Of a stretch of 64,000 nucleotides of DNA, positions 1-64,000 are shown one piece after another. Where the stretch lies: positions 1 through 64,000 of the forward strand of contig JAHJSA010000055.1 of the NCBI GenBank assembly GCA_018830645.1, given 5' to 3'. The stretch is from Actinomycetota bacterium (lineage in GTDB: Bacteria; Actinomycetota; Thermoleophilia; RBG-16-64-13). Numbering within the stretch: the stretch's first letter is position 1; each line of letters opens with the position of its first letter. The notes beneath the pieces were generated by a model. That model was not told the DNA's origin and made no database searches. It saw only the letters and a list, made by a program, of their open reading frames with translations. A program made the position numbers and the translations under genes.

Positions 1-157
1 GCTCCCGGCGGTCGGCGACAGTCTTGATCCTGGCGCTCCCGGCCGGACGAAGCGGTCACGCGGCCACCGCGAACTCCAATGATGCCTTTCTGGGCTGGTG
101 GGACGGGGGTTTCGGAGGGGGACCGGTGGATTCGGGCTAAGTCTGATCGCCCGCTAG

Positions 158-1821
158 CCTCAATCTTTCATCAAGCACTCACCAGAGTGCCCGCCCACAC
201 ATGACAGTGACCTCCTGAGCAGGGATAATGCGGGTTGTAGAGGCCTGCAGTCCCAAACACAAGGAGGTCACCGTGAGGGTGAAGAATACTACCCCGCACG
301 CCTTCATGAAAGTCCGCGCCGATTGCGGCTCTTTGACCTCACGCGCGGGCACGGCCCTCCTGGTTGGTGTGGCCGATCGGATCGGACTCACCGGCGCTCT
401 CGTGGAGGCTCTCTCCGACCTACGCGGGCGCCGGGGGCGCCACCGACCGGGGGGAGTCGCGCGTGATCTGGCCGTGATGCTGGCCGACGGTGGCGATGCC
501 CTCTGCGACCTCGGCGCGCTGCGCGACCAAGAGGTGCTCTTCGGCCCCGTGGCCTCGGACGCCACCGCTTGGCGTCTTATCGCGGCCCTCGACGAGGAAC
601 GCCTGGCGAAGGTGCGCGAAGCTCGGGCAACCGCGCGTCGGCGTGTGTGGGAGCTCGCCGAGCCGCCAAAGCGGATGATACTGGACATCGACGCCACCCT
701 GGTGACCGCCCACTCCGAAAAAGAAGGGGCGGCGGGCACCTACAAGCGCGGCTTCGGGTTCCATCCGCTGCTCTGCTTCGAGGCCACGAGCGGTGAGGCG
801 CTCGCCGGCGTCCTGCGCCCCGGCAACGCCGGTTCGAACACCGCCTCAGACCACATCGAAGTCTTGACCCGCGCTCTTCTGCAGCTGCCTGCAGGCGCAG
901 TCAACCCCGGAACCCTCGTACGCGCGGACTCGGGCGGGGCGACGCACGCCCTCATAGACGCCGTGGTCGGGGCCGGCCTCTGCTTCTCGGTGGGTTTCGA
1001 CCTGACCGAGCCGGTGCGAAGGGCCATCCTTTCTGTGCCGGAGTCCGCCTGGGTCCCGGCCCTTGGCGCGGAAGGTGGGCCGCGCGACGGGGCTTGGGTC
1101 TCGGAGCTCACCTTGGATCTTGAGGCTGCAGGCTGGCCCCGAGGCACCCGCGCCCTCTGCCGCCGTGAGCGGCCCCACCCCGGAGCGCAACTCTCCTTCA
1201 GTGATGCGCAGGGCTACCGCTTCCAGGTCTTCATCACCAATCAGAGAGGCCGCCGTATCGCCCGTCTGGAACAGGTCCACCGCTCCCGGGCCGCAGTCGA
1301 GGATTCCATCCGTTGCGCCAAGGCCTCGGGGCTACGCAATCTGCCCTTCCGCGCCTTTGCCCATAACGCGGCCTGGCTGGAGCTCGTGCTCCTCGGCTAC
1401 GATCTGGTGGCCTGGACCAAGGCCCTGCTCCTCGACGGCGAGCTTGCACGTTGCGAGCCGAAACGCCTGCGCTACCGGCTCTTCCACGTCGCCGGGAGGA
1501 TCGTCTCCCACGCGAGGCGCATCACCTTACGTCTGCCGCGAAGCTGGCCCTGGGCGGACGCGCTCCTCCGGGCCTTCGCGCGCCTGCAGGCGCTGCCTGC
1601 CGGATAGTCTTTCGGGCACGGGGCCGCCACATAAACGAAAGGGCAGGAGGGGCGGGCGTCAGCCTACCTGCGGATCCGCCTGCAGCGGTCCGAACCCATC
1701 GTCCGATCCTCCCGAACAGTTCTGAGCGCCCCCGAGGCGGCGCCGGTGTGCGGACGGTGTCTGGGACCGGCCGTTTTGAGGGCCGGGACGTGGGTTTGCG
1801 GGGCTTGATGAAAGATTGAGG
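158..1821 (+). mobile_element. IS1380-family insertion sequence (complete)
   Basis: 19-bp perfect inverted repeats CCTCAATCTTTCATCAAGC (158-176) / GCTTGATGAAAGATTGAGG (1803-1821), flanked by CTAG on both sides (154-157, 1822-1825), enclosing one transposase ORF. Confidence 0.9.
228..1607 (+). CDS. IS1380-type DDE transposase
   Basis: 459 aa ORF; ILDIDATLVTAHSEKEGAAGTYKRGFGFHPLLCF and RADSGGATH motifs typical of IS1380/IS4-like transposases. Confidence 0.88.
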   Translation: MRVVEACSPKHKEVTVRVKNTTPHAFMKVRADCGSLTSRAGTALLVGVADRIGLTGALVEALSDLRGRRGRHRPGGVARDLAVMLADGGDALCDLGALRDQEVLFGPVASDATAWRLIAALDEERLAKVREARATARRRVWELAEPPKRMILDIDATLVTAHSEKEGAAGTYKRGFGFHPLLCFEATSGEALAGVLRPGNAGSNTASDHIEVLTRALLQLPAGAVNPGTLVRADSGGATHALIDAVVGAGLCFSVGFDLTEPVRRAILSVPESAWVPALGAEGGPRDGAWVSELTLDLEAAGWPRGTRALCRRERPHPGAQLSFSDAQGYRFQVFITNQRGRRIARLEQVHRSRAAVEDSIRCAKASGLRNLPFRAFAHNAAWLELVLLGYDLVAWTKALLLDGELARCEPKRLRYRLFHVAGRIVSHARRITLRLPRSWPWADALLRAFARLQALPAG

Positions 1822-1919
1822 CTAGTTGTTCGATCGGGGCCCGCGGGTGCGTGCCACTAAGCCCTCCGGCGAGCACGGTCCTAGACGCGCACTGGCCCGT
1901 CGCGGGTCCAGAGGGTCAC

Positions 1920-2666
1920 TCAGCTGCGGCCGAACTCCTCAAAGAACACGATCAGCGCCTCCACTTCTGCCGGCTTGAGCCGCACCGTGTAGTGCACGGG
2001 GGGGATGATCATGTAGAGATAGGAACCGGGGTACGGGCCCACTGTCACACGAATCTCTCCACTCGCCGGTGCCCACTCGATGCGGAACTCCTCAAGGTCC
2101 AGCGCCGCTCGAAGCCGCTCGAGAGCCCCACTTCGTCGCAATCCGGCAGCCAATCGTTCGCCAAACGCAGCGCCGGGACCTTTCACCTCGAGTTGGGAGG
2201 AGGTGGCCACTACCCCAGTTACCTTGTGTTCCACGACGAAGGGCGCTACTTCACCAGACCGAGCAGCCGACAGGCCGCTCGTGGCGTCATCCGCCCAGAT
2301 CACGGCGGGCAAACCAACCCGGACGAGTCTAACGCGAAGGTGATAGACGCGGGCCAGGAGCCGTCGCCTGACGCGATAGCTGAGTTCGAGCCGGATGGGA
2401 GGGTCGGTCGCGGGGGCGGCCAGCAACACGAGCGTACCGGCGGGCCCGTCGATACGTCGAAACCCCTGGACCTCGAACATGGCGGCGTGCTGCTCCAGTG
2501 CCCTGTGAGCTCGACGGCTCACACGGTCCCCAGGAGCCCTGGGAGGCGCGACTGCGTCCGGCGGGTCGATGGGCTCTGCGAGACCAGACAAGTTCGAGCC
2601 CGGCGTGAGGCCGGGCTCTGGGGTCTGCCGCCCGCGGAACGGCCACGGTTTGGAACGTAGGGTCAC
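1920..2666 (-). CDS. Hypothetical protein, possibly DUF3156-like
   Basis: Downstream part of ORF 1920..2900; ends YPGSYLYMIIPPVHYTVRLKPAEVEALIVFFEEFGRS; follows Fe-ADH on the same strand; start uncertain. Confidence 0.5.
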   Translation of the reverse strand: MTLRSKPWPFRGRQTPEPGLTPGSNLSGLAEPIDPPDAVAPPRAPGDRVSRRAHRALEQHAAMFEVQGFRRIDGPAGTLVLLAAPATDPPIRLELSYRVRRRLLARVYHLRVRLVRVGLPAVIWADDATSGLSAARSGEVAPFVVEHKVTGVVATSSQLEVKGPGAAFGERLAAGLRRSGALERLRAALDLEEFRIEWAPASGEIRVTVGPYPGSYLYMIIPPVHYTVRLKPAEVEALIVFFEEFGRS

Positions 2667-2676
2667 GCCCGGAAGC

Positions 2677-3834
2677 CTACCCTCTTTTGTGAGCGACGCG
2701 GTAGAGCTCACGGAAATCGCACTCCGCCGCTGCCCGAGGATTGCTCCCCACCGACACGTTGACCGCGGCAGCCGCGGCCAGACGGTCGAAGTCCTTTGGG
2801 TCCACCCCCACTTCGGCCGCACTCGGGATCCGAAGGTCGTCGGCCAACTCGCGCACCGCCGCCGCCGCCCGTTTCGCGGCCTGCGCGGTGCCCAAACCAC
2901 TCACATCTTCGCCCAGCGCAGCTGCCAGCCGGGCGAACTTCTGCGGAACGGCCACAGAATTGTACTCCATCACCACCGGCAGGTAGATGGCGTTGGCGAC
3001 ACCGTGGGGAGTGTCGTAGAGGCCGCCGATGGCTTCGGCCATGCAGTGCACGCCCCCGATGTCGGAGTTGCCGAAGGCCACGCCGGCCAGGAGGCTGGCC
3101 AGCATCATGTCGTAGCGTGCGTCCACGTCCGCGCCGTTCGCGTACGCCCGTCGCAGACTACCGGCTATCAATTCGACTGCGGTAAGCGCCAAGCTGTCCG
3201 TGAGCGGCTCGGAGAGTGTGGCCGTGTACCCCTCGATAGCATGCGTGAGGGCGTCCATGCCGGTGGAAGCGGTGAGAGCGGCGGGCAGGCCGAGAGTCAG
3301 CTCTGGGTCCACGAGCGCGACGCGAGGGGCGATGAGGGGGCTGCCTACGCTCATCTTGAACGAACGGGCCGTGTCGGTGATGACAGACCAGAAAGTAACC
3401 TCGCTGCCGGTTCCGGCCGTTGTCGGCACTGCGATGAGCGGGGTGATGGGCTTCGAGACCGCGTCGAGACCCTCATAGTCGGCGATGGAGCCGCCGTTGG
3501 CCTGGATCACGCCGATGCCCTTGGCCGTGTCCATGGGGCTCCCACCACCCACCGCAACCAAAAGGTCGGCGCCTTCCGCCGCAGCCAGCTCCGCCCCCGC
3601 GGCCACCGAAGTGTCGCGGGGGTTAGGGGCCACGTCGTCGAAGATCACCGCGGAAAGGCCGGCGGCCTCCAGGTCGGCCACCACCGGATCCACCAGACCC
3701 GCCGCACGAAGGCCGGCGTCTGTCACCACAAGGACCCGAGTGCCTCCTAAGGCGACCGCTTCCGTGCCCACGTTGCGCGAAACACCGTTGCCGAACTCGA
3801 TCCTGGTTGGCAGCTGGAAGCTGAAGGTCTTCAA
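2677..3834 (-). CDS. Iron-containing alcohol dehydrogenase
   Basis: PTRIEFGNGVSRNVG, VAVGGGSPMDTAKGIGVI, PTTAGTGSE, DALTHAIEGY, HGVANAIYLPVVMEYN motifs; TTG start near the permease stop. Confidence 0.88.
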   Translation of the reverse strand: MKTFSFQLPTRIEFGNGVSRNVGTEAVALGGTRVLVVTDAGLRAAGLVDPVVADLEAAGLSAVIFDDVAPNPRDTSVAAGAELAAAEGADLLVAVGGGSPMDTAKGIGVIQANGGSIADYEGLDAVSKPITPLIAVPTTAGTGSEVTFWSVITDTARSFKMSVGSPLIAPRVALVDPELTLGLPAALTASTGMDALTHAIEGYTATLSEPLTDSLALTAVELIAGSLRRAYANGADVDARYDMMLASLLAGVAFGNSDIGGVHCMAEAIGGLYDTPHGVANAIYLPVVMEYNSVAVPQKFARLAAALGEDVSGLGTAQAAKRAAAAVRELADDLRIPSAAEVGVDPKDFDRLAAAAAVNVSVGSNPRAAAECDFRELYRVAHKRG

Positions 3835-3835
3835 A

Positions 3836-5251
3836 CTACACCTCAGAATCCCGCGACGCACCGCCATCGCTGATGACGTCTTCGGAACGTTGCCTGATCA
3901 TCTCGAGTTCCGCCTCGAGAGGCACCGGGGTGAAGAGCGGCATTCCCTTCGCCTTGAGCCAGATGATCCCGTACGCGAGCACTACCGCCGATACGCCAAG
4001 TGCACCCAGCCAGATCTTGTACTTCATGGCCGGATCTGGGTGGATGGTGGCGATCATGTACACCGCGGCGGCGATACCGATGATCTGCGGCACCGGGTAG
4101 CCCGGGGTCTTGAAGCTACGAGGCACGTTCGGGTATCTGCGGCGCAACACGATGACGTCCACCTGAGCCATGATGTAGGTGAGCAGCCAGGTGATACACG
4201 CCACCAGGATGAGCGTCATGATCAAGTCGATGCTGATCGACAGAGTCACCGGCACAGCCAAGCACACCAGTACCGCGAAGATACCCACCCACGGGGTACG
4301 GAAGCGCGGATGAAGGTAGGAGAAGGCCTTGGGCAACATGCCCTCGCGAGAAAGCCCATAGAGCATGCGCGGGACCGCGGCCAGGTGTGAGTCGATGGAA
4401 CTGGCCGAGGCGAAGACGGTGGCGATGGTGATCCATATCAGGCCGGTTCGGCCGGCGATGCCCTCAGCGCCCAGAAGGTGTGGGATGGCCGAGACCGCAA
4501 GCTCCTCGTGATCTACATAGAGGAGTGTGGCAGCGCCGTACAGCATGTCGGCGATGAAGATGGCGATAAGGCCCGTCACCATTGCCTTGGGAATGGTGCG
4601 CTGCGGGTTCTTGATCTCCTCGCTCATCGGGCACACGTACTCGATCCCGATGTAGAGCCAGATGCCGATGGCCAGGAGAGAGCTCAGGTTGCCCCAGCCG
4701 TTGGGGTTGAAGGCTACGTCGGTAAGGCGCGTTCCGCCGCCGATGTCGAGCAGGCCCACCACACCGAAGATGGTCAACGTCGCCATCATCACCACCGTGA
4801 TGATCAGCTGCACGCGTCCGAAGAATTTCACGCCGAGCAGGTTCACGATGCAGAAGAGGGCAAGAAGGGCGAACGCGAACGGTTTGACCGGTACGCCCCA
4901 CAAGTCGTTGAGACTGAGGCCGGCCACCACAGACTCCATGGCTCCCGCGGCGGCTACCAGGACGATGTATCCGCCGAGCACGCCGAAGATCGCGGCAAGA
5001 CGACCCAATGCGGGCGCCGTGTAGTCGCCGATCATGCCGGCGCCGGGCATCATGTTGGCCAGTTCAGCGTACGAGAATGCGATAAGAATGCTCACGATAA
5101 GGGCGATGAAGGCCGGGATCATGAAAGCCATGCCGCCGAGACCGAACCCATTGCCCAAGGAGACCATTGTCGTGCCGGCGACTACCAGCCCGACCGCAGT
5201 CGCGAACGATTCCCAGAAGCCCAGGGCCCTGTGCAGCTTGATTTCCGACAC
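3836..5251 (-). CDS. APC-superfamily amino acid permease
   Basis: 471 aa polytopic membrane protein; GFWESFATAVGLVVAGTTMVSLGNGFG and PGAGMIGDYTAPALGRLAAIFG N-terminal APC signature. Confidence 0.85.
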   Translation of the reverse strand: MSEIKLHRALGFWESFATAVGLVVAGTTMVSLGNGFGLGGMAFMIPAFIALIVSILIAFSYAELANMMPGAGMIGDYTAPALGRLAAIFGVLGGYIVLVAAAGAMESVVAGLSLNDLWGVPVKPFAFALLALFCIVNLLGVKFFGRVQLIITVVMMATLTIFGVVGLLDIGGGTRLTDVAFNPNGWGNLSSLLAIGIWLYIGIEYVCPMSEEIKNPQRTIPKAMVTGLIAIFIADMLYGAATLLYVDHEELAVSAIPHLLGAEGIAGRTGLIWITIATVFASASSIDSHLAAVPRMLYGLSREGMLPKAFSYLHPRFRTPWVGIFAVLVCLAVPVTLSISIDLIMTLILVACITWLLTYIMAQVDVIVLRRRYPNVPRSFKTPGYPVPQIIGIAAAVYMIATIHPDPAMKYKIWLGALGVSAVVLAYGIIWLKAKGMPLFTPVPLEAELEMIRQRSEDVISDGGASRDSEV

Positions 5252-5364
5252 GAGCGAACCTCCCCCTTACGCGGATAGTGGCACAAACAGACCGGCCGGA
5301 CGACAGACCCCAACAGCGGGACCCGAGCTTGAGGGCGGTCCGCCATTCAGACGGCGAACGCCCA

Positions 5365-5487
5365 CCGACCGGTTGGTCAGCGGTCATTCTAGGAGTCACT
5401 TTGACGGAAGTCAAGTTGGAATCGGCTTTATTCCGGTTATCCGCCCCTAAGAACCTCTGATTCCAGGAGCATTGACCCACCGGTCGG
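5365..5487. promoter_or_regulatory. Candidate TetR operator pair
   Basis: CCGACCGGTTGG (5366ff within 5365-5378) and inverted copy CCCACCGGTCGG (5476-5487), both near-palindromes around ACCGGT, between the TetR stop and the permease start. Confidence 0.4.
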
Positions 5488-5523
5488 ACGAATCACACGA
5501 AGCAACGCAACGGCTCGGGACGA

Positions 5524-6300
5524 CTACTCGAGATCTGAGAAGCGATCTACTCGAGCTCGACCGGCCATCACGTCGTAGAGAAGGGACTCGAGGAGCGCAT
5601 ATGGGTGCTCGGCCGCGAACCCATCCGGGTTCAAGAGCCTCTGAAGAGCCAACCCATCAGAGATCGCCACCACGAGTTGTGCGAAGGCCTGGATGACCCC
5701 AGGGTCACGGGTCACGTCTTCGAAACCGACGCACGAAATGGTCCATTGGAAGTACCACCGATACAGATCGGCCACACGGGCGCGAAGAATAGGATCGCGC
5801 ACGATGTACGGGAGAAGTTCAAAGTAGTTCTGAAATGAGTGCGCATCGTTGACCATTCCGAGGATTCCCCGGATGTACGCACGGAGCTTCTGCTCGCCGC
5901 TCAGGGAACGGGTCTCCCGTACCAGGTCGAGGCACTCGTCGTGGATCAACGCATCCACGATGGCGACGATGAGGCCATCCTTGCTGCCGAAGTGATAGTG
6001 CACGGCAGCCTTGTTCATGCCGGCACGGTGAGCAATGGCCTGGAGAGAGAGGGCAGCGAAACCCTCCTGGGCCAGGATCTGGCGGGCAGCCTCCAGGATG
6101 ACTCTGGCGCTGGGGTGGAGCGAGGAGAGGGGGTCGTCTACGGGGAAAGGTAGACCGTCAGAGAATGCCTTGACCATCGCCGTACTCCCTGGCGGCACCC
6201 CTTCGGGGGCTTCGTCAGGAGGACCTTCCAGGCCTTCTCCAGGGTCGTCTTCGCGTATGTCGCTCGTGCCGCTCACGAGCCGCAGGATATCATCGTTCAA
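5524..6300 (-). CDS. TetR-family transcriptional regulator
   Basis: SARVILEAARQILAQEGFAALSLQAIAHRAGMNKAAVHYHFGSKDGLIVAIVDALI N-terminal HTH. Confidence 0.88.
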   Translation of the reverse strand: MNDDILRLVSGTSDIREDDPGEGLEGPPDEAPEGVPPGSTAMVKAFSDGLPFPVDDPLSSLHPSARVILEAARQILAQEGFAALSLQAIAHRAGMNKAAVHYHFGSKDGLIVAIVDALIHDECLDLVRETRSLSGEQKLRAYIRGILGMVNDAHSFQNYFELLPYIVRDPILRARVADLYRWYFQWTISCVGFEDVTRDPGVIQAFAQLVVAISDGLALQRLLNPDGFAAEHPYALLESLLYDVMAGRARVDRFSDLE

Positions 6301-6417
6301 TCCTCAGGCGCCTGATGCGCATCCGACTCCCACCGGCGCTCTCGTCGCAAGCATGGAGCGTAGTAGCAACGACCTGTTCGAGCGCACAGGTAAGACTTCG
6401 CTTCTCCGGGTTCGCAG

Positions 6418-6445
6418 TTGACAGATATGAGTCTCATCGTATAAG
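6418..6445 (+). promoter_or_regulatory. Sigma70-like promoter upstream of clpB with spacer palindrome
   Basis: TTGACA (6418-6423), 16-bp spacer, TATAAG (6440-6445); spacer contains perfect ATGAG-T-CTCAT (6427-6437). Confidence 0.5.
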
Positions 6446-6540
6446 ATTTTATGCGCGCCGAGAATGCATCCGGACGCGCGCCCTCACTAGCCTGACGCGC
6501 GCGTCCTCGCATACACACCCGCTCCCGCGCGGAGGAGATC

Positions 6541-9138
6541 ATGCAGCTCGACAAGTTCACCCTGAAGGCCCAGGAGGCCCTGGCGGCCGCTCAAGAGCTG
6601 GCCCGCTCCCGCGGCCACGCCGCCGTGGAGACCGAGCACCTGCTCGCCGCCCTGCTGGCGCAGGACGGCGGCCTCACCGTTCCCATCATGGAACGGGTGG
6701 GGGTGAACCCCCACGCCCTCCGCGCCGACCTCGACGCCAAACTCTCGCGCCTCAGCACCATCACCGGTGACGCCACCGTGAGCTTCTCCAGCCGGCTGCG
6801 CGACGTGCTCGCCGCGGCTCAGTCCGAGGCCGAGCGCATGAAAGACACCTACACCTCCACGGAGCACGTGCTCATGGCGCTCGCCGCCAAGGGTGGCTCG
6901 GTGGCCGACATGCTCAAGAGCCACGGTCTCACCCGCGACACCGTGCTCGCTGTGCTCAAAGATCTGCGCGGCTCCCAGCGCGCCGAAGACCCCCAGGCCG
7001 AGGAGAAGTACCAAGCTCTCAAGCGCTTCGGCCGCGACCTCACCGAACTAGCCGGTCGGGGCAAGCTCGACCCGGTCATCGGCCGTGACGACGAGATCCG
7101 CCGCATCATCCAGGTGCTCTCACGGCGCACCAAGAACAACCCGGTGCTGATCGGTGAGCCGGGTGTAGGCAAGACCGCCATCGTGGAAGGGCTGGCGCAG
7201 CGCATCGTCTCCGGCGACGTGCCCGAGGGCCTCAAGGACAAGAAGGTGGTGGCCCTCGACATCAGCGCCCTGGTGGCCGGCGCCAAATTCCGGGGGGAGT
7301 TCGAGGAGCGCCTCAAGGCAGTGCTCAAGGAGATCGCCGACTCCGAGGGCCAGATCATCACCTTCATCGACGAGATGCACACTCTGGTGGGCGCCGGCGC
7401 GGCCGAGGGCTCCATGGACGCCTCCAACATGCTGAAACCCATGCTGGCCCGCGGCGAGCTGCGCGTGGTGGGCGCCACCACCCTCGACGAGTACCGCAAG
7501 TACGTCGAGAAAGACGCCGCCCTGGAGCGCCGCTTCCAACCCGTCTTCGTGGGTGAGCCCACGGTGGAAGACACCATCGCGATCCTGCGCGGCCTCAAGG
7601 AGCGGTACGAGGTGCACCACGGGGTGCGTATCCAGGACTCGGCTCTCGTGGCCGCGGCCCTCCTCTCCCACCGCTACATCGCCGACCGCTTCCTGCCCGA
7701 CAAGGCCATCGACCTGGTGGACGAAGCCGGCAGCCGTCTTCGCATCGAGATCGACTCGATGCCGGTGGAGATCGACGTGGTCGAGCGCCGCACCCAGCAG
7801 CTCGAGATCGAGCGTCAAGCGTTGAAGAAGGAGACCGATCCGGCCTCCATCGAGCGGCGGAATGCCATCGAGTCTGAGTTGGCGGAACTGCGCGAAACTT
7901 CGGCGGGCATGAAGGCCCACTGGCAGGCGGAGAAGGAGTCCATCGCCGAGATCCGCGCGCTGAAGGAGCAGATCGAGGAGGCCAAGGCCCAGGCCGAGCG
8001 CGCCGAGCGCGACACCGACCTCGGCAAGGCCGCCGAACTCCGCTACGGCACCATCCCCGGGCTTGAGAAGCAGCTCGTCAAGCAGAACACCCGCCTCGAA
8101 GACCTCCAGCGCGAGCAGAAGATGCTGAAAGAAGAGGTCGACGACGAGGACATCGCCGAGGTCATCAGCAAGTGGACCGGCATCCCGGTGAGCCGCCTCC
8201 TCGAAGGCGAGGTGGAGAAGCTCATCCACATGGAGGAACGCCTCCACCGCCGCGTCGTGGGCCAGGACGACGCCCTGGAAGTGGTCGCGAACGCCCTACG
8301 CCGCGCCCGCGCGGGGCTCGGAGACCCCGACCGCCCCATCGGCAGCTTCATCTTCCTCGGGCCCACGGGCGTGGGGAAGACGGAACTCGCCCGTGCCCTG
8401 GCCGAGTTCATGTTCGACGACGAGAAGGCCATGGTCAGGATCGACATGAGCGAGTTCATGGAGAAGCACTCGGTGGCGCGCCTCATCGGCGCCCCTCCCG
8501 GCTACGTGGGCTACGAAGAGGGTGGCTACCTGACCGAAGCCGTCCGCCGCCGCCCCTACTCAGTGCTCCTCCTCGACGAGATCGAGAAGGCCCACCCCGA
8601 CGTCTTCAACATCCTGCTGCAGATCCTGGACGAAGGCCGCCTCACCGACGGCCACGGGCGCACGGTGAGCTTCAAGAACGCCGTGGTGATCATGACCTCG
8701 AACATCGGCAGCCAGTGGATCCTCGACCCCGACCTCACCGAGGTGGAGATGAACCACCGGGTGATGGAGGCCATGCGGGCCACCTTCAAGCCCGAGTTCC
8801 TGAACCGGGTGGATGACACCGTGATCTTCCACCGGCTCTCGCGCGACCACATCCGCACGATCGTGGAGATCCAGCTCGGGGAACTGCGGGCCCGCCTCGC
8901 CGAGCGCGACATCGCTCTGGAACTCTCAGAGGAAGCCCTCGACTACCTGGCCGCCCAGGGCTACGACCCGGCGTACGGGGCACGGCCCTTGAAGCGCCTC
9001 ATCCAGAAGCAGCTGCAGGACAAGATCGCTCTCGCGCTTCTCCGGGGCGACATCTGCGACGGCGACACCGTGCGGGTGGAAGCGGAGGGGCTGGGGCTGG
9101 TAGTGGGGAAGGCCGAAAAGGGATCACGAGCGGTATAA
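6541..9138 (+). CDS. clpB: ATP-dependent chaperone ClpB
   Basis: 865 aa; two Walker A motifs ([37 protein letters not shown]), middle coiled-coil, Clp N domain. Confidence 0.97.
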
Positions 9139-9139
9139 T
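9134..9139 (+). promoter_or_regulatory. -10 element TATAAT overlapping the clpB stop codon, candidate hicBA promoter
   Basis: Exact TATAAT; TAA stop of clpB is 9136-9138; no convincing -35. Confidence 0.35.
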
Positions 9140-9175
9140 CGATTCGTCCACTTGGCCACAGCCGGAGGATCCAGC

Positions 9176-9382
9176 GTGAACGAGATCATCTTCATCGTGG
9201 AGGAGGCCCCTGAGGGCGGATACACGGCGAGAGCACTCGGTGCTTCGATATTCACTGAAGCGGAAGAGCTTGCCGATCTCGAGACTTCCGTACGAGACGC
9301 CGTGGTGTGCCACTTCGAAGAGTCCGGGCAGCCCAGGATCATCCGTCTCCACTTCGTCAGAGAAGAAGTCATCGCCGTATGA
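9176..9382 (+). CDS. HicB-like antitoxin
   Basis: 68 aa, NEIIFIVEEAPEGGYTARALGASIFTEAEELADLETSVRDAV; GTG start; 4-bp overlap with a HicA-like gene. Confidence 0.75.
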   Translation: MNEIIFIVEEAPEGGYTARALGASIFTEAEELADLETSVRDAVVCHFEESGQPRIIRLHFVREEVIAV

Positions 9383-9624
9383 GGCTGCCTCGCGACGTCT
9401 CCGGTGAGGAGTTCGCTCGCGCACTGAACGGGCTTGGCTACGTTGTCACGCGCCAGACGGGGAGTCACATGCGACTGAGCACTAGCCTGGGCGGGGAGCA
9501 CCACATCACCATCCCGAAGCATGATTCGCTGCGCGTCGGGACCTTGGCCGCAGTTCTGGCGGACGTGGCTCGGCACCACGGACTTGAGCGAGAAGAACTC
9601 GTCAGACTCCTGTTCGATCGCTAG
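9379..9624 (+). CDS. HicA-family mRNA interferase toxin
   Basis: LPRDVSGEEFARALNGLGYVVTRQTGSHMRL...HHITIPKHDSLRVGTLAAVLADVARHHG. Confidence 0.85.
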   Translation: MRLPRDVSGEEFARALNGLGYVVTRQTGSHMRLSTSLGGEHHITIPKHDSLRVGTLAAVLADVARHHGLEREELVRLLFDR

Positions 9625-9708
9625 CAGCGAGGCTGACGTTGACGGTCCTCGCCCTCCTGCGCCCCGCGGACGCGTGCCCACGCCGCGTAGTTGCGGTATG
9701 CTCGACGC

Positions 9709-10722
9709 ATGATCGACACATCACTCCCGCTCATCGATCTGCACCGCCATCTCGACGGGAACGTGCGTCTCGAGACCGTCATCGACCTAGCCGCCATGCA
9801 CGGAATCGAGTTGCCCGCGACGGACGCGGCCGGATTGGCGCCGTACGTGCGCGTGACGCAGCCGCAACCCGGGCTCATGGACTTCCTCGCCAAGTTCGCG
9901 GTGCCCATGTCGGTGCTCGTCGACCTCGACGCCTGCCGGCGCATCGCCTACGAGAACGTCGAAGACGCCCGGGCCGCCGGCATCGACTACGCGGAACTCC
10001 GCTTCAGCCCCTGGTTCATGGCTGAGACTCACAGGCTCGACCCGGCCGCGGTGGTGGAGGCGGTCGCCGACGGGGTGGCGGCCGGCAGCCGCGACACCGG
10101 GGTCGAGACACGTCTGATCGGCATCATCAGCCGCACCTACGGCCCGGAGATTGGGCTTGTAGAACTCGAGGCGCTGCTCGCCCACCGCGGTGCCCTCACG
10201 GGCATCGACCTGGCTGGAGACGAGAACCGCTTCCCTGCGACGCTCTTCGCGGAGCACTTCCGGCGCGTCCGCGACGCAGGCCTGCGCGTCACCGTGCACG
10301 CCGGAGAGGCGGCGGGCCCGGAGAGCGTCTGGCAGGCGATCGAGGAACTGGGCGCCGAGCGGATCGGACACGGAGTCCGCGCGATCGAGGATCCCGCGCT
10401 GGTGGAGTTCCTGGCGGAGAACGGCATCGGCGTCGAATCGTGCCTCACCAGCAACGTGCAGACCAGCACCGTCCCCAGCTACGCCACCCATCCGCTGCGG
10501 CGTTTCCTCGAAGCCGGGGTGTTGGCCACAATCAATACCGACGATCCAGGCATCAGCGGGATCGACCTGCCTCACGAGTATGAGGTCGCGGCGCCGGCCG
10601 CCGGGCTCACGCCCGAACAGATCAGGCAGGCGCAGTTGAACTCGCTGGCCGTCTGCTTCCTCACGCAGGACGAGCGACTGGCGCTGCTCGACAGGACGGG
10701 ACGACGGGCCAGTGGGCGCTGA
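9709..10722 (+). CDS. Adenosine deaminase family protein
   Basis: [57 protein letters not shown] metal and substrate motifs. Confidence 0.88.
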
Positions 10723-11722
10723 CGCAGGCCGCACCGAGGCCGAGATGGTCGTCCAGACCGTGCTCGGGCCCGTGCCCGTGTCGGAGATCGGCTTCACCCT
10801 CCCGCACGAGCATGTCTACGCGAAGCTCTGGCTCATCCCCGGGCGCTACGACTACGCCGGACAGATCGACAACGAGGACATCCTGGTGGAGGAGTTGGGC
10901 GAGTTCACCGTGCGGGGCGGGAGCTGCCTCGTCGACCTGACGCTCCCGGGCATCGGGCGCGACCCCCTGCGAGTAGCCGATGTCGCTCGGCGCACCGGTC
11001 TGCACATCGTCGCCGGCACCGGCTTCTACCGGGAACCGTACTACCCGCCCGAGGCGCGCATCGACCGCCGCACGGTGGAGTCCATCGCCGACGAGATGGT
11101 GTGGGAGATCGAGGTGGGCATCGGCAAAACGGGTATCCGCGCAGGCATCATCGGTGAGATCGGAACGGAGAAGTCGTGGGTCTCGGCTCAGGAGGAGCGG
11201 GTGTGCCGCGCCGCCGGGCGCGCCCAGGCCCGCACCGGGGCCGCGATCACCACGCACTCGGTGCTCGGACGAGTCGGCCTCGATCAGCTCGACCTCTTCG
11301 TGGCGGAAGGCGCCGACCCACGACGGGTGATCATCGGACATTGTGACTGGATCGCCGACCTCGACTACTGCCAGACCGTCATCGATCGCGGTGCCAGCGT
11401 CGCATTCGACGCGTTCGGGCACCCCGACCCGTACACCCGCGGCCTCGAGAATATGGTGTGCGAGTTCATCCTTGAGCTGCTCCGCCGCGGGCACGCCTCT
11501 CAACTCCTGCTCTCGCAGGATGTGTGCGGGGTCGTCAACCTCAAACGGTTCGGAGGCGCAGGCTACTCCTACGTGCAGGAGAGGGTGATCCCCCAGCTGC
11601 TCGAGGGCGGCGCCACCGAGGACCACATCCGAACCATGACCGTGGAGAACCCGAGGCGACTCCTGGCGGGGCCTCCACGTCCTCCGATCGGCGCGCGGCC
11701 CGCGGGCAGGGCGACGCTATAG
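10712..11722 (+). CDS. Phosphotriesterase-related metalloenzyme
   Basis: [72 protein letters not shown]. Confidence 0.82.
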
Positions 11723-11762
11723 TCATGCGACTCTGAAGAAGAACGCGTCTCGGGGAGGCACC

Positions 11763-12356
11763 ATGCATGTGAGTAGAGCTCGTTTGCTCGTCGCGGCCCT
11801 GGCAGCGACGCTCGTTGTGTTCGCCTCGGTCGGGCTCGGAGGGTGCGGCCTCACCGGCGGCAAAGCAGACGATCGTTCCCAGAACCTCATGCAGCTGTGG
11901 TCGGAGTTCCCGGGGTCCGCCGACTGGGACCTCGAGATCCGCGGCGTCGACGCCCAGAAGAAGAGCACCGGAAGCCACGACGCCTGGTACACGGTGTACA
12001 AGGTGACCTACACCAGCAAGCGGGTGCCGGCCTTTGCGATCTACGCTTCCATCGACATACCCAAGGACGACAGCATGGAGTTCGCGAACCGGGTGGAGGC
12101 GTTCTTCGTCTCGACCACCGGCATCCTCGACAACCTGCCCCCAGACAGCGACAAGCTGGCCTTCATGAGCTGGTGGGCCCAAGCGAACCCCGACAAGTAC
12201 TTCCTTCGCATGCGCGCGGATGACGTGGGTTCGGGTTCGCCGACCTACACGGTGCTGTTCGCCGACACCATCCCCGACGAGTCGGCCGCGACCGTCGAGT
12301 TCTCGGAGATCGCAGTTGCGTACGACTCCGCCACCGGCGAGTGGAGCAGCGACTGA
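11763..12356 (+). CDS. Putative secreted/lipoprotein of unknown function
   Basis: Signal peptide with lipobox-like VGLGGCGL. Confidence 0.5.
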   Translation: MHVSRARLLVAALAATLVVFASVGLGGCGLTGGKADDRSQNLMQLWSEFPGSADWDLEIRGVDAQKKSTGSHDAWYTVYKVTYTSKRVPAFAIYASIDIPKDDSMEFANRVEAFFVSTTGILDNLPPDSDKLAFMSWWAQANPDKYFLRMRADDVGSGSPTYTVLFADTIPDESAATVEFSEIAVAYDSATGEWSSD

Positions 12357-12408
12357 GCGGTTCGGACCGCACCGTCCTCTCAGCCCCGCTTCTCCCGCGT
12401 CCCTGTCT

Positions 12409-13785
12409 CTACGGGTAGCGCAGGTCGCCGATCGTCTTGTAGAACACCTGCCGAGCCAGGTCGCGGGCGCCGTGGAGGCGGTCGGCCGTCGTCACCACAC
12501 CCGGCACCCCCGGGTACTGGGGCACTGCGCGCCCAGCCAACTGTCTCAGCCAGCGCCGCCCACGGTAGATGAGGCGCTTCTGCACGTATGCTTCTTTCTG
12601 AGACGCCACCATGTCCCCGGGGCGCGCCTCCTCGAGGACGAGCGCGTCGGGGCTCAGTTCCTCCAGCATCGCGACGCCGGCCTCAGTGCGGGCGATGAGG
12701 TCGGACACTCCGGGAGTGCCGTCGAAGCGGTCGAGCCAGGCGTCGCCCACCGAGATGTCGGCCAGATCCGCCAGAGCGTCGGGGCAGAGACGACAGCGCG
12801 TGGGCACATAACCGAACATCAAGTCGTCGTAATAGTCGGGGTAGGGCAGCACCCGGGAATCGCCGGAATGGGTCTCCAACCGCATCACGCCCGGCCAGTC
12901 GGGGCCGCGGTAGGAGACCGAGGCGAGCTCGCGGGGGGAGAGGCCGGCACGTCGTGCCGCCACCGCGGCCAACTGCGGCAACCCCGTCCACCCGCAGAAG
13001 AGGCCTATGGCAAGCACGATCCTCTTGCGCAGCAGCGGATGGTGCCGCTGGGCGAGACGAAGGCCTTGGATGTGACAGGGGAGGCCGATCAGCGCGTAGC
13101 GACCGGGCTCCTCGATCACCCGACGCAACAGCACGTTGGTGGCCGCCACGTTGTACTTCGAGCCACGGCAGGCGGAGATCTCCTCAGCGGTCCGCGCGAT
13201 CACGGGCTCCGTCGCCAGAGCGTTCTCGGGATCCATGCGGCAGACCAGCGCCGCGTCGATGCGGCCGGCCGCCAGCGCCCCCTGCATGATGGCCGTCGCC
13301 ACACCGCCGGACGCTCCCTGATACCTCACGTCTGCGTCGGCGGCCCAGCCGAACGCGAGCCGGCGCCAGGGCCCGAGGAAGTCGGCGCTGGGGGCGCCTT
13401 CGTTGCGCTCGCGCCACCAGGCGTCATCGGTGAAGTCGAGACCGGGCCCGGGGCACACCTCGAGGCAAGTGCCGCACTCGTTGCAGGCGGCCGGCGAGAC
13501 GACCGGCTCGAGCCCCTCGCGCACGTCCCACCGCATGGTGATCGCGCCCTGATTGCAGAGCGCGGCACACGTGCCGCACTGCATGCACAGGCCCGACGAG
13601 TAGACGCCCGCGATGGTGGCACCGGAGGGGGCGGCGTCGAGGGCGCCCACGCTCGCGGCAGAGCCGGCGCTGGAGCCACCCGCGCTGGCGGCGGCGTCGG
13701 GCGTGGCGGCGGCGTCGGCCGTCGTTCCCTCGTCTTCGGTGTCGTCGCGCTCGGCCGTGGCGCCTCCCTCGTGGTCTGCTTCCAC
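12409..13785 (-). CDS. Coenzyme F420 hydrogenase/dehydrogenase beta-subunit family protein (FrhB-like)
   Basis: Two ferredoxin motifs (CMQCGTCAALC, CNECGTCLEVCPGPG), GASGGVATAIM, CRGSKYNV, GLPCHIQGLR, CRLCPDALADLADISVGDAW. Confidence 0.88.
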   Translation of the reverse strand: MEADHEGGATAERDDTEDEGTTADAAATPDAAASAGGSSAGSAASVGALDAAPSGATIAGVYSSGLCMQCGTCAALCNQGAITMRWDVREGLEPVVSPAACNECGTCLEVCPGPGLDFTDDAWWRERNEGAPSADFLGPWRRLAFGWAADADVRYQGASGGVATAIMQGALAAGRIDAALVCRMDPENALATEPVIARTAEEISACRGSKYNVAATNVLLRRVIEEPGRYALIGLPCHIQGLRLAQRHHPLLRKRIVLAIGLFCGWTGLPQLAAVAARRAGLSPRELASVSYRGPDWPGVMRLETHSGDSRVLPYPDYYDDLMFGYVPTRCRLCPDALADLADISVGDAWLDRFDGTPGVSDLIARTEAGVAMLEELSPDALVLEEARPGDMVASQKEAYVQKRLIYRGRRWLRQLAGRAVPQYPGVPGVVTTADRLHGARDLARQVFYKTIGDLRYP

Positions 13786-13887
13786 GCGCAGTCCGAAACA
13801 TCATGCCACACGAGGCCCGACGCGACCCGGCACTCACCGCGTCCTGATAGAATCGAGTCGGACCGATAAGACCAAGGAGGTACTTCC

Positions 13888-14388
13888 ATGGCCGAAGGGC
13901 TGGAACTGTCCGGGTCCGCGGCTCTGACGGGACTCACTCCCGCAGACGTGGGCGAACTCGAGCGTGTGGCCATCGTCCAGGAGTACGCGGCCGGAGACAC
14001 CATCTTCACCGAGGGAGAGCCCTCCTCCGGCATGTACATCATCGTTGAGGGCGACGTGTCCCTACACACCTCCCTCGGCGTCGAGCAGGTAGATGTGGGC
14101 AAGGCTGGGAAGGGCGACCTGATCGGCTGGTCCGGCCTGGTACCCCCGCATGTGTTCTCAGCAACGGCTGTCTCCGCGGGGGCAAGTACGATCGCCTTCA
14201 TCAAGACCGACGACCTGGTGCGCCTCAGCGAAGAGGACCAGTACCTGGGCCGGATGGTCATGCGCAACGTGGCCTCGGTCATCTCGGTGCGCCTGCGCGA
14301 ATCTCACAAGAGGACGGCCCACCTGGTGCAGCAGCTGCGCGACCAGGTGCCCTCCGGCAAGGGCCTGCGCTCCCGGCACCAGGGCTAG
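13888..14388 (+). CDS. Cyclic-nucleotide-binding-domain protein without HTH
   Basis: 166 aa; EYAAGDTIFTEGEPSSGMYIIVEGDVSL cNMP fold; no winged-helix region after the dimerisation helix. Confidence 0.8.
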   Translation: MAEGLELSGSAALTGLTPADVGELERVAIVQEYAAGDTIFTEGEPSSGMYIIVEGDVSLHTSLGVEQVDVGKAGKGDLIGWSGLVPPHVFSATAVSAGASTIAFIKTDDLVRLSEEDQYLGRMVMRNVASVISVRLRESHKRTAHLVQQLRDQVPSGKGLRSRHQG

Positions 14389-14423
14389 TCTGTATCACGG
14401 TTCGTCGCCGCCGCGAACGCCGG

Positions 14424-14534
14424 TGGGAACGGGCCGCCTGTGGGTGAGCCGAATGGAGAGGGGGCCGGATCGCCGGGGAGACCGGTGGCCGGCCCCAACA
14501 TCGAGGCGCCGGTGACGCACCGGTCGCGATGGAG
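14424..14534 (+). ncRNA. Candidate structured RNA/leader element, copy A
   Basis: ~115-bp direct repeat of 14638-14757; nested hairpin GGGGCCGG-ATC-GCCGG-GGAGA-CCGGT-GG-CCGGCCCC, then hairpin CCGGTG-ACG-CACCGG. Confidence 0.5.
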
Positions 14535-14540
14535 TATCAT

Positions 14541-14566
14541 CGGTAGGCACGTACGGTAGGCACGTA
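14541..14566. repeat. 13-bp perfect tandem duplication CGGTAGGCACGTA x2
   Basis: 14541-14553 and 14554-14566 identical. Confidence 0.85.
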
Positions 14567-14611
14567 GCGACCTGCCCAAGAGCTAAGGTCAGGAACCGTG
14601 TCCGCCGATAT

Positions 14612-14625
14612 GTGAATAGGTTCAC
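14612..14625. promoter_or_regulatory. CRP/FNR-type palindrome GTGAA-N4-TTCAC
   Basis: Perfect 5-bp half sites; in context TGTGAATAGGTTCACG matches the TGTGA-N6-TCAC(A) CRP layout; lies just upstream of leader copy B. Confidence 0.5.
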
Positions 14626-14637
14626 GAAGACGGCTCG

Positions 14638-14757
14638 TGGGGAACGGGTCCGCCTGTGGGTGAGCTGAACAGAGAGAGAGGGGGCCGGATCACCGGGGAG
14701 ACCGGTGGCTGGCCTCAACATCGAGGCGCCGGTGACGCACCGGCCGCGGAGGAGTGA
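14638..14757 (+). ncRNA. Candidate structured RNA/leader element, copy B (hydrogenase operon 5' leader)
   Basis: Second copy of the repeat; hairpins conserved with wobble/compatible changes; ends in GGAGGAG Shine-Dalgarno immediately before ATG 14764. Confidence 0.55.
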
Positions 14758-14763
14758 GCGCCA

Positions 14764-15801
14764 ATGATCGACCGCGTCGTGGCCAAGGCGGACCTCATCA
14801 GGTCCATCGACAGCCTGGCCGACAAGCGAACCGTGGCCGCGCCCGTGGCGAACGGTCCGCAGTTCAGCTTCAGGACCATCACTGCGGCCGAGGAGATCGC
14901 GGAGGGCTACCTCCCCACGGCCCTACCTCCGAACAAGTATCTCCTGCCACCGCGCGAGACGCTGCTTCGGTTCGCCTGGCATGAGGAACTCACAGTGGAC
15001 CCCGTGATCGAGGCGACCGACACGATTGCCTTCGGCGTCCGACCCTGCGACCTCCACGCTCTGGAGCTACTCGACCGCATCTTCGTCGACGACAAGCATG
15101 ACGGGCACTACCGCGCCCGCCGCGAGCGGATGCTTCTCGTGGGAGTCGAGTGCCTGGAACCCTGTGACGACCACTGCTTCTGCGAGAGCATGGGCACTCT
15201 CCGCGCGGAGAGTGGCTTCGACGTGCTCCTCACCGACCTCGAAGACACCTACTACGTACGGGTGGGCTCGCCCGAAGGCAAGGAGTTCATCCTCGGCATC
15301 GATGGAGTGCGTGAGGCCGCCTACGAAGACCGCACTCTGCTTCGCAAGGCCCACGAGCGGCGCGACGCCGCCTTCACCCCCCGACTCGACGTGACGTTTG
15401 AGCAGCTTCCCGGCTTGCTGGCGGAGAGCTCGGATTCGCTCCTGTGGGACGTGCTCGGCGAGAAATGCCTCTCCTGCGGAGCCTGCACCAACGTGTGCCC
15501 CACCTGCTACTGCTTCGACGTGCGCGACGACGTGAACCTCGACATGAAGAGTGGCGAGCGCTTCCGAACGTGGGACAGCTGCCAGCTCGAGGAGTTCGCC
15601 ATGGTGGGCACCGGCGAGAGCTTCCGCCAACCCCGAGAGATGCGGGTGAAGCACCGCTTCAACCGGAAGGGCCGCTACATATTCGAGCGCTACGGGCTGC
15701 ACGGCTGTGTCGGCTGCGGCCGCTGTGCGAGGAGCTGTATCGTGGATATCGACCCGATCGAGGTGTTCAATCAGCTCAAGGGCCAACCGGTGGAAAGGTA
15801 G
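14764..15801 (+). CDS. hydB: Sulfhydrogenase beta-subunit-like 4Fe-4S protein (HydB/AsrA-like)
   Basis: FGVRPCDLHALELLDRIF, GEKCLSCGACTNVCPTCYCFDV, HGCVGCGRCARSCIVDID. Confidence 0.85.
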   Translation: MIDRVVAKADLIRSIDSLADKRTVAAPVANGPQFSFRTITAAEEIAEGYLPTALPPNKYLLPPRETLLRFAWHEELTVDPVIEATDTIAFGVRPCDLHALELLDRIFVDDKHDGHYRARRERMLLVGVECLEPCDDHCFCESMGTLRAESGFDVLLTDLEDTYYVRVGSPEGKEFILGIDGVREAAYEDRTLLRKAHERRDAAFTPRLDVTFEQLPGLLAESSDSLLWDVLGEKCLSCGACTNVCPTCYCFDVRDDVNLDMKSGERFRTWDSCQLEEFAMVGTGESFRQPREMRVKHRFNRKGRYIFERYGLHGCVGCGRCARSCIVDIDPIEVFNQLKGQPVER

Positions 15802-15804
15802 GGG

Positions 15805-16662
15805 ATGGTGAGCACTCACACGACTCCACTTGGCGCGCTGAAGCCGTCGCCGTTCCTGCCCGACATGGCCGAGATCGTCCGCAAGGAGCGGCTGAACCCC
15901 ACCGAGACCCTCTATGTGCTGCGGCTCACGGGAGGGGCCGAACTCGGACACGCTCCGGGACAGTTCGTGGAGGTGAGCGTCTTCGGAGTGGGAGAGGCGC
16001 CCCTCTCTATCTCGTCGTCACCCACCAGAGGTGACACCTTCGAACTCTGCATCCGCAGGGTGGGGGATGTCACAACCGCGATGGAACGACTCGGAATCGG
16101 GGCCAAGGTCGGTATCCGCGGGCCGTTGGGGCGGGGGTTCCCGCTCGAGGTCATGCGCGACCGCGACGTGCTGATCATCGCAGGCGGCCTGGGCATCGTC
16201 CCGCTCCGCAGCCTGATAGGCACCTTGATCGACGAACGCTCCGATTTTGCCGACGTGACCATCCTGTACGGGTGCAAGAGCCCCGCCGATATGTTGTTCA
16301 AGGATGAGGTCGAGGCCTGGGGAGCCCGCAGTGACATCGACTTCCGAGTGACCATGGACATCGCCGACCCGTCGTGGCAAGGCAACGTGGGCCCCGTCAC
16401 CACCCTGTTCCGACGGCTCGCCGTGAACCCCAAGACCACGGTGCCCGTCATGGTGGGGCCGCCGGTGATGTTCAAGCACGTGGTGAAGCAGGTGCTCGCG
16501 GTGGGCATCCCCGAGGATCGGATCATCCTCTCGCTCGAACGACGCATGAAGTGTGGCATCGGCGAGTGCGGGCACTGCCAGATCAACGGCGTGTACGTGT
16601 GCGAGGACGGCCCCGTGTTCACGTACGCCGAGCTGAAGCGGCTCGAGGAGGCGATGCTCTGA
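15805..16662 (+). CDS. hydG: Sulfhydrogenase gamma-subunit-like FAD/NAD(P)-binding protein
   Basis: PGQFVEVSVFGVGEAPLSISSSPT, IIAGGLGIVPLRSLI, MKCGIGECGHCQINGVYVCEDGPVF. Confidence 0.88.
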   Translation: MVSTHTTPLGALKPSPFLPDMAEIVRKERLNPTETLYVLRLTGGAELGHAPGQFVEVSVFGVGEAPLSISSSPTRGDTFELCIRRVGDVTTAMERLGIGAKVGIRGPLGRGFPLEVMRDRDVLIIAGGLGIVPLRSLIGTLIDERSDFADVTILYGCKSPADMLFKDEVEAWGARSDIDFRVTMDIADPSWQGNVGPVTTLFRRLAVNPKTTVPVMVGPPVMFKHVVKQVLAVGIPEDRIILSLERRMKCGIGECGHCQINGVYVCEDGPVFTYAELKRLEEAML

Positions 16663-17450
16663 TGACCGAACCCATCCGCAGTCCCGAACGCCCCCGGGTG
16701 GCGCTCTTCGAGCTCGCCTCCTGCGCGGGGTGCCAGCTCCAGATCCTCAACTGTGAGGACGAGCTGGTCGACCTGCTTCAGCTCGTGGAGTTCGTCTACT
16801 TCAAGGAAGCGATGACAGAGACATCCGACCACTACGACCTCGCGCTAATCGAAGGCTCGGTGACCCGCGAGTCTGATGAGGAGAAGCTCCGCCACATTCG
16901 CGAGAAGGCCGCCCTGGTGGTGACGCTGGGCTCCTGCGCCTACCCGGTGGGAGTCCCCGGGCTCAAGAACGCGCACGACCCGGATGAGGTGGGGTCGTTG
17001 GTCTACGGTGAAGACGCGGGCTTCTTCCCCACGATCGAAGCCAAACCGGTGGACGCCGTGATCCCCGTGGACCTGCACATCCTCGGCTGCCCGATCCACA
17101 AGGACGACTTCATGCGGGTGCTGACAGCGCTCCTGATCGGGAAGCACCCGCCCGTGCCGACTCACGCCGTGTGCGTTGAGTGCCGCCTGAAGGAGAACGT
17201 CTGCGCGTTCGACCGCGGCCTCGTCTGCCTGGGGCCGATCACCCGCGCCGGCTGCGGAGCACTCTGCCCGAGCTACGGGAGCCGCTGCTTCGGCTGCCGC
17301 GGTCTCTGCGACGACCCCAACGTTGCGTCCATGGAAGTGCTGCTGGAAGAGAAGGGAAAGACCGCGGAGGAGATCATGGCCGAGTACGGCCTCTACAACG
17401 GCTATTATGCCCGCCGCGACGGCGGCTTGAAAGCGAAGGTGGCTCGATGA
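16662..17450 (+). CDS. hydD: [NiFe] hydrogenase small (delta) subunit, group 3-like
   Basis: ASCAGCQLQILNCEDELVDL, EGSVTRESDEEKLRHIREKAALVVTLGSCAYPVGVPGLKN, LGCPIHKDDF. Confidence 0.88.
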   Translation: MTEPIRSPERPRVALFELASCAGCQLQILNCEDELVDLLQLVEFVYFKEAMTETSDHYDLALIEGSVTRESDEEKLRHIREKAALVVTLGSCAYPVGVPGLKNAHDPDEVGSLVYGEDAGFFPTIEAKPVDAVIPVDLHILGCPIHKDDFMRVLTALLIGKHPPVPTHAVCVECRLKENVCAFDRGLVCLGPITRAGCGALCPSYGSRCFGCRGLCDDPNVASMEVLLEEKGKTAEEIMAEYGLYNGYYARRDGGLKAKVAR

Positions 17451-18904
17451 CCGGCAACGGCGGCAGCAACGGCGGTGCGGGCGGGGCACGGACCGTCGAG
17501 GTGAACGTGGACTACGTGTCCCGCGTAGAGGGTCACGGCAACATCGTGGTGGTGGCTGAGAACGACCTGCCCACAGAGGTGCGTTTCGAGGTGACCGAGC
17601 CGCCCCGCTTCTTCGAGGCGATGCTGCGTGGTCGCCCCTACGACCAGGCGCCGCTCATCACCAGCCGTATCTGCGGAATCTGCTCCAACGGACACGTGCT
17701 GGCCTCAATCACCGCCATGGAGGCCACGCTGGGAATCACGCCCACCCGGCAGACCAAGCTTCTGCGTCGCCTGCTCATGCACGGCGAGACCATCCAGAGC
17801 CACGTGCTGCACGCGTACTTCCTGGTGGCCCCCGACTTCTTCGACGTAGGAAGTGTGGTGCCCCTGGCGGGCACTCACCCCGAGGTCGTGAAACGTGCCC
17901 TGCGCCTGAAGAAGCTCGGCAACGACTTGTGCGAGGTCGTCGGCGGTCGCGCCGTGCACCAGGTGGCTGCGGTGGTGGGTGGGTTCACCCACCTGCCGAC
18001 GCCTGAGGCCCTCACCGCGGTCCGCACACGACTGGTGGAGGCGGGGGGCGACCTCCAAGAGACCGTGACCCTGTTCGCGAGCCTGGACATGCCGGCCTTC
18101 AGCCGGCCCACCGAATACCTCTCCCTCACGTACGGGGAGGCCGGCGGAGACGAAGCCGGAGGAGGAGAAGCCTACGCCTTCTTCGGCGACCACATCCTCT
18201 CGTCGGAGGGCGGCACGATCCCGGTGAGCGACTACCGCGACAAGGTGCGGGAACGCGTCGTGGCCCACTCCTCGGCCAAGCACTGCGCTCCGGGCGATGG
18301 AACTGCGACCGACACCTTCATGGTAGGCGCCTTGGCCCGCCTCAACAATGGCTTCGACCGGCTGAGCGACGGCGCCAAGGCGGCTGCGGCCGACCTCGGG
18401 TTCCAACCGACCTGCACCAACACGTTCATGAACACGGTGGCCCAGCTCATCGAGACCGTGCACTGCGTGGAAGACTCCGTCATGATCATCGACCGATTGC
18501 TCGACGAGGGCCTGAAGGCGGAACCTCCGGAGGTGGAGATCCGCGCAGGACGCGGCGCCGGAGCTGTGGAGGTGCCTCGCGGCACGTTGTACCACGAGTA
18601 TGCGGTGGACGACGCCGGGCTGATCGTCGAGGCCAACCTGATCATCCCCACCGGCCAGAACCTGGCGAATCTGGAGCAGGACATGTGGGCCTTGGCACCG
18701 CAGGTGCTCCCCCAAGGCAAGGAGAAGGCTCAGAAGGCCATGGAGATGCTCGTGCGGGCCTACGATCCCTGTATCTCCTGCTCCACCCACGTGATCTACT
18801 TGGATGGGGAGGGGAACGAGAGCGCCGGTGACGATGCCGGGCATTCACACCGAGCAGACCACCAAGGCACGGGGGCCTCCGGGCCGGAGGAGGTGACGGC
18901 ATGA
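17447..18904 (+). CDS. hydA: [NiFe] hydrogenase large (alpha) subunit, group 3b-like
   Basis: L1 motif RICGICSNGH and L2 motif DPCISCSTH; RVEGHGNIVV; 4-bp overlap with the small subunit. Confidence 0.9.
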   Translation: MTGNGGSNGGAGGARTVEVNVDYVSRVEGHGNIVVVAENDLPTEVRFEVTEPPRFFEAMLRGRPYDQAPLITSRICGICSNGHVLASITAMEATLGITPTRQTKLLRRLLMHGETIQSHVLHAYFLVAPDFFDVGSVVPLAGTHPEVVKRALRLKKLGNDLCEVVGGRAVHQVAAVVGGFTHLPTPEALTAVRTRLVEAGGDLQETVTLFASLDMPAFSRPTEYLSLTYGEAGGDEAGGGEAYAFFGDHILSSEGGTIPVSDYRDKVRERVVAHSSAKHCAPGDGTATDTFMVGALARLNNGFDRLSDGAKAAAADLGFQPTCTNTFMNTVAQLIETVHCVEDSVMIIDRLLDEGLKAEPPEVEIRAGRGAGAVEVPRGTLYHEYAVDDAGLIVEANLIIPTGQNLANLEQDMWALAPQVLPQGKEKAQKAMEMLVRAYDPCISCSTHVIYLDGEGNESAGDDAGHSHRADHQGTGASGPEEVTA

Positions 18905-19356
18905 CCGTCGATCGCGCGTTGCTCAAGCGCAACGAACTCTTCACCACCCTTGATGACGGCGAAGCGGCCATGCTGGCCAAGAAGGCGGTGAGCAGGACGT
19001 ACCTGGCGGGAGAAGAGATCTTCCAGGAGAACGAGGAGGCCTATGCCATCTGTGTGCTCCTGGAAGGGCGCGTGGGCCTGATGATGGATGTGGGCAACGG
19101 TAGGCGCCTTACCGTGACCACGGTCGAACCGGGCGAGATCTTCGCCTGGTCGGGACTCGTGGCGCCGTATCAATTCACCTCGACGGCCCGCGCCGTGGAG
19201 GACTGCACCATGGCGGCTTTCAAGTCGGAAGACCTCCGGCGCATGTTCGACGAGAACCCCCGCCTGGGCTACCAGGTGATGCGCCAGATCTCGTTCCTGA
19301 TCGCCCAGCGTCTGCGCGACACCCACCTGCAGCTGCTGGGGCTGTTCGGCTCGTAG
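18901..19356 (+). CDS. Cyclic-nucleotide-binding-domain protein without HTH
   Basis: 151 aa; TYLAGEEIFQENEEAYAICVLLEGRVGLMM...GEIFAWSGLVAPYQFTSTARA; paralog of 13888..14388. Confidence 0.8.
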   Translation: MTVDRALLKRNELFTTLDDGEAAMLAKKAVSRTYLAGEEIFQENEEAYAICVLLEGRVGLMMDVGNGRRLTVTTVEPGEIFAWSGLVAPYQFTSTARAVEDCTMAAFKSEDLRRMFDENPRLGYQVMRQISFLIAQRLRDTHLQLLGLFGS

Positions 19357-19364
19357 ACACCTGC

Positions 19365-19394
19365 GTGGCGGCGGGGCGTCCGCCCCGCCGCCAC
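19365..19394. terminator. Bidirectional terminator-like hairpin between convergent genes
   Basis: Perfect 14-bp inverted repeat GTGGCGGCGGGGCG-TC-CGCCCCGCCGCCAC between the hydrogenase operon (+) and EamA (-). Confidence 0.7.
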
Positions 19395-19419
19395 CATTCA
19401 AACCAGGCGCAGCGCCCCC

Positions 19420-20463
19420 TCACATCGACGCGCCCTCGCGGCGCCTTCGACCCGGCGTGCGGAACTCCGACGCGAGCATGCCGCACAGTATCGCGGCTGC
19501 TCCAAGCCACGCGACCGGCGACAGCCGGTCGCCGGCGAGCGTGTAGCCGAAGACCCCGGCGAACACCGGCTCCATGGTGAGGATGACGGCGGTCCGTGTG
19601 GGCGAGGCGTACCTCTGCGCGAAGGTCTGGATGTAAAAGGCCGCGGCAGAGGCGAACAATGCGGTCACCCCCAGCGCGAGCAGCACGGTGGGATCCCATA
19701 CGCCCCCCAGGTCGAGCGGGTAGCCCATGGCCCAGCCCACCACGCTCAACGCGCCGCTCAGCAGCGCCACCACCCCCAGCTGTACCACGGTGAGCACGGC
19801 TGCATCGTGGTGCCTCGCGTAGCGCGAGGTAGCCAGGATGTGGGCGGCGAAACTGAGTGCGCAGAGGAACACCAGCCCGTCGCCCAGAAAGTTGAGTCCC
19901 GACGAGCCCCCGGAGAGCAAGAACAGCCCGAAGGCCGCCAGGGCAACGCCCACCACCGCCCGCCGATCCGGCCATGTGCGCCACACGACCCCCTGCATCA
20001 CCGGCACGAGCACCACGAACATGCCGGTGATGAAACCGGCGTTCGAGGGGGTGGTGCGCTGCAGGCCGAACGTCTGGAAGATGTATCCGGCGCCGAGAAA
20101 GACCCCCATGATCGCTCCGGCGCGCACGGCTCCCCGCACACCCGCAGACCCGGCCGCCCGCGTCGCCGGGTCGCCGTGTGCCGCCGTGATCCCGATCGCG
20201 GCCGCGTGTGCCGCCTGGTGGCCATGACCCGAAGCGCTCCTCCTCGCGGCCGTCGACCATCGCCTCGAGATGCTCAACCCCAGCGCCACGACGATGGTGG
20301 CGAGCCCGAACCGTATGGCGATGAAGGGCAGGGGCGGCAGGAGGGCGACGGCGTCCTTGACCATGACGAACGTCCAGCCCCACACGGCAGTAACCGCTAC
20401 CAGCAGCAGTTCGGCCACGATCTGTCTGCGCCGGTCGTGGATGGGGCCTCCATTTTCGCTCAC
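19420..20463 (-). CDS. EamA/DMT-superfamily transporter
   Basis: LLLVAVTAVWGWTFVMVKDAVALLPPLPFIAIRFGLA and second EamA repeat (ALGVTALFASAAAFYIQTFAQRYASPTRTAVILTMEPVFAGVFG). Confidence 0.85.
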   Translation of the reverse strand: MSENGGPIHDRRRQIVAELLLVAVTAVWGWTFVMVKDAVALLPPLPFIAIRFGLATIVVALGLSISRRWSTAARRSASGHGHQAAHAAAIGITAAHGDPATRAAGSAGVRGAVRAGAIMGVFLGAGYIFQTFGLQRTTPSNAGFITGMFVVLVPVMQGVVWRTWPDRRAVVGVALAAFGLFLLSGGSSGLNFLGDGLVFLCALSFAAHILATSRYARHHDAAVLTVVQLGVVALLSGALSVVGWAMGYPLDLGGVWDPTVLLALGVTALFASAAAFYIQTFAQRYASPTRTAVILTMEPVFAGVFGYTLAGDRLSPVAWLGAAAILCGMLASEFRTPGRRRREGASM

Positions 20464-20647
20464 GAGGGCTCCGGGATGCGGCGCGGATGGGCAGACGCGT
20501 GGGCCGCAGGTGCGGCACGCGGCGACCGCGAGGTATACTACCAGACCGCGTGCCGGACGCGCCGAAGACACGTCTGGAGGCGGGCGTCACCCCGCTCGGC
20601 CGCGTTTCTCGCCGCTGCGGCCCTCGCCCGCCCTGTGCCCCGCAACG

Positions 20648-22075
20648 ATGTCGATCTCGGAGAACCACGTGACGAAACCCCGCCATGGAGACACTCTCGA
20701 TCTCACCGTCACCGGCCTCGCCTTCGGAGGCCAGGGCATCGCCCGGGCCGACGATTTCGTGGTGTTCTTGGCTGGAGCAGTACCCGGCGACGAGGTGCGC
20801 GCCACCGTCAACAAGGTGAAGAAGCGCTACGCCGAAGCCCGGGTCGAGCAGATCATCCGGCCGTCGGTGGACCGTGTGAGTGCGCACTGCTCCCACTACG
20901 GCACCTGCGGAGGCTGTCGCTGGCAGAGCCTCGACTATGAAGTACAGCTGCGCTACAAGGAGCAGCAGGTGGTGGACTCACTCGAGCGCCTCGGTGGCCT
21001 CGAGGGCTTCGAGGTGTCGGAAATCAAAACGATGGACCACCCCTGGCGCTACCGCAACAAGGTGGAGTTCTCCATCGGGAACGCGGAGGGACGCCTCGTG
21101 GTGGGGTTCCACCCGCCGGGTCGTTGGGACGCGGTGCTCCCTCAGACCGAGTGCCACCTTCTTCCCCTCACGACCGAGGGCGTGCGCGCCACGGTCGAGG
21201 AGTGGCTTCGGCGGGTGGGGGCCGAACCGTGGGACCCTCGTAACCACGAGGGCTACGCGCGACACCTGACCATACGCGAAGCCCAGGGCACCGGAGAGGT
21301 ACTGGTGAACCTCGTCACCGCGCCCGGCGCTCTGCCGGAACCGACCGGCTTGGTGGACACTCTGCGCGCCCGCCATCCGGAAGTGGTTGGCATCATGCAC
21401 GCCACGAACGCGGGCGAGGCTGAGGTCGCCACCGGCGTGCCCTTCCAGACGCTCTGGGGCCGACCTCACCTGTACGAGACGCTCGGAGACCTCCGTCTGA
21501 AGGTCTCGATCGACGCCTTCTTCCAGACCAACACGCGCATGGCGTACGTCCTCTACGAGACGGCGGCGCAGGAGGCGGCCCTCTCCGGTGACGACATAGT
21601 ATGGGACCTGTATTCGGGTATCGGCTCGATCGCGCTGTATCTGGCCCGGCGCGCTCGGGCGGTGCTCGGCATCGAGGTGGTCCCGGCGGCCGTGCGGGAC
21701 GCCGTAGAGAACGCCGTGGAGAACGGGGTCACCTCGGCTACCTTCTTAGAAGGCAACGTACGGGTCGTGCTCAAGGAGGTGCTCGAGGGCCGCCGCTCGC
21801 TGCCCCTCGAACTCGCCCACCCAGACGTGGTGGTGGTGGACCCCCCGCGCGGAGGCCTCGCCCACAAAGTGATCCACCGCATCGTCGCCGCCGGGCCCCG
21901 CCGGGTGGTCTACGTGTCGTGCAACCCCACGACGCTCGCTCCCGATGCGGCCCTGTTCCACGAACTCGGCTACCGGCTCACACGGGTCACGCCGGTGGAC
22001 ATGTTCCCTCACACGCCCCACATCGAGGCGGTGGCGTTACTGGAGCCCGCGACGCAGCAGCCTGCCGGCGAGTAG
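20648..22075 (+). CDS. RlmD/TrmA-family 23S rRNA (uracil-C5)-methyltransferase
   Basis: TRAM-like N-term, CSHYGTCGGCRWQSLDY Fe-S motif, FFQTNTRMAYVLYE, DLYSGIGSIALYLA, VVVDPPRGGL, VVYVSCNPTTLA. Confidence 0.93.
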   Translation: MSISENHVTKPRHGDTLDLTVTGLAFGGQGIARADDFVVFLAGAVPGDEVRATVNKVKKRYAEARVEQIIRPSVDRVSAHCSHYGTCGGCRWQSLDYEVQLRYKEQQVVDSLERLGGLEGFEVSEIKTMDHPWRYRNKVEFSIGNAEGRLVVGFHPPGRWDAVLPQTECHLLPLTTEGVRATVEEWLRRVGAEPWDPRNHEGYARHLTIREAQGTGEVLVNLVTAPGALPEPTGLVDTLRARHPEVVGIMHATNAGEAEVATGVPFQTLWGRPHLYETLGDLRLKVSIDAFFQTNTRMAYVLYETAAQEAALSGDDIVWDLYSGIGSIALYLARRARAVLGIEVVPAAVRDAVENAVENGVTSATFLEGNVRVVLKEVLEGRRSLPLELAHPDVVVVDPPRGGLAHKVIHRIVAAGPRRVVYVSCNPTTLAPDAALFHELGYRLTRVTPVDMFPHTPHIEAVALLEPATQQPAGE

Positions 22076-22846
22076 ATCGGCCTGGGTGAGAAGGAAGGCC
22101 AGAGCCACGAACGGCAGCGCGGGCACGGCCGATCGCCAAACCAGCGCCACCACGACCGCCACCACCAGCGAACCGCCCATCCCCGCGAAGCCGGCGCGCG
22201 GCCGCAGGCCGGTCGCAGCCGCCCCCGTGGTCAGAAGGGCGAGAAACACCACGTCACTGAGCCCAAGCCCGAGGCCCGCGCCCGGGAACCCGAGGACGGG
22301 GAAGTGGATCAGCAGGTAGTCGAGGACGCCGGGCGTCTGCTCGACCAGCACTTTCGTGGGCCCGGCAAAGACGCTCCACGAGTCGACCACGATGGCCGTG
22401 ATCGCCACCACGGCGAGCCACCACCCCTCGGCGACCTGGCGCCCCAGCAGTCGCCCCCCGCCCGCGGCTAGAGCCACCTTGAAGGGCACGGCCGCGCCCA
22501 CCCACCCCAGCCACGAGAGGGCCAAGCCGCCCGCCACGCCCACGACCATGAGCCCCACGGTGGCGCGAAGGGAAAGCTCACCGCGTGCGATCACCCACGT
22601 GAGCAGCAGCACGGGCGCAAGCCCGGCCAGAAACCCCACGAGAGCATCGAACTCCAGCGGCCCGAGTACGGGAAGGTGGGGCGCAACAAGGGTCACGAGA
22701 AGGGAGCCGGCGGCGGCGAAAGCGAGAAGGGAGCGTGTCACACGGCGGGAATCCCGGGTGCCAGGACCTCGGGTGGCGGGTTGTCGGGTGTCAACGGCGC
22801 GAACACCGGTGCCACGGGCGCCGGAGCCGCGGCCGGGCTCGTTCAT
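22037..22846 (-). CDS. Polytopic membrane protein with presenilin/A22-like motif triple
   Basis: Hydrophobic segments; VVDSWSVF, GLGLSDVVFLAL and VPALPFVALAF in the order D ... GxxxD ... PAL. Confidence 0.5.
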   Translation of the reverse strand: MNEPGRGSGARGTGVRAVDTRQPATRGPGTRDSRRVTRSLLAFAAAGSLLVTLVAPHLPVLGPLEFDALVGFLAGLAPVLLLTWVIARGELSLRATVGLMVVGVAGGLALSWLGWVGAAVPFKVALAAGGGRLLGRQVAEGWWLAVVAITAIVVDSWSVFAGPTKVLVEQTPGVLDYLLIHFPVLGFPGAGLGLGLSDVVFLALLTTGAAATGLRPRAGFAGMGGSLVVAVVVALVWRSAVPALPFVALAFLLTQADLLAGRLLRRGLQ

Positions 22847-23490
22847 CAGTAGGGCGGCTCGTCCCGGTGCCAGTCGCCCAACGTGCGGAACGCGTTCCAG
22901 AACGCCCGCTTCTCATCTGCGTCGTCGAGCGCGTCGTCGACGTCGGGCGTAACGAGGGCACGGCAGGTGGGAGTGAGGTCTTGAAGCTCACCGGGAGCCC
23001 ACTCGACCTCACGCATGGTGGCCGTGCGGTTCACGTTCAGCACTTCGAGCGCCCGTCTGCCCATGATCACCACGATCTTGGGCTGGGTGACCTGGAGCTC
23101 CTCGAGCAGGTAGCCGGGGCAGTTGGTCTCGCCCTCTCCGGTCTCCACTCCAACGCACTTCACCATGTTGGTGCCGTAGAGAAGGAGCGGATCGATGCCC
23201 AGCCGCTCGACGCTCTTCAACACGGCGGCACCCGACCGACCGAAGAATGACACACCCTCGCTCACCTCGAGGTAGCGCGGACCATACTTGACCATGAAGA
23301 TGTCGGCCAAAGGGTGTCCCGAGCCCACGGTGGGCAAGAAATCGCCCCGTTCGCACAGGTGGCACTGGGTGACGGTGCGGTTCAGCTCGTTACTCTCGGC
23401 GATGGCGCGTTCCTCGAGCTTTCGATATATGTCGTTCGTCTCCGGGGGGAGGGGGGGGTGCTTCGACTTCTCTCGGGGCTCTGGTGTCAT
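22846..23490 (-). CDS. Uracil-DNA glycosylase superfamily (family-4-like) protein with degenerate active site
   Basis: Four Fe-S cysteines (CHLCERG, NMVKCVG, NCPGYLLEEL), FFGRSGAAVLKSVERLGID, PKIVVIMGRRALEVLN. Confidence 0.7.
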   Translation of the reverse strand: MTPEPREKSKHPPLPPETNDIYRKLEERAIAESNELNRTVTQCHLCERGDFLPTVGSGHPLADIFMVKYGPRYLEVSEGVSFFGRSGAAVLKSVERLGIDPLLLYGTNMVKCVGVETGEGETNCPGYLLEELQVTQPKIVVIMGRRALEVLNVNRTATMREVEWAPGELQDLTPTCRALVTPDVDDALDDADEKRAFWNAFRTLGDWHRDEPPY

Positions 23491-23582
23491 GCCGTCCTCC
23501 ACGACCCAGGCCGATCCGAGTGCCCGGGGTTCCTGGAACATATTCGTCCCCCGCGGGGTGACTCCTTCGCACTACCCCGAGG

Positions 23583-25628
23583 TCACGAGCCGGGAGTGAC
23601 GTAATCGAGCGTGGAGCGCAAGAACTTGAGAGATTGAAGATAGAAGAGGCTCTTCCGACGAGTCACGATGTCGGCCTCGCGGAGGGCGGTCATGAACGAC
23701 TCGGGGCCGTCGAAGCGCGGCATGCGCAGCATCGCGGTGCCGAGACCGGGCAGCACGTGGGCGTCGCTGCCTGCACCGGCCGCCACGTTGTACTTCACCG
23801 CGAACCGCTCGGCGGTGAGGTTGAACTGAGGCAGCATGTTCCGGGCATTGTACGTCTCGATCACGTCGATGCGGTGCAGGTTGGCCACCATCGTCTGGTA
23901 CGAGGGAGTGGTGCGTAGCCGGTCGAACGGATGGGGGACGTACACGAGACCACCCTGCTCCTTGATGAGTGAGAGCGTCTCGTCGAAGGTGAGTCCCTTC
24001 GGGATGAGCTCCTCGAGGAAGAGACCGATCACCTCTCCCTGCTGTGTCATGACCTCCTCGGCCACGATCACGAAGAGGTCGTCTCCGGCCAACTCACGGG
24101 CCAGACGGGCGCCCTCGATCGCGTTGTGGTCGGTGACGGCGATCGCGCCGAGGCCCACTTCGTGGGCGGTGGCGATCACGTCTTCCACCGAACTCGTGCA
24201 GTCGCGCGAGTGGGAGGTGTGCATGTGCAGGTCGGCGTGGATCCATCCTCCCGGAGCCACGATCGGCCCCGATGCCCTGCGATCGAGACGGCGCCTCGGC
24301 CTGGCTACGGCAGGAACCCCCACCTCCCGCGCGCCGCTCTCGGCCCGACGTTCGAGCGACCGCCGGTAGATCTTGACTACACTCCCGGCGACCTCTCTCA
24401 TGTGCAGCCCCATATCGCACGCGAGGAGGTCCGCGACGTCCTCCTCGCCCCCGGCGTCCTCCACGCCCGGACCTGGACCCTCCAGCGCGGACTGCATAGC
24501 CGTCCCCAGACTCCCCTCCCGACCCGGGTCGAAGTAGGCGACGTTCGACATGTTCTGCGCGATGCCACGCACGAGGGGCAGATCGGGAGCCACTATCGGG
24601 CTGCCCGACGCCAGGGCTTCCGCGGCTGTCTGCAGAAGCCACTCGCCGCCGAGGAAGGGCAGGATCGTCACCGAGGCTTCAGCGAAGCTCGCGGCCAGCT
24701 CCACGGGATCGTTGAAGTCCACCCACTCCACCCTGGAACGGAGCGCCCGAGGGGCCCGACGGGGAGGCCACAGTTCGGCGGAGGGGGCGTGCACAGCCAC
24801 CCGCAACAGGTCGATGGTCGACGGGAAGGCTGTGGACAGCGTGCGCATGAGAGTTCGAAGGCCGCGCGAGTCGTCGCCGCGATACACGTAGAGCGCGACG
24901 CGCGGCTCAGCCTCGGGCCCGCCTCCCGGCGATGCCCCGGAGGGCCGTGCGGACGCTGGGCCGATCCGAGTGCCCAGCGGCACCAGGTGGTAGGCGCCTC
25001 CCAGACGCTCGGCCAACACGCTGGGAGCGGGCCGGCAGGTGACGATGCGCTCGTCGAGCAGTCGATAGAAGCGGGAGAGCACCGGAGCACCGATCTCGTA
25101 GGCCACAAGACCCGCGGGAGTGAGGTGGAACGTGGCGACCACAGGGCTGCGGGCTTCTCGGATCGCGGTGAAGCTGAGCGAAGGTGCGAGCGGTTCGTGC
25201 ACGTGCACCACGTCGAACCCCCCACCCACCAGCACCCGCTCGAGCCGGGACAGCACGTCCACCGGCAGGCCGATGCTCGAGACCGACCCATTCACCCTGA
25301 AGGCGAAACTCCGGCCAAGCGCGATCACCGGGATCCCGTCCGCGGCGTTGAGAGGGCCCCCTGCACGGGCCCCCGGCAAGAGGCGCTCGGGAGCGGGCGA
25401 ACCGCGCTCCCACGAGGAGAGCAGGCCCAGCACCGCCTCAGCCGGCCGGCGGGTGAGCGCGCGCATGCGCCGCAGCTCCCCGGCTTCATCCGACGATGTG
25501 AGGATCACCGGCTGATGCCCGCGCGACAGGAGTTCCCGCGACAGATCGGCCACGTGCCGGTTCACCGCGCACGGCCGGGCCCAGGAGAAGGGGGTGACCA
25601 GAGCCACACGTAGACTCTGGTCACTCAT
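23583..25628 (-). CDS. GT4-type glycosyltransferase fused to a C-terminal PHP phosphoesterase domain
   Basis: N-term RVALVTPFSWARPCAVNRHVADLSRELLSRGHQPVIL...FDVVHVHEPLAPSLS; C-term HADLHMHTSHSRDC, VTDHNAIEGA, YVPHPFDR, AGSDAHV. Confidence 0.85.
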   Translation of the reverse strand: MSDQSLRVALVTPFSWARPCAVNRHVADLSRELLSRGHQPVILTSSDEAGELRRMRALTRRPAEAVLGLLSSWERGSPAPERLLPGARAGGPLNAADGIPVIALGRSFAFRVNGSVSSIGLPVDVLSRLERVLVGGGFDVVHVHEPLAPSLSFTAIREARSPVVATFHLTPAGLVAYEIGAPVLSRFYRLLDERIVTCRPAPSVLAERLGGAYHLVPLGTRIGPASARPSGASPGGGPEAEPRVALYVYRGDDSRGLRTLMRTLSTAFPSTIDLLRVAVHAPSAELWPPRRAPRALRSRVEWVDFNDPVELAASFAEASVTILPFLGGEWLLQTAAEALASGSPIVAPDLPLVRGIAQNMSNVAYFDPGREGSLGTAMQSALEGPGPGVEDAGGEEDVADLLACDMGLHMREVAGSVVKIYRRSLERRAESGAREVGVPAVARPRRRLDRRASGPIVAPGGWIHADLHMHTSHSRDCTSSVEDVIATAHEVGLGAIAVTDHNAIEGARLARELAGDDLFVIVAEEVMTQQGEVIGLFLEELIPKGLTFDETLSLIKEQGGLVYVPHPFDRLRTTPSYQTMVANLHRIDVIETYNARNMLPQFNLTAERFAVKYNVAAGAGSDAHVLPGLGTAMLRMPRFDGPESFMTALREADIVTRRKSLFYLQSLKFLRSTLDYVTPGS

Positions 25629-25696
25629 GACTCGACCCCGGAAACGCGCACCATGCTCATCGGTACGCGTGTACCCCGGGGACCCCGCGGTCAGTC

Positions 25697-26848
25697 TCAG
25701 CCGGCTTCGATGGGGTCCGCGACGGCGGGGTCCGCGGCGACCGGGTCCGCGGCGGCGGGCGGCGCGCTCGTTGCACCGGTGCCCGCGATGAACGCCTCCG
25801 TCGCGTCGTGCGCCTCGGTGTCGGAGACCTGCTGCGGCGGCGACTTCATGAAGTAGGAGGACGGGCCGTACAGGGCGCCCGAGATGCCGCGATCGAGCGC
25901 GAGCTTCGCGCAACGCACCGCGTCGATCACGATGCCGGCAGAATTCGGTGAGTCGACCACCTCGAGCTTCAACTCGATGTTCAGGGGTACGTCGCCGAAC
26001 GTGCGCCCCTCGAGACGGATGTAGGCCCACTTGCGGTCGTCGAGCCACTCGACGTAGTCCGACGGGCCGATGTGCACGTTCTTGGTGCCGATGTCGTAGT
26101 CGAGCTGAGAGGTGACCGCGTTGGTCTTCGAGATCTTCTTGCTCTCGAGCCGCTCGCGCTCGAGCATGTTGAGGAAGTCGGTGTTGCCACCCACGTTCAG
26201 CTGGCTCGTGCGCTCGAGACGCACACCGCGCTCACGCATCAGATGAGCCAGGACCCGATGCACGATGGTGGCTCCCACCTGCGACTTGATGTCGTCGCCG
26301 ATGATGGGCAGGCCACGCTCTTCGAAGCGATGCCGCCAGTACTCCTCGCGGGCTATGAAGACCGGCACGCAGTTCACGAACGCACACCCTGCTTCCAGCA
26401 CCTGCTCCACGTACCACTTGGTGGCCATCTCGCTGCCCACGGGCAGGTAGCTCACCACGACGTCGGTCTTGGTGTCCTTGAGGATACCGATCACGTCGGC
26501 TGTGGGGCCGGGGGCCTTCTCGATCACCTGCGAGAGGTACTTGCCGAGACCGTCGTGCGTCATGCCGCGGGCGACCGTGATGCCGGTCTTGGGCACCTCG
26601 GCGAACTTCACAGTGTTGTTGAGGCCGCCGTCGATGGCCACCGAGAGATCCTTGCCGACCTTCGTCACATCCACATCGAAAGCCGCGCTGAATTCTATGT
26701 CTGAAATATGGTAGCCGCCCAGGTTCACGTGCATGAGCCCCGGCACGAACTCATCGTCTTTCGCGTCGCGGTAGTAGTGCACTCCCTGGATGAACGACGA
26801 GGCGCAGTTGCCCACGCCGACGATGGCTACCCTCACCTTATCGCCCAA
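25697..26848 (-). CDS. ino1: Inositol-3-phosphate synthase
   Basis: [68 protein letters not shown]. Confidence 0.95.
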
Positions 26849-26893
26849 TGTGACTCCTCCTTCTCCTGCTTCGCCGCGGAACCCACGCGTTGT

Positions 26894-27481
26894 CTAGCCG
26901 GCCCGCAACTGTCGATAGGTATGTATGACCCGCTGGACCACGGTGAACGTGGTCAACGCGGCCAGGATGTAGACGATATACGGAAGCACGTTGAAGAAGA
27001 GGCCGACTGCGATCAGCACTACCCGCTCAGGGCGACTCATCAAGCCGACCTTGCACTCCAATCCAAGCGCCTCGGCCCTGGCCCTCGTATAGCTCACGAG
27101 CACGGAGCCGAGCAGGGCAACGGTCACGAGCGCCACGTCCATCGACCGTCCCTGTCGCGAGAATAGATACGCGACCGCCACCAGGATAGCACCCTCCGAG
27201 GCGCGGTCGAGCGTCGAGTCCAGAAACGATCCGAACGGAGTGACCCGGTTGGCGAAACGCGCAAGGGCGCCGTCGAGCATGTCCAGGCTGCTGGCCACGA
27301 GGAACACGACGCCGCCAACGATCAGCAGTTCCCGCGCCACCAGCACCGCCGCCACCACATTGAGAAGGGCGCCGGTCACCGTGATCTGGTTGGGCGAGAT
27401 GTGCAGCCGGTCGAGCGCGTACGTGAGCGGCCCGAGGAACCTCCGAATCCGCTCGCCCAGGAAGTCTCTCAGCTCGCTCAT
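26894..27481 (-). CDS. CDP-alcohol phosphatidyltransferase (PI phosphate synthase/PgsA-like)
   Basis: DMLDGALARFANRVTPFGSFLDSTLDRASEG CDP-OH-P motif. Confidence 0.9.
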   Translation of the reverse strand: MSELRDFLGERIRRFLGPLTYALDRLHISPNQITVTGALLNVVAAVLVARELLIVGGVVFLVASSLDMLDGALARFANRVTPFGSFLDSTLDRASEGAILVAVAYLFSRQGRSMDVALVTVALLGSVLVSYTRARAEALGLECKVGLMSRPERVVLIAVGLFFNVLPYIVYILAALTTFTVVQRVIHTYRQLRAG

Positions 27482-27583
27482 GGTATGGCCGCGTCTACTC
27501 TGCAAAACGCACTGATTCTAACAGCACCCCGAACGGCCCGACAAACCACACGGCCACGGGCCCTCGAGGCGGCGTGGGGTGCT

Positions 27584-28816
27584 TCACTCCCGCACGCCCA
27601 CGGTGTCTTCGTGCGCGGAGGGGGCGGGGGTTGTATCGGAAGTGGTCTCGACGGTGTGTTCGGGGGTGGGCTGGGGGGTGTCGCTGAAGCCCGGTCCCGC
27701 GCCCCCGATGTTCGGCACTTCCACCGGTACCACGTCGTCATCGCCCACCCATGCGGCGCGCGAGAGGCGAAACTCGAAGAAGTCGAAGGTGTGGCGCGCC
27801 ATGGCAAGGATCGGGAGCACGGCCAGCATGCCCACGATACCGCCCACCTCGACGCCGGCGAGCAGGGAGAAGATGACTACCAGTGGGTGCACCCCCACCG
27901 AAGTGCCCATGATGTTCGGCACGAGGATGTGGTTCTCGAGCAACTGCACAAGCCAGAACAGCACGGCCACCCAGACGGCCGTCATCGGACTGTGAAAAAG
28001 GGCTAGAAGCACGGGAGGGATGGCCCCGAGCCAAGGCCCGACGTACGGGATAACCTCGGTGACGCCCGCCCACACCCCGAAGAGCAACGCGTACTGACTC
28101 CCCTCGGGCCAGACTCCCACCACGTCCCAACCCAACACCCAGACCCCGAGACCGGCGGCGAGCCCCACCGAAGAAGCCAAGACGGCCTGCCCCTTCACGT
28201 AGCGGGTGAACGAGACCTGCATGCCGCGCAGATATGCTTCGGCCACCACATCATCGGTGGGAAAGGCGCGAACAAGGGAGCCGAAGATGCGCCGCCCGTC
28301 GATGAGCATGTAGAAGCTCGCGATCAAGACGAGCAGCACCGTCGCCGCCCCTCCCGCCACTCCCACCCCGAGATTGAAGATCGTGCCCAGCGACTGCAGC
28401 CCCTTGCTACCCAGCCATTCGGTGGAGAGCGCCGCGACCCCGCTCAGATCTACGACGATGTCGTAGCGGGCCAGGTATGCCTCGTAGGTGGGGAGCTGCT
28501 GGTTGAACATGGCCCCCCACTCGGGTGCGCGCTCCACGAGCGCCCGTGCCTGCCGGGCGAGCGGCGGAACGGCTACGAACAGGAAGAGCCCGAGTATCGA
28601 CAGGAGTGCGAGGTAGACCACGGGCACGCTCACCCCTCGAGGCAGCCGGATGCGTCTTCGCAGGATCTCTGCGACCGGGTTCAGGAGCAGGGCGACGAGG
28701 GTAGCCATGAGGAGCACGAAGAGGGCGTGACTCACCGAGCGGGCCAGGTAGACGCCCAATCCCACGGCGAGCGGCAGCATGACCAGTTGGACCCAACGGG
28801 GTATCGTTACCTGCAA
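27584..28816 (-). CDS. AI-2E family transporter
   Basis: GVYLARSVSHALFVLLMATLVALLLNPVAEILRRR...IPYVGPWLGAIPPVLLALF...GTSVGVHPLVVIFSLLAGVEVGGIVGMLAVLPILA. Confidence 0.88.
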   Translation of the reverse strand: MQVTIPRWVQLVMLPLAVGLGVYLARSVSHALFVLLMATLVALLLNPVAEILRRRIRLPRGVSVPVVYLALLSILGLFLFVAVPPLARQARALVERAPEWGAMFNQQLPTYEAYLARYDIVVDLSGVAALSTEWLGSKGLQSLGTIFNLGVGVAGGAATVLLVLIASFYMLIDGRRIFGSLVRAFPTDDVVAEAYLRGMQVSFTRYVKGQAVLASSVGLAAGLGVWVLGWDVVGVWPEGSQYALLFGVWAGVTEVIPYVGPWLGAIPPVLLALFHSPMTAVWVAVLFWLVQLLENHILVPNIMGTSVGVHPLVVIFSLLAGVEVGGIVGMLAVLPILAMARHTFDFFEFRLSRAAWVGDDDVVPVEVPNIGGAGPGFSDTPQPTPEHTVETTSDTTPAPSAHEDTVGVRE

Positions 28817-28899
28817 GTCGCCTTCCTTCTCTTGACGGTTCCCCCGCCCAATGCGGGCATTTCTGGTCTTCGTGCCCCACCCATGTTACTGTACGGTTG

Positions 28900-29697
28900 A
28901 TGTCAGCGCAGCTTTCTCGACAAAACATCGAGCGCACGAAGCGCCGCAGACTGATAGTGGTTCGGCGCAGACGGCTCCGTTTCGGGGTCGCGCTCGTTCT
29001 GGGCTTCCTTGCCATGACCGCATACACCGTGTTCTCGCTGGTGGAGCGCTCGACGGCGCAGGTGACCGGAACCGAACTCCTCGTGGTCGACAAGCCCGCC
29101 ACGGGGGGGCCCGTTGACGCTGCGGGGCCCATGTACCCCGTGTTCGCCCGACTCGACACCCGCAACCTCGTTCTCCCTGTCGCGGCGCAGGCCGCCACCA
29201 TCATCGCCTACCATCCCCTCATGGACGAGCGCGCGGTCGCCCTGACCCCGGTGGGCAACCAGGTGAACGGTAGCGTGGTGTCCCGCAGCCTCAAGCGTGT
29301 CTTCTCCGAAGCCTCCGCGGTGCGCTATTACCTGATCAAGGACAAGGAGCGCAACCTCTCAGGCACCGGATGCGTCGATGTGGGCGCACCTGCGGGCACG
29401 CCCATCGTGAGCCCGGTGTCCGGCGTGATCACGGGCGTCACCGAGTACAATCTGTACGGGAAATACCCCGACGTGCAGATCGACATCGCGCCCGACGGCG
29501 TGGGCGACGTGACGCTCTCGTTGCTCTTCGTGGACGAACCTACCGTCAAGATCGGTCTGGTGGTGGTGGAGGGCAAGACTCAGCTGGGGAAAGTACGGGC
29601 GCCGCAGGGTGATCTTGGAGAGACCCTCGCTGAGTTCACGCGCGACACCGGCAGCCACGTGCATATTCAAGTGACCCGAGGGATCCCAGGCGAGTAG
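28900..29697 (+). CDS. Membrane-anchored M23/lysostaphin-fold-like protein, probably inactive
   Basis: TM anchor; GCVDVGAPAGTPIVSPVSGVITGV beta-core and GSHVHIQV terminal motif; N-terminal zinc ligand not evident. Confidence 0.5.
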   Translation: MSAQLSRQNIERTKRRRLIVVRRRRLRFGVALVLGFLAMTAYTVFSLVERSTAQVTGTELLVVDKPATGGPVDAAGPMYPVFARLDTRNLVLPVAAQAATIIAYHPLMDERAVALTPVGNQVNGSVVSRSLKRVFSEASAVRYYLIKDKERNLSGTGCVDVGAPAGTPIVSPVSGVITGVTEYNLYGKYPDVQIDIAPDGVGDVTLSLLFVDEPTVKIGLVVVEGKTQLGKVRAPQGDLGETLAEFTRDTGSHVHIQVTRGIPGE

Positions 29698-29731
29698 CAC
29701 GATCCCAGACGAGTAGCCCGCCCGCGTCGCG

Positions 29732-30223
29732 TCAGCGACCAGCCGCGTCGTTCTTACCCCGGCGCAGCAACCCCCGCAGGCCGCCGCCCTTCTCGCCCTT
29801 CGACGATGCGCCCGCGCCTAGTTTGAGTATCTCCTTCACCAGCTCCACGCGTAGCTCCTGACTCGGAAGCCGCTTGAACATGTGATCGACGCGGGCCGCC
29901 ATCTCGGGCTGGGGAGCGTAGGTGTAGAGCACGTCCCCGCGCGGACCGAAGGCGCGACGTATGAGGCCCCTGGAGATAAGCCTGTCGAACGTGGGCGTCA
30001 GATCACGCTCGGCGCGCCCGACCACATGCGCGATCAGTTCGGCCGGCATGTCTTCCGCGCGGCGCGAGTGCAGGCATTCGAGCACATCCCAACAGGCGAA
30101 GGTGGGAACGAGATCGCGCGCCCACTCGTCCACCGGCTCCGCGGGGTCCGTGGCGCCGGTATCCGGAACGCCAGGGTCCACCGCTCGATCTTCGGGGAGT
30201 GGGTCGCCGAAGTCAGATCCCAC
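29732..30223 (-). CDS. Hypothetical protein, winged-helix-like
   Basis: WDVLECLHSRRAEDMPAELIAHVVGRAERDLTPTFDRLISRGLIRRA resembles an MarR/ArsR-type wHTH. Confidence 0.4.
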   Translation of the reverse strand: MGSDFGDPLPEDRAVDPGVPDTGATDPAEPVDEWARDLVPTFACWDVLECLHSRRAEDMPAELIAHVVGRAERDLTPTFDRLISRGLIRRAFGPRGDVLYTYAPQPEMAARVDHMFKRLPSQELRVELVKEILKLGAGASSKGEKGGGLRGLLRRGKNDAAGR

Positions 30224-31151
30224 AGGTCTTTGCCTCGATGTATCGGAGGGCGTCGAAAGCCGCCGACGCTCCCCCGGAGGCGGCGGTCACCACCTGCTTG
30301 AGCGTGTTGGCGGTGAGATCACCCGCTGCCCACAGCCCGGGCACCGAGGTGAGCCCCGAGTTGTCGACGGTCACGAACCCGAACTCGTCGAGACCCGCGA
30401 AGTCCAGAAGCAGCTCGTTCACCGGGTCGACCCCCACGAAGATGAAGACGCCGTCGAGCGGGAGGAACTCGTCGGGCTCCCCTTTGGTCGAAGCGAGCCG
30501 CACCCCCTTCACCTTGCCGCCCTCGCCCACGATCTCAGAGACGACGCGGCTCCAGCGCACGTCGATCTTCTCGTTCTGGAAGCAGTACTCCTGGATGCAC
30601 TCGGTAGCACGCAGCTGATCACGTCGATGTACCACCGATACCGTGGTGGCGAACTTCGTGAGGAAGAGCGCCTCCTGGAGGGCCGCGTCCCCGCCCCCCA
30701 CCACGCATACGGCCTTGTCACGGAAGAAGGCGCCGTCGCACGTGGCGCACCACGAGACCCCGCGGCCGGTGAACTCGGCCTCGCCCGGCACGCCGAGCTT
30801 CTTGGGCACCGCTCCCGTGGCCACGATCACCGCGCGGGCCCCGATCTCCTCCCCGTCTACGGTGAGCACGAAATCGGTGCCCTCGGTACGGATGGACTCG
30901 ACGGGGCTGAACGTGCGGAACTCGGCGCCGAACCTCTCGGCCTGCTTGAGCATGAGCTCGCCGAGATCGGATCCGGAGATGCCCTCCGGGAAGGCGGGGT
31001 AATTCTCCACCCACTCAGTGGTGACGATCTGCCCACCGGGGAGCCCCTTCTCGAAGACCACGGTGCGCGCCCGGGCACGGGCTCCGTACAGCGCGGCCGC
31101 CATCCCGGCCGGACCCCCGCCCACGATGGCGATATCCAACATCTCTGTCAC
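30213..31151 (-). CDS. trxB: Thioredoxin reductase
   Basis: IVGGGPAGMAAALYGARAR, GVSWCATCDGAFFRDK, VVGGGDAALQEALFL, LWAAGDLTANTLKQVVTAASGGASAAFDA. Confidence 0.93.
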   Translation of the reverse strand: MTEMLDIAIVGGGPAGMAAALYGARARARTVVFEKGLPGGQIVTTEWVENYPAFPEGISGSDLGELMLKQAERFGAEFRTFSPVESIRTEGTDFVLTVDGEEIGARAVIVATGAVPKKLGVPGEAEFTGRGVSWCATCDGAFFRDKAVCVVGGGDAALQEALFLTKFATTVSVVHRRDQLRATECIQEYCFQNEKIDVRWSRVVSEIVGEGGKVKGVRLASTKGEPDEFLPLDGVFIFVGVDPVNELLLDFAGLDEFGFVTVDNSGLTSVPGLWAAGDLTANTLKQVVTAASGGASAAFDALRYIEAKTCGI

Positions 31152-31207
31152 AAGTACCCTCCTACTACCGTACGCCTAAATATATAGTATGCCCCAGGAA
31201 GAGGATA

Positions 31208-32677
31208 TCAAGACCCCTTCCACCTACCAGACACGGGTCGTGCCGCCCCCAGGTGCCGGAGTGCGCGAGGCGGGATCCCCCGCTTCACCACGCTTTTCCA
31301 GCGCGGACCGAACAGACGCATCACGAGTTCCCGGCGTCGCAGGATCTCGGCCTCGTCGAGCCCCCGAGACGTCACGCCAATGACCGTGCGCGTGCTCATG
31401 ACACCGGGGCGGTGGAGCGGATCGTCGTACGAGGCATCGATATCGCACCCCTCGGCCCGGCACCGCTCCAGCAAACGCGTGCCGGGGTAGGGTTGGGCCA
31501 GGTTCATAGAAACGGTGACCGGACCTCCGAGCGCCCGGATGCGCTCCAGGTACCGCAATCCCGACTCGAACATCTCCTTGGTCTCTCCGGGATATCCGAT
31601 CATGTAGAAGAGCGTGATGCGAGGAATCCCGAGCTGCACGCACAGCTTCACCATCTCGAAGGCAGCTCCCAGGTCCAGGTGCTTCCCCATGAGGTCGTGC
31701 ATGAGCGGATCGCCATGTTCGAGACCGAACACCACCTCCGTGCAGCCGCTGCGCATCATGAGGTGCAGGAGGTCACGATCGATGCCGTCGATGCGGATGC
31801 CGTTGGGAGGCCGCCACGTGAAAGGTACGTCGCCCGCCGTCTCGCGCAGGCGCACGAACCCCTCGAGGATCGAGGCCGCCCGTCCCCTATCGAGCGTGAA
31901 GTTGTCGTCTTCGATCTCGATGGCCCGCACGCCGAACCCCCGCACGAGCCGTTCCACCTCGTCGAGGACCACCTCCGCGGACCGAGCTCGAAAACTGCGA
32001 CCGTAGACCGGGTGGATCGAGCAGAACTCACAGTCGAAAGGACAACCGCGGGACGTGACCACCGATGCGGTCCGCCCGGTGGCCCCCCGCGGCGAACAGC
32101 CCAGGTACTTGGTGAAGTGCGGCACCTCGGTGTCGGGCGGCGCCAGCGTATCCAGATCGGCCACGAGGCGGCTGCGTTCGAAAACACCCTCCCGCGAGCC
32201 GTTCGGACAGTAGGTACCCGCGAGCCCCGCGGCCCCCACACCGTCGGCCAGAGCCGCGAGCACCGTCTCTCCCTCGCCGACCACGATGGCGTCCACTTCG
32301 GCCCGAAGCGCCGACTCCGGCTGCGCCGAGGGATAGACCCCTCCCATGACGAGAAGCGCATCGGGGAACCTGCCCTTCAGCGCGGCGCACAGCTCGTGCA
32401 CGAGGGGAGCCGACTGACTGAACGGTGCCGTGACGCCGATCAGCTGCACGTCTTCCGGGACCCGCTCGACGATGGCTTCGGGCGCGAGACCAACCAGCCA
32501 GCCCCCGGCCTCAGCACGCCTCTCTTGGAACCCGAGCAATAGCGCGTCCACCAGGGTGACCTCGTGGCCGAGTGAGCGCAGGTGCGACGAGAGCCCCCGC
32601 AGGCCGAGGCAATGCGAGAGCACCGCATCTTCTCGACGCGGGAATAGGAACGGCGGGTTCACCAGACAGACCTTCAC
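31208..32677 (-). CDS. B12-binding domain radical SAM protein
   Basis: N-terminal cobalamin-binding-like region; SRGCPFDCEFCSIHPVYG CxxxCxxC motif. Confidence 0.88.
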   Translation of the reverse strand: MKVCLVNPPFLFPRREDAVLSHCLGLRGLSSHLRSLGHEVTLVDALLLGFQERRAEAGGWLVGLAPEAIVERVPEDVQLIGVTAPFSQSAPLVHELCAALKGRFPDALLVMGGVYPSAQPESALRAEVDAIVVGEGETVLAALADGVGAAGLAGTYCPNGSREGVFERSRLVADLDTLAPPDTEVPHFTKYLGCSPRGATGRTASVVTSRGCPFDCEFCSIHPVYGRSFRARSAEVVLDEVERLVRGFGVRAIEIEDDNFTLDRGRAASILEGFVRLRETAGDVPFTWRPPNGIRIDGIDRDLLHLMMRSGCTEVVFGLEHGDPLMHDLMGKHLDLGAAFEMVKLCVQLGIPRITLFYMIGYPGETKEMFESGLRYLERIRALGGPVTVSMNLAQPYPGTRLLERCRAEGCDIDASYDDPLHRPGVMSTRTVIGVTSRGLDEAEILRRRELVMRLFGPRWKSVVKRGIPPRALRHLGAARPVSGRWKGS

Positions 32678-32857
32678 GATCCTCCACTACGGACGTTGCC
32701 GCCGCCTCCGGGCGGGCACGGTCGTCGGGGAGTCCCATGACCGGGGAGTCCCGCGACCACAGTGCCACACTACCACCGCAGCGGGAAGACTTCCCGGCGA
32801 ACGGCGTCTCTCGCACCGCTGCGCGGGTATTCTCGCCGGCCGGAAGGCCATCGGTCC

Positions 32858-34183
32858 CTAGGAGCCGGCGCCTTCCGAGAGCGAACGCCACACGCCGCGC
32901 CCGCGCCACGCCAGCAGGCCAGTGCGCAGCGAGTCTCCCACGGTGAGAGCGGCCACCCCCACGTAGAGACCCAAGACGCCGCCGCCAAGGACTCCGGCCA
33001 CGAGCACGCAGCTCATGCTGAAGAGCGAGAGCGCGACCGCCTCGGTGATCAACCGAGTACGACGAGTGTGCACCACCATGCCCTGCAACCAGCTTTGCAG
33101 CATGCTGAGCGCCGGCAGCGGCAAGGCGAACCACAGACTCGACCGCGCGACGTCGGCAAGACCATCCGGGAGCCCGATCACGTCGCGGAACCAGAAGTCG
33201 CCCACAGGAGGAACAAGTAGCGCCGCGAGACCGACCGACGTGGCCGCCGCCCCCAAGAACGCAAAGCGACGCAATGCCCCGAACGAACCCTGCTCGCCGA
33301 GCAGGGCGACTACTACCTCATTGTACGCGAAGCCAAAGCTCCTGAACACGAAACTCACGCCGGTCACCACCGGCCACAGAGCGAGCGAATCGAGAGCGTT
33401 GGGCATCCTGCTCAGGGCCGCGCTCCCCAGCGGGCTCGCGAACAGGGCGATCACCGAGGTGAGAGACAGCGGGATATAGAAGGCAAGGAAGGCGCGCAGT
33501 CCCAGCCAGGACGCGCCGGGCGCCGAATCCGGCAGCTGATCGCGCAAGACCGGGGCGACGCGACGCTTCACGTAGAACGCTTCGGAGAACACGCCCGCGT
33601 TCATGGCCACTGCGGCAACGACGATACCGGGGATCGACCCCACAGCGTAGCCGATGGCGAGCACGGCGGCGTCTGCCGCCAGACGTACCAGGGTGCCGGT
33701 GCCTACGGCTCTTGAATGGCCAAAGCGAATGAGCACGCCCTGGTTGAAACGACGGTACGCGATGCCCCACGTCCAGGGGATCATGATGGCGAGCCCCACC
33801 CGCGCCGGACCGACCACCTCGGGCGGAGCATCGATGAGCGAGCCCACCACGACCCCGTAGAGGGGTGTGAACACGATCGCCGAGTGGATCAACGTGAGGG
33901 CCGCACTCACCCAAAGCATGAAGCGTCTGATCTTCAGGTACGCCGCCCGGTCCTTGGAGAGAGCCGTAGAGGCGGCGAGGAGCATCACGATGGGCGACTC
34001 GATGAGCAGGGCGAGGGGGAACACGACGCCCCCGAAGGCGGCGAGGTTCACCTTCGGTTCGATGAGGCGGGCCACCACGGCGCTGACTGCGGGCACCTCG
34101 AGCCCCATGAGCAGCCAGCTCAAAGCCAGAGGCCACCACGTCTTGAAGACGCGGCCCAGGGTCAGCGTCGGGGAGGTGAGCAT
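32858..34183 (-). CDS. MATE/ANK-like multi-spanning membrane protein
   Basis: ~12 hydrophobic segments; FKTWWPLALSWLLMGLEVPAVSAVVARL...; start assigned at MLTSPTLTLG. Confidence 0.55.
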   Translation of the reverse strand: MLTSPTLTLGRVFKTWWPLALSWLLMGLEVPAVSAVVARLIEPKVNLAAFGGVVFPLALLIESPIVMLLAASTALSKDRAAYLKIRRFMLWVSAALTLIHSAIVFTPLYGVVVGSLIDAPPEVVGPARVGLAIMIPWTWGIAYRRFNQGVLIRFGHSRAVGTGTLVRLAADAAVLAIGYAVGSIPGIVVAAVAMNAGVFSEAFYVKRRVAPVLRDQLPDSAPGASWLGLRAFLAFYIPLSLTSVIALFASPLGSAALSRMPNALDSLALWPVVTGVSFVFRSFGFAYNEVVVALLGEQGSFGALRRFAFLGAAATSVGLAALLVPPVGDFWFRDVIGLPDGLADVARSSLWFALPLPALSMLQSWLQGMVVHTRRTRLITEAVALSLFSMSCVLVAGVLGGGVLGLYVGVAALTVGDSLRTGLLAWRGRGVWRSLSEGAGS

Positions 34184-34360
34184 GAGGTCATGATAGCCCA
34201 GAGCCACGAGCCCGGCTCGCCACCTATCATGAGTGCTGCGACGCCCACCCGGATCCAACCCGCCCCCCGCTCCATGCGGCTATAGCTCTCCGTGCGGAAG
34301 GCGTCGTGGGACTCGTCGGGGACGCTTCCAGAGGCGCCCCCGGAGTCTGCTCACACCTAC

Positions 34361-34523
34361 CAGGCTGTTGAAGAATGACGCTTCGCCGCGGGAGTACGCT
34401 GGGTACGCGCAAGGCAAGGACGCAGGGAGCGCTCGTAGCAGCGCTACGTGCGCGACTGAGGACGACGCATGGCGCCGCCCAGTGCGGTCTCCCGTGGCCG
34501 AGGTTTCGTTCTTCAACAGCCTG
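34361..34523. repeat. MITE-like/structured dispersed repeat
   Basis: 18-bp terminal inverted repeats CAGGCTGTTGAAGAAtGA / TCGTTCTTCAACAGCCTG (1 mismatch) around 127 bp non-coding DNA with internal hairpin GCGCTCGTAGC-AGC-GCTACGTGCGC. Confidence 0.75.
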
Positions 34524-34534
34524 CTACGGGTGAG

Positions 34535-34924
34535 TCAGTCGGCGCGACCCGCCAGATCGGCCTTTCTCGCCAGGTATTCGTCGCGGTCGATCTCGCCGCG
34601 AGCGTAACGCTCGCCGAGGATACCGAGGGCACCGGACCGAGGCACAGCGGTCTGCGCAGAGACCGAAGGGGTGGTGAAGGGTGGCTGCCCCGGCTGGATA
34701 CCATACTGCTGGGGGCTCGCCTGCCCGTAGGCCGGCGGCGCAGCCGCCGAACCGCGATTCCGAGTCACCTCGACCACCAACCACACGATCGCGCCCACGA
34801 TCAGCAAGGGCACCAGCCCCATCAACCCGAAACCCATCAGAAGACCTCCGATACCGTCGAAGCCGCCGCCCAGTCCACCCAGGCCGCCGCCTAATCCACC
34901 CATCATCCCGCCGCCGCCCATCAT
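34535..34924 (-). CDS. SHOCT-domain membrane protein with Gly/Met-rich N-terminus
   Basis: MMGGGGMMGGLGGGLGGLGGGF, one TM, C-terminal LGILGERYARGEIDRDEYLARKADL. Confidence 0.8.
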   Translation of the reverse strand: MMGGGGMMGGLGGGLGGLGGGFDGIGGLLMGFGLMGLVPLLIVGAIVWLVVEVTRNRGSAAAPPAYGQASPQQYGIQPGQPPFTTPSVSAQTAVPRSGALGILGERYARGEIDRDEYLARKADLAGRAD

Positions 34925-35343
34925 GATCGATCAGGCTCCTTTCGCGTCGGCTGCCGGGCGCGCTGTTCGGCTGGTATCGACTCGATAACGGATACTCGTG
35001 CCAGCACGCCCCTTACATTGACCACTATCGCAGCCGGGTGTGAAGGAGGCGTAAAGACACCGCCATCGATCCCCGCCTCGGCTCTACTTTCAAATTGACC
35101 AGAGGCTTCATAATCACTAGGTTGGATATGCGGGAGACTCGGCGGCAAGACATGGACCGAAGCCTCGTCGATCAGCCAGTAGTCCGCGCCGAGCCGACGG
35201 CGCGAGCCGACTGTCGAACACCTGCGGAGTCTCCGACCGGCACCCCACCTGACGTGGGACCGGGCCGCGCGTAGGCGCCGGGCGCGTAGGCGCCGGGCGG
35301 GAGTCGCCGGCCTGTTGCGGGTCGCACTCCACCCCGCCCACGG

Positions 35344-36123
35344 TCACCGCGCGAGCCTCCGGAACGCCCAGAGCGTGACCGCCTGCAGTATCGCGCCGAG
35401 GACCACCAACGAGAGTACCGCCTTGCCGATCGCGCCCCACTCGTAGCCGGTGATCATGAGGGCTCGCATGGCTTCGATCAGGTAGGTCACCGGGTTCCAG
35501 TCGTTGACCACCTGCATCCACCCCGGCATGAGAGCCTTCGGGACGAAGGCCGTCGACATGAACATCAGCGGGAACAACAGCAGGGAGATAGTGCTTGTGG
35601 CCTGCTCGCTCTTTGTGAGAAGGGCGGGGATGAAGCTCGAACCGGCAAAGGCGATCCCGAATGCCCCCGTCAGGAAGAGGATGAGCAGGAAGCCGCCCAC
35701 TCCGGTCACCAGAGTCGCTCCAAGAAGCATGCTCACAACCAAGATGACAGCCGCCATCGCCGCCGCCTGGAAGAACAGAGGCACCATCTCCCCGGCGAGG
35801 ATCGACCATCGGCTGATCGGGTAGGCCCGCAGCTTGTCGAGGTAGCCGCTTCGGAACTCCACCAGGAGCCCGTATCCCGACCAAGCCACCGCCATCAACC
35901 CGGCAAAAGCCACTTGCCCGGGGGCCAGGTAGGCCAGGTAGCTCGACTCGCTCCCGAAACCGGGCAGTTGCACGATGTCCTTGTAGAGCTGGCTGAAGAC
36001 CAGCAGCTGGATGAGAGGGAAGAAGATGATGCTGATCCAGTTGGCCGGCACGCGGACGAACCTGCGGGTGGTACGCAGGCCCAGGTGGTAGGTCTCGTAG
36101 ACGAAAGCGGTGAGAGCGTTCAA
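35344..36123 (-). CDS. ABC-2 type transporter permease (DrrB-like)
   Basis: RRFVRVPANWISIIFFPLIQLLVFSQLY... GFLLILFLTGAFGIAFAGSSFIPAL; downstream of ATPase gene. Confidence 0.85.
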   Translation of the reverse strand: MNALTAFVYETYHLGLRTTRRFVRVPANWISIIFFPLIQLLVFSQLYKDIVQLPGFGSESSYLAYLAPGQVAFAGLMAVAWSGYGLLVEFRSGYLDKLRAYPISRWSILAGEMVPLFFQAAAMAAVILVVSMLLGATLVTGVGGFLLILFLTGAFGIAFAGSSFIPALLTKSEQATSTISLLLFPLMFMSTAFVPKALMPGWMQVVNDWNPVTYLIEAMRALMITGYEWGAIGKAVLSLVVLGAILQAVTLWAFRRLAR

Positions 36124-36130
36124 GGCTGAT

Positions 36131-37195
36131 TCACCACCCCAGGAGGAGCGGCTGGTCGGCGGCTCCCTCTCGTATGCGCCGCCCGGTGTATTTCATGAAC
36201 ACGTCGTCCAGGCTCGGCTGGCTCACCTTGAGACCGGTCACACGCAGTCCATCGCTTTCCAGGCGTCTGAGCAACCCAGGTACGGCGGCATAGGCGTTCG
36301 GCACCGCTAAGCTGACTCCGGCCGGGTGAGCGAGCACCGCACCGGGGGCCACCATCCCCTCAAGGAGCCGTCTCACGCGGGCGAGCGGGTCTACGGGAGG
36401 ATCTCCTGCGACGCCGCCGCCGTTGCCTTCGGCCGGGTCGTCGCCGACCCCGCGATCGGGCGCGCCGTGAGACTCGATCTGAAGCACCACGGTGTCCGCG
36501 CCGATGCCCTGCTTGAGCTCACTGGGCGCTCCATCGACCACGATCCGGCCGTGGTCGATGATCGCCACGCGCGAGCAGAGGCGGTCGGCCTCTTCCATGT
36601 AGTGCGTGGTGAGGAGCATGGTCGTTCCGGAGGCGTTGATGCGCTCGAGCTCCTCCCAGAGCGCCGTGCGGCTCTGGGGGTCGAGGCCCTCGGTAGGCTC
36701 GTCGAGGATCAGGAGTTCGGGGCAATGGACCAAGGCGGCGGCCACGTCAAGGCGCCGTTTCATCCCTCCCGAGTACGTGCCCGCGAGCTTCTTGGCCACC
36801 GACGAGAGCCCCATCAGTTCAAGGAGCTCGTCGGAGCGGCGCCGAACGGCCGCCGAGGGCATCCCCTGCAGCCGGCCGGCCAACTCGAGCGTCTCACGGC
36901 CGGTGCTGAAGGCGTCAAGGGTGGGATTCTGCATGGCCAAGCCGAGACGCCGACGCACTTCCACGGCCTGGGTGACTACGTCCAAGCCCACCACCCGGGC
37001 CGTGCCCGCGGTGGCGCGCAGAAGCGTGACGAGGATGCGGATAGCGGTGGTCTTTCCGGCACCGTTCGGTCCGAGCAGTCCGAAGAGCTCCCCCGGAGCC
37101 ACTTCGAAGCTCACATCGTCGAGGGCACGGGTACCGCCGCGGTAGACCTTCACAAGCCCTTTGGTCTGGATGGCGGGGCCGTCGTAAGCTCTCAA
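36131..37195 (-). CDS. ABC transporter ATP-binding protein (DrrA-like)
   Basis: GLLGPNGAGKTTAIRIL, YSGGMKRRLDVAAALVH, LLILDEPTEGLD; TTG start assigned. Confidence 0.9.
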   Translation of the reverse strand: MRAYDGPAIQTKGLVKVYRGGTRALDDVSFEVAPGELFGLLGPNGAGKTTAIRILVTLLRATAGTARVVGLDVVTQAVEVRRRLGLAMQNPTLDAFSTGRETLELAGRLQGMPSAAVRRRSDELLELMGLSSVAKKLAGTYSGGMKRRLDVAAALVHCPELLILDEPTEGLDPQSRTALWEELERINASGTTMLLTTHYMEEADRLCSRVAIIDHGRIVVDGAPSELKQGIGADTVVLQIESHGAPDRGVGDDPAEGNGGGVAGDPPVDPLARVRRLLEGMVAPGAVLAHPAGVSLAVPNAYAAVPGLLRRLESDGLRVTGLKVSQPSLDDVFMKYTGRRIREGAADQPLLLGW

Positions 37196-37431
37196 TCTCC
37201 ACCCTCCACGATCTCGTGTTGAAGCCGCCGGACGTTCGAAACCGCAGGAGTCTCGTGTGTTGACGATGATACCCCGAGCGAAGCGCCGGCAGACATCGGC
37301 ACATCCAGGCCGGGAGTTCACGGTCCGTGGGGTCCGCGACGACCGACCCAGCTGCTACGGCCCCCGGCTCCTTTCTGGTAGCCTTGCGGCGGCTACAGTT
37401 CCCGGCCCACCCACGAGGAGCTTCCACAGAC

Positions 37432-38406
37432 GTGACCGCCGGAGAGTCGGGCGATAGCACCGGACTGACACTCGAAAGGGTGAGCAAGTCCTTCGAGGGT
37501 GTCCACGCCGTCTCCGAACTGAGTCTGAGAGTGCCCGAGGGCCTCATCTTCGGCTTCCTTGGCCCGAACGGTGCCGGGAAAACCACCACCATGCGCGTGA
37601 TCCTAGACATCCTGCGCCCCGACACCGGCGCAGTGAGGTGGCGTGGGCGACCGGTGGACGATCAGACCCGTCGCCGTTTCGGCTACCTGCCGGAGGAGCG
37701 GGGGCTGTACCCCAAGATGAAGGTACTCGACCAACTCGTATTCTTCGCCCGTCTGTACGGCATGCCTCGCGCTGAAGCCGCGGCCGCCGCCGAGCGCTGG
37801 CTCGAACGATTCGGCATCGCCGATCGCAGGGGCAGCCGCCTCGAGGAGCTCAGTCGGGGCAACCAGCAGAAGGTGCAGGTGCTCGTCGCGCTCGTACATG
37901 ATCCCGACCTGGCGCTGCTCGACGAGCCCTTCAGCGGCCTCGACCCACTCAACTCAGAACTGCTCGAAGCCGCCCTGCGCGATCTGCGCGACCGGGGCAA
38001 GACCGTCCTCTATTCGAGCCACCGCCTGGAGCAGGTGGAGGACCTCTGCGAGGAGGTGGCCATCATCGCCCGCGGGCAGTTGCGGCTTTCCGGCAACCTC
38101 GAGGCGATCCGCGACTCGGCAGCCCGCAGGATCCTGCACGTGCGCACCGCGTCCCGTATTCCGCCCGATATCACGGGTCTACCCCTGGACCCCGAAGAGC
38201 CCGGCCGCGACTACGCACGTTTCTCTCTACGCGAGGGCGCCGACCCGCAATTGGTGCTGCAGGTGCTGGCCGCCCGCGAAACTGTGGAGTACTTTGCCGT
38301 CGAGCGTCCCTCGCTCCAGGAGATCTTCATCGAGGCCACCGCGGACGGAGCGGGAAGCTCCAACGGCGACGGAGTGGAGGTCGCGGACGGGGTGGAGGCC
38401 GTATGA
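37432..38406 (+). CDS. ABC transporter ATP-binding protein (NatA-like)
   Basis: GFLGPNGAGKTTTMRVIL, LSRGNQQKVQVLVALVHDPDLALLDEPFSGLDP. Confidence 0.92.
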   Translation: MTAGESGDSTGLTLERVSKSFEGVHAVSELSLRVPEGLIFGFLGPNGAGKTTTMRVILDILRPDTGAVRWRGRPVDDQTRRRFGYLPEERGLYPKMKVLDQLVFFARLYGMPRAEAAAAAERWLERFGIADRRGSRLEELSRGNQQKVQVLVALVHDPDLALLDEPFSGLDPLNSELLEAALRDLRDRGKTVLYSSHRLEQVEDLCEEVAIIARGQLRLSGNLEAIRDSAARRILHVRTASRIPPDITGLPLDPEEPGRDYARFSLREGADPQLVLQVLAARETVEYFAVERPSLQEIFIEATADGAGSSNGDGVEVADGVEAV

Positions 38407-39671
38407 ACCTCGTGCGCCTGATCGTCGAACGCGAATACCGGGCGCGCGTGCGGAGCAAGGGCTGGATCATCGCCACGGTGTTCGGTCTCATCGCGATCGT
38501 GGGGCTGAACTTCGCGCCCACCATCGCCGACACGGTATTCGGCGGGCGACAGGTGCGCATCGCGGTGCTCGACGAGACCGCCGCCTCGATGAACGCCTCG
38601 TCCGGCTATCTCGAGCGACTGCGAGCCGATCTGGTGGAGACGCTCGCCAGCGGCGACCCGCGATACGTGGTGGAACGGGCCTCGGCGGACCGCGAGGGCA
38701 TGCTGGCCCAAGTCATGTCGGGGGCCGTCGACGGGTTCCTGCTCATCACGGAAGCTGGAAGCCAACAAGCTTTCAAGCTCACCACGCTCGATACGCTCGG
38801 CCTCGCCGAGCGCTCCCGGCTCACCTCGGCCCTCTCCGCCGCCCGCACCTTCCTCGACCTGGAGAAGAGAGGCATCGGCGGCGCCGAGGCGTTGGCGTTG
38901 TTCCGTCCGGTCGTGTTGGACACCGAGGTGGCCGGGAAGGGCCCCGACGACGGCGAGATCCCCGGCGAGTCATGGGCGCTCACCTACGTCCTCGTCCTCC
39001 TCTTCTACATCACCCTCGCCATCTACGGCACCTACGTAGCCATGGGAGTGATCGAGGAGAAGAGCACCAGGGTGGTGGAGATCATTATCTCCACGGTGAG
39101 GCCGTTCCAGCTGATGATCGGCAAAGTCTTCGGACTGGGCTTGGCGGCCCTCACCCAGTACGCCGTGTGGGTGGGAGCGGGGTTCGGACTCCTAGCCGCG
39201 CGCGGCGCGCTCTCGGGATTGGAGGTGGGGGCGGTGAGCCTGCGCTTCGCCGACATCGACCCCTGGCTGCTCGTGGCCTTCGCGGGGATGTTCGCCCTCG
39301 GCTTCTTCTCGTTTGCGGGCCTCTTCGCGGCCGGTGGTTCCCTGGTGAGCCGCACGGAGGACGCCGGGCAGATCACGGGACCGATCACCATGGTCCTGGT
39401 TGTGGTGCTGTTCCTGGCCGTCTACTCCATGGACAACCCCGAGTCCACGGGTGCCGTCGTGCTCAGCATGGTCCCCATGACGAGCCCTCTCATCATGTTC
39501 GTGCGCATCGCCATGGGCGACCCCCCAGCGTGGCAGATCGTTGTGTCATGCGTCGTGAGCCTCACCACCATCCTCGTCCTTGTGTGGATGGCGGCCAAGG
39601 TCTTCCGGGCCGGGATCCTGCTCTACGGTCGCAGGATGAGCGTGCGGGCGGTGGTCAAGGCGTTCAGGTAG
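38403..39671 (+). CDS. ABC-2 type permease (NatB-like)
   Basis: IVEREYRARVRSKGWIIATVFGLI, EEKSTRVVEIIISTVRPFQLMIGKVFGLGLAALTQY. Confidence 0.92.
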   Translation: MNLVRLIVEREYRARVRSKGWIIATVFGLIAIVGLNFAPTIADTVFGGRQVRIAVLDETAASMNASSGYLERLRADLVETLASGDPRYVVERASADREGMLAQVMSGAVDGFLLITEAGSQQAFKLTTLDTLGLAERSRLTSALSAARTFLDLEKRGIGGAEALALFRPVVLDTEVAGKGPDDGEIPGESWALTYVLVLLFYITLAIYGTYVAMGVIEEKSTRVVEIIISTVRPFQLMIGKVFGLGLAALTQYAVWVGAGFGLLAARGALSGLEVGAVSLRFADIDPWLLVAFAGMFALGFFSFAGLFAAGGSLVSRTEDAGQITGPITMVLVVVLFLAVYSMDNPESTGAVVLSMVPMTSPLIMFVRIAMGDPPAWQIVVSCVVSLTTILVLVWMAAKVFRAGILLYGRRMSVRAVVKAFR

Positions 39672-39759
39672 CGGGCGGACCACCGGGCGCTCCCACCACC
39701 GCGAGAAAGGCGGCGGCCGTGACCACGCGCACTCCGGGGATTCGCGAGGAGGCGGGGAT

Positions 39760-40395
39760 TCAGCCGCCCCTCTTCCGACTCATCAGATGCTTGAGACGCA
39801 GGCGCTCCTCGCGCTCACGCTCGTCGAGAGTACGTCTGATGGCGTCGAGTTGCGCCGAAAGGCCGGGAGCGACGCGCAACTCGAGCGTATTCACCTGCCG
39901 TGATGTCTGTGACACCGCCTCTCCCAGTCGGCGGAGCAGCATCTCGCGCGGGGCGGCATCGAGGAGAAGATCGGCCAGCAACTCGAACTCGCGCGCCGCT
40001 GCCGCCGCCGCCAAACCCGTCGAGCCGGGCGGCGCGCCACGGGCTCCGGGGGTGCGACCCAAAGGAGGGCGCGCCTCGATGTCGGAGACCGGGACGCCCC
40101 ACACCTGCCCGGGACGGATGTCGACGCGGAGATCGCGCCCCGGCCACCCGAGAGCCCGCAACCCCGTCTGCCCTTGGAGCGCCAGGGCCTCGACGAGCAC
40201 GGTGTACGCACGGGCGCTCCGTTCCTCGATTCGCGTCCGCGCATCGACGGCCGGTCGCGCCGTCCGGAACAACTCACTGACCAACGCCTCGCGCTTGCGC
40301 CGAAGCAGGTCGACCCCGCGCTCCACCTGGGCCAGACGTCTGCGGGCCCGGATCAAGTTCATGCGGGAGGCCGCCATCCGCTCGACGGCGCTCAT
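39760..40395 (-). CDS. atpD: V/A-type ATP synthase subunit D
   Basis: N-term MNLIRARRRLAQVERGVDLLRRKREALVSEL; coiled-coil; last gene of ATPase operon. Confidence 0.88.
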   Translation of the reverse strand: MSAVERMAASRMNLIRARRRLAQVERGVDLLRRKREALVSELFRTARPAVDARTRIEERSARAYTVLVEALALQGQTGLRALGWPGRDLRVDIRPGQVWGVPVSDIEARPPLGRTPGARGAPPGSTGLAAAAAAREFELLADLLLDAAPREMLLRRLGEAVSQTSRQVNTLELRVAPGLSAQLDAIRRTLDEREREERLRLKHLMSRKRGG

Positions 40396-41900
40396 GGCGA
40401 AGCCTCGGTTCCCTCGGCGGAGCGCGCGGCCTCATCGCGCCCGGCGCCATCTCTCCCCGTGGCGTCCCGCACCGTTGCGTCACCCACCGTGGCGTCCCGC
40501 ACCGTCGCGTCACCTCCGGCAGTGTCGCGCACCGCCCACGTGGCGTCGCTGATGCGCAGGAGATCCTCCCGGGGTAGGCGCTCCAGCAGTCGCCAGCCCA
40601 GTTCGAGGGTCGCCGCTATGTCCCGCCGAGCACGGCCTTGACCGATGAACTCCCTCTCGAAGCGATCGGCGAAATCCATCGCCCTGCGGTCGGGGTCGCC
40701 CAGTCCCGACTCTCCCACTACGGCGGCCATCATGCGCGCTTCACGGCCGCGCGCGTACACGGCATAGAGCTGGTTGGCCCATTCGCGGTGCTCCGGAGCG
40801 GTCTTGCCCGGCCCGATGCCGGCGTTCATCAAGCGGGAGAGTGACGGCAACACGTCCACGGGCGGGAAGACCCCCTTGCGATGGAGATCGCCGCTCAGCA
40901 CCAGCTGGCCCTCTGTGATGTATCCCGTTAGATCTGGGATGGGATGGGTTATGTCGTTGTCGGGCATGGTGACGATGGGGATCTGGGTGAGGGAGCCCTC
41001 GCGCCCCTGCACCACGCCCGCGCGTTCGAAGATGCCGGCGAGATCGGTATACATGTAGCCCGGGTATCCCCGGCGCCCGGGGATCTCCTCGCGGGCGGTG
41101 GCGATCTCCCTGAGGGCTTCGCAATAGTAGGTCATGTCGGCGATGACAACGAGCACGTGCATTCCCGCGTCGAAGGCCAAGAACTCCGCCTCGGCGAGCG
41201 CGACTCGGGGCGCCAGCAACCGTTCGATGGTCGGGTCGCGGGCTTCGCTCAGGTACACCACCCCCCACTCCGAGGCGCCGCTACCTTTGAAGCGGTCGAG
41301 GAAGAGCTGGGTCTCGCGGGCGGTGATGCCCACGCCCACGAAGATCACGGCGAAAGGCTCACCCCGGGGGGCGCGCGCCTTCTCGACGATCTCGGCCGCA
41401 AGTTGCAGGCCGGGGAGCCCGGGACCCGAGAACACCGGCAGCTTCTGCCCGCGCACGAGCGTGTTCATGCCGTCTATGGCCGACACGCCCGTCTCCACGA
41501 AGTCCCCCGGGCGCGTGCGGCGGGCCGGGTTCAACGGCTCTCCCCAGATGGGTCGCAGATCCTCTCCCACGGGCGCGGGAAGCCCGTCGAGCGGCGCGCC
41601 GGTCCCGCTGAGGATACGCCCAAGCAGCTCGCGGCCCACCACGACGCGCGCCGTGGTGCCGCTCATGACCACCTCGGTCTCCCCCGGTCGCAGGCCAAGA
41701 GTCTCTTCCAACACCTGGATGACCGTGACTTCCTCGCCGGCGTCGATGACCTGGCCGCGGCGGGTCTGTCCGACCGACCGCACCGAGACCCACTCGCCCA
41801 GCTTGGCCCGGCGGACGCCTGTGAGATAAAGGAGCGGCCCGGCGGCGGCGAAGACACCCCGATAGATACGAGGGAGTGGGTGCACATCGTGGTGGCTCAT
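40392..41900 (-). CDS. atpB: V/A-type ATP synthase subunit B
   Basis: YRGVFAAAGPLLYLTGV, MSGTTARVVVGRELLGRILSGTGAPLDG, GRRGYPGYMYTDLAGIFERAG. Confidence 0.95.
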   Translation of the reverse strand: MSHHDVHPLPRIYRGVFAAAGPLLYLTGVRRAKLGEWVSVRSVGQTRRGQVIDAGEEVTVIQVLEETLGLRPGETEVVMSGTTARVVVGRELLGRILSGTGAPLDGLPAPVGEDLRPIWGEPLNPARRTRPGDFVETGVSAIDGMNTLVRGQKLPVFSGPGLPGLQLAAEIVEKARAPRGEPFAVIFVGVGITARETQLFLDRFKGSGASEWGVVYLSEARDPTIERLLAPRVALAEAEFLAFDAGMHVLVVIADMTYYCEALREIATAREEIPGRRGYPGYMYTDLAGIFERAGVVQGREGSLTQIPIVTMPDNDITHPIPDLTGYITEGQLVLSGDLHRKGVFPPVDVLPSLSRLMNAGIGPGKTAPEHREWANQLYAVYARGREARMMAAVVGESGLGDPDRRAMDFADRFEREFIGQGRARRDIAATLELGWRLLERLPREDLLRISDATWAVRDTAGGDATVRDATVGDATVRDATGRDGAGRDEAARSAEGTEASP

Positions 41901-43912
41901 ACCTCTGCCTCCCCGTCCTCGGGGGTTGGGGATTCGGGCGCCAATGACTCGGGCGCCAATGACTCGGGCGTCGGTGATTCGGGCGTCGCTGCCTCCTCGA
42001 GCGCCGCTACCTCAGCTCCTTCGCCCTCTGGTTCCTTCGTCCCCAGGGCGGCGATCAGTCGCTCGACGTTCAGGGCGCGGGCCTCCACGTCGGCAGAGCC
42101 GCTGTTCCGCAGGGAGAACAAGGCGTGCCGAGCCGCGGCGATGTCCAGCTCCTCGTAGGCGGCCCCTTCCTCGAGCAGCCGCAAGATGGTGCGGTGGAGC
42201 GAAAGAGACAGAGCGGCCAACGCTTTCGTCTTCTCCAGGGGCGAGACCGCATCGTTGGGGTCGTAGGCGCTCTGGCCGAGCAGGGTCTCGCGCACCAGAG
42301 CCGCTACGTCGAGGACCACGCGGTCGGTATCCTGTAGGGCTTCTACGCCTACCAGCCCCGCGATGTCGCGCAGTTCGCGGTCGCGCTGCAGCAGTTCCAG
42401 CACGGCCGCGCGCAGCTCAGGCCAGTCGGCTCCGCAGCGCTCGACGAACCAAGGGGCCAGCGCATCCATGTAGAGCGAGTAGCTGACCTCCCAATCCACA
42501 GCCGGGAACTGGCGCTGGTGGGCAAGCCCGGCGTCCAACGCCCATAGCCCCCCGATGACGCGGAGGGCGGCCTGGGTCACCGGTTCGGAGAAGTCTCCCC
42601 CCGGCGGCGAGATGGCGCCGATGAAGGTGACCGCACCGGTTCTTTCGGGCCGTCCGGCAGCGATCACGCGGCCGGCCCTCTCGTAGAAGGCGCCCATGCG
42701 ATTGCCCAGGTAGGTGGGATACCCCTCCTCCCCGGGCATCTCCTGCAGGCGGGAACTCAGCTCGCGCAGAGCTTCCGCCCACCGGGAGAGGCTATCGGCC
42801 ATGAGCGCCACACCGTAGCCCATATCGCGGTAGTACTCGGCGTAGGTCATGCCCAGGTACACGGATGCTTCCCGGGCCGCCACCGGCATGTTCGAGGTGT
42901 TGACCACCAAGATGGTCCGGTCCATGATCGAGAGTCCCGTGCGGGGGTCGATCAGGCTGGGGAACTCGTTCAGCACCTCGGCCATCTCGTTTCCACGCTC
43001 CCCGCAGCCAACGTAGACCACGACGTCGGCGGCGGCATACTTCGCCAGGGTCTGCTCGATCACGGTCTTCCCTGTTCCGAAGCCACCCGGCACGGCCACG
43101 GTGCCTCCCTCGGCCACCGGGAACAGGAAGTCGAAGACGCGCTGTCCGGTGACGAAGGGCCGATCGGAAGGCAGCCGTCTACTCACGGGACGCGGTTGGC
43201 GTACGGGCCACGCGTGCCCGAGATAAAGAGGCGTACCGTCCTCGAGCACAGCCACGACCGCGTCGGCCGACACCTCCCCCTCGCTGATCTCCGCGATCCG
43301 ACCACCTACATCGGGCGGAATCAGGATCCGGTGGGTGAAGCCCGAGCGCTCCTCCACCTCGCCCAGCACGTCTCCGCCCTCTACCAAGTCGCCCGGAGCG
43401 ACTCCCGGTGAGAAGACCCACGAAGCGGAGGGATCGAGGGTGGGCGCGGTCAGCCCGGCTCGAAGGAAATCGCCTGATTCCTGCGCGAGCCTGCTAAGTG
43501 GACGGCCCACCCCGTCTACGATGGAGCCGAGCAGCCCCGGCCCCAAGGCCGCCGTCAACGCCGAGCCGGTGAGGGCCACGGGCTCGCCCGCGGCCAGACC
43601 CGAGGTGTCCTCGTATACCTGGATAGTGCCGACGTCGCCGTCGAGACGGATCACCTCTCCGAGGAGCCCCTGCTCCCCGACGCGGGCGAGCTCGTAGAGG
43701 GCGGCCTCACGCAGCGGGCGGGCCACGGCCAGGGAGCCCGTGATGCGGATAAGTCGGGCGGCGCAAGCGGCGGAGGTCGCGGGCGGCGGCGCAATCGAGG
43801 TCGCGGGCGGCGGCTCGGAGGGTGCCGATGCCTTAGTCGCCGCGGCGCCGCGCGCCGGGACCGCGTCTGCGGGAGAGGCGGCGTCCGCTGCAGTATCACG
43901 GTCGCGGCTCAC
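41897..43912 (-). CDS. atpA: V/A-type ATP synthase subunit A (catalytic)
   Basis: PGGFGTGKTVIEQTLAKYAAADVVVYVGCGERGNEMAEVLNEFP; N- and C-terminal low-complexity extensions. Confidence 0.95.
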   Translation of the reverse strand: MSRDRDTAADAASPADAVPARGAAATKASAPSEPPPATSIAPPPATSAACAARLIRITGSLAVARPLREAALYELARVGEQGLLGEVIRLDGDVGTIQVYEDTSGLAAGEPVALTGSALTAALGPGLLGSIVDGVGRPLSRLAQESGDFLRAGLTAPTLDPSASWVFSPGVAPGDLVEGGDVLGEVEERSGFTHRILIPPDVGGRIAEISEGEVSADAVVAVLEDGTPLYLGHAWPVRQPRPVSRRLPSDRPFVTGQRVFDFLFPVAEGGTVAVPGGFGTGKTVIEQTLAKYAAADVVVYVGCGERGNEMAEVLNEFPSLIDPRTGLSIMDRTILVVNTSNMPVAAREASVYLGMTYAEYYRDMGYGVALMADSLSRWAEALRELSSRLQEMPGEEGYPTYLGNRMGAFYERAGRVIAAGRPERTGAVTFIGAISPPGGDFSEPVTQAALRVIGGLWALDAGLAHQRQFPAVDWEVSYSLYMDALAPWFVERCGADWPELRAAVLELLQRDRELRDIAGLVGVEALQDTDRVVLDVAALVRETLLGQSAYDPNDAVSPLEKTKALAALSLSLHRTILRLLEEGAAYEELDIAAARHALFSLRNSGSADVEARALNVERLIAALGTKEPEGEGAEVAALEEAATPESPTPESLAPESLAPESPTPEDGEAEV

Positions 43913-44268
43913 CGCAACCTCACCCGGTAGCCGATGGCCTGACGCAACATCTCCACGATGTACTCCTCCGGCCCGGTGAGACCCCCCTTCCGGCCGGGCC
44001 CAGGAAATGGCACCACCATCGGCAGAACCCGACGGCCGAGATCGCGGATGAGATCCTCACCGAGCCCCTCGTACAGGTAGTCTTCCATGAGGACGACCCC
44101 CACCTTCGACTGCTCCATAAGAACGCCCAGACGAAGGGCGCCTTCTTCCTCTCCGGCCACTTCGATGACGTCGAGGCCGGCGAGCAAGAAGCCGGTCGAA
44201 GCTTCCGCCCCACAGACGACCCGCACCTCATAGCTGCCCACCTCACGGATGTGGCCCCGAGCCGTCAA
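43909..44268 (-). CDS. atpF: V/A-type ATP synthase subunit F
   Basis: TGFLLAGLDVIEVAGEEE...VGVVLMEDYLYEGL...RRVLPMVVPFPG. Confidence 0.85.
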   Translation of the reverse strand: MTARGHIREVGSYEVRVVCGAEASTGFLLAGLDVIEVAGEEEGALRLGVLMEQSKVGVVLMEDYLYEGLGEDLIRDLGRRVLPMVVPFPGPGRKGGLTGPEEYIVEMLRQAIGYRVRLR

Positions 44269-45275
44269 CGAGTGCCCCCCATCGAGGCCGAGGGGCTTCT
44301 TCGCGTGGCGGCCCGCCAGATGGAACGTCCGATCCTGACGACTTCCAGGCGTTGCTGTAGGGCGAACGCCGCGACGGGCGCCGGTCCAAGGGGGTCGCGC
44401 CGGGCCGCGGCATGCCGTTCCGCCGCGTGTGCCGCCAACAGAGCCTCTTCCAGCCCTGTCCAGTCCTCATCGAGATTGGCGAGTACGGCCTGATAGGGAG
44501 TGCCGTGGAACTCGGCGGCGGCCGCGGGGGCGGCCGCGGCCGCCTCGCCCGCCGCGATCCGCCCGAAAGCACGCCTGTCGAGCAGCTCACCGCCTTCCAG
44601 GAAGTGCTCGTCCGCCCGGCTTTCGCCTCCGTGCAGAGCGAGAGTCAACGCCGTCAACGCGTTGTCCAGATCCAGTGTGCGGCACACGTGGGCCTTCAGC
44701 GCGTCGCCGGCGCCCTTGACGCCCGCGACTGCACGCGCCGCCCAGGCCCGATTCAGAGCCAGCTCAAGCTGCAGGATGTCGGGGCGCACCCCGCGCGCCG
44801 CCCCTAGGATCGCGTGGCCGAACGGGTGGCTCCAGCTCGACAGCATCGCGCCGATGGCCCCCGGACTCGCCTGCCGTGCAAGCTCCTCGAGAGCCCGTTC
44901 CGGCAGCCGGGGAGTGGGTAGGAGCCCGGACAATCGGGAGGCCGCCGGCACGCCCTGCACCGCTCCCCGTATGAGCACCCGCAGGCCGCGCCGCTCTTCG
45001 TCCTCGAAGATCACAGCCAGCATCGGCGCCCGCGGACCACTCCACCGGGCCAGCAAGGCAAGGCGCCGGGCCGCCTCGCGGCGCACCGCCAACTCGAGAG
45101 CCGCCGGCCCCTCGGAGGCCCCTCCGGAGGGCAGGACGAACCCCGCCTCCTCCAAGCCGGAGGCCACGGCGGCGAGGTCGGCGGCGGCGGCGAGCCTCTC
45201 CAGCTGTGACCTGTCGAGCAGGCGGCCTGCCAACCCAGCAGCCCTGCTGTCGAGGTCTTCCCAGCCGGGCTTCAC
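44265..45275 (-). CDS. atpC: V/A-type ATP synthase subunit C (V-type AC39-like)
   Basis: Position in operon; DILQLELALNRAWAARAV..., Ala/Leu-rich helical protein. Confidence 0.75.
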   Translation of the reverse strand: MKPGWEDLDSRAAGLAGRLLDRSQLERLAAAADLAAVASGLEEAGFVLPSGGASEGPAALELAVRREAARRLALLARWSGPRAPMLAVIFEDEERRGLRVLIRGAVQGVPAASRLSGLLPTPRLPERALEELARQASPGAIGAMLSSWSHPFGHAILGAARGVRPDILQLELALNRAWAARAVAGVKGAGDALKAHVCRTLDLDNALTALTLALHGGESRADEHFLEGGELLDRRAFGRIAAGEAAAAAPAAAAEFHGTPYQAVLANLDEDWTGLEEALLAAHAAERHAAARRDPLGPAPVAAFALQQRLEVVRIGRSIWRAATRRSPSASMGGTR

Positions 45276-45856
45276 CGGGCCCCCTTTTCCACCAGGTCCG
45301 CGATGCGCATGGCCAGCTCAGGCCACGCGGCCGTCAGGCGCGCTTCCAGAGTACCGTCGACACGGATGGAATCGTCGGCCGATACGAGAATGAAGCCGGT
45401 GCCCGTGTCCAGCCCCGGCCGCACCTCGAGGTCGGCGCGCCCGTGCGACCCATCTCGCATCACCCGGGCGATCTCCGGGGAACAGAGAACCACTCCACCC
45501 TCCGGAACAAAGCCGAGCGCCCACTCGAGCGCATCCGGCAGCGCCACAGAGTACCTGGGATCGACGAGAGCCGGCGGCAGACGTGTGCGGACCGCTTCCA
45601 GCACACGCTCGAGCATCCCATCCCGCGCCGCGAGAACCCGGTGCCGCCCCTCCAGCCGAGCCGCACTCAAACACAGCTCGGTCTCGCCGCGCAGCCGCTC
45701 CTGCAGGCGGGCTCGCTCGCTTGCGCGCCTGCCATCCAAACGAGCCCGAATCTCCTCGCCCAGCCGGGCGACCTCCGCTTCCGCCTCCTCCCGGATGCGT
45801 CGAATCTCGTCCTCCCCTCCCCGCTCCAGGGCGGCCATCAACTGGGCGAGGGCCAC
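45272..45856 (-). CDS. atpE: V/A-type ATP synthase subunit E
   Basis: Helical stalk N-term (IRRIREEAEAEVARLGEEIRARLDGRRASERARL) and E-subunit C-term (ADLEVRPGLDTGTGFILVSADDSIRVDGTLEARL). Confidence 0.85.
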   Translation of the reverse strand: MALAQLMAALERGGEDEIRRIREEAEAEVARLGEEIRARLDGRRASERARLQERLRGETELCLSAARLEGRHRVLAARDGMLERVLEAVRTRLPPALVDPRYSVALPDALEWALGFVPEGGVVLCSPEIARVMRDGSHGRADLEVRPGLDTGTGFILVSADDSIRVDGTLEARLTAAWPELAMRIADLVEKGAR

Positions 45857-45873
45857 GGCCCCTTCTCCTCTCG

Positions 45874-46092
45874 CTACCCGACGCGCGTCAGGATCAGGAC
45901 GGCCACCACGAAACCCAGGATGAGCATGGTCTCGGGAATAGCCAGCATGATGATCACCGTGGAGGTAAGCTCCGGCCTCTCGGCGATGGTGGCGGCTCCG
46001 GCCGCTCCGATCTTCGACTGCGCCCAACCCGTTGCCAGCGCCGTCAACCCAACGGCAAGCGCCGCTCCCAGTGTCACGGCCAACAACTCCAT
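45874..46092 (-). CDS. atpK: V/A-type ATP synthase subunit K (proteolipid, single hairpin)
   Basis: 72 aa, two TM; ATGWAQSKIGAAGAATIAERPEL loop and AIPETMLILGFVVAVLIL carboxylate helix; internal ATG of ORF 45874..47133. Confidence 0.88.
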   Translation of the reverse strand: MELLAVTLGAALAVGLTALATGWAQSKIGAAGAATIAERPELTSTVIIMLAIPETMLILGFVVAVLILTRVG

Positions 46093-46115
46093 GATCCCTC
46101 CTCCTCGTCTCGATG

Positions 46116-48020
46116 CTACGTCCATCCGGCCCCCGGGTCCCAGTGGCCGAACGGCCGGTACGGCATTCCTCCGGGGCGATAGAACTTCCCGAAGAACTCC
46201 ACGTAATGGAGGCGCAGTGAATGGATGGTGGGGCTGAACACCCCGAGGACGAAGTTGACCAGGTGGAAGAGAACCGCCACAAACACTCCGAGCACCGGCA
46301 CACTGACGGCGCTCCCGAGATCGTTCGCGACGACCGCGAGCATCATCGATGCGGTGCCGATGGCCATGAGGCGCGAATAGGAGAGGATGTTCCCGAAGGC
46401 GGAGAGCAGCTCGACGAACGCCAAGACCCCCTCGACGGCCACGAGCGCCACCAGCGCGACCACCAATGCGCCCGCAGCGGGGAGCAGGGCGATCTCCGGA
46501 AGATATCCGACCACCACACCCAGGGCGACCACCCCCGCCACGACGATGCCCGCGGTCAAGGCCCGCCCGGCCGCCTCCCGAGGATGGCGGCGCGTGGTGA
46601 AGACTCCCAGGGCGAGTCCCAGCAGTATGTGAACGAAGCCAAACGCCACCGCCAGCAACAACAGGCTCTCGAGCGCCTCCTCCCGATCGAAGACCACGGC
46701 GTGGATCCCGAGATGCTCGCGCCCCAGATTGCCGAATGCTTCGCCGAAGGCCACCCCGAAGGCCAGGCTCCAGAAGGCGCATGTACCGGCCACCGCCGCG
46801 ACCGAGCGCAGTAGCGAGCCCGGGGTCGAGCGCCGCGCCAGCAGCAGCGCCAACGCCGCCAGAACAAGCGCGTAACCCACGTCCCCCAACATGAACCCGA
46901 AGAACAGCGGGAAGAACCCGGCCACCAACGGTGTTGGATCCACGGTCCCGTAGCTCGGCAGCGGCAGCAGTCGGACGATGATCTCGAAGGGTCTCAGGAA
47001 CCCAGGGTTGCGCAAGGCCACGGGCACGTCCTCGCCCCGGGGATGGTCGTCGATGACTTCCAGAGCCGTTTCCCCACCTAGGGAGGTAGCCAACGATTCG
47101 GCGAGCCGATCGCTCTCGGCGACGGGCACCCACCCCTCGATCACGAACACCCGTTGCGTCGCTCCCAGAAGCGGCATCGCCCCCAGTGTTCGCAAACGGT
47201 CGTGCAGCCCTCGGCGCGCGTTGCAGAGTTCGTGCCTGTGCAGCGCTGTCAGCCGCTCCAACTCCTCTTCCCGCTCCCGCAGCTCCTGGGGAATGGACTC
47301 CAGCCGGTCCATCATGCGCGGCAGAGCCTGTGCCAGCGAACGGGCCTCGTAGCCCGAGGGCACAGGTATCTCGTGGACTCCGGCGGCGGCCAACAGACTC
47401 TCCACACGTAAGGCGTCAGCCTCCGGCACCAGCATGAGAAGAGCGATGTCCCCACCAGGCAGGCGACGGGTCTCCAGGGCGAACCCCTCCCCCAACACAA
47501 GTACCAGCGCGGTCTTGAGTCCGGCCACCGCCGATTCCTCCTGGGCCGGCAGGATCACGTGGTAGGCGGCGATGTGGGGCCAAGCCCGTTCGCTGCGGAG
47601 TATCACCCCGAACGTCGAGAGGAAGGGCCCGTACTTGGAAAGCAGGGCGTGCTCCTCGGCCAAGGCCGCCATCTCTCCCCGCAGGCCCAGGACCTCGGGC
47701 CGCAAGCCACTCACGAGACGGGCCCACCGGGTGAGGTCGCGACGGGCGGGGAGCCCGCCGGGGTGCCCTGCCCGCGACGCCTCTCCTACGCCCGCTCCCG
47801 TGGTCGGCAACGCCTCGAGCAAGGCCTCAACATCGACCAGGAGCCGGCGCAGATGACCACTCTCCCGCTCCTGCCAGGTGCTGAGACGCAGTGGCAGCAG
47901 GCGACCGTCCAAGCCGGGGACGGTCAGATGAACAACCCCCGTGTCCTGCAGCACGCACAGCGCCTCAGGGTACTGCTCACGGGGACCGAGGACCCTCACC
48001 TTGTTCATCCGGAGGATCAT
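46116..48020 (-). CDS. atpI: V/A-type ATP synthase subunit I
   Basis: 634 aa; soluble N-half then ~7-8 TM; GFFPLFFGFMLGDVGYALVLAAL, LSYSRLMAIG. Confidence 0.93.
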   Translation of the reverse strand: MILRMNKVRVLGPREQYPEALCVLQDTGVVHLTVPGLDGRLLPLRLSTWQERESGHLRRLLVDVEALLEALPTTGAGVGEASRAGHPGGLPARRDLTRWARLVSGLRPEVLGLRGEMAALAEEHALLSKYGPFLSTFGVILRSERAWPHIAAYHVILPAQEESAVAGLKTALVLVLGEGFALETRRLPGGDIALLMLVPEADALRVESLLAAAGVHEIPVPSGYEARSLAQALPRMMDRLESIPQELREREEELERLTALHRHELCNARRGLHDRLRTLGAMPLLGATQRVFVIEGWVPVAESDRLAESLATSLGGETALEVIDDHPRGEDVPVALRNPGFLRPFEIIVRLLPLPSYGTVDPTPLVAGFFPLFFGFMLGDVGYALVLAALALLLARRSTPGSLLRSVAAVAGTCAFWSLAFGVAFGEAFGNLGREHLGIHAVVFDREEALESLLLLAVAFGFVHILLGLALGVFTTRRHPREAAGRALTAGIVVAGVVALGVVVGYLPEIALLPAAGALVVALVALVAVEGVLAFVELLSAFGNILSYSRLMAIGTASMMLAVVANDLGSAVSVPVLGVFVAVLFHLVNFVLGVFSPTIHSLRLHYVEFFGKFYRPGGMPYRPFGHWDPGAGWT

Positions 48021-48451
48021 GCCGGACCGGCCCGGTCGGGCTCCCGACCTTCCAGAAGCCGATCGATCACCATGTCGGCAAGCTCATCCACGAAGGAGCC
48101 GTCGATGGAATCGAAGCGGGCTGCCGCCGCGGCACTCTGGGCGCGGATCTTGGCCAGAGCCGACTCACACTCCGAGGCAGCCCGTTCTTCGGACTCGCGG
48201 AGTAGAAGGGCGAAGTCGGCGTCGAACTCGGCGTCGGCCCGCCGCCCCTTGTCCTCGGCGGAGGCGATGGCGCGGGCGGCGTCCGCCCTCGCTTCCGCCA
48301 ACCTGACTTCGAGCCGCGCTTCGACTTCCATGAGGCACGAGAGGCCGTCTTTGGACGAGGTAATCCCGCCGGGCTCAACGTGTCCAGCCAGGATTCCGTC
48401 ACCTGTGGCCGTCGGCGCGTCTTCCCGCGCGCGATCCATCGCGCTCACCAT
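48017..48451 (-). CDS. V/A-type ATP synthase peripheral stalk subunit (G/H-like)
   Basis: Ala/Glu/Arg-rich helical protein, first gene of operon, 4-bp overlap with subunit I. Confidence 0.65.
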   Translation of the reverse strand: MVSAMDRAREDAPTATGDGILAGHVEPGGITSSKDGLSCLMEVEARLEVRLAEARADAARAIASAEDKGRRADAEFDADFALLLRESEERAASECESALAKIRAQSAAAAARFDSIDGSFVDELADMVIDRLLEGREPDRAGPA

Positions 48452-48629
48452 CCCTGCCGCCCACCACCGGCCCGTCGGTATGGGCCCCCGATCACCGAGT
48501 TCAGACGCCGGAGGGCACCAGGTCGACATACCTGCGCTTTAGGACTACCCCCCGGTTCGGAGGACGAAACGAGTATGGAGACGCCGCGCCGCCCGCGTCA
48601 TCTCCTCCCGCGTCATCGTTGGCGGCATC

Positions 48630-50075
48630 TCACATGGGCATGTAGTTCGCGTACGGCGGCTTCTGTCCCCTCATCTGCACGTCGGCGTAGGTGAGCCGTC
48701 CTTCCTCGGCAGCGGCGCGCAGCGTCGGCCCGAGAGGCAGCCCGGTCTCTATGAAGCCGCGGTAGACGCCTGCCCGGTCTACGCGCCCCGCGAGGATCGC
48801 TCCGACCAACCTGTCACCGTCGAAAACGAGCTTTCGGAAGGCGCGAACACCGCGACCGACTGAGGCCCCAGAACCCTCGGAGGCATCGTCGCCGGCTGAG
48901 GCGCCAAGCTCTCCGGGGGGGCCGCCGTTGCCGGTGAAGCCCGCCGATCGGTCGACCGCGGTCACCGCCTCGTAGCGCTCGCCCACCGGGTCGGTGAGGC
49001 CCATCGCCACGATGGGCAGGCCCGCTACCACCCCCGAGTTCATCGTGCCGATGACGCCCGGGAAGCGCCGCATGCGGCCGGGCTCCGGCCCGTGCACCAT
49101 GTTGTACGCGGCGATGTGGGCCATGCTCACCGCGTTGGTCCAGAGGGCGGCCACCTGCTGACCTCCGGTGACGACATCGTTGGTCTCCACACAATCACCC
49201 GCGGCATAGACGTCCGGGGAGGTGGTCTCCAGGTACAAGCCGGCCCGGACTCCCCAGTGGCAGGCGAACTCGCTCCGCCGGGCGGGCTCCAGGTTGGGGG
49301 CGACCCCCTTGCCCACGATCACCAGGTCGCACGCGAGCGACTCACCCGTGTCGAGGGTGACGCCGGTGACCGAGTCGTCGGCGTCGTGGAGGAGGGCGGT
49401 CACCTCACGCCCGAAGTACAGGCGGGCGCCGCGCTCAAGCAGACGCTCCGCCACCATGCCTCCCACTCGGGCGTCGACCACCCGCGAGAGCGGGTGGGCC
49501 GAGGCCACCACGAACGTGCAGCGCATGCCCAGGTTCATCAGGGGCTCGGCGGCCTTGAGGCTCACCAGGCCTGCCCCGAGGAGCACGGCGTGGGCGCCAT
49601 CGACGCCGTCGCCACCCCTGCGGCCGGCGACGGCCGTTCCGGCGAGAGCCGCCCGCGCGCGGGCGGCGATACGTTCGGCGTCGTCGATCGTGCGCAGAGG
49701 GTAGGCTCCCGACGCGTCGATGCCGGGGATCGTCGGGATGCGGCTATCGGCGCCTACCGCCAACAGGAGGGCGTCGTAGTCGAAGCGGCGCCCGTCTTCC
49801 AGCTCCACCACTTTGCGGTCGGGCTCGATCCGGTGCCCGCGAACCCCCAGGATGAGCCGCACGCGCTGCTCCGCATACCACTGCTCGGGCCAGAAGGCGA
49901 TGTCGGCGAGTGACTGGCGTCCATCGATGAGGAACGGCAGCAGCGGCCGGTAGTAGGCGTAGTGGGGTTCCTCGCCGACCACGGTGATGACGGCTTCGGG
50001 GTCGAGCTCGCGCAGACGCGCGGCCGCGCCGATGCCGGCGGCCGAGGCGCCCAGGATCACATACTGGCGTGACAT
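48630..50075 (-). CDS. FAD/NAD(P)-dependent oxidoreductase (FNOR of CO dehydrogenase operon)
   Basis: YVILGASAAGIGAAARLRELDPEAVITVVGEEPHYAYYRPLLP, DALLLAVGADSRIP, DVYAAGDCVET. Confidence 0.9.
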   Translation of the reverse strand: MSRQYVILGASAAGIGAAARLRELDPEAVITVVGEEPHYAYYRPLLPFLIDGRQSLADIAFWPEQWYAEQRVRLILGVRGHRIEPDRKVVELEDGRRFDYDALLLAVGADSRIPTIPGIDASGAYPLRTIDDAERIAARARAALAGTAVAGRRGGDGVDGAHAVLLGAGLVSLKAAEPLMNLGMRCTFVVASAHPLSRVVDARVGGMVAERLLERGARLYFGREVTALLHDADDSVTGVTLDTGESLACDLVIVGKGVAPNLEPARRSEFACHWGVRAGLYLETTSPDVYAAGDCVETNDVVTGGQQVAALWTNAVSMAHIAAYNMVHGPEPGRMRRFPGVIGTMNSGVVAGLPIVAMGLTDPVGERYEAVTAVDRSAGFTGNGGPPGELGASAGDDASEGSGASVGRGVRAFRKLVFDGDRLVGAILAGRVDRAGVYRGFIETGLPLGPTLRAAAEEGRLTYADVQMRGQKPPYANYMPM

Positions 50076-50093
50076 GTCTCGCCTCCCCTTAGG

Positions 50094-50684
50094 TCAGTCG
50101 GCGGCGGCGGGGTCTGGGTCGGCGTCACCGCCCGGGCCGGCTACCACACCGCCCGCGGCCGCCGCGCCTACCACGGCCGCTGTCCTTCGGCGAGAGCGCG
50201 CGAAGTCGCCGGCCTCCTGGAAACGCAGAGCGTCCGTCGGACAGGCCGCAACGCAGGCCGGGCCGGGCAGATCGGGGCAGAGGTCGCACTTCACGGCGAC
50301 GTGCCGAGTTTCGTCCTTCTGGATCACACCGAAGGGGCAGAGCATGATGCAGGAGTTGCAGCCGATGCAGCGCGAGTCGTCGAGCAGCACGAAGCCGCGG
50401 GAGTCGCGTCTGATCGCTCCCGTGATGCAGGCGTTGGCGCAGAAGGCCTCGTCGCAGTGACGGCAGGCCACGGGCACCGCGACGGTGTCCACGGCTTCCA
50501 CGTAGATGCGGCGGCGTGGGAGCGGCGTCTCGGTGATGGCGCCGAACAGGCTCTTCGACTGGGAGTGCTCCACCGCGCAGGCCATCTCGCAGCTGCGGCA
50601 GCCCGTGCAGCGGGAGGGCACGACGTAGATCTCTTGGGGCGCCGCGCTGCGCGCGGCGCCGGCTACTGTGTCGGTACCTGGCAT
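50094..50684 (-). CDS. cooF: 4Fe-4S ferredoxin, CooF-like CO dehydrogenase electron carrier
   Basis: CTGCRSCEMACAVEHS, CRHCDEAFCANACITGAI, CIGCNSCIMLCPFG, CDLCPDLPGPACVAACPTDAL; adjacent to cooS. Confidence 0.88.
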   Translation of the reverse strand: MPGTDTVAGAARSAAPQEIYVVPSRCTGCRSCEMACAVEHSQSKSLFGAITETPLPRRRIYVEAVDTVAVPVACRHCDEAFCANACITGAIRRDSRGFVLLDDSRCIGCNSCIMLCPFGVIQKDETRHVAVKCDLCPDLPGPACVAACPTDALRFQEAGDFARSRRRTAAVVGAAAAGGVVAGPGGDADPDPAAAD

Positions 50685-50698
50685 GCCGGCCACCCCCC

Positions 50699-52624
50699 TC
50701 AGTCCAGCGCCGCGACGCTTGCGGGGACGGGCAGGTTCAGTCCCTTGCGCCGCTCCACGATGGCCGCGATGAGCTGCTTGGCCGCCTCGGCCGGGTCGGG
50801 CTCCACGATGAACCAACCGCCGGTGACGTCCTTGATGCCTTCCGTGAGCAGCCCGGCCACCGCGGCCGACCCCAGCACCGGCGGCACCACGCCTACGTGC
50901 GTGGGCAGGCCCATGGTCACCGCCCAGGTGCCGATCGACACCGCCTTCTCCATGGCCTCTTCGGGGGCCGTCGCTACCACGGGCAGCTTGTCCAGATCGA
51001 CGCCCAGGTAGTTGGCCACGGCGACGGCCACGTCGGCCGCACGGGTGTTGTCCACGCAGGAACCCATGTGCAGCGCCAGCGGCAGCGGGCCGCCGAGCCC
51101 GTTGGCCTCACCCACGGCGGTGAGCACGGCCTTCAGGCCGTCGCCCGCGTACTCGGCCACTGCTTCCTGGGTGAAGATGCCATGACGCCCGAAGGCGCCA
51201 GACGCGCACCCCGTGGCGAGCAACAACACATTCTCCTTAGCCAACGCCTTTGCCAGCACGATGAAGTTCTCGTCCTGCGTGGCCTTCACGTCGTTGCAGC
51301 CGGCGAACAGGCAGACGCCCAGGATGTTGCCGTTGGCGATGTTGTCCACCAGAGGCTTGAGCGGGTCTTCGGGGTCCACCTTGGCCAGGGCGCCGACGAT
51401 CGCCTCCGTGCTGAACCCGGCGAAAGCCGTGGAGGTGATGTCGGGTATATCGACCCGCTTCGAGTCGCGCTTCGGGTAGGCCTCGATGGCCAATAGGAGG
51501 ATCTCACGCGCCCGTTCTTTCGCGTGCTCCTCGGTGAACTCGATGTGGGTGGCTCCGGGCATCTTGGCCATGCTCATCGTGGTGATGACCCGGGTGTGGT
51601 AGCAGGCGGCCACGTCGGCGATGGAGGGTTGGATGCACTGGTAGTCCACCACCATGGCCTCCAGGGCGCCCGTGGTGATCACCAGCTCCTGGCTGAGCGA
51701 GCTCGTGGCCCAGGGGATGCCGTGGCGCATCTGCACCTCCATGCCCGTGCAGCAGACGCCCACCAGGTTGAAGCCGCCCGGCGCGCCGGCGGCTACGGCC
51801 TCCCCGTCCATCTCCACCGCCACCTCGCAGATGATGTCGGAGAGCACCGGATTGTGACCGTGCACGGCCACGTTGATGGAGTCGGCCCGCAGGGTACCGA
51901 GGTTGGCGCCGCTGGCCCGCGGGGTGGGGGTGCCAAACAAGGCGTCGGAGAGGTCGGTGCCCAGGTGCATGCCTGCATAGTCGCTGAGCGAGCACTTGAG
52001 CGCAGTGAGAAGTATGTTGACGGGATCGGCGTCGACACCGTAGGTGGTGGCGTGCATCACCTCGGCGATGGTGGAGTCGATGCCCATGGGGAGGATGCCG
52101 AGCTTGGTGAACAACTCCATACGCCCGGGCGTGACGGTGGTCTCGAGCCAGGCCAGCGGCTCCTCCCGCTCGGAGAACTCCAGGAGGCCGGCGCGGGCCA
52201 CGTCGCGGGCGATGTCGTTGATCGGCCGGCCGTCGACCGGCACTCCCACTCGCGCGGCCACGGCCTTCAGTTTGGCCTCGTCGCGGATGGAGTAGTCGGG
52301 GGCCTTGCCGTCGGCCATCTTGAGCATGGTGTGGGCCAGGTGCTTGGCGTGCCCGGAGTGGGCGGCGGTGCCGCCGGCGATGAAGCGAGCGAGGTTCCGG
52401 GCGACGATGGTGTCGGCGGTGGCGCCGCAGATGCCTTTGGTGGCGCCCTCACCGAAGGGATCGATGCGACACGGGCCCTGCAGGCACATGCGGCAACAGA
52501 CGCCCAACAATCCGAAGTTGCATTGCGGAAGCTGGGCCTCGTAGCGGTCCCAGATGGTGATGATACCCTCCCGGGCCGCCGTCTCCAGGCCGTAGAGAGT
52601 GGCTCGATCAGTCGATCGCTCCAT
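50699..52624 (-). CDS. cooS: Anaerobic carbon monoxide dehydrogenase catalytic subunit
   Basis: QCNFGLLGVCCRMCLQGPCRIDP...GICGA, VHGHNPVLSD, VGVCCTGMEV, DYQCIQPS, CLFAGCNDVK, ATGCASGAFG, HMGSCVDNTR. Confidence 0.97.
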   Translation of the reverse strand: MERSTDRATLYGLETAAREGIITIWDRYEAQLPQCNFGLLGVCCRMCLQGPCRIDPFGEGATKGICGATADTIVARNLARFIAGGTAAHSGHAKHLAHTMLKMADGKAPDYSIRDEAKLKAVAARVGVPVDGRPINDIARDVARAGLLEFSEREEPLAWLETTVTPGRMELFTKLGILPMGIDSTIAEVMHATTYGVDADPVNILLTALKCSLSDYAGMHLGTDLSDALFGTPTPRASGANLGTLRADSINVAVHGHNPVLSDIICEVAVEMDGEAVAAGAPGGFNLVGVCCTGMEVQMRHGIPWATSSLSQELVITTGALEAMVVDYQCIQPSIADVAACYHTRVITTMSMAKMPGATHIEFTEEHAKERAREILLLAIEAYPKRDSKRVDIPDITSTAFAGFSTEAIVGALAKVDPEDPLKPLVDNIANGNILGVCLFAGCNDVKATQDENFIVLAKALAKENVLLLATGCASGAFGRHGIFTQEAVAEYAGDGLKAVLTAVGEANGLGGPLPLALHMGSCVDNTRAADVAVAVANYLGVDLDKLPVVATAPEEAMEKAVSIGTWAVTMGLPTHVGVVPPVLGSAAVAGLLTEGIKDVTGGWFIVEPDPAEAAKQLIAAIVERRKGLNLPVPASVAALD

Positions 52625-52839
52625 CCGCGTTCCACCTCCCAGGGGGCAGGGGCGAAGCCGCAGCGACGCCCGTCGTTGAGCATCCGATCAGCACTTACAT
52701 TCTTGCACTATCGAGAGGCGGGGTAAATCGGAATTCGCGGAAGGCCGAGGAGGTGATGCAGCGAGGAGACGGGCGAGTGAATCCGTCAGCTTCAGGCGGA
52801 CCGAGGGTCGCGGGCTTCAGGCGGCGCCCTGGTCACCGA

Positions 52840-53994
52840 TCACACCGTACGGGTGATCCTCGGGTTCGTGAAGAAGTACTCGCTGGTGTTGCAGGTCTTG
52901 CACTCGCGGAAGAAGTCGTTTCCCCGCTTCACGATGCGGGCCGGGGTGCCGCAGACGCTGCACTCCCAACGGGCGGGGGTGATGCCGCCGCACCGGTCGC
53001 ACCGGAAGTAGTACGGGTGGCTGGTGCGCGCGTAACGCATGTGCACCTCAAGGCTGCCGCAGTCGCCACAGAAAGGCGGCGGCTCTTCCCGAGCCGGGCG
53101 AGCCGCGCCGCGGGCGGCAGCGACCGGCTCTTCGGCAGCGGGCGGCGCGGGTGGTTCGACCGCTGCGGGCGGCGCGATTTCCGGCAGCGCGGCTTCGGGG
53201 ATCACCGGAGGCGCGAGCACTTCGGGCGCCTTGAGGGCAGCGAGCGGTTGGAGCGATTCGGACGCCTCGGGGGCCTCAGGTAGTGCAGAAGGCGTGCCGT
53301 CCCGCGAATCGGGCATCCCCTCGTCTCCGGACTCCTCACCCTCCTGCCCCGGTGTGTGACTCGAGCTGAGACACTGCACCAGCCGCCCCATCTCTGCCGG
53401 GGAGAGCCGTTGCACTCCGTCGTCGTGCAGCACATTCAGCGACCGATGTCCTCGTTGCCGCCGCTCGACGATCGCGTCGATCACACCGGTGGCCTGGTCC
53501 ACCCTGCACAACTCCGGCACGTCCACCTCCCTGGTGATCCGACACTCGTCGGAAGCCACGATGAGGAAGTCGATGGGCCAATCCAGGCCGGAACGCTCCC
53601 GTTCGGTCTCCAAAGGGGTGCGGTCGCGGAGCCGCTCCGACTTGGCGCCCAGCATCGCACGAAGCACCGCCTCGTGCCGGCGGGCCTGCTCCACGGGGGA
53701 CAACATGCCTTCGTGATGTGAGTCCGTCCACCGAACCCATTCGGCGCGCTCGTTCACCAGGACTTCCCCGCTCACACTCCTGCTCTCGATGAGCACCATG
53801 CCCCCGCGATGGAGCACGAGGTGGTCGATCTGAGCGACCTCACCCTCGAACACAAGTCTGAGGTCGTTGAAGACGAACACGTCGGGGTCGGTCTTGAACG
53901 CACGACGAAGGTGGGAGGCCATGGTCTGCGCTCCGGAAAGCCCGGCGGCATCAGGGGGGTCAGCTGGACGGTCGTCGGGCGCCTTCACGATCAT
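52840..53994 (-). CDS. NERD-domain protein with C-terminal zinc ribbons
   Basis: VFNDLRLVFEGEVAQIDHLVLHRGGMVLIESRSVSGEV; CGDCGSLEVHMRY..YYFRCDRCGG, CSVCGTPARIVKRGNDFFRECKTCN. Confidence 0.8.
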   Translation of the reverse strand: MIVKAPDDRPADPPDAAGLSGAQTMASHLRRAFKTDPDVFVFNDLRLVFEGEVAQIDHLVLHRGGMVLIESRSVSGEVLVNERAEWVRWTDSHHEGMLSPVEQARRHEAVLRAMLGAKSERLRDRTPLETERERSGLDWPIDFLIVASDECRITREVDVPELCRVDQATGVIDAIVERRQRGHRSLNVLHDDGVQRLSPAEMGRLVQCLSSSHTPGQEGEESGDEGMPDSRDGTPSALPEAPEASESLQPLAALKAPEVLAPPVIPEAALPEIAPPAAVEPPAPPAAEEPVAAARGAARPAREEPPPFCGDCGSLEVHMRYARTSHPYYFRCDRCGGITPARWECSVCGTPARIVKRGNDFFRECKTCNTSEYFFTNPRITRTV

Positions 53995-54062
53995 GAGATG
54001 ACTATCGGCAGGATCAGAGCGAATCTGGAGAGGTAGCGACCCTCTCGCGCTGGAGCTCCTTC

Positions 54063-54088
54063 TTGTGTACACTCTTTGTGTACACTCT
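54063..54088. promoter_or_regulatory. Autoregulatory operator candidate: two tandem 13-bp repeats with GTGTACAC palindromes
   Basis: TTGTGTACACTCT at 54063-54075 and 54076-54088, immediately upstream of a Phd/YefM-like gene. Confidence 0.7.
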
Positions 54089-54101
54089 GGAAGGGGGACC
54101 G

Positions 54102-54374
54102 ATGCGCGAGGTGGGCATACGCGAGGCGAGGGCGGAGATCACCAGCCTCCTCGAGGCGGCCGAGGCGGGGGAGGACGTGATCATCACCAGGCGAGGCATA
54201 CCGATGGCGCGGCTCGTCGCCATATCTGGGGAGCCGGCTCGGAGGATCGCCTTCCCAAGCAGAGTCGAGTTGCGCAGGAGCCTGCCCTCGAGCGACCGGC
54301 CGAGTAGTCGGCTCATCCGCGATACGAGGGGCCACGACATGAGGGATGGCGACATGAAAGGCGACCATGACTGA
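54102..54374 (+). CDS. Phd/YefM-like antitoxin
   Basis: MREVGIREARAEITSLLEAAEAGEDVIITRRGIPMARLVAI. Confidence 0.9.
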   Translation: MREVGIREARAEITSLLEAAEAGEDVIITRRGIPMARLVAISGEPARRIAFPSRVELRRSLPSSDRPSSRLIRDTRGHDMRDGDMKGDHD

Positions 54375-54804
54375 GCCCGAGCACTACCTCGACACGAGCG
54401 CCCTCCTCCCCTACTACCGCGAAGAGCCGGCGAGCAAGGCGGTCGAGGAGTTCTTGCAGTCCCTATCGAGCCCGGTGAAAGTGAGCCGGCTGGCCGAGGC
54501 GGAGCTGGCGGCGACGCTCGCTCGGTGGGTGGGCGCAGGCGAATTGGACGAGCCACAGGCGAAGCTCATCGAACACGCCTACCTCGAAGACCTGCGAGCG
54601 GGATTGCTGGATCTGACACCGATGCCCCCACTCGCGTACGGCCGCGCCCGCGACTGGCTTCTGAGACGAGCGGTGCCGCTCGACACCCTCGACGCTCTCC
54701 ACCTGGCCGCGTGTCACGAGACGGGAGCCGAGCTGATCACCTGCGACGAACACCTGCATAGGGCCGCGGAACAGCTGGCCGTGCGCTCCCGGCTGCTGGC
54801 ATAG
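54367..54804 (+). CDS. PIN-domain (VapC-like) toxin
   Basis: YLDTSALLPYYREEPAS, SRLAEAELAATLAR, LDALHLAACHETGAELITCDEHL. Confidence 0.9.
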   Translation: MTEPEHYLDTSALLPYYREEPASKAVEEFLQSLSSPVKVSRLAEAELAATLARWVGAGELDEPQAKLIEHAYLEDLRAGLLDLTPMPPLAYGRARDWLLRRAVPLDTLDALHLAACHETGAELITCDEHLHRAAEQLAVRSRLLA

Positions 54805-54825
54805 CATCGACAATCAATTGTAGAA

Positions 54826-55242
54826 CTACGGCAGGAGGTCGTCGGCCCCCCGGGCCACGAGCAGGCCCTCGATCTGATTGAAGTGCTCGTCGCGCGTCAG
54901 GAGGGGGACGCCGTGCTCGAAGGCGCCGGCCGCGATCCATAGATCGTTGGTGGGGATCGGGCGACCCTTCCGACGGAGCCCTCCATACACGGCTGCATAG
55001 AACTCGGCGGTGGCGGTGGTGAGCGGCGCCACTCCGACTCGCGGTGAAGCCAAGAAGGCGGCAAGCTCGCGGCGGTTCCGCGGGGCCTGTGTGCCCGCCT
55101 CGAAGCCGGCTAGGAGTTCCCCGACCACGACGACGCTCACCAGGATCCTCTCCACCCTTTGCAGGGCCGCAACGATGTCGTCGTCTCCCGCCAGATACGC
55201 AGCGTACGCGTTGGTGTCGAGGAGGAGAGACTTCACTCCCAT
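54826..55242 (-). CDS. PIN-domain (VapC-like) toxin
   Basis: LLLDTNAYAAYLAGDDDIVAAL, VVVGELLAGFEAGTQAPRN, IPTNDLWIAAGAFEHGVPLLTRDEHF. Confidence 0.92.
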   Translation of the reverse strand: MGVKSLLLDTNAYAAYLAGDDDIVAALQRVERILVSVVVVGELLAGFEAGTQAPRNRRELAAFLASPRVGVAPLTTATAEFYAAVYGGLRRKGRPIPTNDLWIAAGAFEHGVPLLTRDEHFNQIEGLLVARGADDLLP

Positions 55243-55484
55243 AGCCCCTGGTCGATCTGCGCGAACGAAGCGCCGGCCGCCGTGAATGCCTCGAGTTCGG
55301 CCGATGACCACGCCCCGGCGAGGGCGTCCAGGTCGTGGTGGAGCTGAGGGCTATCGGTGAAACCGAGGCTCCGGCGGAGCAACTCGCGCACCAGCGCATT
55401 GACGCTCACGCCCCGAATCCCGGCTTCGCGCCGTAGGGCGGCGGCAAGCTCGTCGTCGATGCCGCGGACGGTAATGACGACCAT
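55233..55484 (-). CDS. VapB/FitA-like antitoxin
   Basis: MVVITVRGIDDELAAALRREAGIRGVSVNALVRELLRRSLG; overlaps toxin by 10 bp. Confidence 0.85.
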   Translation of the reverse strand: MVVITVRGIDDELAAALRREAGIRGVSVNALVRELLRRSLGFTDSPQLHHDLDALAGAWSSAELEAFTAAGASFAQIDQGLWE

Positions 55485-55886
55485 CTTCACTCCCTCCCCA
55501 GATGACTGCACGATCTGCATCGTCATGATATCAGAGCGTGCATGCGCCGCGCAACGGGGAGCAGGGGTCGGCACGGACGGCTCCGATGCGGGCGGCGCGA
55601 GGGCGGACTCTGATCGGAGCGGCGCTCGCACGTAATCGCCCGACCGCCGGCTGCGGTCGTCACGATCAAGGGAGGCTGAGCCAGATGCGCGTCATGCTCC
55701 GGACGATACTCCGATGACGGCGCACCGGCCATCGGTCTTCGGGTGGACCTTGGCGTCGGGCTTGATCGGGGTCGGTGGCCTCCCGGCACCTACTCCCGTC
55801 TCCACCCATGTCCGCGCTGTTTCCCGACGAGACGCCGCGGGCAGACCGTGGTCATATCCGCCGGGCAGCAACGAGGAGGCTCGAGC

Positions 55887-57302
55887 ATGGCCATCGCCAC
55901 GACCAACCCCGCTACCGGGCAGGTAGAGAAGACCTTCGACCCCATCTCCCCCGACGAACTCGAGCAGCGCATCGCGCGGGCCGCGGCGACCTTCGCTTCG
56001 TACCGCACCACCACCTTCGCGCAGCGGGCCGCCTGGTTGAACGCCGCGGCCGACATCCTCGATGCTGAGCGCGAGAAGATCGCCGCCATGATGACCACCG
56101 AGATGGGCAAGACCATCGCGGCCGCCCGCGGCGAGGTGCAGAAGTGCGCCACGGGGTGCCGCTTCTACGCCGAACGCGCTGAGGGGTTCCTGGCCGACGA
56201 AGTTGCCGACGCGGCGGCCGTCCACGCCGCGCGGGCCTTCGTGCGGTACGATCCGCTCGGGCCGGTGCTCGCCGTGATGCCCTGGAACTTCCCGCTCTGG
56301 CAGGTGATCCGCTTCGCGGCGCCGGCGCTGATGGCCGGCAACGTCGGGCTGCTCAAGCACTCCTCGAACGTGCCCCAGACAGCGCTCTTCCTCGAAGAGC
56401 TGTTCCGGCGAGCCGGTTTCCCCGAGGGCGCGTTCCAGACGTTGCTCATCGGTTCGGGAGCGGTCGAGGGCGTCCTGCGCGACCCCAGGGTGCGCGCCGC
56501 CACCCTCACCGGCAGCGAGCCCGCCGGGCGTTCGGTGGGCGCCATCGCGGGGAGCGAGGTCAAGCCGAGCGTCCTCGAATTGGGCGGGAGCGATCCGTTC
56601 ATCGTGATGCCTTCGGCCGACCTGGACCGGGCCGCCCAGGTGGGCGTCACCTCTCGCACCATGAACAACGGTCAGAGCTGCATCGCCGCCAAGCGCTTCA
56701 TCGTGCACGAGGCCGTCGCGGACGACTTCACGCAGCGCTTCGTGGAACGAATGCGCGCGCTCACCGTGGGCGATCCCATGGACGAGTCAACTGATGTCGG
56801 GCCGCTCGCCACCGAACGGGCCCGCGAAGACATCGAAGCCATCGTAGCCGACGCGCTCGAGAAGGGAGCTACGGCCCTCTGCGGCGGCGAGCGCCTCCCG
56901 GGGCCCGGGTGGTTCTACCCGCCCACCGTCATCTCCGGGATCACGCCCGACATGCGCATCTTCCGCGAAGAGATCTTCGGCCCCGTGGCCTCGCTGTACC
57001 GCGTGAACGGTGTCGACGAGGCGATCGAGCTGGCCAACGCCACCGATTTCGGCCTGGGCTCGAACGCCTGGACCAGCGACCCGGAGGAGCAGGAGCGCTT
57101 CATCCGGGGACTCGACGCCGGCCAGGTGTTTGTCAACGGCATGACCACCTCGTTCCCCGAGTTGCCCTTCGGCGGCGCCAAGAACTCCGGCTACGGCCGC
57201 GAACTCTCCGCGCCCGGCATCCGGGCCTTCTGCAACGCGAAGACGGTGTGGGTGTGCGACGCGGTCGGGGACGAAGGATTCGCCACCGGCGGGTGCGAGT
57301 GA
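55887..57302 (+). CDS. NAD(P)-dependent succinate-semialdehyde/aldehyde dehydrogenase
   Basis: PWNFPLWQVIRFAAPALMAGN, LELGGSDPFIVMPSADLD, NNGQSCIAAKRFIVHE, REEIFGPVA, PFGGAKNSGYGRELS. Confidence 0.92.
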   Translation: MAIATTNPATGQVEKTFDPISPDELEQRIARAAATFASYRTTTFAQRAAWLNAAADILDAEREKIAAMMTTEMGKTIAAARGEVQKCATGCRFYAERAEGFLADEVADAAAVHAARAFVRYDPLGPVLAVMPWNFPLWQVIRFAAPALMAGNVGLLKHSSNVPQTALFLEELFRRAGFPEGAFQTLLIGSGAVEGVLRDPRVRAATLTGSEPAGRSVGAIAGSEVKPSVLELGGSDPFIVMPSADLDRAAQVGVTSRTMNNGQSCIAAKRFIVHEAVADDFTQRFVERMRALTVGDPMDESTDVGPLATERAREDIEAIVADALEKGATALCGGERLPGPGWFYPPTVISGITPDMRIFREEIFGPVASLYRVNGVDEAIELANATDFGLGSNAWTSDPEEQERFIRGLDAGQVFVNGMTTSFPELPFGGAKNSGYGRELSAPGIRAFCNAKTVWVCDAVGDEGFATGGCE

Positions 57303-57314
57303 ACGACGCGGGCC

Positions 57315-58463
57315 CTACTCCTCGAACAGCCGCACGGCGTCCTTCATCAGCTCCTGGATCGGCAGACCTTGCGGGCACAGTTCCTCGCACTCACCGCACT
57401 CGGTGCAGTCGGAAGCCTTGCCGAACGCCCGCATGTGGTAGAGCTCGCGGATGCCGTTGACGTCGTCGTAGAAGGAGGCGTCGTTGACGTGCGCGAGCAC
57501 CCGCGGGATATCGACACCCGAGGGACACGGTTGGCAATAGCCGCACTCGGTGCAGTCTGCCACGATGCGCGCCCGGTAGGCTTGGGCGGCTTCTCCGATC
57601 GAGGCCAGCTCCGATGGGGTGAGAGAGCCGGGGTGCGCGTCATCGGCGGTGGCAAGATTCTCCCGCACCTGATCGAGCGCGCTCATGCCGCTCAGCAGCA
57701 TGGTCACGTCGGGATCGTCCCACACGAAGCGGAGCCCCCAGGCGGCGGGTAGGCGCCGCACCGCGGCGCGTGACCACACTTCCTGGACCGTCGCGGGGAT
57801 GCGCTGGGCCAGTCGGCCGCCGCGCAAAGGCTCCATCACGATCACCCCGAGACCCCGCGCGGCCGCATACCGCAGACCGGCCTCGCCCGCCTGGTAGACA
57901 CGGTCCATGTAGTTGTACTGGATCTGGCAGAACGTCCAGTCGTACGCGTCCACGATCGGGGGGAACACGTCGGCCTCGTCGTGGAAGGAGAAGCCGGCCC
58001 ACCTGATACGCCCGTCGGCCAGGGCCGAGTCGAGGAACTCGAGCACACCGAGGTACTGCAGACTCTGCCAGGTGCCGGCGTTCAGACCGTGGAGTAGGTA
58101 ACAGTCGATGTGATCGGTTTGGAGACGCGCGAGCTGACTGTTCAAGAAGCGGTCCATGTCCTCGCGAGTGTCCACCAGCCAGCTGGGCAGCTTGGTGGCG
58201 AGGAGCACCCGGTCGCGGTAGCCGCCCTTCAGTGCCTCACCCACGAACACCTCGCTCATGCCCGGCTCTGTGTGAGAGACGCCGTGGTAGGGATAGGCGG
58301 TGTCCACGTAGTTAACACCGGCCTCGATGGCCTCGTGGAGCATTACGGTGGCGGCCGGCACGTCGATGCGGTCGTGGCGCTCGCCAAGCACGGGCAGCCG
58401 CATGCAGCCGAAGCCGAGGATCGAGACTTCAGGACCAGTGCGACCGAGTGTGCGGTAGAGCAT
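57315..58463 (-). CDS. Aldo/keto reductase with C-terminal 4Fe-4S ferredoxin region
   Basis: YRTLGRTGPEVSILGFGCMRLP, NYVDTAYPYH, DCTECGYCQPCPSGVDIP, DCTECGECEELCPQGLPI. Confidence 0.92.
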   Translation of the reverse strand: MLYRTLGRTGPEVSILGFGCMRLPVLGERHDRIDVPAATVMLHEAIEAGVNYVDTAYPYHGVSHTEPGMSEVFVGEALKGGYRDRVLLATKLPSWLVDTREDMDRFLNSQLARLQTDHIDCYLLHGLNAGTWQSLQYLGVLEFLDSALADGRIRWAGFSFHDEADVFPPIVDAYDWTFCQIQYNYMDRVYQAGEAGLRYAAARGLGVIVMEPLRGGRLAQRIPATVQEVWSRAAVRRLPAAWGLRFVWDDPDVTMLLSGMSALDQVRENLATADDAHPGSLTPSELASIGEAAQAYRARIVADCTECGYCQPCPSGVDIPRVLAHVNDASFYDDVNGIRELYHMRAFGKASDCTECGECEELCPQGLPIQELMKDAVRLFEE

Positions 58464-58473
58464 GGGATTCCTC

Positions 58474-60453
58474 CTATGATGCCTCGGCGAGGGCCTCCGC
58501 GAACTGGCTGTTGTAGAGGTCGTAGTAGAAGCCGCGCGCGGCCAAGAGCTCCTCGTGGGTGCCCTTCTCGATGATACTGCCCTCGTTCATCACCAGGATG
58601 ACGTCGGCGTCGCGGATCGTCGAGAGCCGGTGAGCGATGACGAAGCTCGTGCGGCCGCGCAGCAGCCGGGACATGGCCTTTTGGATCAACACCTCGGTGC
58701 GGGTGTCCACGGAGCTGGTGGCCTCGTCGAGGATGAGGATCTGCGGGTCCACGAGGAACGCACGGGCTATGGTGAGCAGCTGCCGTTCGCCCTGCGACAC
58801 GTGCGCGGAATCGTCGTCGAGCCTCGTGTCGTAGCCCTCGGCCAGGGTGCGCACGAAGTGATCCACGTGGGCCGCTTCGGCGGCGGCCTGGATCTCCTCT
58901 TCGGTCGCACCGTCCTTCCCATACGCGATGTTCTCGCGGATGGTGCCTCCGAACAGCCAGGCGTCCTGCAACACCATGCCGAACAGTCGGCGGAGGTCGG
59001 CGCGGGTCATATTCCGGGTGTCGACCTCGTCGATGAAGATGCTGCCTCCGTCGATCTCGTAGAACCGCATCAGCAGGTTGACCAGGGTCGTCTTACCGGC
59101 TCCGGTAGGCCCGACGATGGCGACCGTCTGCCCGGGCGAGACTTCGAGGTCGAGGTCCTCGATGAGCGGGGTGTCGGGCGCGTACCTGAAGGAGACGTCC
59201 TTGAGGCTGAGGCGACCGCTGATCTTCGTGAGCACGACTGGCTCGGCCGCGTCGGGCGTCTCTTCTGCCTCGTCGAGGAGTTCGAAGACCCGCTCGGACG
59301 AAGCCAGGGCTGACTGCAGCACGTTGGCCACGCTGGCGGTCTGGGTGATGGGCTGAGTGAACTGGCGGGAGTATTGGATGAACGCCTGCACATGGCCGAG
59401 AGACATGGTTCCGCTCGCCACCCGCAGGCCGCCGAGCACGGCGATGGCCGCGTAGTTCAGATTGCCGATGAACATCATCGACGGCATGATGATGCCCGAG
59501 ATGAACTGGGCCTTGAAGCTCGCCCGGAAGAGCTGGTCGTTCTCTTCGTCGAACCGGGCGATCGCCTCCTTCTGCCTGCCGAAGACCTTCACGATGTTGT
59601 GCCCGGTGAACATCTCCTCCACGTGCCCGCTCAGACTGCCTGTGGCCTTCCACTGCACGGCGAACTGCTTCTGCGAACGCTTGGCGATGAGCATGGTCAC
59701 GACCACCGACAGCGGCACCGTGATCAGCGAGATCACCGCGAGCAAGGGGCTGATCCAGAACATCATCGCCAACACACCCACCAGCGTGAGGACGGCAGTG
59801 ATGATCTGAGTGAGCGTCTGCTGCAGTGTCTGCTGGATGTTGTCGATGTCGTTCGTCAACCGGCTCAAGGTGTCGCCGCGCGCGTGACCGTCGAAGTACT
59901 GGAGCGGGAGGCGGGCGAGCTTCAGATCGACCTCGCGGCGCAAACCGTAGACCACCCTCTGCACGACTCCAGCCATGAGGTAGGCCTGGAGCCAGGTGAA
60001 CAGCGCGCCCGCCAGGTACAGCCCCAGGACAAACAGGAGCACGTCGCCCACGGCGCCCATGTCGACCCCTTGGCCGGGATGGAGCTCCATGCTGGAGAGC
60101 ATGCTGGCAAGCTGGTCTTGTCCCTCCGCCTTCAGCGCGGCGATCGCCTGCTCCTTGGTCGCGCCAGCCGGGAGCTGGCTGCTGATGGCTCCCTCGAAGA
60201 TCAGGTCGGTGGCCTGGGCGAGGATCTTCGGTGCAGCCACGGTCAGGACCACGCTGGTGATGGCCAGGGTCACGATCAGGCATATCTTCCACAGCTCGGG
60301 CCGCAGTCGCCCGGCGAGGCGCTTGAAGGAGCCTTTGAAGTCCTTCGCCTTCACTCCGGTCCCGTGGAGTCCAGGCGGGCCGAATCCAGGCCCACTCGGC
60401 GGCGTCGGCTTCTTGGCGCCGTCGTCGGACGCGATCTCCTCCCGCTCGCTCAT
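58474..60453 (-). CDS. ABC exporter, fused TMD-ATPase (heterodimer half 2)
   Basis: VAIVGPTGAGKTTLVNLLMRFYEIDGG, HVSQGERQLLTIARAFLVDPQILILDEATSSVD. Confidence 0.93.
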   Translation of the reverse strand: MSEREEIASDDGAKKPTPPSGPGFGPPGLHGTGVKAKDFKGSFKRLAGRLRPELWKICLIVTLAITSVVLTVAAPKILAQATDLIFEGAISSQLPAGATKEQAIAALKAEGQDQLASMLSSMELHPGQGVDMGAVGDVLLFVLGLYLAGALFTWLQAYLMAGVVQRVVYGLRREVDLKLARLPLQYFDGHARGDTLSRLTNDIDNIQQTLQQTLTQIITAVLTLVGVLAMMFWISPLLAVISLITVPLSVVVTMLIAKRSQKQFAVQWKATGSLSGHVEEMFTGHNIVKVFGRQKEAIARFDEENDQLFRASFKAQFISGIIMPSMMFIGNLNYAAIAVLGGLRVASGTMSLGHVQAFIQYSRQFTQPITQTASVANVLQSALASSERVFELLDEAEETPDAAEPVVLTKISGRLSLKDVSFRYAPDTPLIEDLDLEVSPGQTVAIVGPTGAGKTTLVNLLMRFYEIDGGSIFIDEVDTRNMTRADLRRLFGMVLQDAWLFGGTIRENIAYGKDGATEEEIQAAAEAAHVDHFVRTLAEGYDTRLDDDSAHVSQGERQLLTIARAFLVDPQILILDEATSSVDTRTEVLIQKAMSRLLRGRTSFVIAHRLSTIRDADVILVMNEGSIIEKGTHEELLAARGFYYDLYNSQFAEALAEAS

Positions 60454-62192
60454 GCCACCTCCTCCGCCGACAGCTGGGAGTACACGATCTCGCGGTAGGT
60501 CTCGCAGGCCTCCAGAAGCTCCCTGTGGGTGCCGATCCCGGAAACCGTACCCTGGTCAAGCACCACGATCTGGTCCGCCTGCATGATGCTGCTCACCCGC
60601 TGCGCGACGATGATGACCGCGGCACCGCTGACCTCGCTCTTGAGCGCCGCCCGCAGCATCGAGTCGGTCTTGAAGTCGAGGGCCGAGAAGCTGTCGTCGA
60701 ACACGTAGATGTCCGGTCTCTTCACGAGGGCGCGGGCGATGGCGAGCCGCTGTCGCTGGCCGCCTGAGAGGTTGCTCCCACCTTGCTTGACAGGCGCTTC
60801 CAGCCCGTCCGACATGTCGGCCACGAACTCCTTCGCCTGAGCGATGGAGAGGGCGTGCCACAGGTCGGCATCTGAGGCGGCTTGAGACCCGAAACGGAGG
60901 TTGCTCGCGATCGTGCCCGTGAACAGGAACGCCTTCTGCGGCACGAACCCGATCTGGCTCCAGAGATCATCCCGATTCACCGCGCGGATGTCGTGGCCGT
61001 CGATCTCGATGCTGCCCCCGGTCACGTCGTAGAAACGGGGTATCAGGCTGATGAGCGTCGACTTGCCGCTCCCCGTGCTGCCGACGATGGCCGTTGTGCG
61101 CCCGGGTGCGACCGTGAACGATATGTCGCAAAGCACGGGGTTCTCCGCCCCCGGATACCCGAACTCCACACCCTTGAACTCGATGCGGCCGCGTCGCGCG
61201 CCGTCCGTGGCCACCAGCCGGAGCGGGGTCGCCGGGTCGCCGATGGACGGGGTCACCTCGAGCACCTGCTGGATTCGGTCGCCCGACGCCGACGCCCGCG
61301 GCACCATGGCCAGCATCATGGTGGCCATCATCACCGACATGAGGATCTGCATGACATACGCCAGGAACGCGGTGAGATTCCCGATGGGCATCTCACCGCT
61401 GTCCACGCGGAACGCACCGAAGTACATGATCGCCACGGTGGAGAGGTTGAAGATGCCGAACAGCGCAGGGAACATGAGCGCGAACAGCCGGGCGACCCGC
61501 AGGCCGGTGTCGGTGAGATCGAGGTTGGCCTCATCGAAGCGCTGCTCCTCGTACTCACCGCGGGCGAACGCGCGGATAACCCGCATGCCGGTAAGCACCT
61601 CGCGCGTCACCTGATTGATGCGATCGAGCTTCACCTGCATGGAGCGGAACAGGGGCACGGCCCGCACGATGATCAGACCCAGCACCACGCCCATCACCGG
61701 GATGATGACCACGAGCAGGGCGGACAAGGGCACGTCCTGACGCACGGCCATGACGATGCCCCCGAAACCCATCAACGGGGCCACGATCATCATCGTGAGT
61801 CCGATGGCCACCATCATCTGCACCTGTTGCACATCGTTGGTGCTTCGGGTGATGAGCGAGGGCGCGCCGAACTGGTTCACCTCGTTCTGCGAGAAGCTCT
61901 CCACCTTGCGGAAGAGGTCGCTGCGCAGGTCGCGCCCGAAGGACATGGCGACTTTGGAGCCCCAGTAGGCCAGCATCACGGACACGGCCACGAGCAGCAC
62001 CGTCACCAGGAGCATGAACCCGCCCATCCGCAGGATGTAGCCGGTGTCGCCCTTGGCCACGCCGTCGTTGATGATCTTGGCGTTCAAGTCGGGCAGATAC
62101 AGGTTGGCGAAGGTTTGTGCGAGAGCCAGCAAGACGACCAGCACGAGTGCCTTGCGATAGTCTCGAACGAGGACCGCCAAGAGTCGCATCAT
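60450..62192 (-). CDS. ABC exporter, fused TMD-ATPase (heterodimer half 1)
   Basis: AIVGSTGSGKSTLISLIPRFYDVTGGSIEIDG, NLSGGQRQRLAIARALVKRPDIYVFDDSFSALD (Ser in place of the catalytic Glu). Confidence 0.93.
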   Translation of the reverse strand: MMRLLAVLVRDYRKALVLVVLLALAQTFANLYLPDLNAKIINDGVAKGDTGYILRMGGFMLLVTVLLVAVSVMLAYWGSKVAMSFGRDLRSDLFRKVESFSQNEVNQFGAPSLITRSTNDVQQVQMMVAIGLTMMIVAPLMGFGGIVMAVRQDVPLSALLVVIIPVMGVVLGLIIVRAVPLFRSMQVKLDRINQVTREVLTGMRVIRAFARGEYEEQRFDEANLDLTDTGLRVARLFALMFPALFGIFNLSTVAIMYFGAFRVDSGEMPIGNLTAFLAYVMQILMSVMMATMMLAMVPRASASGDRIQQVLEVTPSIGDPATPLRLVATDGARRGRIEFKGVEFGYPGAENPVLCDISFTVAPGRTTAIVGSTGSGKSTLISLIPRFYDVTGGSIEIDGHDIRAVNRDDLWSQIGFVPQKAFLFTGTIASNLRFGSQAASDADLWHALSIAQAKEFVADMSDGLEAPVKQGGSNLSGGQRQRLAIARALVKRPDIYVFDDSFSALDFKTDSMLRAALKSEVSGAAVIIVAQRVSSIMQADQIVVLDQGTVSGIGTHRELLEACETYREIVYSQLSAEEVA

Positions 62193-62854
62193 CGGGCCGG
62201 CTCCTCTCCGGACGCGGGCGCCGGGCGCGTGGCGAGCGCAGCTGGGGGCGCCTCCACCGGCGCAACTCCGGGCGCCGCGGACGCCTCCACCGGCGCAGCT
62301 CCGGGCGCCGCGGAAGCCGCAGACGCTTCGACCGGTGCCGTGTGCGGCGCCTCGGCGTCGCCCAGGAGGCGGGCGGAGTGATCTGACACCTCATCGAGCA
62401 GACGCCGGAGTTCGCGTCGGTCGGCTTCTGAGAGGACACCGATGGTCAGGTTGATATGGTCCGCCCACTTGGCGTGCAGTTCGCCTTCCCGCCGGCGACC
62501 GTCCGGCGTGAGGAACACACGGGTGAGACGCCGGTCACGTTCATCGGCGCGCCTCGCCACGGCTCCCGCCGTCTCCAAGGCCTGCAGCAGCTTGGTCACC
62601 CGGGGGCGCGACAGGTGGAGGACTTCCGCCAGGTCACGTTGGCTGATGCCGTCGTTCTCGACGAGGATTCGGAGGCAGAAAGCCTCCCCGTGGTGGCCGC
62701 CCTGCTGCGACAAGGTCTTCATCACCAGCTGGCGCTGAAGCTGGATCGCCCTTCTGAGTGCGTGGAACACCTGGGAGGTGAGCTCATCGACGCCTTCGAA
62801 TTCCAGCGTCAGAGGAGGGGGGCTGCCGGTTGCGTCATGCACGATCTGCCACAT
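62189..62854 (-). CDS. MarR-family transcriptional regulator
   Basis: ENDGISQRDLAEVLHLSRPRVTKLLQALETAGAVARRADERDRRLTRVFLTPDGRRR; 4-bp overlap with ABC exporter. Confidence 0.88.
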   Translation of the reverse strand: MWQIVHDATGSPPPLTLEFEGVDELTSQVFHALRRAIQLQRQLVMKTLSQQGGHHGEAFCLRILVENDGISQRDLAEVLHLSRPRVTKLLQALETAGAVARRADERDRRLTRVFLTPDGRRREGELHAKWADHINLTIGVLSEADRRELRRLLDEVSDHSARLLGDAEAPHTAPVEASAASAAPGAAPVEASAAPGVAPVEAPPAALATRPAPASGEEPAR

Positions 62855-63108
62855 CCTTCTCGGGGGCCGTCTCGGGGGACTGCCCGGGGCCGAATCGAAG
62901 CCGAATAGGGGGCCGACTTCTCAGGCGTTCGTTTCTCCCGAAACAGTTTCGCACGGAATCGTTTTTGCGACAAGGGGGCGCTCGGTGGAGCAGAGGATTG
63001 CTGGGGGCGGGAGGCGCCGCACTCGGGAGGCTCGCCAAACGCAACCCGGGCGAAGACGGGCCTCGGGTCAGTCCCCGTGTCGTGACGCCGACGGGTGGTG
63101 CGGTCGAC

Positions 63109-63863
63109 TCACTTCGCGCCGCCTTCCAGCCGCTTCCTCAGATTCAGTACCTTCCAGGCCATCACGGGATCGATTGCCGCGCGCGCCGGCACATCTGGCC
63201 ACGCGCCCAGCAGTAGCTCCGGTCGATACTCGGCGTTGTCGGCCAGCAGGGGGTCATGAATATGCGCTCGGGGTCGGAAACGGAGCTGAGTGGAGAAAGC
63301 CACCGAGTAGCCTCCTCGAGCATGACTTCGAACCGCGGTGTCTCATCCGCTCAAAGCATCGCGAAGAGTGGCTCTATGAAGCCAGGCGTCGGATGGTGGA
63401 AGCGCTCCAACGCGACCGCTGGGTCCTTCGCAAACGGGAAGGGATCCGCCGTGCACATCGCTCGAACCGCAAGCGCCCGCGCCAGCGGCTCCCACAGGAG
63501 GTGCGGCACCGAGACGGCCAAGCGATAGAGATCGTACAGATCCCGCGCCACAAGACGCTCCATCATGGCCTTGATCTTGCCGGCCGCAAGCTCCGGTAGC
63601 GGCAGAACCGGAAACGACACCGGCGGGTCTGCGAAGTCACAGGCTCGCTCCTCCGGCTCCAGCATCGGTACGTGAGCAAGGTAGGCAACGTCCACCTTCA
63701 CGTGATCGCCGGGGTACTTCACCCGATATGTCTGACCGCTGTGCTCGTCGTTCGTGCTTTGCGTAACGTATCCGAGGGCTTCCAGCACCTCACGAAAGCG
63801 CGCGTCGACGTTCGGTCGCATGGCGCGCATCTCGTTCGCGTCCGTCGTTCCAACGAACATCAA
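63109..63863 (-). pseudogene. AbiEii/AbiGii-like nucleotidyltransferase toxin remnant
   Basis: LPLPELAAGKIKAMMERLVARDLYDLYRLA AbiEii motif; in-frame TGA near 63351, then a frameshift to EYRPELLLGAWPDVPARAAIDPVMAWKVLNLRKRLEG; N-terminal NTase region absent. Confidence 0.6.
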
Positions 63864-64000
63864 CGCTCGGCTTTGTCAACAACGGATGGAGTGAACCCAA
63901 TCGGCAGAGTGAGAATCGGTCGCGTCATCCCCGGGCCCACTCGCGATACGAGTCATCTGCCGGAACATAGAGACGCCAGCGGGATACGAATCGGTGACGC

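Follow-up and report, generated by a model that had tools for sequence, protein, structure and literature searches.

The hydrogenase operon and its upstream region

The window (the whole stretch of 64,000 nucleotides analyzed here) carries on its + strand a four-gene [NiFe] hydrogenase operon, preceded by a leader sequence that is present twice with a palindrome in between. The features of this region are the following:

13888 to 14388, + strand: cNMP-binding-type domain protein, the gene before the leader (PF00027 only; DNA-binding domain not found)
14424 to 14535, + strand: copy A, duplicated leader, with hairpin 1 at 14461-14496 and hairpin 2 at about 14506-14528 (from repeat, alignment and fold)
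14512 to 14540, + strand: sigma-70-like promoter match GTGACG-17-TATCAT, inside and just past the end of copy A (uncertain, consensus match only)
14610 to 14627, no strand given: predicted Rex-type operator ATGTGAATAGGTTCACGA between copies A and B, with 2 mismatches to TTGTGAA-N4-TTCACAA
14639 to 14755, + strand: copy B, leader directly 5' of hydB, with hairpin 1 at 14681-14716 and hairpin 2 at about 14726-14748 (from repeat, alignment, fold and a single homologue at the same position in the same-genus genome)
14764 to 15801, + strand: hydB, [NiFe] hydrogenase/sulfhydrogenase beta subunit, 4Fe-4S (NF040829/NF040833, E 5e-69/3e-66, below the equivalog cut-off; Pfam Fer4_22)
15805 to 16662, + strand: hydG-like gamma subunit, FAD/NAD(P)-binding (NF040835, NF006220)
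16665 to 17450, + strand: hydD-like delta (small) subunit (NF040836, PF01058)
17447 to 18904, + strand: hydA-like alpha (large, Ni-binding) subunit (NF040832, PF00374)
18901 to 19356, + strand: second cNMP-binding-domain protein at the operon end (PF00027 only; DNA-binding domain not found)

A sequence-only reading of this DNA had placed a [NiFe] hydrogenase operon downstream of the repeat, which is borne out by the gene order hydB-hydG-hydD-hydA. All four subunits show strong matches to models of NADPH-/NAD(P)-dependent hydrogenases/sulfhydrogenases, yet score below the equivalog cut-offs, so that the subgroup name is a best guess. The hydrogenase genes are flanked by the two single-domain cNMP-binding proteins, and another member of the family likewise has a related gene before hydB. 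Divergent from the first cNMP gene lies a minus-strand gene for an FrhB/FdhB-like (F420-type beta subunit) iron-sulfur protein (12409-13785), and this neighborhood is conserved in the sister species introduced below.

A Rex-type palindrome before hydB

The repressor Rex binds its operator at low NADH/NAD+ and releases it at high NADH. The consensus of this NADH-sensing repressor, TTGTGAA-N4-TTCACAA (PMC6391272, PMC5355995), is found upstream of hydB in all seven orthologues of the family, with 0, 0, 1, 2, 2, 2 and 3 mismatches and a P of at most 0.0065 by shuffling for each of them. In the window, this predicted operator had been missed by the sequence-only reading, and it is the regulatory feature that every orthologous operon in the family has in common. 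The surrounding block shows no difference from the sister species, with divergence setting in further out. The same outer-base variants as here (ATGTGAAC... and ...TTCACGA) also occur in sites footprinted with Rex of Streptomyces avermitilis (PMC5355995), and in Caldicellulosiruptor the targets of Rex include NiFe hydrogenase genes (PMC6391272).

The genomic distribution of the palindrome points in the same direction. Sites with at most two mismatches number four in the 3.87-Mb genome, located before hydB, before rex itself, before an acetate uptake transporter and before a GlcD-like dehydrogenase, a set that looks like a Rex regulon as predicted from these positions. Across 18 genomes of the family only two perfect sites occur, both before hydB, and rex is present in 16 of the 18, including all seven that have the hydB orthologue. 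The genome under study has two genes named Rex by NCBIfam; the second paralogue adjoins glutamate-1-semialdehyde aminotransferase-like and UbiD-like genes (named from reading their translations). Some non-orthologous paralogues also have sites with two to three mismatches nearby. Since the palindrome resembles a CRP/FNR site as well (TGTGA-N6-TCACG), this identity was considered in place of Rex. It is the weaker one: all sites have the form TGTGAA...TTCAC or a near form, and the genome holds no CRP-type helix-turn-helix above the Pfam cut-off, three proteins giving weak matches below it.

Duplication, folding and conservation of the leader

A segment of about 115 bp had been described as occurring twice before hydB. 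This is confirmed by a gapped local alignment of the two copies (112 versus 117 nt) with a score of 86, where 1000 Markov shuffles reached 24 at most. The duplication as such stood, whereas the bounds of copy B had been given as 14638-14757 and the spacing as about 214; the copies start 215-220 nt apart. In the ungapped 80-nt core (14456-14535 and 14676-14755) the copies are 93% identical, and the 6 substitutions rule out an assembly echo as source of the second copy. No third copy is present in the 3.87-Mb genome, where the next match has an E of 0.04 over 33 bp. A dispersed repeat or mobile element was likewise rejected, given only two copies in the genome and no plasmid match. The duplicated unit begins 12 nt past the operator and ends just before the start codon; because it excludes both, copy A has neither. 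The Shine-Dalgarno sequence (SD) GGAGGAG of copy B, which had been read as ending the copy directly before the hydB ATG, is indeed there at 14748-14754, but copy B itself ends 8 nt before that ATG. In copy A no start codon follows and the SD is changed to GATGGAG. Just past copy A, at 14541-14566, lies a perfect 13-bp tandem repeat (CGGTAGGCACGTA twice) that is absent from the sister species.

Among 99 related genomes searched at the DNA level, one strong leader homologue was found, 80% identical over 87 bp, in the sole genome of the same genus (contig JAGXFW010000004.1, an Actinomycetes MAG; L009/L031). In this sister species the leader is present as a single copy in the position of copy B, directly between the palindrome and hydB. 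The sister leader differs from copies A and B more than these differ from one another, which, together with the single copy there, points to a recent duplication. As inferred from this order of similarity, the leader would have been duplicated upstream in the present species after its split from the sister species. When the latter serves as outgroup, three stem changes come out as derived in copy B, and copy A has kept the older stem while its SD was lost.

Copy B and the sister leader are identical at 72 of 88 positions (82%), compared to 78 of 146 fourfold sites of hydB (53%; Fisher p 1e-5). The leader is therefore under constraint, and by this comparison it is probably functional. The proposal of a duplicated structured leader is thus supported, as the single relative carrying the leader conserves it beyond the neutral level. 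The same data bear on whether the duplication is neutral and transient, with conservation of the leader confined to the surroundings of the SD. Copy A has indeed lost SD and start codon and is carried by one species only, yet its hairpin stems are kept and conservation of the leader reaches 70 nt upstream of the SD, so that we regard neutrality as very improbable.

Beyond the genus no relatives were recognized. A covariance model built from the three sequences was run against 299 class genomes. Its own three members scored 107, 106 and 91 bits, and nothing else exceeded 28 bits; the search across the class proposed in the sequence-only reading thus places true relatives in one other species only, of the same genus. 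The weak matches were taken as chance in GC-rich DNA rather than as a wider RNA family; the ten best were retrieved, one of which could not be centred, and those inspected sit inside long open frames. Weak BLASTN matches (19-45 bp) were treated as chance in the same way, without one-by-one inspection. The five more distant hydB orthologues in the family, at 64-72% protein identity, lack the leader. Searching Rfam 15 gave no match in the window at the gathering threshold and, with the cut-off relaxed to E 10, none within 14380-14800 either, which agrees with the earlier statement that no known riboswitch class is recognizable; in a literature search, no riboswitch or leader RNA was found reported with group 3b hydrogenases. 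In the sister species (L009:1500-1594, minus strand) the leader is traversed by an ATG frame of 31 codons whose end overlaps the start of hydB (ATGA). A leader peptide was rejected, as this frame is not kept in copy A or B and nearly all aligned codon changes, compared by eye, are non-synonymous.

Both copies had been said to fold into hairpins as + strand RNA, and the fold energies agree with this. The 80-nt cores fold at -50.9 kcal/mol for copy A (z -4.74) and -45.0 kcal/mol for copy B (z -3.99), with z-scores taken against dinucleotide shuffles, 0 of 200 of which were as good for either copy; the sister leader reaches z -2.96. Folds of the minus strand are weaker (z -2.96, -1.56 and -1.76 for A, B and the sister species, respectively). 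Among 3196 stretches of 80 nt on the + strand of the window, 0.03% fold as well as copy A and 0.6% as well as copy B. The excess is smaller over longer stretches, e.g., z -1.37 for 128 nt of copy B. Hairpin 1 is built of two stems stacked on each other, 15 bp in all.

At five pairs the sequences differ by one transition, and in every case + strand pairing is retained, for which we estimate a chance of about 1 in 32 if each change had even odds of doing so. Four such substitutions between the copies had been listed in the sequence-only reading: the G.U/A-U change and the two G-C/G.U changes hold, whereas the fourth, at the base of hairpin 2, depends on the register, as the position becomes a bulge when GCG/CGC forms the basal helix. 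Between copy B and the sister species, stem positions are 77% conserved versus 86% for unpaired positions, and three stem pairs are broken in the sister species. Pairs with a two-sided, pairing-keeping change number zero, in three sequences that are too few to exclude covariation.

These stem changes also bear on a reading at the level of DNA, in which a second transcription factor would recognize the CACCGG/CCGGTG dyads as double-stranded sites; copy A would then supply more of them, and the potential to form hairpins would be incidental. CCGGTG or CACCGG occurs 8 times in the region versus 0.8 expected, making it the densest place in the window, and copy A is positioned where upstream DNA sites would act. 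On the other hand, the density is partly a product of the hairpins and the duplication themselves, the sister species has most half-sites of the dyads degraded, and all five stem changes are transitions, which G.U pairing in + strand RNA accommodates. We hold this reading to be unlikely.

The sequence-only reading had gone further in suggesting a tandem riboswitch or attenuator, in which a ligand or protein would bind the hairpin pair and switch hydB transcription or translation, two copies giving a steeper or a two-input response. Several features would suit such a device: the structure on the + strand, the conservation above neutral, the adjacent SD and the single-stranded ACATCGAGGCG between the hairpins, which is invariant in all three leader copies. 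In addition, the arms CACCGG/CCGGTG recur in the leader and could allow hairpins 1 and 2 to exchange partners. The leader is nevertheless limited to two species of one genus and absent from orthologous operons; the single copy of the sister species implies that a tandem is not needed, and copy A lies upstream of the operator. Nor is an actuator visible. The leader region holds 0 terminator-like sites and no terminator-like tail, GC-rich hosts possibly using other signals. Sequestration of the SD was rejected: across four transcript models its mean probability of being unpaired is 0.52-0.74, so that predicted folds leave it mostly free, without clear occlusion. No compensatory pair was seen either, and we consider a switch of this kind improbable. 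The earlier observation is sound, its interpretation overreaching.

Transcription start, control model and likeness to known systems

The promoter match GTGACG-17-TATCAT is the only sigma-70-like match in the region (shuffle mean 0.0). It lies 70 bp upstream of the operator and is absent in relatives. In three relatives a -10-like box lies about 5-8 bp before the operator; no clear one is found beside the window operator, and the window does not retain GATAGT, the -10-like sequence of the sister species. Going by the promoter positions of the relatives, copy A probably lies upstream not only of the operator but also of the hydB transcript start. Alternatively, the end of copy A (TATCAT, 14535-14540) may by now be the main promoter, the duplication having given a new upstream start with Rex as a downstream roadblock. 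The uniqueness of the match and the loss of GATAGT in the window would fit this arrangement, and a Rex roadblock position downstream of the start is known for wblE (PMC5355995). Yet the match is one to consensus only (9/12), it is not found in relatives, and actinobacterial promoters are poorly described by such a consensus, so that we give this start a low probability.

The organization that we favor, and consider reasonably probable, is a Rex-type promoter of the hydBGDA [NiFe] hydrogenase followed by an mRNA leader (copy B) with a genus-specific hairpin pair, copy A being a recent upstream duplicate. Rex would repress hydBGDA by binding 14610-14627 at low NADH/NAD+ and would release it at high NADH. 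The hydB mRNA would then start with the copy B leader, presenting two hairpins just before the ribosome-binding site, and copy B would most likely act as a cis-acting 5' UTR element that stabilizes the mRNA or tunes hydB translation. Copy A, between the cNMP gene and the operator, would not be part of the hydB mRNA except by read-through from the cNMP gene or by initiation further upstream; it may thus be present only in read-through transcripts, act as DNA or be inert. A bolder version, in which a genus-specific cis-acting RNA responds to a hydrogenase-related signal as a second layer of control beyond Rex and its duplication around the operator makes a two-element switch, seems to us highly unlikely. 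Should the leader prove to switch, hydrogen metabolism would gain a rare case of a cis-acting RNA, a reading for which the evidence does not call.

Control of hydrogenases by Rex is already known elsewhere. Rex operators precede hydrogenase operons such as those of the NiFe and FeFe hydrogenases of Caldicellulosiruptor bescii (PMC6391272), with the same palindrome upstream of the first hydrogenase gene. The likeness extends to a rex autoregulatory site and to sites before acetate and lactate/glycolate-type redox genes. In contrast to C. bescii (PMC6391272), the hydrogenase here is of the cytoplasmic hydBGDA type and belongs to an uncultured actinobacterial lineage, the operator is predicted from sequence, and in one genus a conserved hairpin leader follows it. 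Considered by sequence, the hydrogenase unit probably adds a new member to the Rex regulon, one that carries a structured leader confined to the genus. The [NiFe] hydrogenases of this little-studied actinobacterial family would accordingly be under probable Rex (NADH/NAD+) control, which provides a prediction for uncultured hydrogen metabolism.

The leader itself shares with the riboswitch and leader families of Rfam a structured RNA upstream of a metabolic operon, but differs by the lack of a match, the narrow distribution and the absence of observed covariation. Hairpins in the 5' UTR that stabilize the mRNA or tune its translation exist, and the present leader resembles these in having a stable hairpin just past the expected transcript start and, in predicted folds, an open SD. 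It is recorded here as a conserved, duplicated leader hairpin that as yet has no family.
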